Positions 1 to 64,000 of a stretch of 64,000 nucleotides of DNA are shown piece after piece. Location of the stretch: the NCBI GenBank assembly GCA_903937385.1, contig CAIZZF010000001.1:1-64000 (forward strand), given 5' to 3'. The notes under the pieces are model-generated. The model did not search any database, had not been told where the DNA came from, and saw nothing but the letters and a program-made list of their open reading frames with translations. The position numbers and the translations under genes are program-made. Position 1 is the first letter of the stretch. Every line of letters starts with the position of its first letter. The stretch comes from an uncultured Holophagaceae bacterium. Its GTDB lineage: Bacteria > Acidobacteriota > Holophagae > Holophagales > Holophagaceae.

Positions 1-1097
1 ACAGCCAGCGCCAGGTGCCGCCAGTCCCAATGGACCTCTCCCGCGAACCGGAGGGTCACCGTGAACAGGAGCCCCACGAAGGAACAGAGGATCCCTCCCA
101 CCGCATGGGAGACCCAGGGCGAGTGCCGAACCCGGTCGAACCAGGGCGCAACCCCAACCAGCAGGACGAACGAGGGAAGGAACACGGCAATGGTGGCCAC
201 CACCGCGCCCAGCAGCCCCTTGGTCATGAAGCCCACGAAGGTCGCGGTGATGACAATAGGCCCCGGGGTGAACTGGCCAAGCGCGATCCCATTCAGGTAG
301 GTCTGGGCATCCAGCCAGGCCCGCACATCGACGATCTCGTGGAACATGAGCGGAATGGAGGCGAAGCCCCCTCCGAACGACACCAGATCAATCCTGGCGA
401 TGAGGACCGCCAGGTGGAACAGGTCCTTCCGCACCAGAAACAAGACGAGGAACCCGACCGCAGAGACCAGGAGCATCAGGGTTAGGGGCAGTACCGTGGA
501 AGTCGGCTCTTCCGGCTCCGAGTTGTTTCCTTCGACCACTCCCCTGTGATTGAAGAGGATCCCGAGCAACCCCGCCACCAGGATGATGAATACCGGGTTG
601 AGCTTTAGCAGGAAGAGCCCCGTCGCCACCAGCGCGATCAGGATGGTGGATACGCTCTTGAGGGTGGTTCGACCGAATGAGATGGTGGCATTCGCCGTGA
701 CGGCCACGATGATGGCCTGAAGCCCGCTGAAGACGGCCAGCACCGTAGGCAGGCCATGGGAGCGCGAATAGACCGCCGACAAGGCCAGCATGAGCAGGAA
801 GGCCGGGAGCCCAAAGCCCACATAGGTACAGATCGCGCCGGGCACACCACGGACCTTGAGCCCTACGTAGGCAGCCATCTGCATGGCCGTAGCCCCGGGG
901 ATGGCTTGGCACAGCGCCAACCCATGTTTGAAGGCATCTGCCTTCAGCCAGTTGTTCTTCTCGGTGGCCGCCTTGCGGATGTAGGGAATCATGGCGGGCC
1001 CGCCGAAGGCAGTCGCCCCAAGCTGAAGGAATGCCCAGAACAGCCCCACAAGAGTCGGGGCTTGCTGGGTCTTCTGGTCCGGAGGGGTATCCACCAC
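1..1097 (-). CDS. chrA: Chromate transporter ChrA, 3' end cut by window edge
   Basis: This is a membrane transporter of the CHR family, expected to export chromate. My own translation of the minus strand gives about 365 residues before the window edge, close to a full two-domain CHR protein (about 390-400). The first half has the family signature FGGPAMIPY and the second half repeats it as SFGGGFASIPLMF, followed by LGQFTPGPIV. Long hydrophobic stretches lie between them. The start is probably the GTG at 1097 (or the GTG at 1094), because the frame closes at a TGA near 1148 and GGGAG lies just upstream. An FNR-type box lies 80 bp upstream, and a Crp/Fnr-type regulator gene lies before it on the same strand. 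Neither sulfate nor another anion can be excluded as substrate. Confidence 0.9.
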   Translation of the reverse strand, partial: MVDTPPDQKTQQAPTLVGLFWAFLQLGATAFGGPAMIPYIRKAATEKNNWLKADAFKHGLALCQAIPGATAMQMAAYVGLKVRGVPGAICTYVGFGLPAFLLMLALSAVYSRSHGLPTVLAVFSGLQAIIVAVTANATISFGRTTLKSVSTILIALVATGLFLLKLNPVFIILVAGLLGILFNHRGVVEGNNSEPEEPTSTVLPLTLMLLVSAVGFLVLFLVRKDLFHLAVLIARIDLVSFGGGFASIPLMFHEIVDVRAWLDAQTYLNGIALGQFTPGPIVITATFVGFMTKGLLGAVVATIAVFLPSFVLLVGVAPWFDRVRHSPWVSHAVGGILCSFVGLLFTVTLRFAGEVHWDWRHLALA

Positions 1098-1176
1098 GCT
1101 GCGCTCCCAGGCAACGGGCCGATGGCCCGCAATACTACCTGTGGGTCAAGGATGGTGGATGCAGGGCCCCGATTCG

Positions 1177-1190
1177 TTGATCGGGATCAA
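1177..1190. promoter_or_regulatory. Perfect FNR-type box upstream of chrA
   Basis: The sequence TTGATCGGGATCAA is an exact match to the FNR/ANR consensus TTGAT-N4-ATCAA. It lies between the regulator gene and chrA, 80 bp before the chrA start. The neighbouring regulator has an ETLSR recognition helix like the ETISR of FNR, so it is the obvious candidate to bind here. Binding itself is inference. Confidence 0.75.
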
Positions 1191-1203
1191 CACCGGGCCG
1201 ATT

Positions 1204-2142
1204 TCAGGCCCAGTCTGGCTCCTGGGCATGCGCCTTCAGGCGGTCCAGATCGAGCACCTGGTACCGCCTGACGCTGAGGCGATGAAGGATGCCCTCTGAG
1301 ATCAACTGGCTGATGGCCCTGGACAGGGTTTCCGGAGCGATCCCAAGGGCCTTGGCAAGGGTTGCTGAAGCCAAAGGCAGTGTGACGAAGGTGAACTCTG
1401 CCTTGGTGGGCCCCTCCTTGACTAATGCCAGCAAGGTGGAAGCGACGCGGGGAATGGCACCCCGCTGACTCAGTTGGTCCACCACCTTGAACACTTCTCG
1501 GAGTCTGTTGGCGAAGAGCTTGAACATCAGGATGGCGATGGGGCCATCCTGGACCGCCTTGAGCAGATCGGACCTCTCCAGGACCCGGGCTTCGAGATCC
1601 TCCAAAGCTTCCACCGTGGTGGGATAGCCGGAACCATCGAACAGGGGCGGGAAGCCCACGATCTCCCCTGGTCCGCGCATACAGGTCGGGACGCTACGCC
1701 CCGACGGAAGCCTCCGGGAAGCCATGATCCGCCCCCGGTCGATGACGATGCACCGCTCTGCGGGATTCCCCCCTTGCCAAAGAATGGTCCCCTGCTTGAA
1801 TCGCCGCTTCTTCAGGAAGGGGGCCAGAAGACCAACCAGGTCCTGTGCCAGCCCCTCGACCGGGTTGGGTCCCGGTCCCCCCGGCGATCCTGGTTCAGAC
1901 TCGGATTGGATTAGGACCTTGGCCTGGACAGTGGGCCGAAGATTCCGGGACCGCCCTTCCGAAGGTGCGATGAAGCCCTTGTCGGAGAGGGCCCTCAGGT
2001 GATCTCTGGCAGTCGCGACCGCTTTCCAGCCGAAGTGCTCGGCAACCTCACGGTAGGTGGGAAACACCCCCCGCTTCTCACAGTCGAGCAGGTGGTTCAG
2101 CAGGGTCCGCTGAATATCGGTCAATGGAGGTATTTGGACCAT
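1204..2142 (-). CDS. Regulator: LexA-type winged helix fused to Crp/Fnr cNMP-binding and HTH domains
   Basis: This 312-residue protein carries two DNA-binding modules. Residues about 5-70 match the LexA DNA-binding domain (TDIQRTLLNHLL, then FPTYREVAEHFGW and HLRALSDKGFI). After a Pro/Gly-rich linker, residues about 90-200 form a Crp/Fnr cyclic-nucleotide-type beta barrel (FKQGTILWQGGNPAERCIVIDRG). The C-terminus (about 240-305) is a Crp-type helix-turn-helix with recognition helix PETLSRAISQL; the E-x-x-S-R pattern is the one FNR uses to read TTGAT. The four-Cys cluster of FNR is not visible, so the signal is unknown. It lies upstream of chrA on the same strand with a perfect FNR box between them. 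No LexA protease domain is present. The start ATG lacks a clear Shine-Dalgarno sequence. Confidence 0.85.
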   Translation of the reverse strand: MVQIPPLTDIQRTLLNHLLDCEKRGVFPTYREVAEHFGWKAVATARDHLRALSDKGFIAPSEGRSRNLRPTVQAKVLIQSESEPGSPGGPGPNPVEGLAQDLVGLLAPFLKKRRFKQGTILWQGGNPAERCIVIDRGRIMASRRLPSGRSVPTCMRGPGEIVGFPPLFDGSGYPTTVEALEDLEARVLERSDLLKAVQDGPIAILMFKLFANRLREVFKVVDQLSQRGAIPRVASTLLALVKEGPTKAEFTFVTLPLASATLAKALGIAPETLSRAISQLISEGILHRLSVRRYQVLDLDRLKAHAQEPDWA

Positions 2143-2157
2143 GGGTCGACACTACCA

Positions 2158-2169
2158 CACACATGTGTG
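2158..2169. promoter_or_regulatory. 12-bp perfect palindrome in front of the LexA-Crp/Fnr regulator
   Basis: CACACATGTGTG is self-complementary and sits 16-27 bp upstream of the regulator's start codon, a position typical for an autoregulatory operator. It does not resemble the FNR box, so it could be the target of the LexA-type domain. This is inference. Confidence 0.45.
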
Positions 2170-2204
2170 GTTACCACTCTCAAGAAATGGGCGAGTGGTA
2201 ACCA
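2168..2204. repeat. Inverted repeat TGGTTACCACTC / GAGTGGTAACCA
   Basis: Two perfect 12-bp arms (2168-2179 and 2193-2204) are separated by 13 bp. The repeat lies in the intergenic region between the divergent regulator and IHF-like genes, next to the palindrome at 2158-2169. It could be an operator or a hairpin. Confidence 0.6.
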
Positions 2205-2209
2205 AAGCC

Positions 2210-2271
2210 AATCCCAAGAGGTGCCCTCCGCTGCGGCCTACGGCCTTCGCTCCGGTCACCTCCTTGGGATT
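2210..2271. repeat. 62-bp imperfect palindrome (REP/terminator-like)
   Basis: The outer arms AATCCCAAGAGGTG (2210-2223) and CACCTCCTTGGGATT (2257-2271) pair with a single bulge. The inner GC-rich part (GCGGCCTACGGCC) can extend the hairpin. It has the shape of a REP-type element or a structured intergenic repeat; no U-run follows either side. Confidence 0.6.
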
Positions 2272-2359
2272 ACCTCATTGAGGGAGAAAAGTTATTGTCG
2301 TTGATGAGGGAATATAGTTGACGTCGGGGAAATGCCCATACCCCAGTGATGGAGTCCCC

Positions 2360-2653
2360 ATGGAAGTCCCGGAGACCCTGACCAAGGCCGACCTATCCCG
2401 TCACCTAATGGAGCAACTTGAACTCGGGAAAAAGGATGCCGATCTCCTTGTGAACACCTTCCTGGAGAGCATCATCGGCTCCCTGAGGGCTGGTGAAGGA
2501 GTCGAGCTTAGGGGCTTTGGCAGTTTCCGCCTTAGGGATCGTCTGGCCCGTCAGGGTCGGAACCCCCGCAGCGGAGAGTCCATCAAGGTCCCGCCCAAGA
2601 GGGTGGTCTACTTCAAGTTGGGTAAGGAACTACGTAGCAAGCTCATTGATTAG
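2360..2653 (+). CDS. IHF/HU-family nucleoid DNA-bending protein
   Basis: This 97-residue protein of the bacterial HU/IHF family bends DNA as a dimer. It begins with LTKADLSRHLMEQL, has the core ELRGFGSFRLRDR, and has the DNA-intercalating arm GRNPRSGE with the conserved proline. The C-terminus (YFKLGKELRSKL) looks more like IHF subunits than HU. ATG 2360 is chosen because GGAG lies five bases upstream; a longer reading from a TTG at 2318 adds residues that are not typical of the family. It sits at the start of the mobile-looking zone, where IHF-type proteins often serve as recombination cofactors, although that role is not shown here. Confidence 0.9.
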   Translation: MEVPETLTKADLSRHLMEQLELGKKDADLLVNTFLESIIGSLRAGEGVELRGFGSFRLRDRLARQGRNPRSGESIKVPPKRVVYFKLGKELRSKLID

Positions 2654-2730
2654 TAGAACGAGAACTTGGTCCATGCCAGCCCAAGATTCTGAGCCTCAAC
2701 CCAAGCCCACCCTTTCCCCGGACGAACCCA

Positions 2731-3252
2731 ATGAGCACAGGCCTTCAGAACAAGCTCACCGGTCAGATTGCTGAACACCTTGTATGTGCTGAACTCGGTC
2801 GGAGAGATCTGATCGCTACTCCATTTGCTGGGAATGTCCCTAGTTTCGATGTCATCGTTGCCGACTCCGCCTGTCGCACGATCCCTATTCAAGTAAAAGC
2901 AACTAGGGGTAACAACTGGCCGACTAGAGCCCTGGAGTGGATGGAGATTGAATTCGACCCTTCTACGGGGCGACAGAACTACCGGGGGCCAAAGGATATA
3001 TCAAATCCAAGCCTCATCTATGTTTGTGTCGTTCTTGGTGACCTTTCTCAAGGAACTCAGGATCGGTTCTTCATTCTGACCAAATCTGATGTTCAGGCAG
3101 CCTGCATCGCAAGCTATTCATATTGGATGGACAAGCATGACTGGTGCCGCCCAAAGAAACCTGAATCCTATGACTGCAGATACACCATTGAACACATCGC
3201 CGGTTTCGAAGGCAAATGGGAACTGATACAGGAACGACTGGCCCAAGGCTAG
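2731..3252 (+). CDS. Hypothetical protein with a PD-(D/E)XK-like nuclease core
   Basis: The product has 173 residues and no firm family assignment. The N-terminus KLTGQIAEHLVCAEL followed by SFDVIVAD and IPIQVKAT (about residues 50-57) has the order E, D, QxK seen in small PD-(D/E)XK proteins (for example DUF4365-like). The rest, rich in aromatic residues and cysteine, gives no recognisable motif. The start codon lacks a clear ribosome-binding site. It lies 77 bp after the IHF-like gene on the same strand. The function could be nuclease-like or only structural. Confidence 0.7.
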   Translation: MSTGLQNKLTGQIAEHLVCAELGRRDLIATPFAGNVPSFDVIVADSACRTIPIQVKATRGNNWPTRALEWMEIEFDPSTGRQNYRGPKDISNPSLIYVCVVLGDLSQGTQDRFFILTKSDVQAACIASYSYWMDKHDWCRPKKPESYDCRYTIEHIAGFEGKWELIQERLAQG

Positions 3253-3440
3253 GTTTGCTTGGGTAGGCAAACGCTCTTCCTCGCCTAGGCGACCTGATCA
3301 GGGCCTCCAGTGGTTGTTTCTCTAGGGTCCTGCACCCCCGCCGAAACACCCAATCAATAACGGTGGTTATCAAGAAGCCCTTAGTTACCTCCATCCCCCA
3401 ACCTAGAATCAACTACTTCAGCTTCTCGAAAACCATTCTT

Positions 3441-3467
3441 GAATCGCGTTGACGTCAACTCGTATTC
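3441..3467. promoter_or_regulatory. Imperfect 27-bp palindrome, candidate res/crossover site
   Basis: GAATCGCGTTGAC is followed immediately by GTCAACTCGTATTC, its near-perfect inverted complement. It lies 27 bp before the serine recombinase gene, and the same TCAACTCGTATTC half-site recurs three times after the gene. This arrangement fits binding subsites of the recombinase or an autoregulatory operator. Confidence 0.55.
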
Positions 3468-3493
3468 GAGATGGACATTGAGGGGAGAAAATC

Positions 3494-4090
3494 ATGTTGG
3501 TTGGGTACGCGCGGGTTTCCACAGTGGACCAGAACCTGGACCTTCAGATCGAGGCGCTCCAGCAGGCGGGGTGTGAACTCATATTCACTGACAAAGGAGT
3601 GAGCGGTTCCAAGTTTCCTAGCCTCCGCCCAGGTAGCCAGGAACGCCCAGGCCTCCAGGAGGCCATGTCACAGCTAAAGCCGGGTTGGACTCTCGTCACA
3701 TGGAAACTCGACCGCCTGGGCCGTGGCGTGAAGGGCTTGGTGGCGCTGGTTGGCGAGTTGGAATCCATGGGTTGCGAGTTCCGAAGTATTACAGAGTCGC
3801 TTAATACTTCGTCTCCGGCTGGACGCCTGTTTTTCCATATTCTGGCCTCGATGGGCCAGATGGAAAGGGAACTCACAATCGAACGAACTCAAGCAGGCTT
3901 GCAAAGTGCGCGTCTCCGAGGCCGGGTTGGCGGTCGGCGTAGGAAGATGACTGCCGGGAAGATCCAGTCTGCTAGTCAGCTTCTGGATTCAGGCATGTCG
4001 CCGCGAGATGTGGCCATGAGCCTCGGGGTCTCAGTGCCGACCCTGTATCGTTGGGTCCCGGCCAGTGGCCGAAACCTGAACCAGGCTTGA
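3494..4090 (+). CDS. Serine site-specific recombinase (resolvase/invertase family)
   Basis: This is a small serine recombinase of 198 residues, the usual length for Tn3 resolvase/Pin-type enzymes. The N-terminal catalytic domain opens with GYARVSTVDQN, in which the serine of ARVS is the nucleophile. It continues with WKLDRLGRG (catalytic arginines) and FFHILASMGQMERELTIERT (long E helix). The C-terminal helix-turn-helix (about residues 150-190, SQLLDSGMSPRDVAMSLGVSVPTLYRW) binds DNA. GGGGAG precedes the ATG by seven bases. Repeated TCAACTCGTATTC motifs flank the gene and are probable target subsites. No transposase accompanies it in the window. Confidence 0.93.
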   Translation: MLVGYARVSTVDQNLDLQIEALQQAGCELIFTDKGVSGSKFPSLRPGSQERPGLQEAMSQLKPGWTLVTWKLDRLGRGVKGLVALVGELESMGCEFRSITESLNTSSPAGRLFFHILASMGQMERELTIERTQAGLQSARLRGRVGGRRRKMTAGKIQSASQLLDSGMSPRDVAMSLGVSVPTLYRWVPASGRNLNQA

Positions 4091-4191
4091 GAAATGCCTC
4101 GGCTTGCGCCATAGACACTGTGGCAAACAAGAATGGGTATGCCTTTCAAATTGGCGTCAACTTGTATAGGTCCTTCGTCCCCAAAAAACAG

Positions 4192-4293
4192 CATCAACTC
4201 GTATTCGTCTCAAGCGAAGGGCCCGAATTATTTTCTAGCGGCACTCTTGAATACGAGTTGATGTAGGCAATATGTGATCGTCAACTCGTATTC
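4192..4293. repeat. Three copies of the TCAACTCGTATTC motif downstream of the recombinase
   Basis: Copies lie at 4194-4206 (plus), about 4249-4261 (minus) and 4281-4293 (plus). The first two face each other, and a weaker relative (GTCAACTTGTATA) starts at 4155. With the upstream copy at 3455-3467 they bracket the serine recombinase gene, as recombination subsites would. Confidence 0.65.
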
Positions 4294-4296
4294 ACG

Positions 4297-4341
4297 GCCC
4301 TGGCAATGTAGGCGGGAACCGAGTGCAGCGGAGGGTTAGGC
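4297..4341 (-). other. Half attC-like site D (5' half, reads GCCTAAC on the minus strand)
   Basis: On the minus strand the block begins GCCTAACCCTCCGC and continues to CCCGCCTACATTGCC. GCCTAAC matches the integron attC R-box RYYYAAC. About three quarters of its bases match the block at 5826-5865. It starts 14 bp after the stop of the 153-residue gene, as an attC should. Its matching 3' half (GTTAGGC end) is not found next to it; the recombinase repeats begin there instead. Confidence 0.5.
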
Positions 4342-4354
4342 GCAGCATACGGAA

Positions 4355-4816
4355 TCAACTTCGCTCAAGTGGATCGTAATCAATGTCAGCCCTTCGTGGA
4401 CGATTATTACGCGCACCTGGCTCCATAAACCCTTGAGTGCAAACCCGACAGCCCCAATGGCCACGTCCATTGGATTGCAAGCGAACGAGGCGCCCATCTT
4501 TGTCATAGCAAGGCTGGCAATATGGACCTTCCCTTTCGTTCCCGATCTGGCGCCAATACAAAGGGTCGTTCCAGACAAGAGATTCATGGATTTCAAACTT
4601 GGATTTCAGTATGCGAATTTCCGAGTCCTTTTCGATCAGTTCTTGCTGCACTTGACTGACTTCCATTTTCACTTCTGCAAGAGCATTGATCAGGTCAGCC
4701 AATTTGAGTTTGTATTCAGCCTTCTCAATCGTGAGATCTGAATCACGAACAAATTTCGCGATATCGGTCGCCGTTTTGACGGCAGTCAGGAGGCCAGAGA
4801 TCGAAGCAAGGTCCAT
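4355..4816 (-). CDS. Hypothetical coiled-coil / zinc-ribbon protein (cassette gene)
   Basis: The product has 153 residues. The first half is helical with a coiled-coil region (about residues 30-75, AEVKMEVSQVQQELIEKDSEI). The second half carries YCQPCYDKDGRLVRL and GCRVCTQGF, two CxxC pairs that should bind one zinc ion. The ATG sits 14 bp after a GTTAGGC attC-type end, with AAAGGAG in between, and the stop is followed at once by another GCCTAAC block. This is the layout of an integron gene cassette. Its function is unknown; similar small coiled-coil zinc-ribbon proteins are common in mobile DNA. Confidence 0.8.
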   Translation of the reverse strand: MDLASISGLLTAVKTATDIAKFVRDSDLTIEKAEYKLKLADLINALAEVKMEVSQVQQELIEKDSEIRILKSKFEIHESLVWNDPLYWRQIGNEREGPYCQPCYDKDGRLVRLQSNGRGHWGCRVCTQGFMEPGARNNRPRRADIDYDPLERS

Positions 4817-4829
4817 TTGGGACTCCTTT

Positions 4830-4871
4830 GCCTAACGAATGAAGCTCACCGGCACCGCCTGCGCCGAGGCG
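4830..4871 (-). other. Half attC-like site C (3' half ending CGTTAGGC on the minus strand)
   Basis: On the minus strand the block runs CGCCTCGGCGCAGGCGGTGC and ends TTCGTTAGGC, matching the attC 3' box GTTRRRY. It shares 37 of 42 bases with the block at 6299-6341. Its GCAGGCGG and GTTAGGC parts are complementary to CCGCCTGC and GCCTAAC of the block at 5826-5865, so the two would form one folded attC if joined. Confidence 0.55.
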
Positions 4872-4959
4872 ATGGACGAGGCCGATGAAGAGTTACAAAG
4901 AGAAAGAACCGAGCGACACAGCCTCAACTCGGATTTTATTGGTGATGCGTGATCGCGAG

Positions 4960-5664
4960 TCAGTCCCATGGTTCATCAGAACTCCGGTGACCACCTACCA
5001 AGAAGGTCCGAGTTGATGATGCTGCGGCTGTGTTGTATGTAACACCCGGCTTCCAGGTGAGGTCATCCCCAAATGTGAGGTCTATTTGCCTAATTAGGTT
5101 GTCACGCTGAGCCTTTGTGACTAGAAGGTGATCCAACTTGCCAAGGCTGTTGGGCTTAGTGTCGATGAGCATTGCACAGAACATAGTCGCAAGCTGAACA
5201 ATTGCTCGGTCAATATTATCCATTTCTACGCTTATCTCAGGCAACCTGCCTAGCAGTTTGGTGTAATCCACGCCTGGCTGTGGGGTATCGACAAGTGATT
5301 TCTTCTTGATAACTATCAACTCGCTCTGGAGCTTAACCTTCTGCACGAAGAAGAATGCCAAGTGAGTTGGGGTGCCCTTTAGGTGTTCATCTGAGACCTT
5401 CATGGCTTTAAGCCTTGGGATACTTGACCGAAGCTCGATGTTCATCGCGTGGTTATAGCCGATTGTCGCCAGAGGTTTGTCATTTTCTGCTTTAGCCGCT
5501 GACATTGCCTGTTCGTACTTCTCCTGGTGAATACGGATGGCCGTAATTACCCGGACCCACTCCGAGATAACTTCATATCGAGGGGTTTCCTTCACCTTGG
5601 CCTTCTCTATCGGCTTTGACTGAACCGATAGTGCCAGTAGCAAGATGAGGATTGTTTCTCGCAT
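4960..5664 (-). CDS. Hypothetical secreted protein
   Basis: The product has 234 residues and starts with a short signal peptide (MRETILILLLALSVQSKP), so export is likely. The mature part is mostly helical and polar, with no domain I recognise. The gene lies inside a segment that separates two complementary attC halves (5' half at 5826-5865, 3' half at 4830-4871). The segment is also bounded by inverted TCAACTCG octamers (4924-4931 and 5844-5851), so it may have been inserted into an attC site. Confidence 0.7.
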   Translation of the reverse strand: MRETILILLLALSVQSKPIEKAKVKETPRYEVISEWVRVITAIRIHQEKYEQAMSAAKAENDKPLATIGYNHAMNIELRSSIPRLKAMKVSDEHLKGTPTHLAFFFVQKVKLQSELIVIKKKSLVDTPQPGVDYTKLLGRLPEISVEMDNIDRAIVQLATMFCAMLIDTKPNSLGKLDHLLVTKAQRDNLIRQIDLTFGDDLTWKPGVTYNTAAASSTRTFLVGGHRSSDEPWD

Positions 5665-5825
5665 GGACCCTCACATGGTTGTAGTGGATGACAAGGTAAT
5701 CTCTGGCCAGTTTATGCCTGCCTGGTCAGTTTGGCCCGTCATTCCTTGTCCCATCCCCCGCTCCTACACTTCGCCCACCGACTTGAGGCGCGAAGCCGAG
5801 ATGGCAGGAAGCTGAGAGAACGGAA

Positions 5826-5865
5826 GGCTATGCAGGCGGGGTTCGAGTTGAGTCGAGGGTTAGGC
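5826..5865 (-). other. Half attC-like site B (5' half)
   Basis: The minus strand reads GCCTAACCCTCGACTC and continues to CCCCGCCTGCATAGCC. It begins 10 bp after the stop of the 128-residue gene. It resembles the block at 4297-4341 over 40 positions and is complementary to the 3' half at 4830-4871. No GTTRRRY end is seen in the next 150 bp. Confidence 0.5.
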
Positions 5866-5874
5866 CAATTGTGC

Positions 5875-6261
5875 TCATTTGGAGAGGCTGGCCAAAAAAG
5901 CGCTCTTTGAATCGAATATTTCCCCGGTGGACGGTGAGATGTACACCCCGACTTCACGACCATAGTTGGACTTCGTTCCATCCCCTGGGACCACAACGAT
6001 GGCGCCTTGATAAAGAACTGCGTAGTAATCGTCTCTGATATCAGAATGGTGAAACCCTACAACAGGATCTCGACCGGCGGCATCCTTGACCGTGAACTTC
6101 AACTTTCCGACAGTAAATGTAATGAGAGTTCCATTGCTTGGAACCATCTTCTTCTGTTGTCCGCTTCTGACCAACTCCACCAGAAATTTCTGGGTCAAGG
6201 GCCCTTGTTCGGAAGGGCCTGGAGATACGATCACGATCAGTGGTGCAAAAAGTGGAAGCAT
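5875..6261 (-). CDS. Hypothetical protein (cassette gene)
   Basis: The product has 128 residues. A hydrophobic start (MLPLFAPLIVIVSPG) may be a signal peptide or membrane anchor. The remainder is beta-rich (TLITFTVGKLKFTV, YYAVLYQGAIVVVPGDG) and has no family I can name. The gene lies between an attC-type 3' end at 6299 and an attC-type 5' end at 5865, so it looks like a promoterless integron cassette transcribed toward lower coordinates. Confidence 0.7.
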   Translation of the reverse strand: MLPLFAPLIVIVSPGPSEQGPLTQKFLVELVRSGQQKKMVPSNGTLITFTVGKLKFTVKDAAGRDPVVGFHHSDIRDDYYAVLYQGAIVVVPGDGTKSNYGREVGVYISPSTGEIFDSKSAFLASLSK

Positions 6262-6298
6262 CGTAACTCCGAAAGAGGGGGAACAGAATTGCGGCGAG

Positions 6299-6341
6299 GC
6301 CTAACGAACCAGGCTAACCGGCACCGCCTGCGCCGAGGCGC
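6299..6341 (-). other. Half attC-like site A (3' half)
   Basis: On the minus strand the block reads CGCCTCGGCGCAGGCGGTGC and ends GGTTCGTTAGGC, 38 bp before the start of the 128-residue gene. Only five mismatches over 42 bases separate it from the block at 4830-4871. A matching 5' half on the far side (toward 6430) is not convincing; only a degenerate GTATAAC is present near 6405. Confidence 0.55.
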
Positions 6342-6429
6342 TGTGTGAAGTAATGGAAGATGGAACAATTCCAGTCATTGGTATATCTCTGCGTTGGTTA
6401 TACTTAGATGGGAAGTCTGCACTCATAGC

Positions 6430-7068
6430 CTATGTGCTTGCAATCTTGTCTGACTTCCTAAGGTTGCAAGGCGCACAAAGAATCTGGATGTTGGCCTCGA
6501 TATTCCCACCTCCCTTGGCGACCGGGATGATGTGGTCGAAGTGGAGTCCCGCTTTCGAGCCACACCGAACGCAGGCACCTCCATCTCTCGCCCAGACCAC
6601 CAGCTTCACATCGTCAGGAATGGGGTCCCTCCGAGGACCAGACTCTGTGTAGGTGATGGCTGCTTCCAGGTTTGCGACAGATGCCTTCAGGCTTGCAATC
6701 TCGGCTTGCTCCTCGTAGACGATCTTCTTGGTGCGAAGAATGACTTCCTCGCGCTCAGCAATAGTTCTCGGGGCTCGTTCAGGCAGAAACAAACGATCCT
6801 GGAAGAACACCAACCGTTCCTCGGCAAGGAACAGCGGGGCATCCAGCGAATCATGGACGCTAATCTGAGGACGCAAGTCAAGCTTGAATGTCTGGGTAGA
6901 CGCTCCCTTGCCTAACACCATATCTAGCTTCCAATTGACGCCCTCACGCGGCTCGTCCACTGCTTCGAGGTTCGTAAGCATAGCCGCAACATCACCCTTC
7001 TTCCATCCACCCACGGCACAGTACAGCACCTCGTTGTTAATGATGTCTGCGATCTTGAAGACCTTCAT
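6430..7068 (-). CDS. HNH endonuclease domain protein
   Basis: The product has 212 residues. The C-terminal domain (about residues 150-210) is a clear HNH nuclease: CVRCGSKAGLHFDHIIPVAKGG followed by N-x-Q-I-LCAPCNLRKSDK, with two CxxC pairs for zinc and the DH pair for catalysis. A coiled coil (about 100-145) links it to an N-terminal region with no known motif. GAGGTGGGAG precedes the ATG. The start overlaps the end of the upstream gene on the same strand by 32 bp, suggesting an operon of small genes. A role in DNA defence or a mobile element is likely but not shown. Confidence 0.88.
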   Translation of the reverse strand: MKVFKIADIINNEVLYCAVGGWKKGDVAAMLTNLEAVDEPREGVNWKLDMVLGKGASTQTFKLDLRPQISVHDSLDAPLFLAEERLVFFQDRLFLPERAPRTIAEREEVILRTKKIVYEEQAEIASLKASVANLEAAITYTESGPRRDPIPDDVKLVVWARDGGACVRCGSKAGLHFDHIIPVAKGGGNIEANIQILCAPCNLRKSDKIAST

Positions 7069-7414
7069 CTCCCACCTCGAACTGGAGTCCTATCAAACTG
7101 GGCTGCACTGCCACTATGACTGGGGTTGGCTGGACCCATCCAGGCAGTGTGAGCACTAGGTCGGCACCCTCCCAACTCCACACCCACCCCCAATGGGCCA
7201 GCCTGGGCTCCAGGAGGGTCTCAGGGGTGTGTTCTAAGTCCCAGCCGCAAGACTGCCGGGTGACGAGAAGCACTCTGGCAGCGGCGATCCACGGCCCCGC
7301 CGATGACCTCACCGTGCCGTGGGCCTGAAGCTGCACGGCAGCCTGATCCAGCATGAGCACCAGCCCATGCCGCAATGGAACCTTGGGCACCTTGTGCTGC
7401 CTTCGACTGAACAT
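7037..7414 (-). CDS. Hypothetical protein upstream of the HNH gene
   Basis: This 125-residue reading frame has a strong ribosome-binding site (GGAGGG three bases before the ATG). The sequence is hydrophobic and tryptophan-rich (HWGWVWSWEGADLVLTLPGW) but has no motif I recognise. It overlaps the HNH gene start and follows a small zinc-ribbon gene by 45 bp, all on the minus strand. The high local GC makes chance frames common, so its reality rests on the start signal and spacing. Confidence 0.5.
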   Translation of the reverse strand: MFSRRQHKVPKVPLRHGLVLMLDQAAVQLQAHGTVRSSAGPWIAAARVLLVTRQSCGWDLEHTPETLLEPRLAHWGWVWSWEGADLVLTLPGWVQPTPVIVAVQPSLIGLQFEVGDEGLQDRRHH

Positions 7415-7459
7415 GGTCCCTCCAAACGCTGCTGCGCGGCCTTGGAAGGGGATGCCAGT

Positions 7460-7630
7460 CTACTGGACCTTCGCCTGGGTGCGGATCAACCGCCTGATCC
7501 ACGGCACCCTCGATGGGTCTGTCGGCCACCATCCCGGCGGTTCCACCACGGACACTCCGCAGTCATCGCACACCAGACGCGGGGACGGGGTGCCGTCTTC
7601 GGCTGAGGTGTTGCGGTGGATACAGGGCAT
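7460..7630 (-). CDS. Small zinc-ribbon-like protein (56 residues)
   Basis: I found this frame by direct translation. It begins MPCIHRNTSAEDG and continues RLVCDDCGVSVVEPPGWW, ending IRRLIRTQAKVQ. C3, H5, C20 and C23 give a plausible one-zinc ribbon. It is the first gene of a minus-strand group that leads into the tryptophan-rich frame and the HNH nuclease. There is no good Shine-Dalgarno sequence, so translation may be weak or leaderless. Confidence 0.5.
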   Translation of the reverse strand: MPCIHRNTSAEDGTPSPRLVCDDCGVSVVEPPGWWPTDPSRVPWIRRLIRTQAKVQ

Positions 7631-7748
7631 GGAGAAAGGATAGACGGACGGAATAGGGGAGGCGTCACCCCACGCAAACCATACATATACTTATGTTATA
7701 GAATTAAATAGAGGAGCCTTTTGCCCTCCACAATTCTTGGAGTTCGTC

Positions 7749-7985
7749 ATGAATATCACCGTCCGAATGATCATTCCCCCGCAGGACTGCCCTCCATCAG
7801 TTGCTCGAATCTTCGAGAACACTGAGGCCACAGTCACCTGTGAAACAAAGTCCGCACCTTGGGACGCACTCAGGACCGTTGCAGTCGAATACGACCCAGC
7901 CACCATATCCACACAGGGCTTGGTTGCCCTTGAAGACTTGAAAGCCAGAGCCTCTGAAGTGGAGCAGTTCACCTCGGGACACTAG
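7749..7985 (+). CDS. Small hypothetical protein
   Basis: The product has 78 residues, starting MNITVRMIIPPQDCPP. GGAG lies seven bases before this ATG, which is why I prefer it to the TTG at 7737. An AT-rich stretch (7681-7720) upstream could supply a promoter. The protein has no recognisable domain. It stands alone between genes of opposite orientation. Confidence 0.55.
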   Translation: MNITVRMIIPPQDCPPSVARIFENTEATVTCETKSAPWDALRTVAVEYDPATISTQGLVALEDLKARASEVEQFTSGH

Positions 7986-8136
7986 GCAGGTAGGGCGGAA
8001 TCGGTTGGAGTATCAACTTAGGCTTGTTTCGCTATGGAGTTAACCCACCTAGGGACGCCGTGCACCTTAACCTCAAGCGCTGCATGCTTAACGTGGTCGG
8101 CGGTTATGAGAGTTGGGATCATGATGCCCGGTCCCG

Positions 8137-8784
8137 TTATCGCTTCGCCAGTTCCAATCGAATTTCGCTAAGCCAATGCTGCTCACATATTAGATAGATA
8201 GGATGCCCTTCCCTCTTGAGTTCCATGGCAGCTTGGATCTTGGTTCCGTGAGTGGAATAGAGCCACCCGGCACTTCCAAAGGTACCAAGCACAAGGTAGT
8301 CCGTTTTTGGGCTCACACTACTTGGGCAGCGGCCTCCCACTGCCTTAGTAGCCTCCTGGGCCTGAGTCCTAGTGGCACTTGCAAGTTCGCCTGTGAAGAC
8401 GAATGCCCTGCGGTCCCAGATTAATGAGGGTGCGGGGTCATCCAGAGGTAGCTGGGCGGGGGCTTGGCCAAGTTTCGCAGACTGACCGGAGCCTGTGAGC
8501 TTCATCAGCACGTCTAGTAACTCAACTTCTTCATCCCCGTCCAGCACACCGTCAGCTAGCATTTCTCTCAGCCTGGGTAGAAGTGTGTCGAAGGGCCAAG
8601 TTTGAGTTACCTCTGGGTGAGTCTCTAACCACTCAAGCATTACCTTGGCTTCACCGAGATCGACTGAACCATCTGCCAGGATTCCACGGCATAGCCCAAT
8701 GGTTTCGCTCACGGCCTTCTGCGTCAGTCGTTCACCAGATACTCGGAAAAGAAATTCATGATTCGGGGCTCCATCTCTGCTCAT
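8137..8784 (-). CDS. BRCT-domain protein with TerB-like helical N-terminus
   Basis: The product has 215 residues from ATG 8784, chosen because GGAG lies six bases upstream. Residues about 20-105 contain two similar helical units (GLCRGILADGSVDLGEAKVMLEWL and the related REMLADGVLDGDEEVELL), as in TerB-like acidic helical domains. Residues about 120-205 form a BRCT domain: AFVFTGELASATRTQAQEATKAVGG, then TDYLVLG and the tryptophan near the end (EQHWLSEI). Such proteins occur next to exonuclease and ligase functions and in mobile regions; the partner here is unknown. Confidence 0.85.
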   Translation of the reverse strand: MSRDGAPNHEFLFRVSGERLTQKAVSETIGLCRGILADGSVDLGEAKVMLEWLETHPEVTQTWPFDTLLPRLREMLADGVLDGDEEVELLDVLMKLTGSGQSAKLGQAPAQLPLDDPAPSLIWDRRAFVFTGELASATRTQAQEATKAVGGRCPSSVSPKTDYLVLGTFGSAGWLYSTHGTKIQAAMELKREGHPIYLICEQHWLSEIRLELAKR

Positions 8785-8993
8785 GATGACTCCGACAATT
8801 GTCGTTGATGCCGGATTTTCACACGGTTGTCTCAGGCCACAGCCGGGTTGTGACCGATCACACACTCACATCAATACCTCATTGGACCGCGTCATATGGA
8901 ATAGGATCTTAAGAACCTATCCCTAGAAACTAGCTTAATGTGATCTTTCTTTGTCTCTAATAGTTTGCACACATCCTTACAGGTGAGGTGGCG

Positions 8994-10229
8994 ATGCAGT
9001 TCGATACCGTTCAAGCAGTTATAACCATGCAGCATGTAGAGGGCTTCCTTGAACAACATCATATTGACCTAGACGACCCATATCTGATTCTGAAGCGAAA
9101 CTTCAACGAGGCATGGTTCTCGAACATGCTGGCCTGGCTGTTAGAACCTAAGGGTAGTCATGGCCTCGGGACGGGGTTCATAGAGGAGTTTCTCAAGCTA
9201 CTTGCCAAGAAGAGATCCAACACTGAAGACGGCTATACCAGAGCAGAGTCCCTCCTCAAATGGGGCAAAGAAGGCGCTGGTAGAACAACTTCAGGGCTGT
9301 CACTGGGCAACGCGTCTGCTGCCCGAGAGTTCTTCTTGGCAAGTGAAATTGGGAAGCAGGCTATGCAAGGCTCCCGCTTCTGCGATGTGGTATTGATAGA
9401 CCTGGACCTTGATGATGGCCTGTTCGTAGCCATAGAGAACAAGCTCTTCACAACTAACCATCGCCACCAGTTGCAGGATTACTACCGGTCTATCGAGACC
9501 AGGTATTCCAGGGCTAAGATTCGGGAATATGTCTACCTGACCTTCCACGGGTTCCGCCCGGTATCCCTTGATGACGACTCTGCTGAGTTGAACAGGATTT
9601 GGCTGAGATGTTCTTGGACCGAAGACATTGCTGGCATTCTTGCAGCATTCCCCAAGGAGAAACTCCATCCAGGCCTGGTGGAAATGCTTCAACTTCTAAA
9701 ATGGTTGAAGGGTGTCTACCAGGATAGACGTGAGTCTAAGGCTGATGAGTTTCGGCTACAGATACTCTACGCAGCCGCATATTGCCTTGAGGAGGAATTG
9801 AACCGCCTAGGTGAAGGGCGAAAGGGTGCCTGGTCTATCGTCAGACAAGGGAAGACAGTCAAGTTGGTTCATTCAAGTAACCCTAAATCTCCATTGCTCG
9901 TAGAGCTTCTCCCTACTCTGTCCGTGACGGTTCAGGGGCATAGGAAGGGACGGGCATCTTTTGAAAAGATTGTTATCCCTTACGGAGTGAACACCGACCA
10001 GATCTTCAACCTCTTGGATATCGCCGCACGGGATATCTATTGGGCGCATTTTGGGGATCGCGCCTCCTCCTACCTCAACACCCATAAGCGGCGATTGCAG
10101 AACGGCAGCACTGGTCGGCAACAAGAAGTCAAACCATTGATAGATTTCGTGTCAGCCCACTTTGAAGCCCTTCGAGTGCTGTTCACGGTTTCATTAAGTG
10201 TGTGGGACCAGGGACCAGTTGAGATCTAG
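8994..10229 (+). CDS. PD-(D/E)XK nuclease superfamily protein
   Basis: The product has 411 residues from ATG 8994, with AGGTGAGG five bases upstream; a GTG at 8988 would add two residues. The N-terminal region NEAWFSNMLAWLLEPKGSHGLG followed by RFCDVVLID and LFVAIENKLFTTNHRHQLQDYY gives the E, D and ExK residues plus the trailing Q typical of the PDDEXK_4 group. The C-terminal half (about 250-411) is helical with no motif I know. It is followed 48 bp later on the same strand by a large zinc-ribbon/nuclease gene, and the pair looks like a two-gene nuclease module. Confidence 0.85.
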   Translation: MQFDTVQAVITMQHVEGFLEQHHIDLDDPYLILKRNFNEAWFSNMLAWLLEPKGSHGLGTGFIEEFLKLLAKKRSNTEDGYTRAESLLKWGKEGAGRTTSGLSLGNASAAREFFLASEIGKQAMQGSRFCDVVLIDLDLDDGLFVAIENKLFTTNHRHQLQDYYRSIETRYSRAKIREYVYLTFHGFRPVSLDDDSAELNRIWLRCSWTEDIAGILAAFPKEKLHPGLVEMLQLLKWLKGVYQDRRESKADEFRLQILYAAAYCLEEELNRLGEGRKGAWSIVRQGKTVKLVHSSNPKSPLLVELLPTLSVTVQGHRKGRASFEKIVIPYGVNTDQIFNLLDIAARDIYWAHFGDRASSYLNTHKRRLQNGSTGRQQEVKPLIDFVSAHFEALRVLFTVSLSVWDQGPVEI

Positions 10230-10277
10230 AAGGGCATTCCGGACCGGAACTGAGCAGAAAACAACACACGAGCGCTT

Positions 10278-12398
10278 GTGGCAACGAAGAAGACCATCGC
10301 TGATATGCATGCCCTGGCTGCCTTGCATCCGGGTGGGACATGCCATTCTTCGGCCTACCTCGGCGACACAGTGAAGCTCCAATGGGGATGTTCCAATGGC
10401 CATGTGTTTGAAATGGCATCTGGCAGGGTCAAGGCTGGCCAATGGTGCCCACGCTGCCGTGGAATGTATGCATCAATTGAGGACATGCAAGAGCTAGCTC
10501 GGCAGCACCCACAAGGGGAGTGCCTTTCCGACAAATTCTTGGGAAGTAAGGTCCCGCTGATGTGGCGTTGTGAACAGGGCCACGAATGGGACATGGCTCC
10601 AGGTGCAGTGAAGGCAGGACAATGGTGTCCACACTGCCGAGGCCGAAGGGCGACCATTGAAAAGCTTCAATCTGCTGCCCAGGAGCGAGGTGGGAAATGC
10701 CTCACTCCGACCTACCTAGGTTCACAGCAGCATCACCTTTGGGAGTGTTCTGAAAAACACACCTGGCAAACCACTCCGGCAAATGTCTTGCGCGGCACTT
10801 GGTGCCCTGTTTGTAGCGGGACGGAACGAAAGACCATCGAAGAGACCAAAGACCTAGCAAGACAACGTGGGGGGGAGTGCCTCTCAGATACCTATCTAAA
10901 TAAAGAGGCCAAGCTCCGTTGGAAATGTTCAGAAGGTCATGTCTGGGAGGCTCGTTCTGGGTCCGTAAGAAGAGGCTCTTGGTGTCCGCATTGCGCTGGT
11001 GTTGCCCCGAAAACACTATCTGATATGCAGTTTCTTGCCCATGAACATCCCGGAGGGGAATGCCTATCAACAGAGTACGCGGGTGACACGGTAAAGCTCT
11101 GGTGGCGTTGTGAATTTGGTCATGAATGGGACATGATCCCTGGTGCCGTGAAGGCTGGGCACTGGTGTCCGATCTGCAGAGGGAAACGTGTCGACATCGG
11201 GAAACTCCAACGACTTGCTTCAGAGCGTGGTGGCAAATGCCTATCCCCGAAATACCTCGGTGCCCTCAAACATCATCTCTGGGAGTGCGATAAGGGGCAT
11301 ACCTGGACTTCGGCGGTGAACAATATCGTCACCGGGTACTGGTGCCCAAAATGCGCTGGTAACCAGCGGCTGAGCATAGATATGGTTCGCGCCTTTGCTT
11401 TTGAAAAGGGCGGCGAATGCCTATCCGATTCCTACCGGAACAATTCAGATCACCTTAGATGGCGCTGTGGTGACGGACATGAATGGGATGCTGGGTTCGG
11501 ATCTATCCAGCAAGGATCATGGTGCCCAAAGTGCTCTGGTGTAGGCAGAATCACAATCTTAGAGCTTCAGCATCTGGCTCAACAAAGGGGCGGTGAGTGT
11601 CTATCTGACCGAGTGGAAAGTGGTGAGCGGCACATCAAATGGCAGTGCTCAGATGGCCATGTGTGGATGGCGGTTCCCAACTCAGTGAAGGGGGGGACCT
11701 GGTGCCCGGAGTGCTCAGCAGGACAGTCTGAACGTGCTTGTCGAGCAATCCTGGAAAAGCTCCTCGGGATTCCCTTCCCTAAATCCACACTGGGGAGGCT
11801 TTCTTGGTTGAAGAACTCCCGAGGGAAAGCTATGGAACTAGATGGCTACTGTGCCCAGGTTGGGCTTGCCTTCGAGTACCACGGAAGGCAGCACTATGAG
11901 TTCCTGCCTCATTTCCATCGCAATGAGTCAGCATTGCGGCAACGCATAGAGGACGACCATACCAAGCTGGAACTCTGTGAACTAAATGGAGTCCGACTAA
12001 TCACTGTCCCTTATTGGATAGAGATTGAGAGTATGGAGACCTATCTCAGAGGGCAGCTTGATGAACTAGGGATATTTTGCGAAGAAGGTTCATCCATCTC
12101 TCTTGAATCAATTGCCGGGGCCATTTACGCCCGAAGTAGGATTGACGACCTTCGAAGGCTGGTTGAAGGTCGGGGTGGGGTGCTGCTTTCCGATTCCTAC
12201 CTTGGTCCAAATCGCAGTCATAGGGTCCGTTGTTCCCAAGGCCATGAATGGTCTACCACACCAGCTACATTGAGAACGGGAGCGTGGTGTAAACGATGCA
12301 GCATGACCAAGGCTTGGGTTCATCGGTCTGCAGAGAAGGCTCGTCTGGCCCCAGGAGATCAACCCCGTTTATTGGATGAGGATCCATCCGAAGACTGA
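10278..12398 (+). CDS. Nuclease with nine zinc-ribbon repeats
   Basis: The product has 706 residues. Eight repeats of about 57 residues fill positions 5-470. Each follows the plan GG-x-CLS-x-x-YLG, then W-x-C-x-x-GH-x-W, then W-C-P-x-C-x-G, and so should bind one zinc through Cys/His. A nuclease-like domain follows (about 475-600): KAMELDGYCAQVGLAFEYHGRQHYEF, then DDHTKLELCELNGVRLITVPY, with the E, D, E-x-x-G-x-QH pattern of Vsr-like or homing-type endonucleases. A ninth zinc repeat lies at about 615-675. The GTG start has no clear ribosome-binding site. It probably acts with the PD-(D/E)XK protein encoded just upstream. Confidence 0.85.
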   Translation: MATKKTIADMHALAALHPGGTCHSSAYLGDTVKLQWGCSNGHVFEMASGRVKAGQWCPRCRGMYASIEDMQELARQHPQGECLSDKFLGSKVPLMWRCEQGHEWDMAPGAVKAGQWCPHCRGRRATIEKLQSAAQERGGKCLTPTYLGSQQHHLWECSEKHTWQTTPANVLRGTWCPVCSGTERKTIEETKDLARQRGGECLSDTYLNKEAKLRWKCSEGHVWEARSGSVRRGSWCPHCAGVAPKTLSDMQFLAHEHPGGECLSTEYAGDTVKLWWRCEFGHEWDMIPGAVKAGHWCPICRGKRVDIGKLQRLASERGGKCLSPKYLGALKHHLWECDKGHTWTSAVNNIVTGYWCPKCAGNQRLSIDMVRAFAFEKGGECLSDSYRNNSDHLRWRCGDGHEWDAGFGSIQQGSWCPKCSGVGRITILELQHLAQQRGGECLSDRVESGERHIKWQCSDGHVWMAVPNSVKGGTWCPECSAGQSERACRAILEKLLGIPFPKSTLGRLSWLKNSRGKAMELDGYCAQVGLAFEYHGRQHYEFLPHFHRNESALRQRIEDDHTKLELCELNGVRLITVPYWIEIESMETYLRGQLDELGIFCEEGSSISLESIAGAIYARSRIDDLRRLVEGRGGVLLSDSYLGPNRSHRVRCSQGHEWSTTPATLRTGAWCKRCSMTKAWVHRSAEKARLAPGDQPRLLDEDPSED

Positions 12399-12406
12399 TG
12401 ACAACC

Positions 12407-12508
12407 TTCATCAAGCGCCGACAGCGCCCCTTCAGAGTTGGGGAAGTGCTGTCCATCACTGGGAAGACCACTCGTCAGGACGGGCTGGCTGTATTCGAGG
12501 TCAGTTGA
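12407..12508 (+). pseudogene. 3' relic of a second dnaE-like polymerase gene
   Basis: The translation IKRRQRPFRVGEVLSITGKT then TRQDGLAVFEVS and a stop repeats the last 32 residues of the DnaE-like protein encoded at 16401-19328 with two substitutions. At DNA level 18 of 99 bases differ, nearly all silent. It lies nine bases after the stop of the zinc-ribbon nuclease and has no start of its own. It is therefore the stump of a diverged paralogue, not a recent duplication. Confidence 0.85.
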
Positions 12509-12532
12509 GTGTGCCGGGAGCCAACAGGAAGC

Positions 12533-13012
12533 TCAGAAGTCATAGGCATCCTCGGCAAAGGTCTCCCAATCGATATCCTGGAATGCCACAACCACCGAAG
12601 GATCAACTGGAAAGGCGAAATCATTCTGCAACCAGATCACTCGAAGTTTGGAGTAATCGCTATTGGGGTCCGGGTTCTTTGTGACATCGGATTCGAAGAC
12701 TGCACTACAGATGTAGCGCGGGAGAAGAGCACCCTCACCCTCGAAAGCCGGAACGGCCTTTGGTGGTACCAGATAGGGCTTTCCCTTCTCATTCGTGAAA
12801 TCATCTGGCAGTCCTGAAGGTGTGTCGTACCTGGGAGTATCGAATGAAGTCATTCCTTCGCGATCCAACAGCCCGTGCAGAATAATGCCATTAACAAATG
12901 GACCGGGCATGCCATCCATCAAGCCCTCATAGGTGCGCCACTGACTGATAGAATTAATCGCGATAACCCGCCCGTCCTTCAGGGTCCAACTTGCTGGGAT
13001 CTTACTCTCCAT
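12533..13012 (-). CDS. Hypothetical protein
   Basis: The product has 159 residues, starting MESKIPASWTLKDGRVIAIN; this ATG has TTGGAGGC six bases upstream, better than the ATG 30 bases earlier. The sequence is acidic and rich in aromatic residues, has no signal peptide, and contains no motif I recognise. It lies 24 bp from the dnaE relic, convergent with it, and downstream of a lipoprotein gene on the same strand. Confidence 0.65.
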   Translation of the reverse strand: MESKIPASWTLKDGRVIAINSISQWRTYEGLMDGMPGPFVNGIILHGLLDREGMTSFDTPRYDTPSGLPDDFTNEKGKPYLVPPKAVPAFEGEGALLPRYICSAVFESDVTKNPDPNSDYSKLRVIWLQNDFAFPVDPSVVVAFQDIDWETFAEDAYDF

Positions 13013-13124
13013 GGGTTGCCTCCAAGATCCCTCCATGGTCATTCCACGGCGGTAATGTTTGTAACAGCGACATTGATAGAGTTAGTCAGAGCCTTCTTCT
13101 CAAGCTTGTCTCGTTTGTAGTTGC

Positions 13125-13766
13125 TTATTTGAAGCCGTCTTTGATCAATGGAAGTACAGCACCGCGAGGCGTCAGGCGAACGCTAAAACCCATACCAGTG
13201 CTGGTTTCGAAACGTACTTCCGTGAAACCAACAGCGCCTTCTTCCTGAAAATTTGCCCTCCCGGATTTGATACTGGATACCAACTCGTCTCGGCCCTCTT
13301 TGTTCGGCAGATCTGGACGAATTGACTTCCTGAGCATAACTGTCGAATCGGGACCCTCAACCGACAGCGTTGAGCTTTGCCCATCTTGCATCCTCCTAAT
13401 GAACAATGCCCGACCTGATGGGGAGGGTTTGACCCACTTTTCATATAGGTACTGCGCGTTAAACAATGGTTCCCCGTTCGGGAATCGTTTCCTCCTCGCT
13501 GTATAGGTTTCCTTCATGGCAATCTGAGCCTTAGATTCCTCATCAATTCGGCGTTTCGTAAGTTCAAGGAGATAAGACCTAAGCATCTCTGGGTCACGAG
13601 ATAATGAGCGGACCTTTTTTAGTTGCTGGACAGTGAAAGGTGCTGGGTAGGCATCCCTGAGCACCTCACATTGGGCGACTGGGTCATTGTCGTATGCCCC
13701 TCCCCCCTGGTTCCCGCAGGTCATACAGAGAACGGGAACTAGTAGGACTGCGGATAATGATCGCAA
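13125..13766 (-). CDS. Hypothetical lipoprotein
   Basis: The product has 213 residues. The N-terminus MRSLSAVLLVPVLCMTCGNQ is a lipoprotein-type signal with Cys candidates at 14 and 17. The mature part is basic and helical, with no known domain. Translation starts at a TTG, supported by GGAGG four bases upstream. It shares orientation with the XRE gene before it and the hypothetical gene after it. Confidence 0.65.
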   Translation of the reverse strand: MRSLSAVLLVPVLCMTCGNQGGGAYDNDPVAQCEVLRDAYPAPFTVQQLKKVRSLSRDPEMLRSYLLELTKRRIDEESKAQIAMKETYTARRKRFPNGEPLFNAQYLYEKWVKPSPSGRALFIRRMQDGQSSTLSVEGPDSTVMLRKSIRPDLPNKEGRDELVSSIKSGRANFQEEGAVGFTEVRFETSTGMGFSVRLTPRGAVLPLIKDGFK

Positions 13767-13834
13767 GGTTCCTCCAATCGTTTGATGTTCGGCGAGGGTG
13801 AACCGGAGGACGAGCAGCAGTCGGTCCTTACGGT

Positions 13835-14272
13835 TCAGATTCCCTGGCCCTCCAACTGAGCCTTTATCTCACGCTTCCCCAGCCTCCTGACTGCCGCTAT
13901 AGCGGCCAGTTGACTTTGTCTGGGCCGGGTCTTCCCACTCTCCCAGTGGTAGACGGTTTGAGCAGACACTCCAAGGAGGGTGCCCAGGTCCGCTGCAGAC
14001 AGCCCTAGCTTCTGTCTCTGTTTGGCGAATCTTCCTGCACTGAACCGGAACTTGGTGGATGTCTCACCATCTGCCTCGACTGCTACCTTCTTGGGGTCCT
14101 TCTTCTTGATCCTGGCCTGCTGCTTCTCCAAGGTGGCCACCTGCCTCTTCAGGGCTGCGATGTCACTCCGATACTGCCCAGAGGTCTTCTTGAGCCCTTC
14201 TACCGCTTGGCGGACCTCTTTACGGGCCAGGCGGAGGATCTCGTCTTTCAAGACTGAGGCGAAGTTGGGCAT
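13835..14272 (-). CDS. XRE-family helix-turn-helix protein with coiled coil
   Basis: The product has 145 residues. The first part (about 5-60) is a charged helix/coiled coil (EILRLARKEVRQAVEGLKK, then LKRQVATLEKQQARIKKK). The C-terminal part (about 75-130) is an XRE/Cro-type helix-turn-helix: FAKQRQKLGLSAADLGTLLG, then VSAQTVYHWESGKTRPR. ATG 14272 is chosen because AGGAG lies nine bases upstream; a TTG six bases earlier is possible. It follows the GIY-YIG gene by 28 bp on the same strand and may regulate this small group. Confidence 0.85.
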   Translation of the reverse strand: MPNFASVLKDEILRLARKEVRQAVEGLKKTSGQYRSDIAALKRQVATLEKQQARIKKKDPKKVAVEADGETSTKFRFSAGRFAKQRQKLGLSAADLGTLLGVSAQTVYHWESGKTRPRQSQLAAIAAVRRLGKREIKAQLEGQGI

Positions 14273-14300
14273 CTTCAAGTTCTCCTAGTTAGGTCCAAGG

Positions 14301-15164
14301 TTATCCGACCTGTCCCGCCTCGATTTCCTTCAGCGTCCGACCAGCGGCATCCTTCCAACCGGTCAGGCCGTTGGCACCTCCACCATGGATAACGGCGGCA
14401 GCCGTACTGGGACTGGAAAATTCCACGGCTCGAGTGAATTTGAAATGATCACCATCTTGGGCCAAGGTACCATCGTCCACCAGCTTCTTCCGAAGGGTCA
14501 CAGAGAAGGGGTGCCTAACTTGGGCTGAAGGCCTCTCCTCTAGAACGGCCTGAGATCCAGGCAGAACCACAAAGCCATCCGGGGTTCGGTTGCCCTTGGC
14601 AATCAGTCCTTTGATCTCACACGTCAGTTCAATGGGAGCATCGTGCGCCGTAGATGCAGCATGAACAATAGGCGTCAGGATGTCGGACCCTAGCACCGGC
14701 AGAAGCTGCTGGATCTTCCCGAGGAAAACCTCCATGTCCTCTCGGTCAGATTCAGGCAGTTTCGAACCGCTGGATTGGCTGTTGGTGACCGTTGAACGCC
14801 CAGCAGCCTGGGACATTTGAATCAGTTTTCCTTCCAGATACCGAATGTGAGCCTTGGTAAGGTTCTCGTCCTTACTCACGAAGACAATGGCGTGGATCCA
14901 GAACTCCTTGGCCTTGTGTTGTCTCAACCGGTCCGATATTACCTCCGCTTCGCCGATATAGGAGCTAGGCGAACCAGATTCTGGGTCAGTCCCCGTCAGG
15001 AAGTACACACCTGATTGCCTCAACTCCTCTCTAGCAAGAAGAAGGTCAAGCTCGGTCCTTGGGGCTGCGATGGCCTTCCCATTCCAGTTAGAGATCTCGG
15101 CGGTCCGGAGACGCTTAGGATCACCGAAGGGAAGGAAGAGTTTTATCGTGGCCGAAGTATTCAT
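14301..15164 (-). CDS. GIY-YIG nuclease family protein with DUF4357 tail
   Basis: The product has 287 residues from ATG 15164. The GIY-YIG nuclease motif appears as GVYFLTG then SSYIGEAEVISDRLRQH (about residues 50-85), with the lysine- and glutamate-containing block HIRYLEGKLIQ further on (about 108-118). The C-terminal part (about 185-285) matches DUF4357 (GFVVLPGSQAVLEERPS, then SPSTAAAVIHGGGANGLTGW). This combination is common in accessory regions. No Shine-Dalgarno sequence is present; a palindrome with a TATATT box lies directly upstream, so a leaderless transcript is possible. Confidence 0.85.
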   Translation of the reverse strand: MNTSATIKLFLPFGDPKRLRTAEISNWNGKAIAAPRTELDLLLAREELRQSGVYFLTGTDPESGSPSSYIGEAEVISDRLRQHKAKEFWIHAIVFVSKDENLTKAHIRYLEGKLIQMSQAAGRSTVTNSQSSGSKLPESDREDMEVFLGKIQQLLPVLGSDILTPIVHAASTAHDAPIELTCEIKGLIAKGNRTPDGFVVLPGSQAVLEERPSAQVRHPFSVTLRKKLVDDGTLAQDGDHFKFTRAVEFSSPSTAAAVIHGGGANGLTGWKDAAGRTLKEIEAGQVG

Positions 15165-15170
15165 GAGTTG

Positions 15171-15185
15171 AATATAGCCTATATT
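15171..15185 (-). promoter_or_regulatory. Palindromic promoter/operator of the GIY-YIG gene
   Basis: AATATAGCCTATATT is a perfect odd-centred palindrome six bases before the GIY-YIG start codon. On the minus strand it contains TATATT placed like a -10 box for transcription starting at the ATG. It could also be an operator for the adjacent XRE protein. This is inference from position. Confidence 0.45.
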
Positions 15186-15529
15186 TCTTGAGGCCGAATT
15201 CCCTGGTCCCCCTGTGAATGCACTGACTGATATGGACATACAGGAACAGCCTACAGGAACCCATCTCAAATGAGCTACCGGTGAAAATTCTTGTGCTGAA
15301 CGTTCGCTGACGATTCTGTTCTGATCACGGAGAACTAGGGACCATCAGTCATGGTCAAGACGGATGATGTATTGACCTGGATAGTTGGTATCCTGGTCAT
15401 GTTTCACCCTCGCACGGGCAGAGACCACCCTATTCTCGGGCGACCGTGTGGCTGAAGCTCAACAATACGCAGCCTGCTTTCGGGCAGGTGTAATGACTGT
15501 CCAGGTCTCCATTACCTCAGAGGTTTGCT
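15186..15529. other. Non-coding stretch between divergent GIY-YIG and SRAP genes
   Basis: I see no convincing gene here. It should hold the promoter of the SRAP-polymerase pair. A short palindrome GAACGTTC sits near 15300, and AGAGG before 15530 is the SRAP ribosome-binding site. No clear LexA box of the GAAC-N4-GTTC or CTGT-N8-ACAG type was found. Confidence 0.5.
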
Positions 15530-16228
15530 ATGAATTGGAAAGTCAAGCGAGGCGAGACTGAATTTGAGTGTCCAGATGTAGCCACCTTTGAAGCAAAGAC
15601 CTTGGCTGAGGCCTTTGGGTTGGTTCCTCCTGGCTTCACCATCGTGAAGGGCTACAACATCGCCCCTGGGCAGCACATCGTGATCGTGCGACCAGAGCGG
15701 GAGCATCTTGTGGCCGATGTTGCGTTCTGGGGCCTCATCCCAGGCTGGGTCAAGGACCCGAACACCAGTCCGAAGCCGATCAACGCCAGGGCTGAAACCC
15801 TGGAAGAGAAGCCAACCTTCAGAACAGCCTTCCGCCGAAAGCGGTGCATCGTGCCAGTCTCTGGGTTCTATGAATGGAAGGCAGAGGGGAAGGCCAAGCA
15901 ACCTTTCTACATCCATCCCACTGATGGTGACCTCTTCGCCTTTGCTGGACTCATGGAGGACTGGCACGGGCCACACGGGGAGATCATGGTCAGCACCTGC
16001 ATCATCACTACTGAGCCGAATGAACTCATGGCTGGGATCCACAACCGAATGCCTGTGATCCTCCCAAAGGTGGCTTGGAGCGCATGGTTAGACCCAGCGG
16101 CACAGGCGAGGGAACTACAACCACTCCTTGTTCCCTGCCCTTCCGATCTCATGGAGGCACACCCGGTCGGCCTTACCGTAGGCAATCCTCGGAACGATGT
16201 ACCAGAACTGATTCAACCCCTGAGCTAA
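15530..16228 (+). CDS. SRAP (HMCES/YedK) family protein lacking catalytic Cys2
   Basis: SRAP proteins crosslink abasic sites in single-stranded DNA through the N-terminal cysteine exposed after Met removal (MCGR). This 232-residue member keeps most of the core: GYNIAPGQ (41-48), WGLIPGW, INARAET (N85), the block ending FYEWK (E115), FAGLMEDW and IHNRMPV (H171). It does not start MCGR but MNWKVKRGETEFECPD, and no MCGR reading exists just upstream. The ATG has AGAGG at normal spacing, so the start seems right. The nearest cysteine is C14. It precedes the DnaE-like polymerase on the same strand, suggesting a DNA-damage tolerance pair. Confidence 0.9.
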   Translation: MNWKVKRGETEFECPDVATFEAKTLAEAFGLVPPGFTIVKGYNIAPGQHIVIVRPEREHLVADVAFWGLIPGWVKDPNTSPKPINARAETLEEKPTFRTAFRRKRCIVPVSGFYEWKAEGKAKQPFYIHPTDGDLFAFAGLMEDWHGPHGEIMVSTCIITTEPNELMAGIHNRMPVILPKVAWSAWLDPAAQARELQPLLVPCPSDLMEAHPVGLTVGNPRNDVPELIQPLS

Positions 16229-16400
16229 AGGCGACTCGATGTCGCGCCCTCTCAAGGGTTACTTCGTCTTCTTGTTTTTCGTTTTTTGTTCGCCATACTC
16301 AGATCCCCCTGGGGGTCTCTGTGTTGGCGTTATTGGTTATTGGTGAGCGGGTCACGGCCCCTTCGGGCCTCGCCTGGTGGGCATCTATACCGGTAAACCA

Positions 16401-19328
16401 ATGACCTTTGCCCTGGGGATCTCCGACTTCAGCGTGGGCGAGGGTGTCTACCCGGCCAAGCAACTCATCCTTCTGGCCAGACGCCTGGGTTACCGGGACC
16501 TGGTGTGCTGGGACAGAGGGGTTCACGGCTACCCAAAGCTCCGAGAAACCCTGGAATGGCCGAGACGGTCACGGGAACTCGAGGGACTCCCACCTGATCT
16601 GGAGGAGGAGAAGTTCAAGGTCCACCTGGGAAGTCGGTTCACTTGGCGAGGGAATGGGTACGGGGCCTTGCCCTACACCGATGACGGGTATGCGGCTCTG
16701 AACAAGCTGCTCACTGATAGGGCGCATGGCACTGATGAGGCCGGAGTGGTCCAGGTTGAGGGAGAACCGCCTCGGGGGTGTGTGCTCATGGCAGAAGGTC
16801 TATCGGGTCTGGAGGCCCTCCTGAAGGAAGGCTTTGAGGCTTCCCTGCTTGGGCACCCATGCCGAGTCCAGGAGGCACGTCAGGCACTCTCTAGGGGTCT
16901 CTCGGTGGTTGCCCCTCAGGTCCTGCGTTACCGCACCCCTGAAGGCCTTGAGATGCACCGACTCAAGAGAGCCATCCACGAGAAGGACACGATGCTTCGA
17001 GTCGAGGGGACCTGGTCCCCTGGTGAAGCTGCCGTACCCCGCATGGACTGGGAAGGCCGATTCCCTGCTGCTGAGCTATCCGTAACCATGGCCACCGAGG
17101 CTGCGCTTGAACGGGTCACAGGTTGGCGGATCCACTGGGGAAAATGGGAAGTCTCCAAACCCCTGGGCCTGGAGATGGCAGACCTTGATGGTGTTCTGCG
17201 TGAGCGTGTCCGGGCTGGAATGGTGGAGCGATTCCCCAAGGTCAGTGGTGGGCACTTGGCCCGGATGGAACGGGAGCTTGATCTGATCTCCTTCAAGGGG
17301 TTCGCCACCTACTTCCTACTCGTTCAGGACATCGTCCAGGCACTGAAGCACCAGGGCATCCCGAGCCGAATCTGTGGACGAGGTAGCGGTGCCGCTTCCC
17401 TGGTGAGCTATGCCTTGGAGCTAAGCAATGTGGATCCCGTGGCTACCAACCTGATGTTCGAGCGGTTTCTGACCGCTGAACGGAAGGATCCCCCCGATAT
17501 GGACATCGACTTTGCCTGGGATGAGCGGGACAAGGTCATCCAGGCCGTCTTTGAGCGATATGGCCGAGACCGAGTGGCAATGGTCTCCAACCACACCTTC
17601 TTCAAATCCAAGGGGGCCCTGAGGGCTGTGGCCCAGGTCTATGGGCGGCCTGACAGCGAACTGAAGGAACTTGCCCGGTATGTGCGTGGGTGGGAGGGTG
17701 GCCTGACTAAGGCCTCTGAGAACCCCCACTGGGAGGTAATCCTCCGACAAGCAGCGGCCTTAAGGGGCCACTTCTACCAACTCTCAGTTCATCCCGGCGG
17801 AACCATTGTTACCACCGGTCCCCTCTGGGAACATGCGGCCTTCCAGCCAGCCCCAGCGAAGGAGAACACCTCCATCACCTGCTGGGACAAGGACGGGGTA
17901 GAGAACTACGGCCTGGTGAAGATCGACCTCCTGGGAAACCGCAGCCTGGCGGTCATCCGGGATGCCTACAGAGTCCTTGGAAATGCCGTCCCCAAAGACC
18001 CAGGGACTCACTCCAGGAACGATCCTGATACCCAAGCCCTATTGGCTCGGGGCGACAGTATGGGGGTTTTCTATGTCGAGAGCCCTGCTATGCGGCAGCT
18101 TCAGCAGAGGGTCCGTAAGGGCGACTTTGAAACCCTGGTGATCCATTCCAGCCTGATCCGCCCTGCGGCCTATCACTGGATCGACCGGTACGTGAAACGA
18201 GCCCGTGGCGAGGAGACGTATGTACCCAGCGACCCGGTCTTCGAACGTCTCCTGTCTGAGAGCTATGGGGTGCTGGTCTATCAGGAGGATGTTCTCAAGG
18301 TTGGTGTGGAGCTAGCTGGGTGGACCCATTACGAAGCTGACCAACTCCGGAAGCTCCTGGGGAAGCCAGAATGCGAGGCCAAGCTTCCGATCTTCGAGGC
18401 GAAGTTCCGCAGAGGGTGTGCGGCTAGAGGTGTCCGAGATGTGGTGGTCAACGAGGCCTGGGACATGATCAAGACCTTCACGGGTTACTCCTTCTGCAAG
18501 CCCCACTCCGCGAGTTACTCCCAAGTGAGCTTTGAGAGTGCCTGGATCAAGGCCCATCACCCTGCTGTGTTTTTTGCCTCGGTCATCACCAACCAGGGGG
18601 GCTTCTACCCAGCCAACGCCTACCTGGGTGATGCTAGGCGGCACCGCCTGGTGGTCCGGGGACCAGACGCCAATGCCTCCAACTGGGCCTTCTCTGCTGA
18701 GGGTGATCAGGGCCTGCGAGTAGGGCTCATGCAGGTTCAAGGGGCCATCGAGAAGGAAGTGCGAGGCCTCCTTGAGGAACGCGATAGGAACGGGCCCTTT
18801 GCCAATCTCGATGACCTGCTCCGCAGAGTGAAAATATCAGTGACGACTGCTGAAGCCCTGTGTGCTGCTGGGGTCTTCGATGGCAGGTCTGTGGATGGCG
18901 ACAGGACTCGCCTGATGTGGTCAAGGCTGGGCGGGGTCCCCGCCGGTGTCCGGCCTAGACCCACCAATCCGTTCGACAGAGCGGATCTGGAGATGTCCAC
19001 CATGAACCTGACTCTGGAGATCCACCCCACGACCCTGGCACGGGTGCGGAAGGGCGGAGGACCAGGCCGAGCCAGTGATGCCCTGATTGAAAAACCAGGT
19101 ACCCGTCTGAAATTCTGGGCACTTGTGGTGGCCGACAAGGTCGTATCCACCGAAAAAGGCGAACCCATGCAGTTCCTTACCCTGGAGGATGAGACTGCCC
19201 TCTGTGAGGCTGTGGCCTTCCCGGATGTCATCAAGAAGCGTCAACGCCCATTCCGAGTTGGGGAGGTGTTGTCCATCAGCGGCAAGACCACTAGGCAGGA
19301 TGGATTGGCTGTGTTCGAGGTCAGTTGA
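16401..19328 (+). CDS. DnaE-like (DnaE2/ImuC-type) DNA polymerase alpha subunit
   Basis: The product has about 975 residues. It is a C-family polymerase: CGRGSGAASLVSYAL, the palm motif PDMDIDFAWDERD (about residue 363, two catalytic Asp), VKIDLLGNRSLAVI (third Asp, about 507), a helix-hairpin-helix region and a C-terminal OB fold ending RQDGLAVFEVS. The N-terminal PHP domain is degenerate: the usual HxH metal ligands are replaced by ALGISDFSVGEG. The length and lack of a C-terminal clamp tail fit error-prone DnaE2/ImuC more than the replicative enzyme. ATG 16401 is preferred to a GTG at 16377; neither has a strong ribosome-binding site. The 172-bp gap after SRAP holds GC hairpins. Confidence 0.9.
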   Translation: MTFALGISDFSVGEGVYPAKQLILLARRLGYRDLVCWDRGVHGYPKLRETLEWPRRSRELEGLPPDLEEEKFKVHLGSRFTWRGNGYGALPYTDDGYAALNKLLTDRAHGTDEAGVVQVEGEPPRGCVLMAEGLSGLEALLKEGFEASLLGHPCRVQEARQALSRGLSVVAPQVLRYRTPEGLEMHRLKRAIHEKDTMLRVEGTWSPGEAAVPRMDWEGRFPAAELSVTMATEAALERVTGWRIHWGKWEVSKPLGLEMADLDGVLRERVRAGMVERFPKVSGGHLARMERELDLISFKGFATYFLLVQDIVQALKHQGIPSRICGRGSGAASLVSYALELSNVDPVATNLMFERFLTAERKDPPDMDIDFAWDERDKVIQAVFERYGRDRVAMVSNHTFFKSKGALRAVAQVYGRPDSELKELARYVRGWEGGLTKASENPHWEVILRQAAALRGHFYQLSVHPGGTIVTTGPLWEHAAFQPAPAKENTSITCWDKDGVENYGLVKIDLLGNRSLAVIRDAYRVLGNAVPKDPGTHSRNDPDTQALLARGDSMGVFYVESPAMRQLQQRVRKGDFETLVIHSSLIRPAAYHWIDRYVKRARGEETYVPSDPVFERLLSESYGVLVYQEDVLKVGVELAGWTHYEADQLRKLLGKPECEAKLPIFEAKFRRGCAARGVRDVVVNEAWDMIKTFTGYSFCKPHSASYSQVSFESAWIKAHHPAVFFASVITNQGGFYPANAYLGDARRHRLVVRGPDANASNWAFSAEGDQGLRVGLMQVQGAIEKEVRGLLEERDRNGPFANLDDLLRRVKISVTTAEALCAAGVFDGRSVDGDRTRLMWSRLGGVPAGVRPRPTNPFDRADLEMSTMNLTLEIHPTTLARVRKGGGPGRASDALIEKPGTRLKFWALVVADKVVSTEKGEPMQFLTLEDETALCEAVAFPDVIKKRQRPFRVGEVLSISGKTTRQDGLAVFEVS

Positions 19329-20562
19329 AGCCTGAGGCTGGTACGGCTACTTGGGCCGGGACTTTTCCTTCCTCATCCCCATGAATCAAACAGTCGACAG
19401 CCGCCCCATACAGGTAGCTGCTCCCAAAGTGAAGGCGATTCGCCCTTTCCAACTGGGCCTTCTGGTCTATGGTCAGCACAAGTCCCGCTCGATCCATTGA
19501 GTCCTTTCCGGGTCCTCGAAAGAAGGAGTGACCACCGTTGAAAGGAACATAGAGCTTCCTTTTACTCGGCCAAGCTCGATAAATCTCCCGAGCAACCTCT
19601 GGATCACAGACTTGGTCATAACGCCCCTGGATCACCACCAACGGAACATCTCCCAGGGTAATGGGGAAGCTACGATCCAGTTTCCAGGTGCCCTTCTGTC
19701 CACGGCACATCATTTCCGATTCGATGTAGGCGAATCTGATGGTTGCATTGGGTTCAGCGGTCATATCAACTGGGGTAGTCGAACCTTTTGGGACAGTGTC
19801 GATGAGGTTTGTCCTTGGATTGGGCCCAAGTCCGGCCTGCAGGGATTCCGCCCTCATGTACGCCGGAGGTAGTTGCTTCCCACCACTGCCTTGGCGAATA
19901 GCCTCGTGCAGGTCACAAGCCGTGCCTCGGCCTGTGGTAAATGCCTTGAAGCTGTATGAGAGGCCAGGAATCCCTGAGCGCGTACCATCAGCATCCAGGT
20001 AGCGTCTCACCTCCTCTGGAGTGTTGGTCCACAGGCCAGCCACGACCGCACCTCGAACCCACTCAGGGTGCCGCTGAGCGAACAGCAATGACATGGTTGA
20101 ACCCCAACTTCCTCCAACAACGATGACCGGTCCGGTTATCCCTCGGAGTTTGAGGAAGGTAAGAGCATCGTCAACGGTGTCTTCAGGTTTCCAGTCAGGC
20201 ACCCAGGCAGACTCTCCGGTTCCGGGGGGGTCAATTGAGATCTGCCTTATTGCCTCTGGGTTTGAAAAGAAAAAGGAGATGAATTCTGGGGAAGCCTTTG
20301 ATCCAGGGCCGCCAGGCCACCAAAGAACAACCGGAGCCGAGGACAGGCCAACATCCCAGCCTCGAACGGCTTGTCCCTGCTTGCCCTTAAAGCTGTACGA
20401 GCAGGAAGGATCTACCTTTGTGGCTTTGGGGTCACCTTCCATGACGAACTGATCATGCTTCGTCCACAGTTTCTGGAGGGTGGGCTGGGCGTGAAGGCAC
20501 AGACTCCCCAAGAGCAAAGCCAACAGAGGTCGCAGAAACAGGGCGTGAGTCACGTTGGGCAT
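19321..20562 (-). CDS. Secreted alpha/beta hydrolase, proline iminopeptidase-like (S33)
   Basis: The product has 413 residues from ATG 20562. A signal peptide covers about residues 1-26 (FLRPLLALLLGSLCLHA). The alpha/beta hydrolase core shows the oxyanion region VLWWPGGPGSKAS, SIDPPGTGES and the nucleophile elbow VVGGSWGSTMSLLFAQRHPEW. The acid lies in VIQGRYDQVCDPEVA and the histidine in NGGHSFF. These fit family S33 peptidases that remove N-terminal proline or act on short peptides. Its stop overlaps the end of the convergent polymerase gene by eight bases. Confidence 0.88.
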   Translation of the reverse strand: MPNVTHALFLRPLLALLLGSLCLHAQPTLQKLWTKHDQFVMEGDPKATKVDPSCSYSFKGKQGQAVRGWDVGLSSAPVVLWWPGGPGSKASPEFISFFFSNPEAIRQISIDPPGTGESAWVPDWKPEDTVDDALTFLKLRGITGPVIVVGGSWGSTMSLLFAQRHPEWVRGAVVAGLWTNTPEEVRRYLDADGTRSGIPGLSYSFKAFTTGRGTACDLHEAIRQGSGGKQLPPAYMRAESLQAGLGPNPRTNLIDTVPKGSTTPVDMTAEPNATIRFAYIESEMMCRGQKGTWKLDRSFPITLGDVPLVVIQGRYDQVCDPEVAREIYRAWPSKRKLYVPFNGGHSFFRGPGKDSMDRAGLVLTIDQKAQLERANRLHFGSSYLYGAAVDCLIHGDEEGKVPAQVAVPASGFN

Positions 20563-20687
20563 CCTAATTAGTTCACATACTTTATCCAGCCTGGGACGGA
20601 CGGCCACAGATGAGATCCGCCGCCTTACTCAGTCCTATTGAGGCGGCTTGCACTGGGAATGAGGCTCTCGCCAACTTGGTACAAACA

Positions 20688-20720
20688 ACCAGGGCTCAAA
20701 AAAATGAGCCCTGGTTGGTG
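20688..20720. terminator. Perfect hairpin, probable bidirectional terminator
   Basis: The arms AACCAGGGCTCA and TGAGCCCTGGTT flank a run of A on the plus strand (T on the minus). The stem is at least 12 bp. It lies between the hydrolase gene and the tRNA fragment, where it could have terminated the former tRNA transcript. Confidence 0.55.
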
Positions 20721-20795
20721 ATTTCGAATCAGACAACAGCTAGACAATATGGTAAGCATGAAGTCTAAGTCGTTTATTGTCATGAGCCATCGGCT

Positions 20796-20835
20796 CATTA
20801 CGAATCAGCTGCTCTACCAGCTGAGCTAAGTTGGC
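20796..20835 (-). pseudogene. 5' fragment of tRNA-Thr (anticodon CGT)
   Basis: The minus strand begins GCCAACTTAGCTCAGCTGG, a tRNA acceptor strand and D arm, and continues through GAGCAGCTGATTCGTAAT, the anticodon arm with CGT at 20802-20800. After this point the match to a tRNA stops: the 3' anticodon strand is GAG instead of CAG, and no T arm or matching acceptor strand follows within the next 100 bp. It lies between accessory DNA (left) and the dense core (right), so it is probably a scar left by integration into a tRNA gene. Confidence 0.7.
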
Positions 20836-20875
20836 GCTGGCTATCCAGTTTGCCCGGAGGGGCGGCTGATGGCAA

Positions 20876-23017
<2,142 letters not shown>

Positions 23018-23066
23018 GGAGGGTCTCCGGAAAGGACGTAACGAAAGTATACCTCGTCTTACAAGG

Positions 23067-25187
23067 CTAATCCGAGGCCTTCATGCCCAGGCTCTGCACC
23101 AGGAAGGCCAGGACATCGGCGCGCTCGGCGATGGCCTTGGCCGTGGGCTTGCCCGCGCCGTGGCCCGCGCTGGTCTCGATGCGGGTGAGCACCGGGGCGG
23201 GCCCGGCCTGGCAGGCCTGGAGGGTGGCGGTGAACTTGTGGCTGTGGGCGGGCACCACGCGGTCGTCGTGGTCGCCGGTGGTGACGAGGGTGGGCGGGTA
23301 TTTGGTGCCGGCCTTGAGGGTGTGCAGAGGCGAATACTTCATCAGCGTGGCGAAGCCCTCCTTTGTCTCGCTGCTGCCGTAGTCGCTCTTCCAGCCCCAG
23401 CCCAGGGTGAACTTGTGGAAGCGCAGCATGTCCATGACGCCCACCTCGGGCACCGCCGCGCCGAAGAGCTCTGGCCGCTGGGTCAGACAGGCTCCCACCA
23501 GCAGGCCGCCGTTGGAGCCGCCGTTGATGGCCAGCTTCGGGGTGGAGGTGAGCTTGTGGGCGATGAGCCACTCCGCCGCGGCGATGAAGTCATCGAAGAC
23601 GTTCTGCTTCTTCTCCTTGCGGCCGGCGTCGTACCAGGCCAGCCCGTACTCGCCGCCGCCCCGCAGGCTGGGCATGGCGAAGACGCCGCCCCGCTCCAGC
23701 CAGACCATGCGCGACACGGAGAAGGCCGGGGTCAGCGAGACATTGAAGCCGCCATAGCCGTAGAGCAGCGTGGGGTTCTGGCCGTCCAGCTTCAGGCCCT
23801 TCTTGTGCACCAGGAACATGGGGATCTTCGTGCCGTCCTTGCTGGGGTAGAAGACCTGCTTCACCTCGTAGTCCCCCGGCTGGAAGGCCACCTTGGGCTC
23901 CCGGAAGACGGTGCTCTGGCGGGTCTTCAGGTCCAGCCGATAGACGGTGCCGGGATAGGTGAAGCTGCCGAAGGTGTAGAAGGTCTCGCGGTCCTCGCGC
24001 CGGCCGCCGAAGCCGCCCACGGTGCCCAGCGACGGCAGGGCCAGCTCGCCCTGCTTCCGGCCGGCGAGGCTGTGGAAGGTCACGGCGGAGTGGGCGTCGC
24101 GCATCCAGGTGGCGACGAAGCGCCCACCCACCAGAGAGACCGCCTCGAGCACGTCCCCGCCCTTGGTCTGGGGGATGAGGCTGGTCCAGGCGGTGGGCTC
24201 GGTGTGGCCCCGCCGGATGGCCACCAGCCGGTTGCGCGGCGCGGCCTGGTTCGTGAGCACGAAGAAGCGGTCGCCCTCGCTGTCCACCACGGTGTAGCTC
24301 GCGTCCATGCGGTCCAGGAAGGGCTCCACGGGCGCCCCGGGGCGGGTCAGGTCCTTGAGGAACACGCTGGATTCGGGGTTGGTGCCCTTGCTGCCGTAGA
24401 TGACCAGCCAGCGGCCATCCTCGGTGACCGAGCCGCCCAGGTACCACTCGGGCTGGTCGGGCCGCTGGTAGACGAGCACATCGTCGGTCTGGGCCGTGCC
24501 CAGCTTGTGGAAGCAGAGCAGGTGGTTCTGGTTCACGCCGGTGAGGGCCCCGCCGGACTTGGGGGCCTCGTAGCGGCTGTAGAAGAAGCCGGTGCCGTCC
24601 TTCAGCCAGGAGGCGCCGCTGGCCTTGGACCAGCGGACTTCGTCCGCCAGATCCCTGCCGGTGGCCACGTCCCGCACCTTCCAGGTCTGCCAGTCGGACC
24701 CGGCCTCGGCCACGGCGTAGGCCATGAGCCGGCCATCCAGGGTGACGCTCAGGCCGCTGAGGGCCACGGTGCCGTCCTTGCTGAGGGTGTTGGGATCCAG
24801 CAGCACCCGGCCCCGGGCCGAGGCCTCCTCGGTGACGAAGAGGACCGCCTGGTTCTGCAGGCCTGTGTTGTGGGAGTAGAAGTAGCGGTCACCCCGCTTG
24901 AAGGGGGCGCTGAACTTCTCGAAGTCCCAGAGCCGGGTCATGCGCTCCCGCAGCTGCTGGCGTGCGGGAATGGCCTCCAGGTAGGCGCTGGTGACCTTGT
25001 TCTGGGCCTCGACCCAGGCCTTGGTCTCCGCCGAGTTGTCATCCTCCAGCCAACGGTAGGGATCGGCCACCTTGGTGCCGAAGAAGTCCTCCACCACCTC
25101 CCCCTTGCGGGTCGGCGGGTAGGTCAGGGGTCCGTGGGCGGTGAGCAGGGTGCCGGCGAGGGCGATGGCCATGGTGAGAGTCCTCAT
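23067..25187 (-). CDS. Prolyl oligopeptidase family serine peptidase (S9A), tandem paralogue
   Basis: The product has 706 residues from ATG 25187; GGAGA lies nine bases upstream. The open frame runs much further upstream, but only because of high GC; the signal peptide MRTLTMAIALAGTLLTAHG marks the real start. It has the same architecture as its downstream neighbour: ADPYRWLEDDNSAET, nucleophile region GGSNGGLLVGACLTQRPELF, Asp in TTGDHDDRVVPAHSHKF and His in SAGHGAGKP. The two proteins align over their whole length, which indicates an old tandem duplication with retained activity. Confidence 0.95.
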   Translation of the reverse strand: MRTLTMAIALAGTLLTAHGPLTYPPTRKGEVVEDFFGTKVADPYRWLEDDNSAETKAWVEAQNKVTSAYLEAIPARQQLRERMTRLWDFEKFSAPFKRGDRYFYSHNTGLQNQAVLFVTEEASARGRVLLDPNTLSKDGTVALSGLSVTLDGRLMAYAVAEAGSDWQTWKVRDVATGRDLADEVRWSKASGASWLKDGTGFFYSRYEAPKSGGALTGVNQNHLLCFHKLGTAQTDDVLVYQRPDQPEWYLGGSVTEDGRWLVIYGSKGTNPESSVFLKDLTRPGAPVEPFLDRMDASYTVVDSEGDRFFVLTNQAAPRNRLVAIRRGHTEPTAWTSLIPQTKGGDVLEAVSLVGGRFVATWMRDAHSAVTFHSLAGRKQGELALPSLGTVGGFGGRREDRETFYTFGSFTYPGTVYRLDLKTRQSTVFREPKVAFQPGDYEVKQVFYPSKDGTKIPMFLVHKKGLKLDGQNPTLLYGYGGFNVSLTPAFSVSRMVWLERGGVFAMPSLRGGGEYGLAWYDAGRKEKKQNVFDDFIAAAEWLIAHKLTSTPKLAINGGSNGGLLVGACLTQRPELFGAAVPEVGVMDMLRFHKFTLGWGWKSDYGSSETKEGFATLMKYSPLHTLKAGTKYPPTLVTTGDHDDRVVPAHSHKFTATLQACQAGPAPVLTRIETSAGHGAGKPTAKAIAERADVLAFLVQSLGMKASD

Positions 25188-25295
25188 AAGCAGCGATCTC
25201 CAGGAAGCGGCCATTCTCCCACCGTTCCGCGGTGGAATCCCAGCCGTGCAAGCCGGGGGCCATGGTGGTAGGCTCGGCCAGTCCTGGAGGTTTCT

Positions 25296-26627
25296 TTGGT
25301 CCCGCCATCCAGCAAGAAGGTCTTCGTCCTTGATACGAATGTCCTGTTGCATGATCCAAACTCGATCCTCCACTTCCAGGAACACGATGTGGTGCTGCCC
25401 ATCGTCGTCATCGAGGAGATCGACCACTTCAAGAAGGACCAGACCGAGGTGGGCCGCAATGCCCGCGCCGTGTCGCGCCTGCTGGACCGGCTGCGCACCA
25501 GCGGCACCCTCAGCCGGGGCGTGCCCCTGGAGGGCGGCGGCACCTTGAAGGTGGACGTGGCCGCCCACAACCTGGACCTGGGCATCCTCTCCGCGGACAA
25601 GCACAAGGCCGACAACCAGATCCTCGCCTGCGTCCGGGAGCTGCTGCACACCTCCAAGAACAAAGTCGTCCTCGTGACCAAGGACACGAACCTGCGCATC
25701 AAGGCCGACGCCATCGGTGTGGACGCCGAGGACTACACCACCGACATGGTGGAGATGGACGAGCTCTACACCGGCCACAAGAGCTGGGAGGTGGACTCGG
25801 TCCAGGTGGACCAGCTCTACGACGGCGGCCTCAAGCCGGACCCCGAGCTGTCCCTTTATCCCAACCAGTTCCTGACCCTGGTGGACAAGGCCAACCCCAA
25901 CCACACGGCCCTGGCTCGCTTCCAGACCGCCGAGGGCCTCCTGCGCCCCCTGAAGCGCGTGGAGTCCTACCCCTGGGGCATCAAGCCCCGCAACCGTGAG
26001 CAGCAGTTCGCCCTGGAGCTGCTGCTGGACCCGGCCGTCCAGATCGTCACGCTGCTGGGCAAGGCCGGCACCGGAAAGACCCTGCTGGCCATCGCCGCGG
26101 GCCTCCAGCAGGTGGTGGATGACGAGGCCTACGACAAGATCCTGGTGAGCCGGCCGGTCATGCCCATGGGCCGGGACCTGGGCTACCTGCCCGGCGACAT
26201 CAGCGAGAAGCTGCGGCCCTACATGCAGCCCATCTACGACAACCTCGAGTTCATCGTGGCCGCCAACACCGAGGCCCGGCGCCGCAGCACCATGACCGCG
26301 GGCCAGCTGGAAGAGGCTGGCTACCTCAGCGTCGAGCCCCTCACCTACATCCGCGGCCGCAGCATCCCCAAGCAGTACCTGGTGGTGGACGAGGCCCAGA
26401 ACCTGACGCCCCACGAGGTCAAGACGATCCTCACCCGCGCCGGGGAAGGCACCAAGGTGATCTTCACGGGCGATCCGCACCAGATCGACAACCCCTACGT
26501 GGACGCCAGCACCAACGGCCTGAGCTTCCTGGCCGAACACTTCAAGCACCTCGACATCTCTGGCCACGTCACCCTCCAGAAGGGTGAGCGCAGCAAGCTG
26601 GCGGAGCTGGCGAGCAACCTCCTCTAG
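25296..26627 (+). CDS. phoH: PhoH family protein: PIN domain plus PhoH ATPase
   Basis: The product has 443 residues. The N-terminal PIN nuclease domain (about 1-140) begins KVFVLDTNVLLHDPNSILHF and contains VVIEEIDHFKKD, giving the acidic residues of PIN RNases. The C-terminal PhoH ATPase (about 230-440) has Walker A LLGKAGTGKTLLA and Walker B YLVVDEAQNLTPHEVKT. This PhoH2-type architecture is linked to RNA unwinding and cleavage. Translation probably starts at the TTG at 25296, which has GGAGG five bases upstream and gives the expected N-terminus. It diverges from the peptidase genes. Confidence 0.93.
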   Translation: MVPPSSKKVFVLDTNVLLHDPNSILHFQEHDVVLPIVVIEEIDHFKKDQTEVGRNARAVSRLLDRLRTSGTLSRGVPLEGGGTLKVDVAAHNLDLGILSADKHKADNQILACVRELLHTSKNKVVLVTKDTNLRIKADAIGVDAEDYTTDMVEMDELYTGHKSWEVDSVQVDQLYDGGLKPDPELSLYPNQFLTLVDKANPNHTALARFQTAEGLLRPLKRVESYPWGIKPRNREQQFALELLLDPAVQIVTLLGKAGTGKTLLAIAAGLQQVVDDEAYDKILVSRPVMPMGRDLGYLPGDISEKLRPYMQPIYDNLEFIVAANTEARRRSTMTAGQLEEAGYLSVEPLTYIRGRSIPKQYLVVDEAQNLTPHEVKTILTRAGEGTKVIFTGDPHQIDNPYVDASTNGLSFLAEHFKHLDISGHVTLQKGERSKLAELASNLL

Positions 26628-26636
26628 GGACGCCCG

Positions 26637-27191
26637 ATGGTCGACTCCTCCTGGGACAACAGCGGTCAGGGCATGCCCGCCAAGACGGGCCTGCCGCTCT
26701 GGGGCAAGATCGGCCTTGGGTGCGGCGTGGCCGTCCTCATCCTGATGGGAACCTGCGTGGGCGGAGCAGCCTTCGTCCGCCACAAGCTCAAGCAGGATCC
26801 CGAGGGCTTCAAGAACAAGGTCATGGGCTTCGCGCTCGACAAGATGAAGCCGGACTGGGACGACTTCCGGGCGGTGGTCACGCAGTTGCGCACTCCGGAG
26901 GGCTGCCGGGGCCTCTATGCCGCCAACCCCGAGCTGGCCAAGACCTGGCCCACGGAAGGGGACTTCCTGGCCGCTGCAGCCAAGTGGCAGGAGGAGCTGG
27001 CCCCGACGCCGGAGCTAACCCCGGAGCTCATGGAGCGCCACGGCCTGCACATCAACCGGGAGTTGGGCGGCAAGGTGACTGTGGGCTGGAGCCCCCGACC
27101 CGGCCCGGCGGTCTATGTGACCTTTGCCCGGGCGCGGAAGCGGGGTGAGACGGGCCCCCGGCAGGTCGTGGATCTCGACGTTCGAAGATAA
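26637..27191 (+). CDS. Hypothetical single-pass membrane protein
   Basis: The product has 184 residues. One membrane segment (about 23-47, [23 protein letters not shown]) follows a short cytoplasmic tail; the remaining 135 residues would be outside the cytoplasm. No domain is recognised. It begins nine bases after the phoH stop and is followed by tyrS, so it is probably co-transcribed with both. Confidence 0.8.
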
Positions 27192-27250
27192 GGTTGAACC
27201 ACCCTGCGATCAGCATTGAGCCTGCGGGGATTTTCCGCCAAGATTCAGGC

Positions 27251-28450
27251 ATGACTGCTGCTTCCGGATCCGTATCTGACGCCCTGGCCCTGCTCACCAA
27301 AGGGACGGTGACCTGCCACAAGCTCGAGCAGCTGGAGGCCAAGCTCAAGGAAGGGCGGCCTTTGCGCATCAAGGCCGGGTTCGACCCCACTGCCCCGGAC
27401 CTGCACCTGGGTCATGGCGTGCTCATCCGCAAGATGGCCCAGTTCCAGAAGCTTGGCCACGAGGTCACCTTTCTGATCGGGGACTTCACGGGCCTCATCG
27501 GCGATCCCACCGGCAAGAAGGCCACCCGCCCGCCCCTCTCGCGGGAGGAGGTCCTGGCCAATGCCGAGACCTACAAGCACCAGGTCTTCAAGATCCTGGA
27601 CCCCGAAATGACCAAGGTCCGCTTCAACAGCGAGTGGTTCGGCGACTTCCGGGGGGACCAGTGGATCCGCCTCGCCTCCCGCTTCACCCTGGCCCAGATG
27701 CTGGAGCGCAACGACTTCGCCAAGCGCATGGAGGCTCACGAACCCATCTCCATGCACGAACTGCTCTACCCCATGTCCCAGGCGTACGACAGCGTGGCCC
27801 TGGAGGCGGACGTGGAGCTGGGCGGCAACGACCAGCTGTTCAACCTCATGCAGGGGCGGATCCTCATGGAGGCCTCGGGCCAGAAGCCCCAGGTGGTCCT
27901 GACCGTCCCGCTGCTGGTGGGTTTGGACGGCGTGGAGAAGATGTCCAAGTCCATGGGCAACTACATCGGCTTCCTGGAGGATCCGGACACCCAGTTCGGC
28001 AAGGCCATGAGCGTCAGCGACAACCTGATGTGGGACTGGTACCTGCTGCTCACGGACCTGCTCCCCACGGAGATCGGCGCCCTGAAGCAGGGCCACCCCA
28101 TGGACGCCAAGAAGGGTCTGGCCCGGCGCATCGTGGCTGACTTCCATGGCGAGGCCGCCGGCCAGGAGGCCCAGGACCGCTGGGTGCGCCGATTCTCGGA
28201 ACGCAGCCAGGAGCAGGCCCCGGAGATCCCCATGGCCCCCACGGAAGGGGCGGTGGCCCTGACCCGCCTGCTGGTGGACCGGGGCCTGGCCGCCAGCCGC
28301 AAGGAGGCCGAGCGCCTCATCGGCCAGGGGGCCGTGAGCCTGGACGGCACCAAGGCCGGGGACCCCGCCCTGCGCCTGGCCTTGGTGCCGGGCCAGTCTC
28401 TGTTGGTGAAGGTCGGCAAACTCAAACTGGAACGGTGGGTGGTGTCATGA
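27251..28450 (+). CDS. tyrS: Tyrosyl-tRNA synthetase
   Basis: The product has 399 residues and charges tRNA-Tyr. The class I signatures are present: [10 protein letters not shown] (HIGH type) near residue 46 and [11 protein letters not shown]. The specificity region has [26 protein letters not shown], and a C-terminal S4 RNA-binding domain covers about 335-399 ([20 protein letters not shown]). The HIGH-region spacing fits the longer TyrRS class (TyrZ-like). ATG 27251 gives a normal N-terminus; earlier in-frame starts would overlap the upstream gene. The stop overlaps the next start (ATGA). Confidence 0.95.
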
Positions 28451-30156
28451 GTCTTCCTGCCCTCAAGGATCTCTTCGAGCGCCAGCGGTCCCGGGCCACC
28501 GGGCTCTGGGTCCTGGGCGAGGAGCCCAAGCGCACCGTCTATATGGAGGCCGGGGACATCGTCTTCGCCACCAGCACCGACCCCCTGGACCGCCTCACCC
28601 ACCTGCTGGTGGAGCGGGGCAAGATCACCCAGGCCCAGCTCGACTACGCCATGGCCAACCTCAATCCCGCCATGTCCATCGGAAAGAACCTGATCGAGAT
28701 GGGCTTCATCACCCAGCGGGACCTGCTGGCGGTGGCCAAGGGCCAGGTGGAGCGGGTGGTTTGCACCTGCCTGGCGGCCACCACGGAGGCCCCCACCTTT
28801 GAGGCCCGGGAACTCGACGCCCGCACGGTGCGCCTGCCCTTCGACACGCCAGCCATGCTGCTGGCCGGGGTGCTGGACCTCCGGGACCGGGAACTCATGC
28901 TGGAAGAGCTGGGCCCCCTCAACCAGGTCGTGGTCCTGGAGACCCGCCGCCTGCAGGACTTCATCCTGCCCGCGGATCTGGCCAAGCTGCCAGGCCTGCT
29001 GGACGGCACCCGGACCCTCCTGGAGCTGAGCCGGGAGACCAGCGTGGAGCCCTTCCGCCTGGGCGCCTTCATGCTGTTCCTCCGGGAGATGGGCTGGGCC
29101 CGCCTCCATGAGCTGCCCCCCCTGGACCGGAGTGCCCTGGAGCGGGCCCTGGAGCCGGCGGAAACGGCCATCTCCCCGGCCCTGCCCGAGCCGGCGTCCG
29201 CCCCGGAGCCCCTGCTGGCCGAGGAACCCGCCCCCAGCCCTTACAGCACCCATGAGATCAGACCGGCGCCAGAGCAGTTCCCTAGCCTGGGTCCCGAGGA
29301 TGAGCTGGAGGAGCCCCTCCTGACGGTGCCGGAGGAGCCCCTTCCGACCGTGCCGGAGCCCCTCCCGATCGCATCAGAGCCCCTCCTGACCGTGCCGCCG
29401 GAACCTCTGCCGCTACCGGAGCCCGCCCTGCCCATCCAGCACGAAGCCGAGGTCGATGTGGACGAACCCCCTGCCGAAGCCCCCGAGCCTGAGACCGAGT
29501 CCGAGTCCGCCCCGCCGACCCGGCGGGCTTGGCTGCTGCCGCTGCTCCTGGTCCTGCTGGTCGGCCTGGGCCTCTGGGGCGGGCTCAAGTGGGCCCGGCG
29601 CACCCGGACCACAGCGGCCCCCGCACCCAAGGGGGAGCCAGCCCCGGCCCCCAAGCCCGCGGCACCAGCTCCGGTGGCCCCGGCACCCGAAGCCGCTGTC
29701 TCCTCCCCGACCCCGACCGCAGAGCCAAAGGCTGCCCCGGAGCCCGTCAAGGCGGCTCCGGAACCTACCAAGCCAACGCCACCCCCCGTGGCTGCGGGAC
29801 CTGCCTCCAAGGCCCAGCGCCTCGCGACCATCGTCCAGGGCAACTGGAAGCAGGCCATTGCGGAAGGCGCCGCCCAGCGGGAGCTTCTGCAGAGCCGGTG
29901 GACCCTCCGGCTGGAGATCGCCTGCCAGGGAGCCACCGTCCAGCAGGCGGCGGAGCTGCTGAACAAGCAGGACCCGGACCTGTTCATCGTGCCCATGGTC
30001 CTGCGGGATGGGAAGACCTGCTACCAGATCTTCCTGGGCTCCTACGGCTCCGAAGCCGCAGCCAAGGCGGCGGCCCAGAGCCTGCCCGCCCCCTTCCTGG
30101 TGGAAGGGAACCGCCCAAAGCCCTTCCGGGTGGCCCAGATACCCGATCGGCAATAA
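28447..30156 (+). CDS. DUF4388-type protein with membrane segment and C-terminal SPOR-like domain
   Basis: The product has 569 residues. The N-terminus (about 1-95) resembles DUF4388/PATAN domains ([20 protein letters not shown], then [13 protein letters not shown]). A long Pro/Glu-rich segment (about 235-360) leads to one membrane helix ([19 protein letters not shown], about 362-380). After an Ala/Pro linker the C-terminal 80 residues look like a SPOR domain ([19 protein letters not shown], then [19 protein letters not shown]), which binds denuded peptidoglycan. The next gene, rlpA, also ends in a SPOR domain, so the two may act together at the septum or cell pole. Confidence 0.8.
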
Positions 30157-30208
30157 ACTCCACCATCGCTGGATATACAGCTATTGAGATTACCAGTCCT
30201 TTACAAAC

Positions 30209-30261
30209 AGGTCCGGTTGGCGATACTGTGTATGTATACGAGTCGGACCTATAATTTTTGG
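30209..30261 (+). promoter_or_regulatory. Hairpin followed by TATAAT / T-rich stretch before rlpA
   Basis: AGGTCCG (30209-30215) pairs with CGGACCT (30244-30250), and ATAATTTTTGG follows. This can be read either as a terminator for the upstream gene set or as a -10 box (TATAAT, 30250-30255) for rlpA. The surrounding 250-bp gap is AT-richer than the genes and holds no other gene. Confidence 0.4.
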
Positions 30262-30407
30262 CCGACTGATCTTTGTGGAGTCCGATGCTGTCCCTCTTCC
30301 ATCCAACCAATTGGAGTCAGGCGTGCGTGTCGTGGATCCACGAGATCCAGGTCGCCTTCGACCCTCCAACGCCGGTGGAACCTGGAAAGGGTGGCTTCCT
30401 CAGGATC

Positions 30408-31127
30408 ATGCGCCTGCCCACGCGGGGCTTGGCGGCCCTGGTGGCGCTCAGCTTCACCCTGCACTGCACCCGGCCTCCCGTGGCCTGGGCCCCCACGCCC
30501 GCGGGTTCCCGCAGCCCTGGCGCTGCCGAGGGACAGCCCTACATGGAAGAGGGTCTGGCCAGCTGGTATGGCGGGGCTGACGACGGCTTTGCCGGTCGGC
30601 CCACCGCCAATGGTGACATCTTCGATCCCGAGCAGTTCACCTGCGCCCACCGCACCCTGCCCCTGGGCAGCTTCGTGGAAGTGGAGAACCTGGAGAACCG
30701 CAAGCGCAAGGTGCTGCGGGTCAATGACCGGGGTCCCTTCCTGAAGGGCCGCATCCTCGATCTCTCCAAGCGCGGCGCCAAGGAGCTCGGCTTCCTGGGC
30801 GTCGGCACCACCCGCATCCGCCTCCGCACCGTGGATGCCATGGGTCTGCCCGTGGCGCTGGATCCGGCCTTCGACAAGGCGAACCCCTACGTCGTGCAGG
30901 TGGCAGCACTTTCAAATCCCAAGAATATCGAGGCACTTAGACACGAACTTGAAAACACCTTCGGCGAGGTCTCCCTCCAGGGGGCCGCCACCCGGGGGGG
31001 ACTGACCGTGAAGCGCGTCCGGGTGGGCAGCTACACCACCCGCCAGGATGCCGAGCAGTCCGCCGAGCAGATCGCCAAGCTCCTCAAGGATCGCGGTGTC
31101 GAGCCCTTCATCACCCGCCAGCGCTGA
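30408..31127 (+). CDS. rlpA: RlpA-like septal ring lytic transglycosylase with SPOR domain
   Basis: The product has 239 residues. A signal sequence (MRLPTRGLAALVALSFTLHC) ends at a cysteine that may be lipidated, although the lipobox is not canonical. The RlpA double-psi barrel follows: GLASWYGGADDGFAGRPTAN, then MAHRTLPLG-type residues as CAHRTLPLGSFVEVEN and VNDRGPFLKGRILDLS. The C-terminal domain (about 165-239) is SPOR-like (YVVQVAALSNPKNIEALRHE). RlpA cleaves peptidoglycan lacking stem peptides. The start is set by the signal peptide. The 3' end overlaps ispD by 32 bp. Confidence 0.92.
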   Translation: MRLPTRGLAALVALSFTLHCTRPPVAWAPTPAGSRSPGAAEGQPYMEEGLASWYGGADDGFAGRPTANGDIFDPEQFTCAHRTLPLGSFVEVENLENRKRKVLRVNDRGPFLKGRILDLSKRGAKELGFLGVGTTRIRLRTVDAMGLPVALDPAFDKANPYVVQVAALSNPKNIEALRHELENTFGEVSLQGAATRGGLTVKRVRVGSYTTRQDAEQSAEQIAKLLKDRGVEPFITRQR

Positions 31128-31800
31128 GGCCCTCCGGCCCTTCCTGGTCATTCCCGCCGGCGGCCGGGGCGTGCGCATGGGGGGCGGCCTGCCCAAGCAG
31201 TTCCGGGACTGGGATGGCCGGCCCCTGCTCCAGGTGACGGTGGAGGCCTTCCTGGCCCCGGGCATGCCCCCCCTGGCTGGCATTGCCCTGGCGGTGCCGG
31301 AGTCTCATCTTGAGGAGGCCCGCAGCTGGCCCTTCCGCGTGCCCTGCACCGTGGTTCCCGGCGGGGACACCCGCCAGCAGTCCGTGTGGGCCGCGCTCCT
31401 GACCCTGCCGGACCGGCCCCTCGCGCCGGTGATGATCCATGACGCCGTGCGCCCCTTCCCTCCAACAGCCCAGCTCTGGGAGGCCCTGGAGGCCCTGAAT
31501 CAGTTTGACGGGACCCTCCTGGGGGAGCCCTCCACGGACACCCTCAAGCGGGTGGACCCCAGCGGTCGGGTGCTCGGCACCGAACCCCGGGAGGAGTTCT
31601 TCCGGGCCCAGACCCCCCAGATCGCCCGCCTCGCCACCTGGCTGAGAGCCTTCGAGACCGCCGAGCGGGACCAGTTCACGGGCACCGACGATGTGGCCCT
31701 GCTGGAGCGCCTGGGCCTGGCCGTGAAGCTGATCCCCAGCCCCAGCTCCAATCTGAAGCTGACCACCCCCGAAGACTGGGAGCGGGCCCGGCCCCGCTGA
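31096..31800 (+). CDS. ispD: 2-C-methyl-D-erythritol 4-phosphate cytidylyltransferase
   Basis: The product has 234 residues, normal for IspD, which makes CDP-methylerythritol in the non-mevalonate isoprenoid pathway. The N-terminal nucleotide-binding loop is IPAGGRGVRMGGGLPKQF, followed by VVPGGDTRQQSVWAAL, MIHDAVRPF and the late TGTDDVALLERLG. A GTG at 31096 is chosen as start because AGGA lies five bases before it and the product length fits; this makes ispD overlap the end of rlpA. No ispF follows. Confidence 0.9.
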   Translation: MSSPSSPASAEALRPFLVIPAGGRGVRMGGGLPKQFRDWDGRPLLQVTVEAFLAPGMPPLAGIALAVPESHLEEARSWPFRVPCTVVPGGDTRQQSVWAALLTLPDRPLAPVMIHDAVRPFPPTAQLWEALEALNQFDGTLLGEPSTDTLKRVDPSGRVLGTEPREEFFRAQTPQIARLATWLRAFETAERDQFTGTDDVALLERLGLAVKLIPSPSSNLKLTTPEDWERARPR

Positions 31801-31856
31801 AGGGGACCACACCTGTGGTTCAATACCCACATTTTCTTTTTCTAACGTCTAAATTA

Positions 31857-31871
31857 AATCATGTAATGATT
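31857..31871. promoter_or_regulatory. AT-rich palindrome in the lpxC upstream region
   Basis: AATCATGTAATGATT has perfect 6-bp arms and lies in a markedly AT-rich stretch (31830-31895) 50 bp before lpxC. The region probably holds the lpxC promoter, and the palindrome may be an operator. Confidence 0.4.
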
Positions 31872-31920
31872 TGATTTATATATTGGCACAAGATTGGCTA
31901 TGGAACTCGCAGAGGTTCCC

Positions 31921-32829
31921 ATGCCCCGCAGTGCCACCCCCCAGACCCTGAGCCGCGAGATCACGATCTCGGGCCACGGCCTGCACGGCAATCGGCCCTG
32001 CACAGTGCGCCTGGTACCCGTTACGGTGCCCTCGGGCCTGGTGTTCGTCCACCTCCCCACCGGCACCGAGATTCCCGCCAAGGCCGAGCTGGCCGGCGAT
32101 CTGGTCCTGGCCACCACCCTGGTCAAGGACGGCGTGCGCCTTCAGACCGTGGAGCACCTCCTCTCCGCCCTGATGGGTCTGGAGGTCGAGCACCTCCGCA
32201 TCGAAGTGGACGCCGAAGAACTCCCCATCCTGGACGGCAGTGCCGCCCCCTGGGTGGACGCCATCCTGCGAGCCGGTGCCAAGGCCCTGGAAGGCCGCCG
32301 CCGCTTCCTGAAGATCACCCAGCCCATCGAGGTCCGCAATGGTGACCGCTGGATCCGCGCCCTGCCCTTCGACGGCTTCCGCCTGCGCTATGTCATCGAC
32401 TTCCCCGTGCCCGCCCTGGGCCGCCAGAGCCGCGAGCTGACCCTCACCCCGGAGAAATACCGCCGGGAGCTGGGCGCCGCCCGCACCTTCTGCCTGGAGC
32501 AGGAGATCGACCTGATGCGCGCCCGCGGGCTCGCCCTGGGCGGCAGCCTCGACAACGCCGTGGTCTTCGGCGCCGACGGACCCCTGAACGAGTCCCTGCG
32601 CTACGAAGATGAAGCCGTCCGCCACAAGATGCTCGACCTCGTTGGCGACCTCGCCCTGCTGGGTGCCCCGCTGCTGGGCCTCGTGGAGGCGCATGCCGCC
32701 GGCCACGCCTTGCACGTCGCCCTCTCCCAGGCCATCCTGGCCAACCCCGCCTGCTGGGAGTGGACGGAAGACGCCAAGCCCGCCAACGTGCGCCGCTTCT
32801 TCCAGCCCCTGGTCGCCCAGCCCGCCTGA
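31921..32829 (+). CDS. lpxC: UDP-3-O-acyl-N-acetylglucosamine deacetylase
   Basis: LpxC performs the committed step of lipid A synthesis, so the cell makes LPS. The product has about 302 residues. It starts SREITISGHGLHGNRPC and has the zinc ligands in VEHLLSALMG, and HKMLDLVGDLALLG (His and Asp), with the catalytic histidine in EAHAAGHALH. ATG 31921 has AGAGG five bases upstream and matches family starts; ATG 31900 would add seven residues. The gene stands between ispD and the his operon on the same strand, with its own AT-rich upstream region. Confidence 0.95.
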   Translation: MPRSATPQTLSREITISGHGLHGNRPCTVRLVPVTVPSGLVFVHLPTGTEIPAKAELAGDLVLATTLVKDGVRLQTVEHLLSALMGLEVEHLRIEVDAEELPILDGSAAPWVDAILRAGAKALEGRRRFLKITQPIEVRNGDRWIRALPFDGFRLRYVIDFPVPALGRQSRELTLTPEKYRRELGAARTFCLEQEIDLMRARGLALGGSLDNAVVFGADGPLNESLRYEDEAVRHKMLDLVGDLALLGAPLLGLVEAHAAGHALHVALSQAILANPACWEWTEDAKPANVRRFFQPLVAQPA

Positions 32830-32898
32830 GCCGGACACACGGTATTTCAGGTTGTGCTCACGACGTGAATCGGGCAGACTTAGCTCTTCGCCTCCGAG

Positions 32899-34236
32899 GT
32901 GCATAGGTGTTACTTCATCCCAATCACTGACCTGAACGACCGGGACCAAGTCCTCGGGTGGGTGGCCGCACTGGGCCGGAATGCAGGGATGGAAGAAGAA
33001 ACGCGGAAGGCCGTCGCGGCCATCCTGGCGGACGTGCGCGCCGAGGGGCTGCCGGCGGTGCTGGCCTGGACCCGGAAGCTGGATGGCGTGAGCCTTGACC
33101 CCTCGGCTCTGCAGATCCCGGGCTCGGCCCTGGAAGCGGCCCGCGCGGAGCTGGACCAGCGCCAGCCGGACCTCATGGCCGCCTTGCGGGAGATGATCGG
33201 CAACGTGCGGCGCTTCGCCGAAGGCCAGCGCGGCTGCCTGCGGGACCTGGAGCTGCCCCTGCCCAGGGGCGGCACCGTGGGCGAGCGCTGGTGCCCCATG
33301 CAGGCGGCCGGCGTCTACATCCCTGGCGGCCGGGCCTTCTACCCATCGACTCTGGCCATGACCGTCATCCCCGCCCAGGTCGCCGGGGTGCGCCGCATCG
33401 TGGGCGTCACTCCGCCCAAGCCCCAGGCCACGCTGCCCGGCGCCTGGGGCGTGGATCCCCTGGTCCTGGCTTGCGCCGCGGAGCTGGGCCTCACGGAGCT
33501 CTATCCCTTTGGCGGCGCCCAGGCCCTGGGCTGGCTGGCCTACGGCGAGCCCGCCGTGGACCTCATCGCCGGCCCCGGCAACCGCTTCGTGGCCGAGGCC
33601 AAGCGGCAGCTCATCGGCACCTGCGGCATTGACGCCCTGGCGGGCCCGACCGAGTTGCTGGTGCTGGCCGACGCCAGCGCCGACCCCGCCTGGCTGGCCG
33701 AGGACCTGCTGGCCCAGGCGGAGCACGACCCCGATGCCGCCGCAGTCCTCATCAGCGCCGACCGAACCCTGCTGGAGGCCGTGGCTCTTGAGCTGCAGGC
33801 TCGGGTGGCGGCTTCGCCCCGGCGATCGATCCTCGAGCAGAGCCTCGCGGCCCACGGCCGGCTGGTCTGCGCAGCCCGGGAGCTGGCCGTGGCTGTGGCC
33901 CAGGCGTGGGCGCCCGAGCACCTCGAGCTTTGCGTTGCCGATCCCGAGGCCTGGCTGCCGGACCTGACCACCGCGGGCGCTGTCTTCATCGGCGCCGCCA
34001 GCGCCGAGGCCTTCGGCGACTATGGCGCCGGACCCAACCACGTGCTGCCCACGGACCGCAGCGCCCGCTACACCAGCCCCCTGGGCGTGGCCACCTTCCT
34101 CAAGCGCCAGAGCCTGCTGCGGCTGTCTGCGGGTGACGCCGCCGCCATGGCCCCCTGGGTCGAGCGCCTCGCCGAGGCGGAGGGCCTCACCCACCACGGT
34201 CGCAGCGCGGGCCTCCGCGCCCACCGCCGCCCCTAG
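32899..34236 (+). CDS. hisD: Histidinol dehydrogenase
   Basis: HisD oxidises histidinol to histidine in two NAD-dependent steps. The 445-residue product has the family blocks AAGVYIPGGRAFYPSTLAMTV, ELYPFGGAQALGWLAYG, DLIAGPGNRFVAEAKR, DALAGPTELLVLAD, LLAQAEHDPDAAAVL and the late GPNHVLPT. The start is taken at a GTG (32899); the N-terminus is otherwise poorly supported by a ribosome-binding site. It is the first gene of a nine-gene histidine operon, followed 83 bp later by the hisC fusion. Confidence 0.95.
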   Translation: MHRCYFIPITDLNDRDQVLGWVAALGRNAGMEEETRKAVAAILADVRAEGLPAVLAWTRKLDGVSLDPSALQIPGSALEAARAELDQRQPDLMAALREMIGNVRRFAEGQRGCLRDLELPLPRGGTVGERWCPMQAAGVYIPGGRAFYPSTLAMTVIPAQVAGVRRIVGVTPPKPQATLPGAWGVDPLVLACAAELGLTELYPFGGAQALGWLAYGEPAVDLIAGPGNRFVAEAKRQLIGTCGIDALAGPTELLVLADASADPAWLAEDLLAQAEHDPDAAAVLISADRTLLEAVALELQARVAASPRRSILEQSLAAHGRLVCAARELAVAVAQAWAPEHLELCVADPEAWLPDLTTAGAVFIGAASAEAFGDYGAGPNHVLPTDRSARYTSPLGVATFLKRQSLLRLSAGDAAAMAPWVERLAEAEGLTHHGRSAGLRAHRRP

Positions 34237-34319
34237 GAAGCCCCTGGACAGCTGGCGCTCCGCTTCGCTGCTCCCGGCAGGAACGCCGGTCATCCTCCTA
34301 CCCTCTCTCTTGAGTCCCC

Positions 34320-36071
34320 ATGCCGCTCCTCCGCCCTGATCTTGCCGACCTGCCCGCCTACCAGCGACCGCTGGAGCCGTCGGCGGGCCTGCGCCTGCAC
34401 ATGAACGAGCTGCCCACGGACTGGCCCGAGGCCGCCCGGGAAGCGCTGCTGGCGCGGCTCCAGACCCTGCCCTTCAATGTCTACCCCGAGCGCCAGGGCG
34501 AGCTCACTGAGCGGCTCCGCCAGCGACTGGGCGCCCCCGCGGGCGGGCTGCTGCTGGGTCCCTCCAGCGGCGCCCTGCTGGACCTGGTGGCCCTGGCGGG
34601 CCTCACGTCGGGGGACACCGTCGCCATTCCGGACCCAGGCTTCAGCCTCTATCCTTTGCTGGCGCGCCGCCACGGCGGCCGGGTGCGCCTGGTTCCCCAG
34701 GGCACAGGCTTTCCCCTGGAGCCCTGGTTCGCGGCCCTGGACTGCCGCCAGGTCTGGCTCACCCTGCCCAACAATCCCACGGGCGCCTGGCTTTCCCCGG
34801 AGCTCCTCGAGCCCCTGCTGGAAGCGGCCGTCGCCCGGCCGGATCCGCCGCTGGTGGTGCTGGACGAGGCCTACGCGGAGTTCGCCCCCGCCACCCACCG
34901 CCTGGCCGTGGACCGCTACCCGAACCTGGTGCTGCTGCGGACCTTCAGCAAGGCCCTGGCCTCCGCCGCCTGGCGGCTGGGCTACCTGATTGGCGACCCC
35001 GCCCTCCTCGGCCGCCTCGCCGCCCTGCAGCTGCCCTATTCCATCCCGTCCGCCAGCCTCGAGGCGCTCGATGTGGCCCTGGACTTCGCCCCGGCCTTCG
35101 AGCCTGCGGTGCGGGCCCTGCCCGAGCGCCGCGACCGCTTCGCCACGGCCCTGACCACCCACCGCGCGGCCCCCAGCGCCGGCAACTTCCTGCACCTGAC
35201 CCCGGACCCCAGCGCCCTGCTGGAGCCCGCCGACATCCAGGTGCGCCGCCTGCCTGGCGCCGACGCGGCCCGGCTGAGCCTGGGAACCGAAGCCGACACC
35301 GTGCGGGTGGCGACGGCGCTGGGGGCGGCCCTGCCCGCCCCCGCCCCCCGGCCCCGGCGGCGCCTGCTCGTGCTGGACATCGACGGCGTGCTCATCGACG
35401 CGGACCGCAGCTTCCTGGAGGCCGTGGCCCGGGCTCTGGCCGAGCTCCGGCCTGCCCTGCCCTGGACCGACGGCTGCTACCGCGCCTTCAAGCGGGCGGG
35501 GGGCTTCAACAACGACTTCCGCCTCGCGGCCGGCGCCCTGGCCCTGGCCGAGGCCCACGGGGACGTGGACCTCCAAGTCCTCGTGGAAGCCGCCACGGGC
35601 CGGGGCTTCCCGGAGCTGGAGACTCGTATCCAGGCCCTGGAGCCCGCGGCCCAGGTCCTGGTGCAGAAGCACTACGCCGACACCATCAAGCTGGAGCGAC
35701 CCCTGGCCAGACTGACTCAGCTGCGGGCCCCGGGCTGGGAGCTGGCCGTGCTCACGGGCCGTCCGCCCGAGGAGCTGGTGCTGGCCTGGCAGGTGCTGGA
35801 CTACAGCCTGCCCGCGGTGTGCGACGCCGCGCCCCACCTCCGCAAGCCCGAGCCCGCAGGGCTGCTGCAGCTGGCCGACGCCTTCCGCGCCGAGGAGATC
35901 GTCTTCGTGGGCGACACCGTGGACGACGCCCGCTGCCTCCGGGCCGCCGCTGCGCTCCGTCCCGAAGTATCCTGGCGCTTCGGGGCTGTGGGCCCTGACC
36001 GCGCGCGCTTCGCCGCCCCGGAAGACCTGCAATTCGAAACCCTGCTTCACCTGCTCCAGGAGCTGCCATGA
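34320..36071 (+). CDS. hisC: Fusion: histidinol-phosphate aminotransferase + HAD phosphatase
   Basis: The product has 583 residues in two enzymes. Residues 1-340 are a class I/II PLP aminotransferase of the HisC type: NNPTG (151-155), VVLDEAYAEF, and the PLP lysine K211 in TFSKALASAAWRLGYL. Residues about 345-583 are a HAD hydrolase: LVLDIDGVLIDADR (nucleophile D353), VLTGRPPEEL, RKPEP and VFVGDTVDDARC. No separate histidinol-phosphatase is in the operon, so the HAD part is well placed to remove phosphate from histidinol phosphate, the step right after HisC. That assignment is inference from context. The stop overlaps hisB (ATGA). Confidence 0.9.
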   Translation: MPLLRPDLADLPAYQRPLEPSAGLRLHMNELPTDWPEAAREALLARLQTLPFNVYPERQGELTERLRQRLGAPAGGLLLGPSSGALLDLVALAGLTSGDTVAIPDPGFSLYPLLARRHGGRVRLVPQGTGFPLEPWFAALDCRQVWLTLPNNPTGAWLSPELLEPLLEAAVARPDPPLVVLDEAYAEFAPATHRLAVDRYPNLVLLRTFSKALASAAWRLGYLIGDPALLGRLAALQLPYSIPSASLEALDVALDFAPAFEPAVRALPERRDRFATALTTHRAAPSAGNFLHLTPDPSALLEPADIQVRRLPGADAARLSLGTEADTVRVATALGAALPAPAPRPRRRLLVLDIDGVLIDADRSFLEAVARALAELRPALPWTDGCYRAFKRAGGFNNDFRLAAGALALAEAHGDVDLQVLVEAATGRGFPELETRIQALEPAAQVLVQKHYADTIKLERPLARLTQLRAPGWELAVLTGRPPEELVLAWQVLDYSLPAVCDAAPHLRKPEPAGLLQLADAFRAEEIVFVGDTVDDARCLRAAAALRPEVSWRFGAVGPDRARFAAPEDLQFETLLHLLQELP

Positions 36072-36652
36072 GGTCCACCTCCCTCTACCGCGTCACCGGC
36101 GAGACCAGCATCCAGCTCAGCCTGGACCTGGATGGCGGCGAGGTCCGCATCCGCACGGGCCTGGGCTACTTCGACCACATGCTGATGCAGATCGCCAAGC
36201 ACGGCGGTTTCGGCCTGCAGGTCGAGGCCTCGGGCGACCTGCCCGTGGACAGCCACCACCTGGTGGAGGACGTGGGCCTCTGTCTGGGTGATGCCCTCAA
36301 GGAGGCCCTCGGCGACCACGCCGGTCTGGCCCGCTTCGCCCACGCCTACGTGCCCCTGGACGAGGCCCTGGCCCGGGTGGTCATCGACCTGTCCGGCCGG
36401 CCCTGGTGCGAGTTCCACGCGGACCTGCCGCCCATCATCCTGGGCGACGGCTTCCAGGTGGAGATGGTCCGCGAGTTCTTCGTGGCCCTGGCCATGCGCG
36501 GCGGGCTCTGCATCCAGGCGGACCTGCTCCGTGGCGTGAACACCCACCACAAGGTCGAGGCGCTGTTCAAGGCCCTGGCCCGGGCCCTGCGCGAGGCCAC
36601 CCGCATCACCGGCGGCGGCGTGCCGTCCACCAAGGGAACCCTTTCGGAATGA
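36068..36652 (+). CDS. hisB: Imidazoleglycerol-phosphate dehydratase
   Basis: The product has 194 residues, a monofunctional IGPD. Metal-binding histidine motifs are visible: TGLGYFDHMLMQIAKHGGF, DSHHLVEDVG, and in the second half HADLPP... region ending VNTHHKVEALFKALARAL. The usual phosphatase half of bifunctional HisB is absent; a HAD domain is attached to hisC instead. It overlaps hisC and hisH by four bases each, a sign of translational coupling. Confidence 0.96.
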   Translation: MRSTSLYRVTGETSIQLSLDLDGGEVRIRTGLGYFDHMLMQIAKHGGFGLQVEASGDLPVDSHHLVEDVGLCLGDALKEALGDHAGLARFAHAYVPLDEALARVVIDLSGRPWCEFHADLPPIILGDGFQVEMVREFFVALAMRGGLCIQADLLRGVNTHHKVEALFKALARALREATRITGGGVPSTKGTLSE

Positions 36653-37293
36653 GCGCCGCGCCGATCATCACCCTCATCGACTACGACGCCGGCAACCTGG
36701 CTTCGCTGGAAGGGGCTCTCGACCGCATGGGCCTCGCCTACCGCCGGGCCACCAGCCCCGACCAGGCCGCGGCCACGGGTCCCATCGTCCTGCCCGGCGT
36801 GGGCCACTTCGATGCGGCCCAGCGGTCCCTGGCTGAGCGGGGCTGGTGGCGCGCGCTGCCGGAACTGGTGGCCGAGGGCCGCCCCCTCCTGGGCATCTGC
36901 CTGGGCCTGCAGCTGCTGGCCGAGGGCAGCGAGGAAGCCCCCCGGGCCGCGGGGCTGGGCCTCATCCCGGGCATCGTCCGGCGCCTCGGCCCCGGCGTGA
37001 AGGTGCCGCACATGGGCTGGAGCCAGGTCCGCCAGCACATGGCCCACCCGGCCCTGCCCGATCCCAAGGGCGCCTGGCTCTACTTCGTCCACAGCTATGC
37101 CCTGGAGCCCTCCACCGAGTCGGTCTACCTGGCCGACCACGGTCGCCCCTTCGCCGCCATCGAGGCCCGGGGCATGGTCATGGGCTTCCAGCCCCACCCT
37201 GAGAAGTCGGGCCGTCCCGGCCTGCTGCTGCTCCAGTCCGCCCTCACCTGGATGGGCGCCCGCACGCCCGTGCCGGAGGAACCATGCAACTGA
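36649..37293 (+). CDS. hisH: Imidazole glycerol phosphate synthase, glutaminase subunit
   Basis: The product has 214 residues. It is a class I glutamine amidotransferase: ITLIDYDAGNLASLEGAL at the start, VLPGVGHFD (oxyanion strand), the nucleophile cysteine in LLGICLGLQLLAEGSE, and the His-Glu pair in GFQPHPEKSG. HisH feeds ammonia to HisF. The ATG overlaps the hisB stop (ATGA), and the 3' end overlaps hisA by ten bases. Confidence 0.96.
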   Translation: MSAAPIITLIDYDAGNLASLEGALDRMGLAYRRATSPDQAAATGPIVLPGVGHFDAAQRSLAERGWWRALPELVAEGRPLLGICLGLQLLAEGSEEAPRAAGLGLIPGIVRRLGPGVKVPHMGWSQVRQHMAHPALPDPKGAWLYFVHSYALEPSTESVYLADHGRPFAAIEARGMVMGFQPHPEKSGRPGLLLLQSALTWMGARTPVPEEPCN

Positions 37294-37997
37294 TTCCCAG
37301 CCTCGACCTGATGCAGGGCCGCCTGGTGCGGCTGCGCCATGGCGACCCCCGCCAGGCCACCTTCTACGACCTCGAGCCCGAGGCCTGGATCGAGCGCCTC
37401 ATGGAAGCCGGGGCCCGCCGCATCCATCTGGTGGATCTGGACGGCGCCTTCGGCAAGCCCCGGCAGGGTGACTTCCTGTCCTTCCCCGCGCGGTTCCCGG
37501 AGGTCCGCTTCCAGCTGGGCGGCGGCCTGCGCGACCGCCGCACCGTGGAGTCGGTCCTGGCCCTGGGCTTCGACGCGGTGGTGGGCACCCTCGCCGTCGA
37601 GAACCCCACGGCCCTGGCCGGGCTCTCGAAAAACCACGTCATCGCCGCCCTGGACCTCAAGGGCGAGCGCATCGTCACCCGGGGCTGGCAGTCACCCAGC
37701 GCCATCGCCTCCGTGGACGCCTTCAAGGCCCTGCTCAGCCTCGGCTTCAAGCGAGCCCTGGTCACGGACGTGAGCCGGGACGGCACGCTGGAAGGACCCG
37801 GCCTGGAAGCCGCGGCCTTCGTGGCCAGGGAGGGCTTCCAGGTGCAGGCCTCCGGAGGCCTCAAGGAGATCTCGGACCTGGAGCCGCTGAAAGGCATTCC
37901 CGGCGTGGTGGGCACCATCAGCGGCAAGGCTCTGCTGGAAGGCTTCGTGTCTCTCGAGGACTCGCGCACCCGCACCGCCCTGGAAGGAAACGCCTGA
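37284..37997 (+). CDS. hisA: ProFAR isomerase (1-(5-phosphoribosyl)-5-[...]imidazole-4-carboxamide isomerase)
   Basis: The product has 237 residues, a (beta/alpha)8 barrel. It starts MQLIPSLDLMQGRLVRLRHGD, with the catalytic base Asp in PSLDLM and the general acid Asp in VTDVSRDGTLEGPG. The phosphate-binding loops QLGGGLRD and ASGGLKE are present. A TrpF-replacing bifunctional PriA form cannot be excluded from sequence alone. The stop and hisF start share a base (TGATG). Confidence 0.95.
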   Translation: MQLIPSLDLMQGRLVRLRHGDPRQATFYDLEPEAWIERLMEAGARRIHLVDLDGAFGKPRQGDFLSFPARFPEVRFQLGGGLRDRRTVESVLALGFDAVVGTLAVENPTALAGLSKNHVIAALDLKGERIVTRGWQSPSAIASVDAFKALLSLGFKRALVTDVSRDGTLEGPGLEAAAFVAREGFQVQASGGLKEISDLEPLKGIPGVVGTISGKALLEGFVSLEDSRTRTALEGNA

Positions 37998-38749
37998 TGC
38001 CAGCCAAGCGCGTCATTCCCTGCCTGGACGTCAAGCAGGGCCGCGTCGTGAAGGGCGTCCAGTTCAAGGGGCTCCGCGACATCGGGCACCCCGTCGAGCT
38101 GGCCCGCCGCTATGACGCCGAGAGCGCCGACGAGCTGGTCTTCCTCGACATCTCCGCCTCCCTGGAAGCCCGCGGCACCCGCGAATCCTGGGTGCGCGAC
38201 GTGGCCCACGAGCTGAGCATCCCCTTCACCGTGGGCGGAGGCGTCTCGAAGGTGGAGGACGCCCGCAGCCTGCTGCGCGCCGGGGCCGACAAGGTGGCCG
38301 TGAACAGCGCCGCGTCCCTGCGCCCGGCCCTGGTCACGGAGCTGGCCGACGCTTTCGGCCGCCAGTGCGTGGTGGCCGCTGTGGACGTGAAGCGCGACCC
38401 CAAGCTGGGCTGGCGCGTCTATCTCAAGGGCGGCACCGAACCCACGGAGCGGTCTGCCAAAGATTGGCTCTGGGAGCTCAACGAGCTGGGCGCCGGAGAG
38501 ATCCTGCTCACCTCCATGGACCGCGACGGCACCGGGGATGGCTTCGACCTGCCGCTGCTCGACTGGGCCTCGGAGCTGCCCATCCCCCTCATCGCCTCCG
38601 GCGGGGCGGGCCACGAGGTCCACTTCCTCGAGGCCCTCGAGCACGGCGCCGACGCGGTCCTGGCCGCCACCCTCTTCCACGAGAACCTCCTGCCGATTCC
38701 CCGCCTCAAGGCCTACCTGGCCGAGCACGACCTTTCCATACGGATCTGA
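37997..38749 (+). CDS. hisF: Imidazole glycerol phosphate synthase, cyclase subunit
   Basis: The product has 250 residues and begins AKRVIPCLDVKQGRVVKGVQF. The catalytic aspartates are in CLDVKQG and TSMDRDGTGDGFD, with phosphate loops VGGGVSKVEDA and ASGGAGHEVHF. It pairs with HisH to make IGP and AICAR. It is one base before hisIE. Confidence 0.96.
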   Translation: MPAKRVIPCLDVKQGRVVKGVQFKGLRDIGHPVELARRYDAESADELVFLDISASLEARGTRESWVRDVAHELSIPFTVGGGVSKVEDARSLLRAGADKVAVNSAASLRPALVTELADAFGRQCVVAAVDVKRDPKLGWRVYLKGGTEPTERSAKDWLWELNELGAGEILLTSMDRDGTGDGFDLPLLDWASELPIPLIASGGAGHEVHFLEALEHGADAVLAATLFHENLLPIPRLKAYLAEHDLSIRI

Positions 38750-38750
38750 C

Positions 38751-39374
38751 ATGGACCTCAACAACCTCACTTTCGGCCCCGACGGCCTCATCCCCGGCAT
38801 CGTACAGAGCCCCAGCGGCGAGGTGCGCATGGTGGCCTGGCTCAACCGCGAGGCCCTGCAGCTCACCCTCGACACCGGCTTCGTCACCTTCTGGAGCCGC
38901 TCCCGGCAGGCCCTGTGGGTGAAGGGCGAGAGCAGCGGCAACCGGCTCAAGCTCCTCCAGATCCGTCCTGACTGCGACGCGGACGTCCTGCTCATCCTCG
39001 CCGAGCCCGACGGCCCCACCTGCCACCGCGGCACCGGCAGCTGCTTCGACGGCGAAGCCTGGCCCGCCACCCTGCCCTGGCTGGGCCGCCTGGAGGAGCT
39101 GCTGCGCTCGCGCAAAGCTGCGGCGGATCTGAAGGGCAGCTACACGCAGAAGCTCTTCGCCCAGGGCCTCGACCGCATCGCCAAGAAGGTGGTCGAAGAG
39201 GCCGGGGAAGTGATCATCGCCGCCAAGAACGACGACCGGGAGGAGTTCCTGGGCGAGGCCGCGGACCTGATCTTCCACCTGGACATGCTGCTGCTGGCCA
39301 AGGGCGCGAGCCTGCTGGACGTGGTGGCGGTGCTCCAGCAGCGCCACGCGGATCGCACCGGAGGGCCGGCCTGA
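38751..39374 (+). CDS. hisIE: Bifunctional phosphoribosyl-AMP cyclohydrolase / phosphoribosyl-ATP pyrophosphatase
   Basis: The product has 207 residues. The HisI part (about 1-110) has VRMVAWLNREALQLTL, TFWSRSRQALWVKGESSGN, DCDADVLL and the zinc cysteine in TCHRGTGSCF. The HisE part (about 118-207) has LKGSYTQKLFAQGLDRIAKK, VVEEAGEVIIAAKN and EAADLIFHLDMLL, an all-alpha pyrophosphohydrolase. Fusion in this order is common. Its stop overlaps hisZ (TGATG). Confidence 0.95.
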   Translation: MDLNNLTFGPDGLIPGIVQSPSGEVRMVAWLNREALQLTLDTGFVTFWSRSRQALWVKGESSGNRLKLLQIRPDCDADVLLILAEPDGPTCHRGTGSCFDGEAWPATLPWLGRLEELLRSRKAAADLKGSYTQKLFAQGLDRIAKKVVEEAGEVIIAAKNDDREEFLGEAADLIFHLDMLLLAKGASLLDVVAVLQQRHADRTGGPA

Positions 39375-40339
39375 TGCCCGTCCGCACCCCGCACTTCCCT
39401 GACCTGCTCTTCGGCCCCGCCGAGCGACTCCGCCGCTGGGAGGACGCCCTCATGGGCCTGCTCGCTGACCACGGCTACCGCGAGCTGCATCCCTCGCTGG
39501 TGCTGCGGGACACGGTGCCCGACGGCGCCCTGCGCTTCTTCGACGGCGACGAGCTGGTGGCCCTGCGCTGGGACTTCACCATGGCCCTGGCGAGCCTGCT
39601 GGCCCGGCGCTTCCCGGAACCGCCGGAGCGCGTCTCCTACGCGGGGGCTGTCTTCCGCCGTCCCGTCCAGCCCTGGGAAGCCGTCGAACGCTTCGAGGTG
39701 GGCTGCGAGCGCATCACCACCGAAGGCCAGTCCTCCACCGAGGCGGATGTGGAGCTGGCCCGCCTGCTCATGGCCATCCCCGGCGTGCTGGGCCTGAAGA
39801 GCGCCATCCTCCACATGGGCAACGCGGCCCTCGTGCGCCGACCCCTGGAAGCGGAGGGGCTCTCCCCCGAGCTGGCCGCCGAGGTGGTAGCGGCCCTCTC
39901 CCGCCGCGCCCCGCACCGCGTGGCCCAGGCCCTCGAAGGCCACCCCTCCGCCACGCGGCTCTCAGCCCACGCCCAGGCGCTGCTGTCGGAGTTGGACGGC
40001 CCTGCCAGCCTCGCCGCCCTCAGCGCCAGCCCCTACGCCGAGCTGCTGCAGGAGGAAGTGGACCACATGGACCGCGCCCTCCAGGCCCTGCTGCCCATCC
40101 TCCCGGCCAACCTGGAGCTGCGGGTGGATCTCGCGGACGTGGCCGGCCTGGACTTCTACACCGGTCCCACCCTGCGCCTCTGGGCGCCCGGGGCCCAGCA
40201 GGAGCTGGCTGCCGGCGGCCGCTACGACCGCCTCTTCCCCGGCCTCGGCCGCCCCTGGAAGGCTGCGGGCTTCTGCGTGCGCCTGTCCCGCCTCCTGGAC
40301 CTGGCCGAGACCCGGCCCGACCTCTTCGAGCAGCCCTGA
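39374..40339 (+). CDS. hisZ: ATP phosphoribosyltransferase regulatory subunit
   Basis: The product has 321 residues and is a paralogue of histidyl-tRNA synthetase without tRNA-binding domain. It keeps class II core pieces: LRDTVPDGALRFFDGDELVALRWDFT-type motif 2 region, RVSYAGAVFRRP, and the late block VAGLDFYTGPTLRLWA and AAGGRYDRL. HisZ is needed by the short form of HisG encoded next. The two genes overlap by one base. Confidence 0.92.
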   Translation: MPVRTPHFPDLLFGPAERLRRWEDALMGLLADHGYRELHPSLVLRDTVPDGALRFFDGDELVALRWDFTMALASLLARRFPEPPERVSYAGAVFRRPVQPWEAVERFEVGCERITTEGQSSTEADVELARLLMAIPGVLGLKSAILHMGNAALVRRPLEAEGLSPELAAEVVAALSRRAPHRVAQALEGHPSATRLSAHAQALLSELDGPASLAALSASPYAELLQEEVDHMDRALQALLPILPANLELRVDLADVAGLDFYTGPTLRLWAPGAQQELAAGGRYDRLFPGLGRPWKAAGFCVRLSRLLDLAETRPDLFEQP

Positions 40340-40983
40340 TGAACGCACCGGCCATCCTCATCGCCTTCCCCAAGGGCCGCCTCGGCGACGAGCTCGTCCC
40401 CCTGCTCGCCGGTACGCCCCTGGCCCTGGACGCCCAGGCCCTGAAGTCGCGGGTGCTGCGGATCCCCACCGCTACGCCCGGCGTGTCCGCACTGCTGCTG
40501 AAGGGCGCGGACCTGCCCCGCTACGTGGCCGCCGGCGTGGCGTCCCTAGGCATCGTGGGCTCGGACACCCTGGACGAGATGGACATGGACCTGCTGGAGC
40601 TGGCGGACCTCGGCTTCGGTGCCTGCCGCCTTTCGCTCTGCGCCCTGGCCGGGCTCTCCCTCGACGAGCTGCGGGCAAAGCCACACCTGCGTCTCGCCAC
40701 CAAGTTCCCCCGGGCCACCGAGGCCTGGCTCACCCGCGAGGGCCTCACCGCCGAGCTGGTGCCCCTCAGCAGCAGCGCCGAGCTGGCCCCTCTGCTGGGC
40801 CTGGCCGACGCCATCGTGGACCTGGTGCAGACGGGGGGCACCCTCAAGGCCCACGGTCTCGTGGAGACCGCGGTGCTAGGCCGCTCCAGCGCCCGCCTCG
40901 TGGCCGCCCGCGGCGCCTACCTCAGCGAGCCCGCCCGCATCCGACCCCTCGCCGACGCCCTCATCGCCGCGCTCAAAGGCTGA
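40339..40983 (+). CDS. hisG: ATP phosphoribosyltransferase, short catalytic subunit
   Basis: HisG starts the histidine pathway by joining ATP and PRPP. The 214-residue product is the short form, without the C-terminal regulatory domain, which agrees with hisZ next to it. Motifs: AFPKGRLGDELVPLL, DLPRYVAAGVASLGIVGSD, LRLATKFPRATEAWL and the PRPP loop DAIVDLVQTGGTLKAHGL. It is the last gene of the operon, and a long hairpin-forming repeat follows. Confidence 0.95.
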   Translation: MNAPAILIAFPKGRLGDELVPLLAGTPLALDAQALKSRVLRIPTATPGVSALLLKGADLPRYVAAGVASLGIVGSDTLDEMDMDLLELADLGFGACRLSLCALAGLSLDELRAKPHLRLATKFPRATEAWLTREGLTAELVPLSSSAELAPLLGLADAIVDLVQTGGTLKAHGLVETAVLGRSSARLVAARGAYLSEPARIRPLADALIAALKG

Positions 40984-41017
40984 TCAGGGATCATTCCGCG
41001 ACAAGACAGGAGCTGGT

Positions 41018-41195
41018 CACCGCCAAGACGCCAAGGCGCCTAGAAAGACAAGGACAAGGACAAGGATTCAAGAAATGAATCACGAAGACCACAAAGACCA
41101 CGAAGCAGTGCCTGTCAGCTTTCTTCGTGGTCTTCCTGTCTTCGTGGTGATCATTTAGGCAATGGCTTTTTGCTTTTCTTGGCGCCTTGGCGGTG
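41018..41195. repeat. Nested long inverted repeat between hisG and ilvD
   Basis: The outer arms CACCGCCAAGACGCCAAGG (41018-) and GGCGCCTTGGCGGTG (41181-41195) and inner arms built on CACGAAGACCACAAAGACC (41081-) and CTTCGTGGTCTTCCTGTC (41123-) are complementary. They surround a short centre. The element fills the gap between two convergent genes and could act as a bidirectional terminator. Its simple, modular composition suggests a dispersed family. Confidence 0.7.
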
Positions 41196-41221
41196 AGCTT
41201 TTTTCTTTCCCCGCTCAGCCG

Positions 41222-43078
41222 CTACCTTCGCCGGATCTGGTTGACGTCGCGGACGGCGCCGCGGTCGGCGCTGGTGGCCATGAGGGCGTAGGCCTGCAGG
41301 GCCGCGGACACCTTGCGGGCGCGGGGCTTGGCGGGCTGCCAGGCGGCGGCGCCCTTGGCCTCCATGGCCGCGCGGCGGCGGGCCAGCTCATCGTCGTTCA
41401 CGGCCAGGCGGATGCTGCGGGCGGGGATGTCGATCTCGATGGTGTCGCCTTCCTCCACCAGCCCGATGGCGCCGCCATCGGCGGCCTCCGGTGAGGCGTG
41501 ACCGATGGAAAGGCCCGAGGTGCCGCCGGAGAAGCGGCCATCGGTCAGCAGAGCGCAGGCCTTGCCGAGCCCCTTCGACTTGAGATACGAGGTGGGGTAG
41601 AGCATCTCCTGCATGCCCGGCCCGCCCTTGGGGCCTTCGTAGCGGATGACCAGGACATCGCCGGCAACGATGGTGTCGCCGAGGATCCCCATGACGGCCG
41701 CATCCTGGCTCTCGAAGACCCGGGCGCGGCCCGAAAACTTCCACACGCTGGCGTCCACGCCGGCGGTCTTCACGATGCAGCCGTCGGCGGCGATGTTGCC
41801 ATAGAGCACCGCCAGGCCGCCCTCGCGGGTGTAGGCGTTGGCGGAGTCGCGGATGCAGCCCTTGGCCCGGTCCAGGTCCAGCTCCGGGTAGCGCCGGTCC
41901 TGGGAGAAGGCCTCCTGGGTGGGCACTCCGCCCGGGGCGGCGCGGAAGAAGTCATGGACCTCCGGGACTTTGGTGCGCATGACGTCCCAGCGGTCGATGG
42001 CCGCGCCGAGGGTCGGCGCGTGCACGGTCGAGGCCTCGCGATGCAGCAGCCCTGCCCGGTCCAGCTCGCCCAGGATGCCGAAGATCCCACCGGCGTGGTG
42101 CACATCCTCCACGTGGTAGTCCTGGGTGGCCGGCGCCACCTTGCAGAGGCAGGGCACCTTGCGCGAGATGCGGTCCAGGTCGGCCATCTTGAAGTCCACG
42201 CCCGCCTCCTGAGCCGCGGCCAGCAGGTGCAGCACGGTGTTGGTGGAGCCGCCCATGGCCACGTCCAGGGCCATGGCGTTCTCGAAGGCGGCGAGGGTGG
42301 CGATGCCGCGGGGCAACACCGAGGCGTCGTTCTGCTCGTACCAGCGGCGGCACAGGTCCACGATGCCGCGGCCCGCCTCCAGGAAGAGCCGCTTGCGGTC
42401 CGCGTGCGTGGCCACCACGGTGCCGTTGCCGGGCAGCGCCAGGCCCAGAGCCTCGGTCAGGCAGTTCATGGAGTTGGCGGTGAACATGCCCGAGCAGGAG
42501 CCGCAGGTGGGGCAGGCCGAGCGCTCGAAGCTGTCCACCTCGGCGTCCGTGACCTTGCTGTCCCCGGCCTTGATCATGGCGTCGATGAGATCCACGGCGA
42601 TGGTCTTGCCCTGCCACTGCACCTTGCCCGCCTCCATGGGGCCGCCGGACACGAAGATGGTCGGGATGTTCACCCGCAGCGAGGCCATGAGCATGCCCGG
42701 CGTGATCTTGTCGCAGTTGGAGATGCACACCATGGCGTCGGCGCAGTGGGCATTGACCATGTATTCGACGGAGTCGGCGATGAGGTCCCGGGAGGGCAGC
42801 GAGTAGAGCATGCCGTCATGACCCATGGCGATGCCGTCATCGATGGCGATGGTGTTGAACTCCTTCGCGATGCCCCCGGCAGCCTCGATCTCGCGCGCCA
42901 CCAGCTGACCCAGCTCCATCAGGTGCACATGCCCCGGCACGAACTGCGTGAAGGAGTTGACCACCGCGATGATGGGCTTGCCGAAGTCGCCCTCTTTGAC
43001 GCCCGTGGCCCGCCACAGAGCGCGAGCCCCCGCCATGTTGCGGCCATGGGTCGAAGTCAGCGAGCGGTAGGCGGGCAT
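41222..43078 (-). CDS. ilvD: Dihydroxy-acid dehydratase
   Basis: The product has 618 residues from ATG 43078, with GGAG six bases upstream. IlvD dehydrates dihydroxy acids in valine, leucine and isoleucine synthesis. Iron-sulfur ligands are in [16 protein letters not shown] and [19 protein letters not shown]. Further family blocks are [20 protein letters not shown] and the C-terminal [21 protein letters not shown]. Length and motifs fit the E. coli-type enzyme. It is convergent with hisG and stands alone. Confidence 0.96.
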
Positions 43079-43448
43079 GGAAGCTCCAGAACAGGGAGGC
43101 CGCCGTGCCAGGCACTGACAACCCCAGAGAATTCTACCGAAGAAGGGCTGACCCATCCCCTTCATCCCTGTCGAAACCGCTTTCCGGATCGCCTTGATCA
43201 TCGGCAGGAAGCGCGTGCCCAGGCAAGAGCAACCACTCTCGAAGAGAAAAGACAAGGAGAGCGGAGGGGCGCTGAGGACTTCGGGTTACCTGCTGTTCTC
43301 TGCGAACCTCAGCCCTCTCCGCACCCTCTGCGAGCGTGGTAGTGCTTCCCCCACGAACTGGATGAATCCAGGGAGTGTTGGCATTCTCGGAAATCCCGGA
43401 AGAATTTTTTTTCCGGCCCCCAAGAGCCTTCTGGTTCCAGAGCCGGGT
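43079..43448. other. Non-coding gap between ilvD and mqnC with a hairpin repeat
   Basis: No gene is supported here. At 43256-43332 the arms GGAGAGCGGAGGGGCGCTGAGG and CCTCAGCCCTCTCCGC with a tail CACCCTCTGCG form an imperfect hairpin. Near 43395-43420 CCGGAA and TTCCGG flank a run of A/T and may end the mqnC transcript. The ilvD promoter should lie in the first 100 bases. Confidence 0.55.
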
Positions 43449-44549
43449 TCAGGCCGGGACCACGCCGTACACGTTGTCCCGCTGCCAGGGCTGGTAGCCG
43501 GCGGCGCGGATCATGCGCTCCATCTCGTCGCGGTTCACGCTGTAGCAGGTGCCGGCGGCGCTGACGACGTTCTCCTCGAGCATCAGGCTGCCCATGTCAT
43601 CGCAGCCGTAGTGCAGGGCCAGCTGACCGGTCTTGCGGCCCATGGTGACCCAGCTGCTCTGCAGGTGCGTGAAGTTGTCGAGGAAGATCCGCGCCACGGC
43701 GATGGTGCGCAGGTATTCCACGTCCGTGGGCTTGGGCACCTTGCCCTCCCAGGGGGTGTGGCCGCTCTGGAAGGGCCAGGCGGCGAAGGCCGTGTAGCCG
43801 CCGCCGTTGCCCCGCGTCAGGGCCCGGTCCTGCTGGTCCCGCAGGGCCTGCAGGTGCTCGATGCGCTCGGCCAGGGTCTCGGTGATGCCGAACATCATGG
43901 TGCCCGTGGTCTTCACGCCCTCTTCGTGGGCCGCTTCCATGACCTCCAACCACTTCTCACGGTTGCCCTTCAGGGGGGCGATCTTCTTGCGGATGCGGTC
44001 CACCAGGATCTCGGCGCCGCCGCCGGGGATGGAGCCCAGCCCCGCGTCCCGCAGGTCGGCGATGGTCTTGCGCAGGCTCTGGCCGCTGAGCTTCGCCATC
44101 ATCTGGATCTCGACCGGCGAGAACCCGTGGACCCAGATGCCCAGGTCCTGGTGAAGGTAGTGCACCAGGTCCAGGTAGTAGTCCCAGGGCAGGTCCGGGT
44201 TCACGCCGCCCTGCAGCAGGAAGCCGGTGCCACCGAGGGCCTGGGTTTCCTCGGCCTTCTGCTTCAGCTGGTCCTTGGTCAGGACATAGCCCCGGCTGTC
44301 GCCGGGCTTGTGGTAGAAGGCGCAGAAGGTGCAGTAGACGTTGCAGACGTCCGTGTAGTTCACGTTCCGGTCGATGACGTAGCTGGCGCGGGCCGGGTCG
44401 TTGTGGCGGTCGCGGACTGCGGTGGCCGCCACGGCGAGGTCGGGCAGCTCGGCCTGCTCCAGCAGGGCCAGAGCCTCGGCCGCGGAGACCCGCCGGCCCC
44501 GGATCACCTCTTCCAGGATCGCTTCAGACGGCGCCAGACTCGCGGTCAT
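43449..44549 (-). CDS. mqnC: Cyclic dehypoxanthinyl futalosine synthase
   Basis: The product has 366 residues from ATG 44549. It is a radical SAM enzyme: RNVNYTDVCNVYCTFCAFYH holds the CxxxCxxC cluster motif. It continues with GGTGFLLQGGVNPDLPWDYY and HGFSPVEIQMMAKLSG, which fit MqnC more than MqnE. MqnC acts in the futalosine route to menaquinone, implying a menaquinone-using anaerobic or facultative respiration. The rest of the pathway is not in the window. A small zinc-binding gene lies two bases upstream on the same strand. Confidence 0.9.
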   Translation of the reverse strand: MTASLAPSEAILEEVIRGRRVSAAEALALLEQAELPDLAVAATAVRDRHNDPARASYVIDRNVNYTDVCNVYCTFCAFYHKPGDSRGYVLTKDQLKQKAEETQALGGTGFLLQGGVNPDLPWDYYLDLVHYLHQDLGIWVHGFSPVEIQMMAKLSGQSLRKTIADLRDAGLGSIPGGGAEILVDRIRKKIAPLKGNREKWLEVMEAAHEEGVKTTGTMMFGITETLAERIEHLQALRDQQDRALTRGNGGGYTAFAAWPFQSGHTPWEGKVPKPTDVEYLRTIAVARIFLDNFTHLQSSWVTMGRKTGQLALHYGCDDMGSLMLEENVVSAAGTCYSVNRDEMERMIRAAGYQPWQRDNVYGVVPA

Positions 44550-44551
44550 GC

Positions 44552-44716
44552 CTAGACCTTGTAGCCCATCACCTGGAGGCAGCGCTGGCACACGCACTCC
44601 TGGCCTTCCACACCGTGCTGGAAGTGCTCCAGGGTGTAGGCGCAGCGGCACTTCTCGCAGATCTGGGTCGGATCGGTGCAGGTCTTGGGCGCGTAGAGAT
44701 GCGTGGGATCGGGCAT
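44552..44716 (-). CDS. Small zinc-binding protein (54 residues)
   Basis: The product starts MPDPTHLYAPKTCTDPTQIC and continues EKCRCAYTLEHFQHGVEGQE, CVCQRCLQVMGYKV. Six cysteines, including two CxxC pairs, should hold zinc. GGAG lies six bases before the ATG. The stop is two bases from the mqnC start, so the two genes are probably translated from one message. I do not recognise the family. Confidence 0.7.
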   Translation of the reverse strand: MPDPTHLYAPKTCTDPTQICEKCRCAYTLEHFQHGVEGQECVCQRCLQVMGYKV

Positions 44717-44781
44717 GGGAGACTCCGGAGCCTCCAGGATAGCTGGTTTGGAGCCGGATCCGGAGCCTCGTCCCGAACGCA

Positions 44782-44807
44782 AGAGGCGGCCCCGGGAGGC
44801 CGCCTCT
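44782..44807 (-). terminator. GC-rich hairpin after hpf
   Basis: AGAGGCGGCC and GGCCGCCTCT form a perfect 10-bp stem with a six-base loop, 17 bp after the hpf stop. There is no long U-run, so it may be a weak terminator or an RNA 3' stabiliser. Confidence 0.55.
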
Positions 44808-44823
44808 CACAGGGCTGTCTGGA

Positions 44824-45147
44824 CTATTCCTCGACGGGAACGGCCTTGGCGCTGTCGTGGGGATGGGTGTTGCGCTTGCCCTGGTGCTTGTGGGCCTGGA
44901 CATCCAGCTTCTCGATGGCCTGGGTGATGCTGGCATACATGTCGGCAGTGGTGGCCGAGGCCACGAACGCGCTGGCGCGGGTCTTGAGGGTGATCTCAGC
45001 TTCGTGCCGGTGCTTCTCCACGCCGAGGATCACGTGGACGTCGATGATGTCGTCCAGGTAGGTCGCCAGCTTGTCCAACCGCTCTTTGGTGAACTGCTTC
45101 AGGGGCTCGGTGAGCTCCACGTGGCGGCCGGTGTAGTGGACCTTCAT
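44824..45147 (-). CDS. hpf: Ribosome hibernation promoting factor (HPF/RaiA)
   Basis: The product has 107 residues: MKVHYTGRHVELTEPLKQF, KLATYLDDIIDVHVILGVEK, then the helix ADMYASITQAIEKLDVQAHKH. This is the short HPF form that binds the 30S decoding region in stationary phase. AGGAG lies seven bases before the ATG. It follows rpoN with 52 bp between them, the conserved lptB-rpoN-hpf order of many Gram-negatives. Confidence 0.93.
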   Translation of the reverse strand: MKVHYTGRHVELTEPLKQFTKERLDKLATYLDDIIDVHVILGVEKHRHEAEITLKTRASAFVASATTADMYASITQAIEKLDVQAHKHQGKRNTHPHDSAKAVPVEE

Positions 45148-45199
45148 GGGACACTCCTGAAAGGGGCCGGGTGGCCCGGAACTGAGAACTCCGGCCGTC

Positions 45200-46765
45200 T
45201 TATCGGCGCCGGCGCTGGGAAGCTGGAGGAATCTTGAGCTCCTCCCGGTATTTGTTGACGGTGCGGCGGGCCACCTTGATGGCATCCCGCTCCAGCAGTC
45301 CGGCGATGGCCTCGTCGGACAGGGGCTTGGCAGGATCCTCAGCCTGCACGAGGGCCTTGATGCGGTGCTTGACCACGGTGGCCGAGATGTCTGTGTCCTT
45401 GGGCCGGGCCGAGAAGAAGTAGTTCAGGTCGAAGAGGCCCTGGGGCGTGTGGATGGTCTTGGCCTTCACCACGCGGCTGATGGTGCTTTCGTGGAAGCCC
45501 GTGGCCTCGGCGACGTCCCGCAGCACCATGGGCCGCAGGTACTCGATGCCGTGCTCGATGAACTCCTTCTGCAGGTCCACGATCTGGGCGGAGACGCGCA
45601 GGACGGTGCGGTTCCGGTCCTCCACGCCGCGGATGAAGTCCCGGGCGCTGCGGAAGCGCTCGCGGATGAAGTCCTTGTCGGACTTGGCCTCGCTGGAGGC
45701 CATGAAGCGCGGGTACTCGCCGTTGACCCGGAGCCGGGGCAGCCCCTCATCGTTGAGATAGACCTTCCAGTTGCCGTCTTCGCCCTTGAGCACCACCACG
45801 TCCGGCTTGACCACCCGCTCGCCCTCGGGGTCGAAGGCCCGGCCCGGCGAGGGGTTCAGGTGCTTCAGCTGGTCCATGGCATGGGCCAGCTCCTCCTCGG
45901 TGCAGCCCAGGGCCTTGCGGAGCTTCCCGCTGTCGCGCTGGGACAGCAGCACAGAGTAGTCCTGGATGATGCGCACGGCCAGGTCATCGGGCTCCGCCCC
46001 CGCATGGCGCAGCTGCAGCAGCAGGGACTCCTGCACGGTGTAGCAGCCCACTCCGGAGGGATCGAACTCCTGCAGCACCTCCACGGCGGCAAGCAGGTCT
46101 TCCAGGGAGACACCCAGATCCGCGGCGAGGCTCACAGGCGTGGCCTCCACGGAGGGTTGGTCGGGGTCGATGCGGAGGAACCCCTTGGGGTCCAGCCGGT
46201 CGATGAGGCGCTCCACCAGGGGCGCCCGGGGGTCCTCATGCTCCAGGGTCTCGTAGAGCTGGCCCACCAGGTGGTCCTGCAGGGACTCGAAGGCGCTGAG
46301 CCGGTCCTCCCAGGAGAGGCGGTCCTCGTCCGGCAGGTTGCTGGTGCGGGGCAGATCCTGGTCCCAGCTGTTCTCGGCGCCCAGTTCCGTCTCCTGGACC
46401 TGCGCCACGCCTTCCTCAGTGAATTTTTCCAGATCGCTTTCGGGGTTCATCTCACCTGCCGAGTCCAGCATCGGTCCCAGGTCGCTGATGTCCACCCCCT
46501 CGGGCAGATCCCCGCCGTCGGAGACCTGGTCCACCGGGGACTCGCCCAGGTCCGAGTCGCGGCCCTCCTCGATGGCCTCCAGGGTCGGGATGTCGTCGGC
46601 GTCCTCGGCCAGCTCCAGCAGGGGGTTCTCCTCCAGCTCCCGCTCGATGGTCTGGGACAGCTCCTGCAGGTTCATCTGCCAGAGCTTCAGCTTCAGCTGC
46701 ATGGCCGGGGTGAGGGCGAGGGTCTGGCTCTGGGCCAGCCGCTGGGAAAGGAAGGGGCCTGCCAT
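45200..46765 (-). CDS. rpoN: RNA polymerase sigma-54 factor
   Basis: The product has 521 residues. Region I is Gln/Leu-rich (QRLAQSQTLALTPAMQLKLKL), followed by an acidic region II, the core-binding region and a DNA-binding helix-turn-helix (VAEATGFHESTISRVVKAK). The C-terminus has the RpoN box ARRTVNKYREELKIPPASQR. Sigma-54 promoters (TGGC-N7-TGC) require AAA+ activators, none of which is encoded here. It overlaps the lptB stop by one base. Confidence 0.96.
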   Translation of the reverse strand: MAGPFLSQRLAQSQTLALTPAMQLKLKLWQMNLQELSQTIERELEENPLLELAEDADDIPTLEAIEEGRDSDLGESPVDQVSDGGDLPEGVDISDLGPMLDSAGEMNPESDLEKFTEEGVAQVQETELGAENSWDQDLPRTSNLPDEDRLSWEDRLSAFESLQDHLVGQLYETLEHEDPRAPLVERLIDRLDPKGFLRIDPDQPSVEATPVSLAADLGVSLEDLLAAVEVLQEFDPSGVGCYTVQESLLLQLRHAGAEPDDLAVRIIQDYSVLLSQRDSGKLRKALGCTEEELAHAMDQLKHLNPSPGRAFDPEGERVVKPDVVVLKGEDGNWKVYLNDEGLPRLRVNGEYPRFMASSEAKSDKDFIRERFRSARDFIRGVEDRNRTVLRVSAQIVDLQKEFIEHGIEYLRPMVLRDVAEATGFHESTISRVVKAKTIHTPQGLFDLNYFFSARPKDTDISATVVKHRIKALVQAEDPAKPLSDEAIAGLLERDAIKVARRTVNKYREELKIPPASQRRRR

Positions 46766-47502
46766 CAGTCCAACCTGAACCGATCGCCCAGGTAGACCCG
46801 ACGGATGTCGGGGTCCTCTGCGATCTCACTGGGCAAGCCGTTCTTCATGATCATCCCGTCCGCCAAGATATAGGCCCGGTCGGCGATCTGCAAGGTCTCC
46901 CGGACGTTGTGGTCCGTGATAAGTACGCCGATGCCCCGGGCCTTCAGGTCCCCGATCAGGCCCTGGATTTCGAGCACGGATTTGGGGTCCACGCCGGCGA
47001 ACGGCTCATCCAGAAGCATGATGCGGGGTTCGGTCACCAGCGCCCGCGCCAGCTCGCAGCGCCGCCGCTCCCCGCCGGAGAGGCTCATGCCCAGGGTGTC
47101 GCGCACCTTCTCGAGGTGGAAGTCCGCCAGCAGCCGCTCGCAGCGTTCCTTCTGCTCGGCCTTGGGGATGGGCTGCAGCTCCCCCAGCGCCATGAGGTTC
47201 TCCCACACGGTGAGCCCCCGGAAGACGCTCGATTCCTGGGCCAGGTAGCCGATGCCGAGCCGCGCCCGGCGGTGCATGGGCAGGGCCGTCACATCCTGGC
47301 CGAGCCAGCGGATGCCCCCCCGGTCCGGGGCCTCCACCCCGACCACCATGTAGAACGTCGTGGTCTTGCCGGCGCCGTTGGGACCGAGCAGGCCCACGAC
47401 CTCGCCCGTGCCCACGCAGAGGCTGACGTCCCGCACCACGGTGCGGTCGCCATAGCGCTTCTGGAGGTTCACGGCCTCGAGACACGGAGGTTGATCGGTC
47501 AT
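46765..47502 (-). CDS. lptB: LPS export ABC transporter ATP-binding protein
   Basis: The product has 245 residues. ABC motifs: Walker A GLLGPNGAGKTTTFYM, Q-loop YLAQESSVF, signature MSLSGGERRRCELARAL, Walker B RIMLLDEPFAGVDP, and H-loop LITDHNVRETL. The EPFAGVDP and DHNVRETL blocks are diagnostic of LptB. LptB powers LPS extraction by LptFG. ATG 47502 is chosen; a GTG six codons upstream is possible. Its companion lptC/lptA-like gene lies beyond the BNR gene. Confidence 0.95.
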   Translation of the reverse strand: MTDQPPCLEAVNLQKRYGDRTVVRDVSLCVGTGEVVGLLGPNGAGKTTTFYMVVGVEAPDRGGIRWLGQDVTALPMHRRARLGIGYLAQESSVFRGLTVWENLMALGELQPIPKAEQKERCERLLADFHLEKVRDTLGMSLSGGERRRCELARALVTEPRIMLLDEPFAGVDPKSVLEIQGLIGDLKARGIGVLITDHNVRETLQIADRAYILADGMIMKNGLPSEIAEDPDIRRVYLGDRFRLD

Positions 47503-47537
47503 GGCTCTATCAGAACACACTGCCCGGCGGATGGCCC

Positions 47538-50500
47538 CTACCGGACCACCCGGCCCGGCGTGTAGGGGGCATGGGCGGCCTCAAGGGCATCCTCCAGGAC
47601 CTTGAGGGTCGCCAGGGCCGCATCGAACCGGCCGCTGAGCGCCTTCAGGCCCTCCTCCGCCCAGGCCAGATCCTGGCGCTGGGAGGCCGTGGGCAGCTGG
47701 GTGGTGCCCCAGACGCTGTCGGTGACTTCCTGGATCCGGCCGAGGATGCCGGGGCCCGTGGGTTCCTGGCGCGCAGCGACGGTTGCGTCACCCTTCAGCA
47801 GGTCGCCCAGGTCTTTCAACTCAAAGCTCAGCAGGCGCGCTTTCTCCAGCAGGCTCGCATCGACGGCCGGAGTCTCAAGGAGGGCCTTGCGCACGTGGTC
47901 CACCCGGTTCCGGGCCTCGCCAAGGCTCTCGCCAATGCCCTGCGCCCGGCGCTGGGCCTCGCCCATGCGGGCGCAGAAGGCGCTGAACTCCGTCCACTGG
48001 GCGGGCGTGAGCCGGTCCGCGTCCAGGGGCTTGACCTCGAAGGTCACGGGGCCCGCCACGGGCTTCAGCACCCCGTCGACCTGGAGGGCCAGGCTGACCT
48101 GGTAGCGGCCGGGGACAGCCAGGGCGCCGTGGGCGCCGTAGTCCCAGGGATCCCGCTCGTCGGCCACCTTCAGCCGGATGGGCGCGGGGCTGGGGAGGCG
48201 CAGGTCCCAGGCCAGCCGGTGCAGACCCGCCCCGGCCTTGCCGCTGATGCGGCGGAGGACCTGGCCGTCGGCGGCGCTGATGGTCAGGACGGCCGCGGGC
48301 TTCTGCTCCCGGTCCTCGGCCCGCAGGGCGTCCCAGGACGGCATGACCAGATCCTTGCCCGCCTTGACGGCCTCCTTCTCCTGGGCCTGGCGCTGCTCCT
48401 TCTTCGTCTTGGGCTCGGTCTTCACGTGGTAGGTGAAGACCGCGCCGAAGGGCGGGTTGGGGGACAGGAACAGCGAGTCTCCCTGGAAGGACGTCCCGGG
48501 GCCACCGAAGGGCACGGCGGGTATGTAGGCCAGGGCGGGCCGCAGCCCGAAGAGGTGGGCCTCGCGGTCCAGGTCCTCGGCCTTCGCCTCGCGGAGAGGG
48601 GTCAGGTCATCCAGGACGTAGAAGCCGCGGCCGAAGGTGGCCACGACCAGGTCCCCTTCCCGGGCCTGGATGGCCAGGTCCTTCACAGCGATGGTCGGCA
48701 GGTCCTTGAACCGGGACCAGACCTTGCCCGCGTCCAGGCTGAAGTAGAGGCCGAACTCCGTGCCGCAGTAGAGCAGGCCCTCCCGGGCCGGATCCTCCCG
48801 GACGGTGTAGACGCTGCCGCGCTCGGGCAGGCCGGCCCCCAGGGACTCCCAGGTGCGGCCGCGATCCCGGGAGCGCAGCAGGTAGGGCTTGAAGTCCCCG
48901 ACCTTGTGGTTGTCGAAGGCAGCGTAGACCGTGCCGACCTGGTGCGGGCTGGCGGCGAGGCAGGAGACATAGGTCTGATCCGGCACGCCGGGGAAGCGGT
49001 CCAGCTTGCGCCAGGCCTGCCCGCCGTCCTCGCTGGTCTGCAGGAGGCCGTCATCGGTGCCCACGTAGAGCAGCCCCTCGGCCTTGGGACTCTCGGCCAA
49101 GGCCACGATGTTACCGAAGAAGCTGGTGGAGGTATTGCGTGCAACTGCATCCACGCTTTGAACTTTGTCCATGAGCTTCATGCGACTCCGGTCGAGGCGG
49201 CGGGTCAGGTCCGGGCTCACGACCTTCCAGCTGTCGCCCCGGTCATCGGTGCGGAAGAGCTTCTGCGCAGCGAAGTAGAGCCGCTTGCTGCTGTGGGGGC
49301 TGAGCAGCAGCGGGGCATCCCAGTTCCACTTGAAGGGCTCCTCCCCGGGGGCCGGCTGGGGCACGATCGACACCCCTTCGCCCGTGCGCCGGTCGAAGCG
49401 GGCCAGGCCGCCGTACTGGCTCTCGGAGTAGACCGTGTTGGGGTCCGTGGGATCCACCTGGGTGTAGAAGCCGTCCCCGCCCCGGGTCACGAACCAGTCG
49501 AAGCCCGTGGCGCCATGCAGGTTCCGGGTGCGGCTGGGGCCTCCCATGCTGAAGTTGTCCTGGGTGCCGCCGTAGATGGTGTAGAAGGGCCGCGCTTCGT
49601 CCACCGCGACGCGGTAGTACTGGATGATCGGCAGGTTGGCCTTGTATTCCCAGGTGGCGCCCCGGTCCCGGCTCTCGTAGACGCCGCCGTCACAGCCCGA
49701 GACCAGGCGGTCGGTGTTCGCGGGGTCGATCCAGAGGGCGTGGTTGTCCACGTGCTTGGACTTCTCGCCCACCCGCCGCCAGGTCTTGCCGCCGTCCTCG
49801 GTCACCTGCATCCAGGTGTCCATGCTGTAGACCCGCTGGGGCTCCTTAGGATCGCAGATGAGCTCCTGGTAGTACTGGGCGCTGCCGCTCACCTGCTCGT
49901 TGCGCCGCTCCCAGTTCCGCCCCCCGTCCGTGCTGCGGAAGAAGCCGCCGGCCTTGTTGGCCGCCTCAATGGTGGCGTAGACCGTATCCGGCGCTCCGGC
50001 CGGGACGGCCAGGCCGATGCGGCCCAGGTCGTCCTTGGGCAGCCCCTCCTCCAGGCGGGTCCAGGTCTGGCCGCCGTCCGTGCTCTTGTGGATGCCGCTG
50101 CCGGGGCCGCCGTCCACCATGCCCCACACGTGGCGGCGGCGCTGGTAGGTGGCGGCGTAGAGCACCTCGGGATTCCGGGGGTCCAGGACCACGTCCGTGA
50201 CGCCCGTGTGGGCATCGACCGTGAGCACGGCCTTCCAGGTCTTCCCCCCATCGGTGGTCTTGTAGAGCCCCCGGTCGCCGCCTTCCTTCCAGAGCGGTCC
50301 CTGGGCGGCCACGAAGACCACCTTGCTGTCCCGCGGATCCACCAGGATCTTGGCGATGTGCTCGCTGGCCTTGAGGCCCAGGTTCTCCCAGTGCTGGCCA
50401 CCGTCCAGGCTGCGGTAGACGCCGTCGCCGTAGGCCACCGAGCGCTGGCTATTGTTCTCGCCGGTGCCCACCCAGACCACGTTGGAGTCCCGGGGATCGA

Positions 50501-50801
50501 CGGTGACGCAGCCGATGGAGAAGGAGGCCTCCTTGTCGAAGACCGGCTTCCAGGTGGTGCCCGCGTTCACGGTCTTCCAGAGGCCACCCGAGGCCGCAGC
50601 CACGAACCAGGTGTCTGTCCGGCGCGGATCCACGGCGATGTCCCCCACCCGCCCCGAGGTGACCGCCGGGCCGATGCTGCGCAGGGGCAGCGCCGCCAGG
50701 GGCGAGCCTTTGGCCTCGTCCTTGTCGCCAGGCGCCACGGCGACCAGGGGCGCGACAGCCAGAAGCAGGGCCAGGAGCGGGAGCGAGTGGAACCGGGGCA
50801 T
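47538..50801 (-). CDS. Large secreted BNR/Asp-box repeat (sialidase/VPS10-like propeller) protein
   Basis: The product has 1087 residues with a signal peptide (LPLLALLLAVAPLVAVA). About ten Asp-box motifs of the form S-x-D-G-G-x-x-W are seen between residues 70 and 700 (for example STDGGQTWTRL, TTDGGKTWKAV, SEDGGQAWRKL), giving one or two beta-propellers. The C-terminal 350 residues include a beta-sandwich-like part (AVLTISAADGQVLRRISGKA) and a helical tail. Such proteins are common in Acidobacteria-like and Bacteroidetes genomes; whether it hydrolyses glycans is not known. It separates lptC/A from lptB. Confidence 0.85.
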   Translation of the reverse strand: MPRFHSLPLLALLLAVAPLVAVAPGDKDEAKGSPLAALPLRSIGPAVTSGRVGDIAVDPRRTDTWFVAAASGGLWKTVNAGTTWKPVFDKEASFSIGCVTVDPRDSNVVWVGTGENNSQRSVAYGDGVYRSLDGGQHWENLGLKASEHIAKILVDPRDSKVVFVAAQGPLWKEGGDRGLYKTTDGGKTWKAVLTVDAHTGVTDVVLDPRNPEVLYAATYQRRRHVWGMVDGGPGSGIHKSTDGGQTWTRLEEGLPKDDLGRIGLAVPAGAPDTVYATIEAANKAGGFFRSTDGGRNWERRNEQVSGSAQYYQELICDPKEPQRVYSMDTWMQVTEDGGKTWRRVGEKSKHVDNHALWIDPANTDRLVSGCDGGVYESRDRGATWEYKANLPIIQYYRVAVDEARPFYTIYGGTQDNFSMGGPSRTRNLHGATGFDWFVTRGGDGFYTQVDPTDPNTVYSESQYGGLARFDRRTGEGVSIVPQPAPGEEPFKWNWDAPLLLSPHSSKRLYFAAQKLFRTDDRGDSWKVVSPDLTRRLDRSRMKLMDKVQSVDAVARNTSTSFFGNIVALAESPKAEGLLYVGTDDGLLQTSEDGGQAWRKLDRFPGVPDQTYVSCLAASPHQVGTVYAAFDNHKVGDFKPYLLRSRDRGRTWESLGAGLPERGSVYTVREDPAREGLLYCGTEFGLYFSLDAGKVWSRFKDLPTIAVKDLAIQAREGDLVVATFGRGFYVLDDLTPLREAKAEDLDREAHLFGLRPALAYIPAVPFGGPGTSFQGDSLFLSPNPPFGAVFTYHVKTEPKTKKEQRQAQEKEAVKAGKDLVMPSWDALRAEDREQKPAAVLTISAADGQVLRRISGKAGAGLHRLAWDLRLPSPAPIRLKVADERDPWDYGAHGALAVPGRYQVSLALQVDGVLKPVAGPVTFEVKPLDADRLTPAQWTEFSAFCARMGEAQRRAQGIGESLGEARNRVDHVRKALLETPAVDASLLEKARLLSFELKDLGDLLKGDATVAARQEPTGPGILGRIQEVTDSVWGTTQLPTASQRQDLAWAEEGLKALSGRFDAALATLKVLEDALEAAHAPYTPGRVVR

Positions 50802-50873
50802 GGTGCCTCCTATTACGATGGAACCACCATCATGCCCGAGATCAATGCCCCTTCAAGGCAACTCTGCGGGCCG

Positions 50874-52622
50874 TTACCAACCGGAGCCGGTGCCCTTGCC
50901 GCGTACCCGCCCCTGCCACTTCACGGACTGCGGGCCAGGTTCCAGCTCCAGTGCCTCGCCCTGCCCTTCGCCCAGCCGGCCGCGCAGCGTCACCGCGCCC
51001 TGAGCCTGCACGAGCTTCACCGAGCGGTCTGCGCCGACGGTGACCGTCACCGTGTCCGCCGCCAGCCGCCAGCCCTGGCCCTGGCACTCCACGTTGCCGC
51101 TGAGGACGATCTTCTGGGCCTCGCTCTGGCCCCGCTCGGCCCGCAGGACCAGGTCCCCGTCCGCGGCGGCCAGGGTGCCGCTGAGGCCCTCCGGGAAGGT
51201 GACTACCTCGCCCCGGCGCACGATGCGCGGCCCCGAGAGCCGCTCCCGCAGGCGGCTCCAGGCTGCCGGGCGGCCCGTGAGCGTCCAGAGCGCGTCCTCC
51301 CAGACCAGCCGGGCGCCCCGCACGCTGCCTCCGGTGAAGAGGTTCACCTGCACGGGCCCCTCGATGGTCCAGACGCGGGGATCGCCCTGCCCGCCCCCGC
51401 CCGTGAAGGTGCCGTCCTCGCCGCGCCCAAACACGGGGCTCTGGAGCTTCCAGCGGCGGGTGGCGCGCTCCACCTCGATGCGCGGAGAGGAGAGGCTGCG
51501 ACGCCCCCAGGTGAGCACGGCCTGGCCCTCGGCCACGGCATGACCCACGGCCAGGTTGTCCGGCAGGTCCCACCCCGCCGCCTCCCGCATCAGCACCCGG
51601 GGGGCCCGCAGGACCAGCCGCTGGCCGTCCACAGGCTGATCCCAGACCACACTGCCCTCGAGGCGCAGACCCGCGGGTGTCCAGCGCGCGCCCTCGGTGC
51701 TGAGCTGTTCCTCGCCGGTGGATACTGCCCGGCGGGCCCGGAAGTGCCGGAACTCCACCTGCTGGAACGTGGCGCCAGGCGCCGGCCGGGGGGCCACGCC
51801 GCCCTGGGCGTCGCCGTGCCAGCCATCGCTGCGCTGGAAGGCCAGGGGCCCGGGCCAGCTCACCTGCTCCGGCGTAAGATCCGCCACACTGGCCTGCAAG
51901 GAGCCCTCGCTCAGGGTGGCCTTGACGCCCTCCAGGTGGCCCGTGAGGAAGCCCGGCGTGGCCCAGAGGCGGTCAGCGTCCATGCTGCGGAGGGTGGCCG
52001 GAGTGGCCCGGTCCGGGGGCGCCTGCCAGCGCACGGGACCACGCTCTACCCGGAGGCGGCCATCGGCTTCGCGCCGCCAGCCCGTGGGCAGGTTCCAGAC
52101 GCCCTGCGCCGAGCCTTCGAGGGACTCCCAGCGCAGGGGCGCCAGGCCCTCCCACTCGCCGCCGGTCCACCGCAGCGCCGGACCTTCGCCTTCGATGCGG
52201 CCCTTGCCGAGGGGGGTGGTGGTCCCGGGCTGGGCCACCCCCAGCTCCATGGGGGCCTGCAGCGTCCACACTCCGGCCTGGCGCCGCGCCTTGGGCGAGA
52301 GCAGGCGCCACTGCCCAGCCGGCTCGTCGAGGCGGCCTCGCACTTGGTCCAGGAGCAGGTCATCCTCGGTGCCCGTGATGGTCTTGTAGGCGAGTACCAT
52401 ACGGTTCGGCCCGAGCTGCTCCGTCAGGGTTCCGATGCTGCCGAGGGTGCCCTCGCCAAAGAGCGGATCGCCACCGCTGGTGCGGCCCGGCATGCCGTCC
52501 ACGCCCTGCACCAGGAACTGGGCGGTCACCACCAGGGTGCCCGCGACCAGGGCCCAGCCCAGCCCCCGCCACAGGGGATGCCGCGCGGGCGGGACCGCCT
52601 GGAGCAGGCTGTGGAGGCTCAT
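50874..52622 (-). CDS. LptC/LptA-like LPS transport protein (OstA-like C-terminus)
   Basis: The product has 582 residues. A membrane helix near the N-terminus (about 19-42, GLGWALVAGTLVVTAQFLVQGV) is followed by a long beta-rich region. The C-terminal 110 residues carry OstA/LptA-type repeats (GTLAAADGDLVLRAERGQS, KIVLSGNVECQGQGWRLAAD, VQAQGAVTLRGRLGEGQGE). This suggests one protein combining LptC-like anchoring and LptA-like bridging. It overlaps recJ by four bases and sits two genes from lptB. The family call is based on C-terminal motifs and context. Confidence 0.75.
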   Translation of the reverse strand: MSLHSLLQAVPPARHPLWRGLGWALVAGTLVVTAQFLVQGVDGMPGRTSGGDPLFGEGTLGSIGTLTEQLGPNRMVLAYKTITGTEDDLLLDQVRGRLDEPAGQWRLLSPKARRQAGVWTLQAPMELGVAQPGTTTPLGKGRIEGEGPALRWTGGEWEGLAPLRWESLEGSAQGVWNLPTGWRREADGRLRVERGPVRWQAPPDRATPATLRSMDADRLWATPGFLTGHLEGVKATLSEGSLQASVADLTPEQVSWPGPLAFQRSDGWHGDAQGGVAPRPAPGATFQQVEFRHFRARRAVSTGEEQLSTEGARWTPAGLRLEGSVVWDQPVDGQRLVLRAPRVLMREAAGWDLPDNLAVGHAVAEGQAVLTWGRRSLSSPRIEVERATRRWKLQSPVFGRGEDGTFTGGGGQGDPRVWTIEGPVQVNLFTGGSVRGARLVWEDALWTLTGRPAAWSRLRERLSGPRIVRRGEVVTFPEGLSGTLAAADGDLVLRAERGQSEAQKIVLSGNVECQGQGWRLAADTVTVTVGADRSVKLVQAQGAVTLRGRLGEGQGEALELEPGPQSVKWQGRVRGKGTGSGW

Positions 52623-54286
52623 GGCGCCGCCTCCGCCAGGGGCGTGTCCACCAGCCAGGAGCGACCCCAGCGGTCACTGTCCTGGGGCGTGGCGGCCAGG
52701 CACAGGCGGTCGCCTGGACGGGGCTGCTCCGGGCGGCCTTCGCCTGCGAACCAGGTGACCGAACCCTTCACGCCGGACAGCCCGAGCCGCCAGTGATCGG
52801 CGCTGAACACCACCGACTTCTCCACGACCCCCTCCAGGCGCGCCAGCACCGGAGCGAAGCCCTGGCCGAAGGGCTCCAGCCGGGCCAAGGAGCCGTCCGC
52901 CCCCAGCTCCGCGGGCCCCCCATCCAGCAGCAGGGGCGGCAGCTCGCGACCCACGGCCTGCTCGGCGGCACCGCGCTGGAGGGCCGAGCGCACAAAGGCG
53001 AACCGGGCGGCCTCGAAGCTGAGCCCCGCTGCAACCTTGTGGCCGCCGCCGCCCAGGGTGAAGGGCTGCGCCAGGGCCAGCAGCGCCCCCAGGTCATAGC
53101 CTTCCGGGGCCCGGAGACTGCAGTGAGCCACGCCGTCCACCACCGTGCAGACCCCGGCGGGTCGACCCGTGGCGCGCATGCGGTGGCCTGCCACGATGCC
53201 GATGACGCCCTTGTGGGCCGTGGGGTCCAGCACCAAGTCGAAAGCCTCGTCGCCCGGGGGCGGCAGCTGGCGGGTCAGGGCCTGCTGGGTGGCGCGGCGC
53301 TCGGCGTTCAGGGCCTCCACCCGCACCATCAGGGTCGCGGCTTCGTCGGCATCCCGGGTGAGCAGCAGGCGCACCGCATCCTCAGCCCCGCCCATGCGGC
53401 CCACGGCATTGAGCCGCGGCCCCACGCCGAAGGCGATGTCCTGGGCGCCGATCACGCCCTCCTTCTTTGCGGCCCGCAGCAGCGCCGCCAGACCAGGGCC
53501 GTTCCGTTGGCCCAGGGCATCCAGCCCCCGGCGCACCAGCAGAGCGTTCTCATCGACCAGGGGCATCATGTCGGAAACCGTGCCGATGGCCACCAGCTTG
53601 AGCAGGCCGTCCAGGAAGGCCGCGTCGGCGCCCTCGGGCGTGGGCACCGCCCCGAGCAGGGCCTGGGCCAGCTTGAAGGCCACGCCCACCCCCGCGAGGT
53701 AGGGGTTTGCGTAGCCGTCCAGGTGGGGATGCACCACGGCGCAGGCCGGGGGCAGCTCCGCGCCCAGGGCGTGGTGATCCGTGATGACCCACTCCAGGCC
53801 CAGCTCCGCGCTGGCCCGGACTTCCTCCAGGCTGCGCACGCCGCAGTCCACGGAGATGAGCAGGCCCGGATCGCGGCTGGCCTTCAGCTCCTGGATGCAG
53901 TCCAGGTGCAGACCGTAGCCGTCCGAGAAGCGGTTGGGGATGAAGAACGAGGCCTCCGCCCCCAGCTTCTCCAGGGTGCGCACCAGCAGGGCCGTGGCGG
54001 TGACGCCGTCCACGTCGTAGTCCCCGTAGACCACGATGCGCTCGCGGGCCGCGATGGCCCGGCGGATGCGGGCCACGGCCGCGTCCACGCCCGGCAGCAG
54101 GTGGGGATCGGTGCTGCGGGTCCAGGCCGGATCGAGCCGCCAGGCCAGGGCCTCCGGCCGGTCGACGCCGCGCAGCCAAGCCAGCCGCGCCAGCCGGGGG
54201 TCCAGGCCGCAGGCCTCGCCCAGGCTTCGCCAGGGCGCCAGTCCCGCCGGAAGCTCCCGGCGGAGGCGCCAGAGCTTCGCGCCCAT
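52619..54286 (-). CDS. recJ: Single-stranded-DNA-specific exonuclease RecJ
   Basis: The product has 555 residues. The DHH phosphoesterase motifs are present: VVYGDYDVDGVTATALL (motif I), VDCGVRSLEEV, ITDHHALGAELPP (DHH) and the distal DHHA1 region FTLGGGGHKVAAGLSF. RecJ degrades 5' single-stranded ends in recombination and mismatch repair. It is one base from accA upstream and overlaps the LptC/A-like gene downstream. Confidence 0.95.
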   Translation of the reverse strand: MGAKLWRLRRELPAGLAPWRSLGEACGLDPRLARLAWLRGVDRPEALAWRLDPAWTRSTDPHLLPGVDAAVARIRRAIAARERIVVYGDYDVDGVTATALLVRTLEKLGAEASFFIPNRFSDGYGLHLDCIQELKASRDPGLLISVDCGVRSLEEVRASAELGLEWVITDHHALGAELPPACAVVHPHLDGYANPYLAGVGVAFKLAQALLGAVPTPEGADAAFLDGLLKLVAIGTVSDMMPLVDENALLVRRGLDALGQRNGPGLAALLRAAKKEGVIGAQDIAFGVGPRLNAVGRMGGAEDAVRLLLTRDADEAATLMVRVEALNAERRATQQALTRQLPPPGDEAFDLVLDPTAHKGVIGIVAGHRMRATGRPAGVCTVVDGVAHCSLRAPEGYDLGALLALAQPFTLGGGGHKVAAGLSFEAARFAFVRSALQRGAAEQAVGRELPPLLLDGGPAELGADGSLARLEPFGQGFAPVLARLEGVVEKSVVFSADHWRLGLSGVKGSVTWFAGEGRPEQPRPGDRLCLAATPQDSDRWGRSWLVDTPLAEAAP

Positions 54287-54287
54287 C

Positions 54288-55247
54288 TCAGCCCACGCTG
54301 CCCATGCGGGCGAACTTCTGGTAGCGCTCCTCCACCAGCTGATCTGCTGTCAGCTCAGACAGCTCCGAGAAGGCTTCGATGACGGCTTCCTTCAGGGCGC
54401 TCGCCGCGGCGTCGTAGTCGGAGTGGGCGCCGCCGAGGGGCTCCTTGATGATGCCGTCGATGATGCCCAGCTCCAGCAGGTGCGGGGCCGTCAGCTTCAG
54501 CGCCGCCGCGGCCTTGGGCGCCTGGGAGGCGTCCTTCCACAGGATGGAGGCACAGCCCTCGGGCGAGATCACGGAGTAGATGGCGTTCTCCATCATGAGC
54601 ACACGGTCGGCCACGCCCAGGGCCAGGGCCCCGCCACTGCCGCCTTCGCCGAGCACCACCGCCACCACGGGCACCCGGAGCTTGGCCATCTCCAGCAGGT
54701 TCCGGGCGATGGCTTCGGCCTGGCCGCGCTCTTCCGCATCCACACCGGGGTAGGCGCCGGGGGTGTCGATGAGGCACAGGATGGGCCGCTGGAACTTCTC
54801 GGCGAGCTTCATCAGGCGCAGGGCCTTCCGGTAGCCCTCGGGCTTTGGCATGCCGAAGTTCCGCAGGATCTTCATCTTCGTGTCGCGGCCCTTCTGCTGG
54901 CCGATGACCATGACGGGATTGCCCTCGATCCAGCCCATGCCCGCCACGATGGCGGCATCGTCGCCGAAGCGGCGGTCCCCATGCAGCTCGTCGAAGCGCT
55001 CACAGACGCGCTCCAGGTAGTCCAGCGTGTAGGGCCGCTTGGGATGGCGCGCCAGCTGGGCCCGCTGCCAGTCCGAGAGGTGCGAGAACAGGTCGGCCTT
55101 GAGCTTGTCGAGCTTCTTGATCAGCTTCTCCCGCTCCTTGTTCTGGGAGGGGTCCATCTCCATGGCCCGGATCTGGGCCTCCATCTCGAGCACCGGCTTT
55201 TCCAGCTGCGAGAAATCCATGACCTGTTCGGGGGATGTGTCTTTCAT
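54288..55247 (-). CDS. accA: Acetyl-CoA carboxylase carboxyltransferase subunit alpha
   Basis: The product has 319 residues from ATG 55247, with GAGG five bases upstream. It starts with the helical segment MDFSQLEKPVLEMEAQI and has the crotonase-fold core GRDTKMKILRNFGMPKPEGYRKALRL, CLIDTPGAYPGVDAEERGQ and VVLGEGGSGGALALGVAD. AccA with AccD transfers carboxyl to acetyl-CoA. The frame stays open upstream of this ATG, but that sequence is not family-like. Confidence 0.95.
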   Translation of the reverse strand: MKDTSPEQVMDFSQLEKPVLEMEAQIRAMEMDPSQNKEREKLIKKLDKLKADLFSHLSDWQRAQLARHPKRPYTLDYLERVCERFDELHGDRRFGDDAAIVAGMGWIEGNPVMVIGQQKGRDTKMKILRNFGMPKPEGYRKALRLMKLAEKFQRPILCLIDTPGAYPGVDAEERGQAEAIARNLLEMAKLRVPVVAVVLGEGGSGGALALGVADRVLMMENAIYSVISPEGCASILWKDASQAPKAAAALKLTAPHLLELGIIDGIIKEPLGGAHSDYDAAASALKEAVIEAFSELSELTADQLVEERYQKFARMGSVG

Positions 55248-55411
55248 GGAACCTCGAGGCGGTATGTTCGAAGGTTCAGTGTAGGAGGCCAGGGAACGAA
55301 TGACCAGGGACCCCTGACCCGGGGTAGTCCCCCGTCCGACTCCACCCCGGCCGCAACAATCACCCCATGGGGCGAGCGCTGTTGGCACAATTTCCCAGAG
55401 AGGTCCTACCC

Positions 55412-57496
55412 GTGCATGCCCTTCCCTTCCCCCTCCTCGGTCTCAGCGGCGGCATCGCCGCGGGCAAGAGCTTCGTCGCACGGTGTCTGGCGGAGCGGGG
55501 CTGGGTGGTCATTGACGCGGACGCCCTGGCCCGGGAGGCCGTGGCCCCGGGCAGCGAGGGGCTCCGCGAGGTGGCCCTGGCCTTCGGGCCGGAGGCCCTC
55601 CAGGCGGACGGCACCCTGGACCGGGCCTGGGTCGCCGCCCATGTCTTCTCGGATCCCGTCGCCCGGACCCAGATCAACGCCATCCTCCACCCGCGCATCG
55701 AGGCCCTGCGGGATGCCCGGCTGCGGGCCCTGCCTGCGGACACCCGCGGCGCAGTGCTCGATGCAGCGCTCTGGGTCGAGCGGGCCCGGGCCCACCACTT
55801 TGACGCCTTCTGGACCGTGGACGCCCCGGAGGCCCTGCGGGTGGAGCGCCTGATTGCCCGGGACGGCCTCACTCACGAGGCCGCCGCTGCCCGGCTGCGC
55901 GCCCAGGCCTCGGCGCCGGAGCGGGCCCTGCATGCGGACCTCGTCATCTCCAACGACGGCAGGGCCCTGGCTGGGCTTCTCGCTCAGGCCGAAGCGGCCC
56001 TTCTGGCAGACTGGAGGGTCCGCCGCGCGCGGACCTGGAGAGCCCCGATGCCCGCACCCTTCACCGCCGACCAGCTCCGTGCCGTCCTCTCTGCCCTGCT
56101 CCAACGGGGCGGCGGCTACGGCGAGGTGTTCGTGGAGCGTCGCCGCGCCCACGCCCTGGGCATGGATGACGGCCGCATGGAGGACGTGCTGGCCTCGGAG
56201 ACCTTCGGCGTCAGCCTCCGCCTGGTGGACGGCGAGACCACCCGCTTCGCCGACCTGATCTCCCCTTCCCACGAGGAGCTGCTGGCCTCCGCAGCCACCC
56301 TGGCCGCCCCGGGCCAGGGCCTTGCGGCCACCGTGCCGGTGCTGGTGGTGCGGACCTTCCCCACGCCCAGCCCCGTGGCCCAGGATCCAGGCGCCGTGCC
56401 CCTGGCGGACAAGGTGGCCCTGGTTCGGCGCGCCGAGACCCTGGCCCGGGAGCACGCCGAGACCCTGCGCCCCGGCGCCCTGAAGCAGGTCTCCGTGGGC
56501 TACGGCGACAGCACCCAGCGGGTCTGGATCGCCGCGGCGGAGCTGGCCGACGGCGCCTGGACCGCCCGCCTCACGGAGGACCACCGCACCCAGGTGGTGC
56601 TGCGCCTCAATGCCACCGCCGGGGATGGCGTGCAGCTCCAGACGGGCTATCAGGCCCTGGGCGAAACCCGGGGCTTCGAGCTGTTCACGGACGAGGCCGT
56701 GCGGCGCATGGTGCACGAGGCCGTGCGCCTGGCCCTGCAGGCCCTGGAGGCCCAGCCCGCGCCCGCCGGCACCTTCCCCGTGGTCCTCAGCAGCAGCGCC
56801 GGGGGCACCATGATCCACGAGGCCTGCGGCCACGGCCTGGAGGCCGACCTGGCCCTGGCCGGTATGAGCTCCTTCGCGGGCAAGCTGGGCCAGCAGGTGG
56901 CCGCCCCGGGCGTGACCATCATCGACGACGGCACCCTGCCCCACAAGCGCGGCAGCCAGGCCATCGACGACGAAGGCAACCCCGTTAGCCGCGTGGTGCT
57001 CATCGAGAACGGCATCCTCAAGGCCTTCCTGCAGTCGCGCAAGACCTCGCGGCAGATGGGCACGGAAGCCACGGGCAATGGCCGCCGCGAGAGCTACCGC
57101 CACCTGCCCATCCCCCGCATGCGGAACACCTTCCTGGCCGCGGGCAGCGAGGCCCCCGAGGCCATCCTCCGCGACCTGGACCGCGGCCTGCTCGTGAAGC
57201 ACATGGGCGGCGGTCAGGTGGACACCGTCACGGGCAACTTCGTCTTCCAGGTCACCGAGGGCTACTGGGTGGAGAACGGCGTGGCCCGCTATCCGGTCAA
57301 GAACGCCACTCTCAGCGGCTGCGGCCCCGAGGTGCTGAAGCAGCTCACCCGCATCGGCAGCGACCTCCATCACTTCGACATCGGCACCTGCGGCAAGGAC
57401 GGCCAGGGCGTCCCCGTCAGCGACGCCCTCCCCACCATCCTCTGCCCCGCCCTCGTCGTCGGCGGCACCGCCGAAGCCCTGCCGAGTGTGCTTTAG
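55412..57496 (+). CDS. Dephospho-CoA kinase joined in frame to metalloprotease TldD
   Basis: The single frame encodes 694 residues. The first ~205 residues are CoaE: LLGLSGGIAAGKSFVARCLA (P-loop), VIDADALAREAV and the lid region VERLIARDGLTHEAAAARL. From residue 213 the sequence is TldD (482 residues, full length): zinc motif MIHEACGHGLEADLALAG and the C-terminal core GNFVFQVTEGYWVENG, SDLHHFDIGTCGKDG. No stop separates them. An ATG at 56048 with GGAGAG five bases upstream could start a separate TldD, so either a true fusion or two products from one frame is possible. The CoaE start is taken at GTG 55412 (AGAGG upstream). TldE follows. Confidence 0.85.
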   Translation: MHALPFPLLGLSGGIAAGKSFVARCLAERGWVVIDADALAREAVAPGSEGLREVALAFGPEALQADGTLDRAWVAAHVFSDPVARTQINAILHPRIEALRDARLRALPADTRGAVLDAALWVERARAHHFDAFWTVDAPEALRVERLIARDGLTHEAAAARLRAQASAPERALHADLVISNDGRALAGLLAQAEAALLADWRVRRARTWRAPMPAPFTADQLRAVLSALLQRGGGYGEVFVERRRAHALGMDDGRMEDVLASETFGVSLRLVDGETTRFADLISPSHEELLASAATLAAPGQGLAATVPVLVVRTFPTPSPVAQDPGAVPLADKVALVRRAETLAREHAETLRPGALKQVSVGYGDSTQRVWIAAAELADGAWTARLTEDHRTQVVLRLNATAGDGVQLQTGYQALGETRGFELFTDEAVRRMVHEAVRLALQALEAQPAPAGTFPVVLSSSAGGTMIHEACGHGLEADLALAGMSSFAGKLGQQVAAPGVTIIDDGTLPHKRGSQAIDDEGNPVSRVVLIENGILKAFLQSRKTSRQMGTEATGNGRRESYRHLPIPRMRNTFLAAGSEAPEAILRDLDRGLLVKHMGGGQVDTVTGNFVFQVTEGYWVENGVARYPVKNATLSGCGPEVLKQLTRIGSDLHHFDIGTCGKDGQGVPVSDALPTILCPALVVGGTAEALPSVL

Positions 57497-57499
57497 TTC

Positions 57500-57592
57500 G
57501 AAACTGCAGATGACGCCGATTTCGCAGATGAACGCCCGACCTGCCATCTCCTGTTTTTCATCTGCGCCCATCTGCGACATCTGCGGTTAGCT
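57500..57592. repeat. Hairpin-forming repeat of the GCAGATG type
   Basis: CTGCAGATGACGCCGATTTC with GCAGATGAACG on the left is complementary to CATCTGCGCCCATCTGCGAC and ATCTGCGGTTAG on the right. It fills the gap between tldD and tldE. A second copy of the same design lies at 61483-61580. Confidence 0.65.
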
Positions 57593-57605
57593 CCAGAGGA
57601 TTTCC

Positions 57606-58991
57606 ATGACCCCGTTCACCACCTTCATCCCCGAATCCCTTGAAGCCCGTCTCCAGGACGGCATGGCTCACGCGATGGGCCTGGGCGCAGAGGGGGCTGA
57701 GGCGTTTATCTCGGTGTCCCACAGCCGCAAGGCCAAGGTGCAGAACGGGGCGCTGCAGGACCTCACGGTGAGCAAGCGCGGTGGGCTCGGTGTGCGGGTG
57801 CTGCGCGGCGGCGCCAAGGGCCTGCGCGCGGGCCTGGCCACCACCACGGACCTGGCGGCGGCGGACTTCCGCAGCCTCTTCGCCCAGGCCTGGGAGCTGA
57901 GCGCCTTGGGCGACGAGGATCCCTGGCTGCGCCAGGCCGGGCCTTCCGGCACCGACGACCTGCCCAGCCGCTACGACGCGGCGGTGGAGACCATCACCCC
58001 CGAGCAGCGCATCGCCTGGGCCCTGGAGCTGGAAGCCCAGTCCCGGAAGGCTTCGTCCAAGGTCGCTGCCGTGCGTGAGTCTGCCTGGGGCGACGGCACC
58101 GGCGCCAGCCTGCTGCTCACCCAGAAGGGTGTGCGCACCCCGGACACCGGCTCCAGTTGCTCCGCCAGCATCGAGCTGGCCGTGGCCGAGGGCGAGGACC
58201 GCCAGGCCTCCTGGCACTGGGGCGTCTCCCGGCGACCCGACCTGGATCTCGCGGCCATCGGCGCCGAGGCGGCCCTCAAGGGCGAGCGCAAGCTGAACCC
58301 CCAGCGGCTGCCCGCCGGGAAGTATCCCGTGGTCCTGCATCCGGAAGTGGCCGTGGACCTGCTGGGCATCGTGGCGGGCATGCTGGACGCCGAGTCGGTG
58401 CTGAAGCAGCGCAGCCTCTTCGCCGGGAAGCTGGGTGAGATCATCGCCTCGCCCCTGCTGACCCTCATCGATGATGGCCGCCTTGCGGAGGCCCCGGGCT
58501 GCCCGGCCCTGGGCACGGAGCCCTGGGATGCGGAAGGCCTGCCCACCCGCCGGAACGTGCTGCTGCAGGACGGCATGCTGCAGACCTACCTCCACACCCT
58601 CAAGACCGCCGCCGAGATGGGCATGGCCCCCACGGCCAGCGCGGGTCGGGGCTTCGGCAGCCAGCCCGGGGCCACCACCTTCAACCTCTTCCCCCTGGCC
58701 GGGAAGGACTCCGCCGAGGCCCTCTACCGCATGGCGGGCAACGGGGTGCTCATCACCGAGATCATGGGCCTGCACACCGTGGATCCTGTCAGCGGCGACC
58801 TCAGTGTGGGCGCCAGCGGCATCCGCATCCGCAACGGCGAGCTGGCCGAGCCCGTGGACAAGCTCACTTTCGCCGGCAACCTGCGCGACTTCCTCACCCG
58901 CATCGTGGCCCTGGGCAGCGACCTCCGCTGGTATGGCAGCAGCGCCGGGCTGAGCATCCTCCTCGAGGACATTGCGTTGGGCGGGGCCTAA
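57606..58991 (+). CDS. tldE: TldE/PmbA family metalloprotease partner
   Basis: The product has 461 residues. It lacks the HExxxH motif, as TldE does, and has the family blocks SRKAKVQNGALQDLTVSKRG, LFAGKLGEIIASPLLTLIDDG, GLPTRRNVLLQDGMLQTYL and the late GVLITEIMGLHTVDPVSGD. TldD and TldE form a heterodimeric peptidase that acts on unfolded peptides and matures modified peptides. AGAGGA precedes the ATG. It is 110 bp after the tldD frame. Confidence 0.92.
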   Translation: MTPFTTFIPESLEARLQDGMAHAMGLGAEGAEAFISVSHSRKAKVQNGALQDLTVSKRGGLGVRVLRGGAKGLRAGLATTTDLAAADFRSLFAQAWELSALGDEDPWLRQAGPSGTDDLPSRYDAAVETITPEQRIAWALELEAQSRKASSKVAAVRESAWGDGTGASLLLTQKGVRTPDTGSSCSASIELAVAEGEDRQASWHWGVSRRPDLDLAAIGAEAALKGERKLNPQRLPAGKYPVVLHPEVAVDLLGIVAGMLDAESVLKQRSLFAGKLGEIIASPLLTLIDDGRLAEAPGCPALGTEPWDAEGLPTRRNVLLQDGMLQTYLHTLKTAAEMGMAPTASAGRGFGSQPGATTFNLFPLAGKDSAEALYRMAGNGVLITEIMGLHTVDPVSGDLSVGASGIRIRNGELAEPVDKLTFAGNLRDFLTRIVALGSDLRWYGSSAGLSILLEDIALGGA

Positions 58992-59010
58992 GGGATCGAA
59001 AGCCCGCCTA

Positions 59011-59550
59011 TTACCGGATCTGCCGAGCCTGCTGGCCGAGCAGGAGTTCGTTGACGATAGAGACGACCTTCTGGGCGTCTTCTTCCTCCACACGCACGCC
59101 CTCGATGACACTGCGCTTGAAGGCGATGGCGATGCTGCTGCCGCTATTGGATTCGATACTGATCAGCAGCGACTTGTGCAGGAAGTAGAAGACGAAGAAC
59201 AGGATCGGGATGACGGCCCCGATAACGGTCAATACCAGAGGTAGGGTAAGCACGCCCAGAACCAGGTAAAGCACGGGCTTGAAGAAGCCGGACGAGGTTC
59301 CGCACACCGAGGCCAGCGGCAGGGTGGTGGTGAGGGCACCGCTGAGGTTGGAGCTCTTGAACACGATCCTGTCGGCAAAAACCTCCAGCACTGTCGTCGC
59401 ATCGATGCCGATCAGGTTCAGCAGCCAAGCCAGCAGACCCGATTTCCGCCCAACGATGCGCACATGGAGCCCACCGGGAGCGTCAGGGAGGATAGTGAAC
59501 TCCTTGGTCGCAAGGGCCGAGGGTCCGATCAGAGTGGCGAGCGTGAACAT
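59011..59550 (-). CDS. Hypothetical membrane protein
   Basis: The product has 179 residues. The N-terminal 85 residues are beta-rich (EFTILPDAPGGLHVRIVGRK, then VLEVFADRIVFKSSN). One strong hydrophobic region follows (about 90-128, YLVLGVLTLPLVLTVIGAVI), long enough for one or two membrane passes. The last 45 residues are soluble. I do not recognise the family. It is convergent with tldE. Confidence 0.75.
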   Translation of the reverse strand: MFTLATLIGPSALATKEFTILPDAPGGLHVRIVGRKSGLLAWLLNLIGIDATTVLEVFADRIVFKSSNLSGALTTTLPLASVCGTSSGFFKPVLYLVLGVLTLPLVLTVIGAVIPILFFVFYFLHKSLLISIESNSGSSIAIAFKRSVIEGVRVEEEDAQKVVSIVNELLLGQQARQIR

Positions 59551-59776
59551 GGGGACTCCGGGGATCTAAATGGGTGGGGCGAGGCACACCGCTCTGGGCA
59601 GCCCAACGCACGGATTTCAACTGAATTTTCAATGAATTCCAAGTAGACACCACTGCCGCGCTGGGGTCCACCCCGAAGTCGAAGCACGCCTGCGCCCAGG
59701 GCTGACTCCATCCTCCTTGCGCTCTGATTCTGGCCCCCGAAGCAGGTAAGCTGGTGGTTCACCACAGGATGCCGCC

Positions 59777-61477
59777 ATGAGCCTTGATGCCGCCCGACGA
59801 TATCTTTCCTTCCCCCACCTCGAAGCTGTGCTGCGGGCCGAGCTTGAACCCCTTCTGGCTGCGGCGGAAGCTGGCGAGTCCGGCGCCCTCGCCGAGCTGG
59901 AGGACCGCTTCTTCGAGCCCCTGGCCTTCGGCACGGGCGGCCTGCGCGGCTTCATGGCCGCGGGCCTGCGCCGCATGAACCAGCCCAACGTGCGCCGGGT
60001 GACCCTGGCCCTGGCGGCGGTGGCCCAGCGCCACGCCCCGGACAAGAAGATCGCCGTGGTGGGCGCCGACACGCGGCTGAATTCTGATGTCTTCAGCGCC
60101 GAGACGGCGGCGGTGCTGGCGGCGGCGGGCTACACGGTGTACCTGGGTTCGCGCCCCCTGCCCACCCCCTTCCTCTGCTTCGCCATGAAGGCCCTGGGCT
60201 CCGGCTGCGGGGCCATTGTGACGGCCAGCCACAATCCTAAGGAATACAACGGCTACAAGGCCTATAACGACCTGGGCGGCCAGGTGGTGGAGCCCTGGGA
60301 CGCGGAGATCGAGGCCGAGATGGCCACCCTGCCCCTGGTGCCGGTGCCGCCCGTGGCGCCCGCTGGCAGCATCCTGCCCATCCCCGCGGAGGTGGAGGCC
60401 GCCTACGTGGCCATGGGCCAGGAGCTGCTGCAGCACCCCCAGCCGTTCACCCCGGCGTCGATCCTCTACACGCCCTTCCACGGCACCGGCGTCGCCTTCG
60501 TGCCCGCCCTGTTCGAGGCGGCGGGTCTCCCCCTCACGGTGAGCCCCAGCCAGGGCATCCAGGATGGCACCTTCCCCACGGCCCCCCGCCCCAACCCCGA
60601 GGAGCTGGCGGCCTATGCGGCGCCCCTGAAGGAAGCCGAGGCCATGGGCGCCGACGTCGTCCTCGCCAACGACCCTGATGCGGATCGCATCGGCGTGGTG
60701 GCGAAGCGCAACGGGGTCTGGGAGCTCATGAGCGGCAACGACCTCGCGGCCCTCACCCTGGACTATCTCTGCGGCCAGAAGGGCCGCCTGGGCGCCGTGG
60801 TCAGCACCGTGGTCACCTCGGACTTCATGGCCACCGTGGCCCGGCACCACGGCCTGCCGGTCGTCTGGACGCTCACGGGCTTCAAATACATCGCCGTGTG
60901 CATGGACCGGCTCGAGGCCCTGGGCGAAGCCTACGCCTTCGGCGCCGAGGAGAGCTACGGCATGCTGCTGCCCCCCAGCCTCCGCGACAAGGACGGCGTC
61001 ACGGCCGCCCTGGTGGTGGGTGAGATGGCCGGGCACTTCAAGGCCAAGGGGATGACCCTCTTCGAAGCCGTGGAGGCGCTCCAGGGCCGGGTTGGCAGCT
61101 TCCACAACCGCCTCGTGAACCTGGAGGATCCTCGCCCCGGCGGGGCCAAGCGCTTTGCCGAGGCCATGGGCCGCATCCGCAGCGCCGGTCTGGCCACCCT
61201 GGGTGGCGAGCCAGTCGCCAGCTGGGAGGACTTCCAGGGCTGCCAGTGGCACGGCGAGGGACGCACGGAGCCCATCCTGGACCGGCCCGACAACCGCGGT
61301 GCTGCCCTGCCCATCCCCCGCAGCAACGCGCTGAAGTTCCGCCTTCCGAGCGGCGGCTTCGCCGCCTTCCGCCCCAGCGGCACCGAGCCCAAGCTGAAGG
61401 TCTACCTGCAGTCCCGGACCGGCAAGGCCCAGCTCGACCAGATGGAGGCCGAAGCCCGCGCCCTGCTGGGACTGTAG
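59777..61477 (+). CDS. Phosphoglucomutase/phosphomannomutase (alpha-D-phosphohexomutase)
   Basis: The product has 566 residues, similar in length to PgcA-type mutases. Motifs: GTGGLRGFMAAGLRRMN (substrate loop), phosphoserine loop VTASHNPKEYNGYKAYN, metal loop NDPDADRIGVV, sugar loop GAEESYGMLLPPSLRDKDG and phosphate loop RPSGTEPKLK. It interconverts hexose 1- and 6-phosphates for glycogen, cell-wall or LPS sugars. It diverges from the hypothetical membrane protein gene and is followed by a GCAGATG-type hairpin repeat. Confidence 0.94.
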   Translation: MSLDAARRYLSFPHLEAVLRAELEPLLAAAEAGESGALAELEDRFFEPLAFGTGGLRGFMAAGLRRMNQPNVRRVTLALAAVAQRHAPDKKIAVVGADTRLNSDVFSAETAAVLAAAGYTVYLGSRPLPTPFLCFAMKALGSGCGAIVTASHNPKEYNGYKAYNDLGGQVVEPWDAEIEAEMATLPLVPVPPVAPAGSILPIPAEVEAAYVAMGQELLQHPQPFTPASILYTPFHGTGVAFVPALFEAAGLPLTVSPSQGIQDGTFPTAPRPNPEELAAYAAPLKEAEAMGADVVLANDPDADRIGVVAKRNGVWELMSGNDLAALTLDYLCGQKGRLGAVVSTVVTSDFMATVARHHGLPVVWTLTGFKYIAVCMDRLEALGEAYAFGAEESYGMLLPPSLRDKDGVTAALVVGEMAGHFKAKGMTLFEAVEALQGRVGSFHNRLVNLEDPRPGGAKRFAEAMGRIRSAGLATLGGEPVASWEDFQGCQWHGEGRTEPILDRPDNRGAALPIPRSNALKFRLPSGGFAAFRPSGTEPKLKVYLQSRTGKAQLDQMEAEARALLGL

Positions 61478-61482
61478 AACGA

Positions 61483-61580
61483 CTAACCACAGATGACGCA
61501 GATATACGCAGATGGGCGCCGAAGGACTGCGCCTGGGTTCGCAGGTTCTTTCTGCGGCACCTGCGTCATCTGCGGTTTCA
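61483..61580. repeat. Second GCAGATG-type hairpin repeat
   Basis: AACCACAGATGACGCAGAT (61485-) with ACGCAGATGGGCGCC is complementary to GGCACCTGCGTCATCTGCGG (61556-). It lies between the convergent phosphohexomutase and hemerythrin genes. It is related in sequence and position to the element at 57500-57592. Confidence 0.65.
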
Positions 61581-61596
61581 TACGCTCTTGCAGCGC

Positions 61597-62097
61597 CTAC
61601 TGATACCGCTGCGGACTGCCTCCAGGCTGAGCGGCGCGGGCCCGCAGGAGGATCTCGCCGAAGTGCCGCCGCTCGGCCCTGGGATCCATCTGGCCACGCC
61701 TGTCCTGCAGCCGCTCCCACTTCACGAAGCGGAAGTCATCCCGCATGAAGTGCTTGATGAACTGGCCCCGGATGAGCCTGACGAAGGTCTCGAGGGTGAT
61801 CTGCCCGGCGGTCAGCGGGCGGAGGATCTCAACGAAAGCCTCCCGGATGTAGGCGTGATGGAGCGCGTGCTGCTCCAGGCCGGGATAGCCGGCCTCACGC
61901 ATCACCTGCTCCTCCCGGGAGCAGTGATCGACGACGTAATCCAGCAGGTCGTCGATGCTGCGGTTGATCTCGTCCAGATCCCCTGCCCGCTGCAGCCCGC
62001 CCTGGGCCTCTAGGCGGTTGAAGAGTTCAAACAGATGCGCATGCTCGGCGTCGATCACGTGCACCGTGGAGTGGAATGCTTTGCGCCAGTGCAGCAT
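61597..62097 (-). CDS. Bacteriohemerythrin
   Basis: The product has 166 residues. The di-iron ligands of a four-helix hemerythrin are visible: HSTVHVIDAEHAHLFELFN (helix A His), VVDHCSREEQVMREAGYP (His and Glu of helix C), HALHHAYIREAF and FIKHFMRDD. These proteins bind oxygen or sense it. There is no attached signalling domain. The last 30 residues are a basic tail. It fits an organism that meets oxygen only at times. Confidence 0.92.
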   Translation of the reverse strand: MLHWRKAFHSTVHVIDAEHAHLFELFNRLEAQGGLQRAGDLDEINRSIDDLLDYVVDHCSREEQVMREAGYPGLEQHALHHAYIREAFVEILRPLTAGQITLETFVRLIRGQFIKHFMRDDFRFVKWERLQDRRGQMDPRAERRHFGEILLRARAAQPGGSPQRYQ

Positions 62098-62191
62098 CGG
62101 CGCCTCCGATCCATGGGATTCTGGGTCTCAATATAGTCTCAAGACGGACTGGAGCAAGCAGAACCCGTGAACCACCTCTCAACAGAACGAG

Positions 62192-62223
62192 AAAAAGGCG
62201 CCGGATCACTCCGGCGCCCTTTT
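62192..62223 (-). terminator. Rho-independent terminator
   Basis: GGCGCCGGA and TCCGGCGCC form a nine-bp stem with a TCAC loop, flanked by AAAAA and CTTTT. It is 23 bp after the small cytochrome gene and works in either direction by sequence. Confidence 0.85.
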
Positions 62224-62245
62224 CTGTTCCCCTGAGGGGAGAAAG

Positions 62246-62476
62246 CTACTTCTTGGTGGTGGTCAGCTTGCCATCAGCCCAGCCGTGGCAGTCCTTGCAC
62301 TTGTCTTCCTTGTACTTGGGGAACATCTTGGCGGTGGCGGCGTTGAACTTCTTGTCCTTGGGGGCGCCGTCATGGCAGACGGTGCACTTGGCACCCTTGA
62401 CGGTGGTGGGCTTGGCCATGGCGGCAGGGGCCAGGAGAAGCATGAGGGCGGCGGTCAGGAGGGTGATGCGGCGCAT
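62246..62476 (-). CDS. Small periplasmic diheme cytochrome c
   Basis: The product has 76 residues. A signal peptide (LLTAALMLLLAPAAMA) is followed by a short mature protein with two CxxCH sites, CTVCH and CKDCH, and many lysines. It resembles a minimal c7/c3-type cytochrome and should carry electrons in the periplasm. AAGGA lies six bases before the ATG. It follows the large c/b-type cytochrome gene on the same strand with a 298-bp gap. Confidence 0.9.
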   Translation of the reverse strand: MRRITLLTAALMLLLAPAAMAKPTTVKGAKCTVCHDGAPKDKKFNAATAKMFPKYKEDKCKDCHGWADGKLTTTKK

Positions 62477-62717
62477 GTTGTGTCCTTGTGGTTAGGGCTC
62501 CCAGGCAACGTCCTGGAAAGCAGAAGAGGGGGTTGAAAGAGGTTTGCCCCGGCTGGGCGGCATCGGCACCTGAGGAGTTCGTCTGGAGGACGAGGACAGG
62601 ACCTGAAAAGTTTGTCATCGAATTGTCTCTTGGAGTTCCCTGAATTGTCGGTGATTCGAGTCACAGAGGTCCGGTATTCCCTTCGCAACGACCGGTCATG
62701 AATCCCCTTGCATAAAT

Positions 62718-62761
62718 CGGGCCGCCCGTCCCCAGAGGTTCCTGGGTGACCGGGCGGCCCG
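62718..62761 (-). terminator. Strong GC hairpin after the c/b cytochrome gene
   Basis: CGGGCCGCCCG and CGGGCGGCCCG form a perfect 11-bp stem, starting 14 bp after the stop of the cytochrome gene. Only a weak ATTTAT follows, so termination strength is uncertain. Confidence 0.6.
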
Positions 62762-62774
62762 GGGTCCTGCGGGT

Positions 62775-64000
62775 CTAGTGGCCGAGGCGAGACACCATGG
62801 CGTAGATGATGAGGACGAGGAGCATGAGGCCGACGCCGAAGAAGATGTAGCCGGCGGCGCGGGCGATGCCCTTCCAGGCTTCCCACTCATCCTTCACGCG
62901 GTATTCGTCCAGGCGGCCTTCGGCAACCAGACGGTCATACCAGCGCTTGCGCTCGTGGAGCATCTCAGCCTTGGAGATCCGACCCGAGAAGATCACGGTG
63001 TCCATGGGGAACTTCTCCAGCCGGAAGTGGGTGTTGAAGAAGTGGACCGTGAAGATGAAGCCCGAGGCGAGCAGGGCCTCGTCCGAGTGGATGATGAGGG
63101 ACACGTTGATCATCCAGCCCGGCATGAACTTGCTGAAGAAGACCGGGAACCACATGATCAGGCCCGAGACGCCGATGGCGAAGACGCCCCAGAACACGGC
63201 GAGGTAGTCGAACTTCTCGAAGTAGGTCCAGCGGTCGAACTCGGGCCGGGGGCCCTTGCCGAAGAACCAGCGGTTGTGATCCACGAAGTCCTTCAGATCC
63301 TGCTTGGTGGGGATCATGGAGTCCGGGTGGGCCATGGCCTGGAAGATGCGCTTGGGCTCGAAGACGTTGGTCTCCGGGTTCCAGAGGAAGCGCCGGCGCT
63401 TCCAGAGGTGGCTGACGGTCGCGCTGACGTGCAGGACGAAGTAGACGAAGGTGATGACCGCCCCGAAGTGGTGGAGGGTCCGCGCCACTTCGGCGCCTCC
63501 GAAGAGGCTGAAGATGGCCTTGGCCCAGTCGGCGTAGTAGAACTTCAGCGGCATGCCGGTGATGGTCAGCAGCAGGAAGCTCGTGACCACCAGGATGTGC
63601 AGGAACCGCTCGAAGGGCTGGAAGCGGGTGAACTGCTCATCATCCGCCTGGATCTTGAGCTTGGCTTCACGGAACTGCTTGGAGTCATGCCGATAGAGCC
63701 AGATGGAGCGGAAGAGCCAGAAGAGGGTGTGGCCGCCGAACAGGGTGAAGGTGAACACCAGCAGCGTGGTCATGACGATGAAAACGTAGTGCAGCTGGGG
63801 GAAGTTCTTGCGGTCCATCGGGTTGGCATGGGGCGCATAGCGGGCGAAGCTGGGGTTCGCCTTGGGGTGGCACTGCTTGCAGGTGTTGACGATGTTGCCG
63901 GGGGACAGGCGGGAGTTGGGATCCGAGGTGCGCAGCACATCGTGGTGGCCGTGGCAGTCATAGCAGGCGGCGACGGTGCTGGCGGTGTTGGCCTTGCCCA
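62775..64000 (-). CDS. Multiheme c-type / b-type cytochrome fusion, 5' part outside the window
   Basis: The frame is open to the window end. The visible N-terminal portion carries heme c sites CYDCH (about 63950) and CKQCH, so more may lie beyond the edge. After QLHYVFIVMTTLLVFTFTLF comes a four- or five-helix diheme b-type domain of the FdnI/HydC kind: RFLHILVVTSFLLLTITGMP, LHHFGAVITFVYFVLHVSAT and SLIIHSDEALLASGFIFTVHFFN supply the heme b histidines. The combination resembles the CbcL-type inner-membrane quinol oxidases of metal reducers. The function is inferred from architecture. Confidence 0.88.
   Translation of the reverse strand, partial: GKANTASTVAACYDCHGHHDVLRTSDPNSRLSPGNIVNTCKQCHPKANPSFARYAPHANPMDRKNFPQLHYVFIVMTTLLVFTFTLFGGHTLFWLFRSIWLYRHDSKQFREAKLKIQADDEQFTRFQPFERFLHILVVTSFLLLTITGMPLKFYYADWAKAIFSLFGGAEVARTLHHFGAVITFVYFVLHVSATVSHLWKRRRFLWNPETNVFEPKRIFQAMAHPDSMIPTKQDLKDFVDHNRWFFGKGPRPEFDRWTYFEKFDYLAVFWGVFAIGVSGLIMWFPVFFSKFMPGWMINVSLIIHSDEALLASGFIFTVHFFNTHFRLEKFPMDTVIFSGRISKAEMLHERKRWYDRLVAEGRLDEYRVKDEWEAWKGIARAAGYIFFGVGLMLLVLIIYAMVSRLGH

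Follow-up and report, generated by a model that had tools for sequence, protein, structure and literature searches.

A gene near the start of a contig from an uncultured Holophagaceae bacterium (GenBank assembly GCA_903937385.1, contig CAIZZF010000001.1) raises the question of what a single regulator does with two DNA-binding modules from different families, and which DNA sites these modules might serve. The window analyzed here comprises the first 64,000 nucleotides of the forward strand of that contig. The gene lies at 1204–2142 on the minus strand and encodes a protein of 312 residues, whose open reading frame begins with ATG and is preceded by an in-frame stop four codons 5' of the start.

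Architecture and origin of the fusion regulator

The original prediction, made from the sequence of the window, was that in this one chain a cNMP-type domain separates two DNA-binding modules that belong to different families, and both Pfam and the conservation of relatives bear this out. The full-length protein matched LexA_DNA_bind (PF01726) at residues 6–66 (1945–2127, minus strand; E 1.4e-11; 44.4 bits versus a cut-off of 23.7), cNMP_binding (PF00027), a beta-roll domain, at residues 113–198 (1549–1806, minus strand; E 1.4e-14) and HTH_Crp_2 (PF13545) at residues 232–304 (1231–1449, minus strand; E 7.3e-15), each match exceeding its curated Pfam cut-off. All three domains, including the LexA-type winged helix, were matched in 12 of 12 aligned family members. 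When residues 1–75 were searched by themselves they matched LexA_DNA_bind at 3.4e-12 and also solved LexA structures, which excludes the objection that this segment is not LexA-like. The FNR-like E-x-x-S-R that had been foreseen in the Crp-type recognition helix is present at residues 271–275 (PETLSRA) of the window protein and in its closest relatives; in the family alignment, the position of E271 is substituted in distant relatives and S274-R275 is invariant. The best profiles for the regulator were FixK, FtrB and FnrL and the structural matches were to CRP, FNR, HcpR and DNR, while none of the NCBIfam profiles compared reached an equivalog cut-off.

An AlphaFold model built from 12 relatives (mean pLDDT 75.9, pTM 0.44) places in order a winged helix, a low-confidence segment at residues 80–93, the beta-roll, a 40-residue helix at residues 200–239 (1426–1545, minus strand) and a second winged helix. 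The long helix is likely to be a dimer helix, as in the Crp family. Solved winged-helix proteins superpose on approximately residues 3–85 of the model (Z ~11) and solved Crp/Fnr proteins on approximately residues 95–311 (best 4ev0, Z 13.4, rmsd 7.1 over 200 residues), although the relative placement of the modules in this predicted model is not reliable.

A second copy of the regulator, 96% identical, is located on contig C19 of the same genome (3.68 Mb, 30 contigs). The comparison of the window and C19 copies gave a dN of 0.020, a dS of 0.318 and a dN/dS of 0.064; the differences are mainly synonymous, which shows that selection acts on the protein. A survey of the architecture in genomes identified 13 copies of the fusion gene family in 8 of 77 Holophagaceae genomes (this one counted), with identities down to 33%. 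The second copy, the low dN/dS and these relatives together rule out that two genes were joined by a sequencing error or that the gene is a pseudogene. The other families of the class that were searched yielded no fusion. Among 396 genomes of the phylum, matches outside the Holophagaceae span the Crp part only, and in five such reading frames that were inspected the LexA part is absent. When 84,980 species genomes were scanned for close relatives, one locus was found, in the Holophagaceae. Viral and plasmid origins were also considered and rejected: no relative was found in viral contigs, and of 452 plasmid records that matched, not one reaches 80% coverage of the protein.

The source of the N-terminal part was addressed by searching residues 1–71 alone against the 77 genomes. 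This search found the fusions and otherwise, in each Holophagaceae genome, approximately one ORF similar in length to LexA; in the regulator's own genome this ORF is a LexA with its C-terminal domain. Since by itself it finds only fusions and ORFs of such length, the N-terminal part appears to be LexA-derived, and is most simply read as a derivative of LexA. In a pairwise alignment, residues with which E. coli LexA contacts DNA are substituted in the corresponding helix of the regulator, for example N41 by A43 and E44 by R46 (the residue comparisons used the E. coli CRP, FNR and LexA sequences). Across the 12-member alignment, W39, A43, R46, G56, R66 and R69 are invariant in the LexA-type part.

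Conserved sites at the two ends of the gene

A palindrome had been noted at 2158–2169 as a possible site for the LexA-type part. The palindrome is real; it is better read as a gapped dyad of 18 bp at 2154–2171, ACCACAC-ACAT-GTGTGGT, and the 12-bp register was dropped because in relatives the arms are conserved but the spacer is not. This candidate LexA-type autoregulatory operator occupies positions -29 to -12 relative to the start codon, its nearer edge being ~11 nt from the ATG. The pattern ACCAYAC-N4-GTRTGGT is common to regulator starts in relatives, and in seven of them, all in the distant group, it overlaps the ATG; at or over the start codon, such a dyad would be in a place suited to repression. 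The homology between the window and C19, which begins at window position 1, stops precisely at the dyad's outer edge (2171 in the window, 8696 in C19), and the two copies have identical dyad arms and different spacers. A perfect 12-nt inverted repeat at 2168–2204, TGGTTACCACTC-N13-GAGTGGTAACCA, overlaps the same outer edge in the window copy only.

The core CCAYAC-N4-GTRTGG occurs exactly at only two sites in the 3.68-Mb genome, one before each regulator copy, and the full dyad pattern at five places in the 77 genomes, comprising four regulator starts and one position inside an unrelated coding sequence. Allowing up to one mismatch, the core was no commoner in the regulator's own genome than in a reversed control. 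In per-locus shuffles against the dyad consensus, p was <= 0.003 in 10 of the 13 loci, 0.04 in both L006 and L017 and 0.34 in L014; as the shuffle consensus was drawn from the same loci, the genome-wide uniqueness is the stronger evidence for the dyad. In the three G066 loci (L007, L014 and L017) the dyad is degenerate, and in L006 it is weak. At L014 the regulator lies directly behind ChrA on the same strand and may be without a promoter of its own. A relative in MAG G069 (L006 / L008, G069:C93) has an in-frame TAG in its cNMP-type domain and no clear start-site dyad, and may be decaying or misread. SOS control via the cell's LexA was rejected on the grounds that the exact dyad is found in the genome solely at the regulator gene.

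The other site, a candidate Crp/Fnr-type box TTGATC-N2-GATCAA, lies between the regulator and chrA at 1177–1190, with the sequence TTGATCGGGATCAA as originally claimed. An exact match to TTGATCNNGATCAA occurs in the genome once only, at this position; the second copy has one change, and near-matches to the box occur elsewhere in the genome. Every one of the 13 loci has an equivalent of the form TTGA[TC]C-N5-CA[AT] at the regulator's end, with p <= 0.025 in each by per-locus shuffling; it begins at +13, at -4 or, in one locus, at -38, counted from where the stop codon ends. In eight relatives the TTGATC left half-site overlaps the TGA stop codon, so that part of the conservation of the box could be coding, and their right half-site is usually weak. 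The box faces the downstream chrA/efflux operon and not the regulator's own promoter. We make no claim that it is a class I activator site, because L007 does not conserve the TAGTAT found ~46 bp from the centre of the box, and no convincing sigma-70 promoter was found in a search at both sites.

Neither site was found in the controls, which comprised five relatives of the Crp part that are not fused and two further Crp-type genes from the genome. Given that result, the start-site dyad and the downstream box travel together with the LexA part. It is important to note that shared ancestry confounds any match between variants of the helices and variants of the half-sites.

Neighboring genes and a proposed mode of action

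The likely target of the downstream box is a gene for a chrA-type chromate transporter on the minus strand (1–1097, GTG start at 1097), which is truncated by the start of the contig. It is collinear with C19:9770–10951, whose product matches Chromate_transp (E 3.3e-81); this counterpart is 93% identical and, within the region G000:C19 8696–18171 (L018), runs on into an RND/HlyD/OEP operon. An IS21 istB gene follows that operon on C19. The next gene after the box is co-directional in 12 of 13 loci and encodes ChrA (3), an RND pump (1), an OEP (4) or an FmdE-type protein (4), representatives having been assigned by domain calls and the remaining loci from how similar their initial residues are. 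The exception is L014, where the downstream gene is convergent. The gene clusters around the regulator include ChrA, RND, HlyD, OEP, an FmdE-type protein, an ArsP/SaoE-like permease, an ArsE-type thioredoxin, an ArsC-like protein and ArsR, and among the non-fused relatives two adjoin arsM and two adjoin SaoE-like permeases. These neighbors point to a likely role of the regulator loci in metal or metalloid defence; that the signal is redox or a metalloid is a guess based on the same genes.

Beside the regulator, the window encodes on the plus strand an HU/IHF-family protein (2360–2653, E 1.6e-28) and a serine resolvase (3494–4090, E 3e-39), which suggests that a mobile element has its edge here. 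At 2210–2271 there is a 62-bp unit whose ends (AATCCCAAG / CTTGGGATT) are inverted, and 41 bp of that region recur at G000:C5:122556–122596 with 95% identity; the unit is possibly a small palindromic repeat element.

We think it probable that the protein is a dimeric Crp/Fnr-type regulator that has acquired an N-terminal winged helix derived from LexA and that uses its two pairs of DNA-binding modules at different sites. The LexA-type pair would bind ACCAYAC-N4-GTRTGGT at the start of the regulator gene and repress its transcription. The Crp-type pair would bind TTGATC-N2-GATCAA at the end of the gene and control, probably activate, the metal/metalloid efflux operon that follows (ChrA, RND pump, OEP, FmdE-type protein). 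In such a protein the Crp dimer helix would stand in, as dimeriser, for the missing C-terminal domain of LexA. The architecture, its conservation, the sites, their positions and the neighboring efflux genes are read directly from sequence; we infer how the two DNA-binding domains are assigned to the sites, whether each effect is positive or negative, and the dimerisation.

Other explanations of the same observations have to be weighed against this proposal. The LexA-type part may have a role in folding, oligomerisation or partner contact, with the dyad bound by another regulator, a view encouraged by the replaced contact residues and by the fact that the dyad is not a textbook LexA box. We regard it as somewhat unlikely, however, in that the exact dyad occurs in the genome at the regulator gene only and accompanies the fusion, not Crp relatives without a LexA part, and the replaced positions are invariant in the family, as expected if specificity had changed and then been kept. 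Were both sites instead read by other regulators of the cell, the dyad by the true LexA and the TTGATC box by another Fnr-type protein, the fusion would act elsewhere. The genome does encode a true LexA and other Crp-type proteins, and the scattered near-matches to the box would suit such an arrangement, yet on reading the promoter region of the genome's lexA no such dyad was found, and the exact dyad is nowhere in the genome except at the regulator gene, all of which makes this explanation highly improbable.

A further possibility accepts that the fusion reads both sites and adds that a single dimer bridges the two operators, forming a ~980-bp loop around its own gene and physically coupling autorepression and efflux control through one sensor domain. 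Distinct sites do flank the gene (centres 2162.5 and 1183.5) in an order that is kept in relatives, and the segment between the modules is of low confidence in the predicted model, as flexible linkers are. Simultaneous binding is nonetheless not required by any observation, and since the length of the gene sets the distance between the sites, their spacing provides no test. As such, we consider the loop unlikely.

Comparison with known regulators

Like members of the Crp/Fnr superfamily, in particular its Fnr/FixK/Dnr-like branch, the fusion regulator has a cNMP-type domain, a long helix, HTH_Crp_2 and a TTGAT-N4-ATCAA-type box, and in 12 of 12 family members cNMP_binding is followed by HTH_Crp, both above cut-off. 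It differs from that branch in its additional N-terminal LexA winged helix. In a pairwise alignment with CRP, it has F and Y at the cAMP contacts E72 and R82, and compared with FNR it lacks the cysteine cluster ahead of the sensor domain, there being no cysteine among the family-invariant columns. Given these replaced residues and absent cysteines, neither classical signal would be expected, and cAMP in particular is unlikely to be the signal. The nearest relatives of residues 97–305 outside the family are the Crp-type regulators L061–L065 of other Acidobacteriota, which have metalloid-type neighbors (arsM, SaoE-like permeases) and differ from the fusion in having no LexA part and neither conserved site.

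The likeness to the LexA SOS repressor lies in the N-terminal winged helix (PF01726), the candidate dyad of LexA-like geometry at the gene's own start and the autoregulation that would be expected from it. The regulator departs from LexA in that its Pfam matches include no C-terminal S24-type peptidase/autocleavage domain, residues 113–304 being of Crp/Fnr type, and in that its dyad is not at the genome's lexA. To our knowledge, the sequence of the dyad also differs from known LexA boxes. No described LexA–Crp/Fnr fusion was found in the searchable open-access literature, which is weak evidence of absence; a survey of LexA_DNA_bind among transcription-factor families (PMC7017128) names no Crp fusion in the part of it considered here.

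Both halves of the regulator thus come from known families, and what is new is their combination together with two matching conserved sites. If the fusion does act at both, it would be a natural example of a regulator that addresses its own gene through one DNA code and its targets through a second, separate code, and each site would then be free to evolve without disturbing the other. The idea is directly testable because the sites are short sequences that hardly recur in the genome. It would also provide a clear case of a LexA winged helix on a new dimer scaffold and inform how domain fusions rewire regulation.
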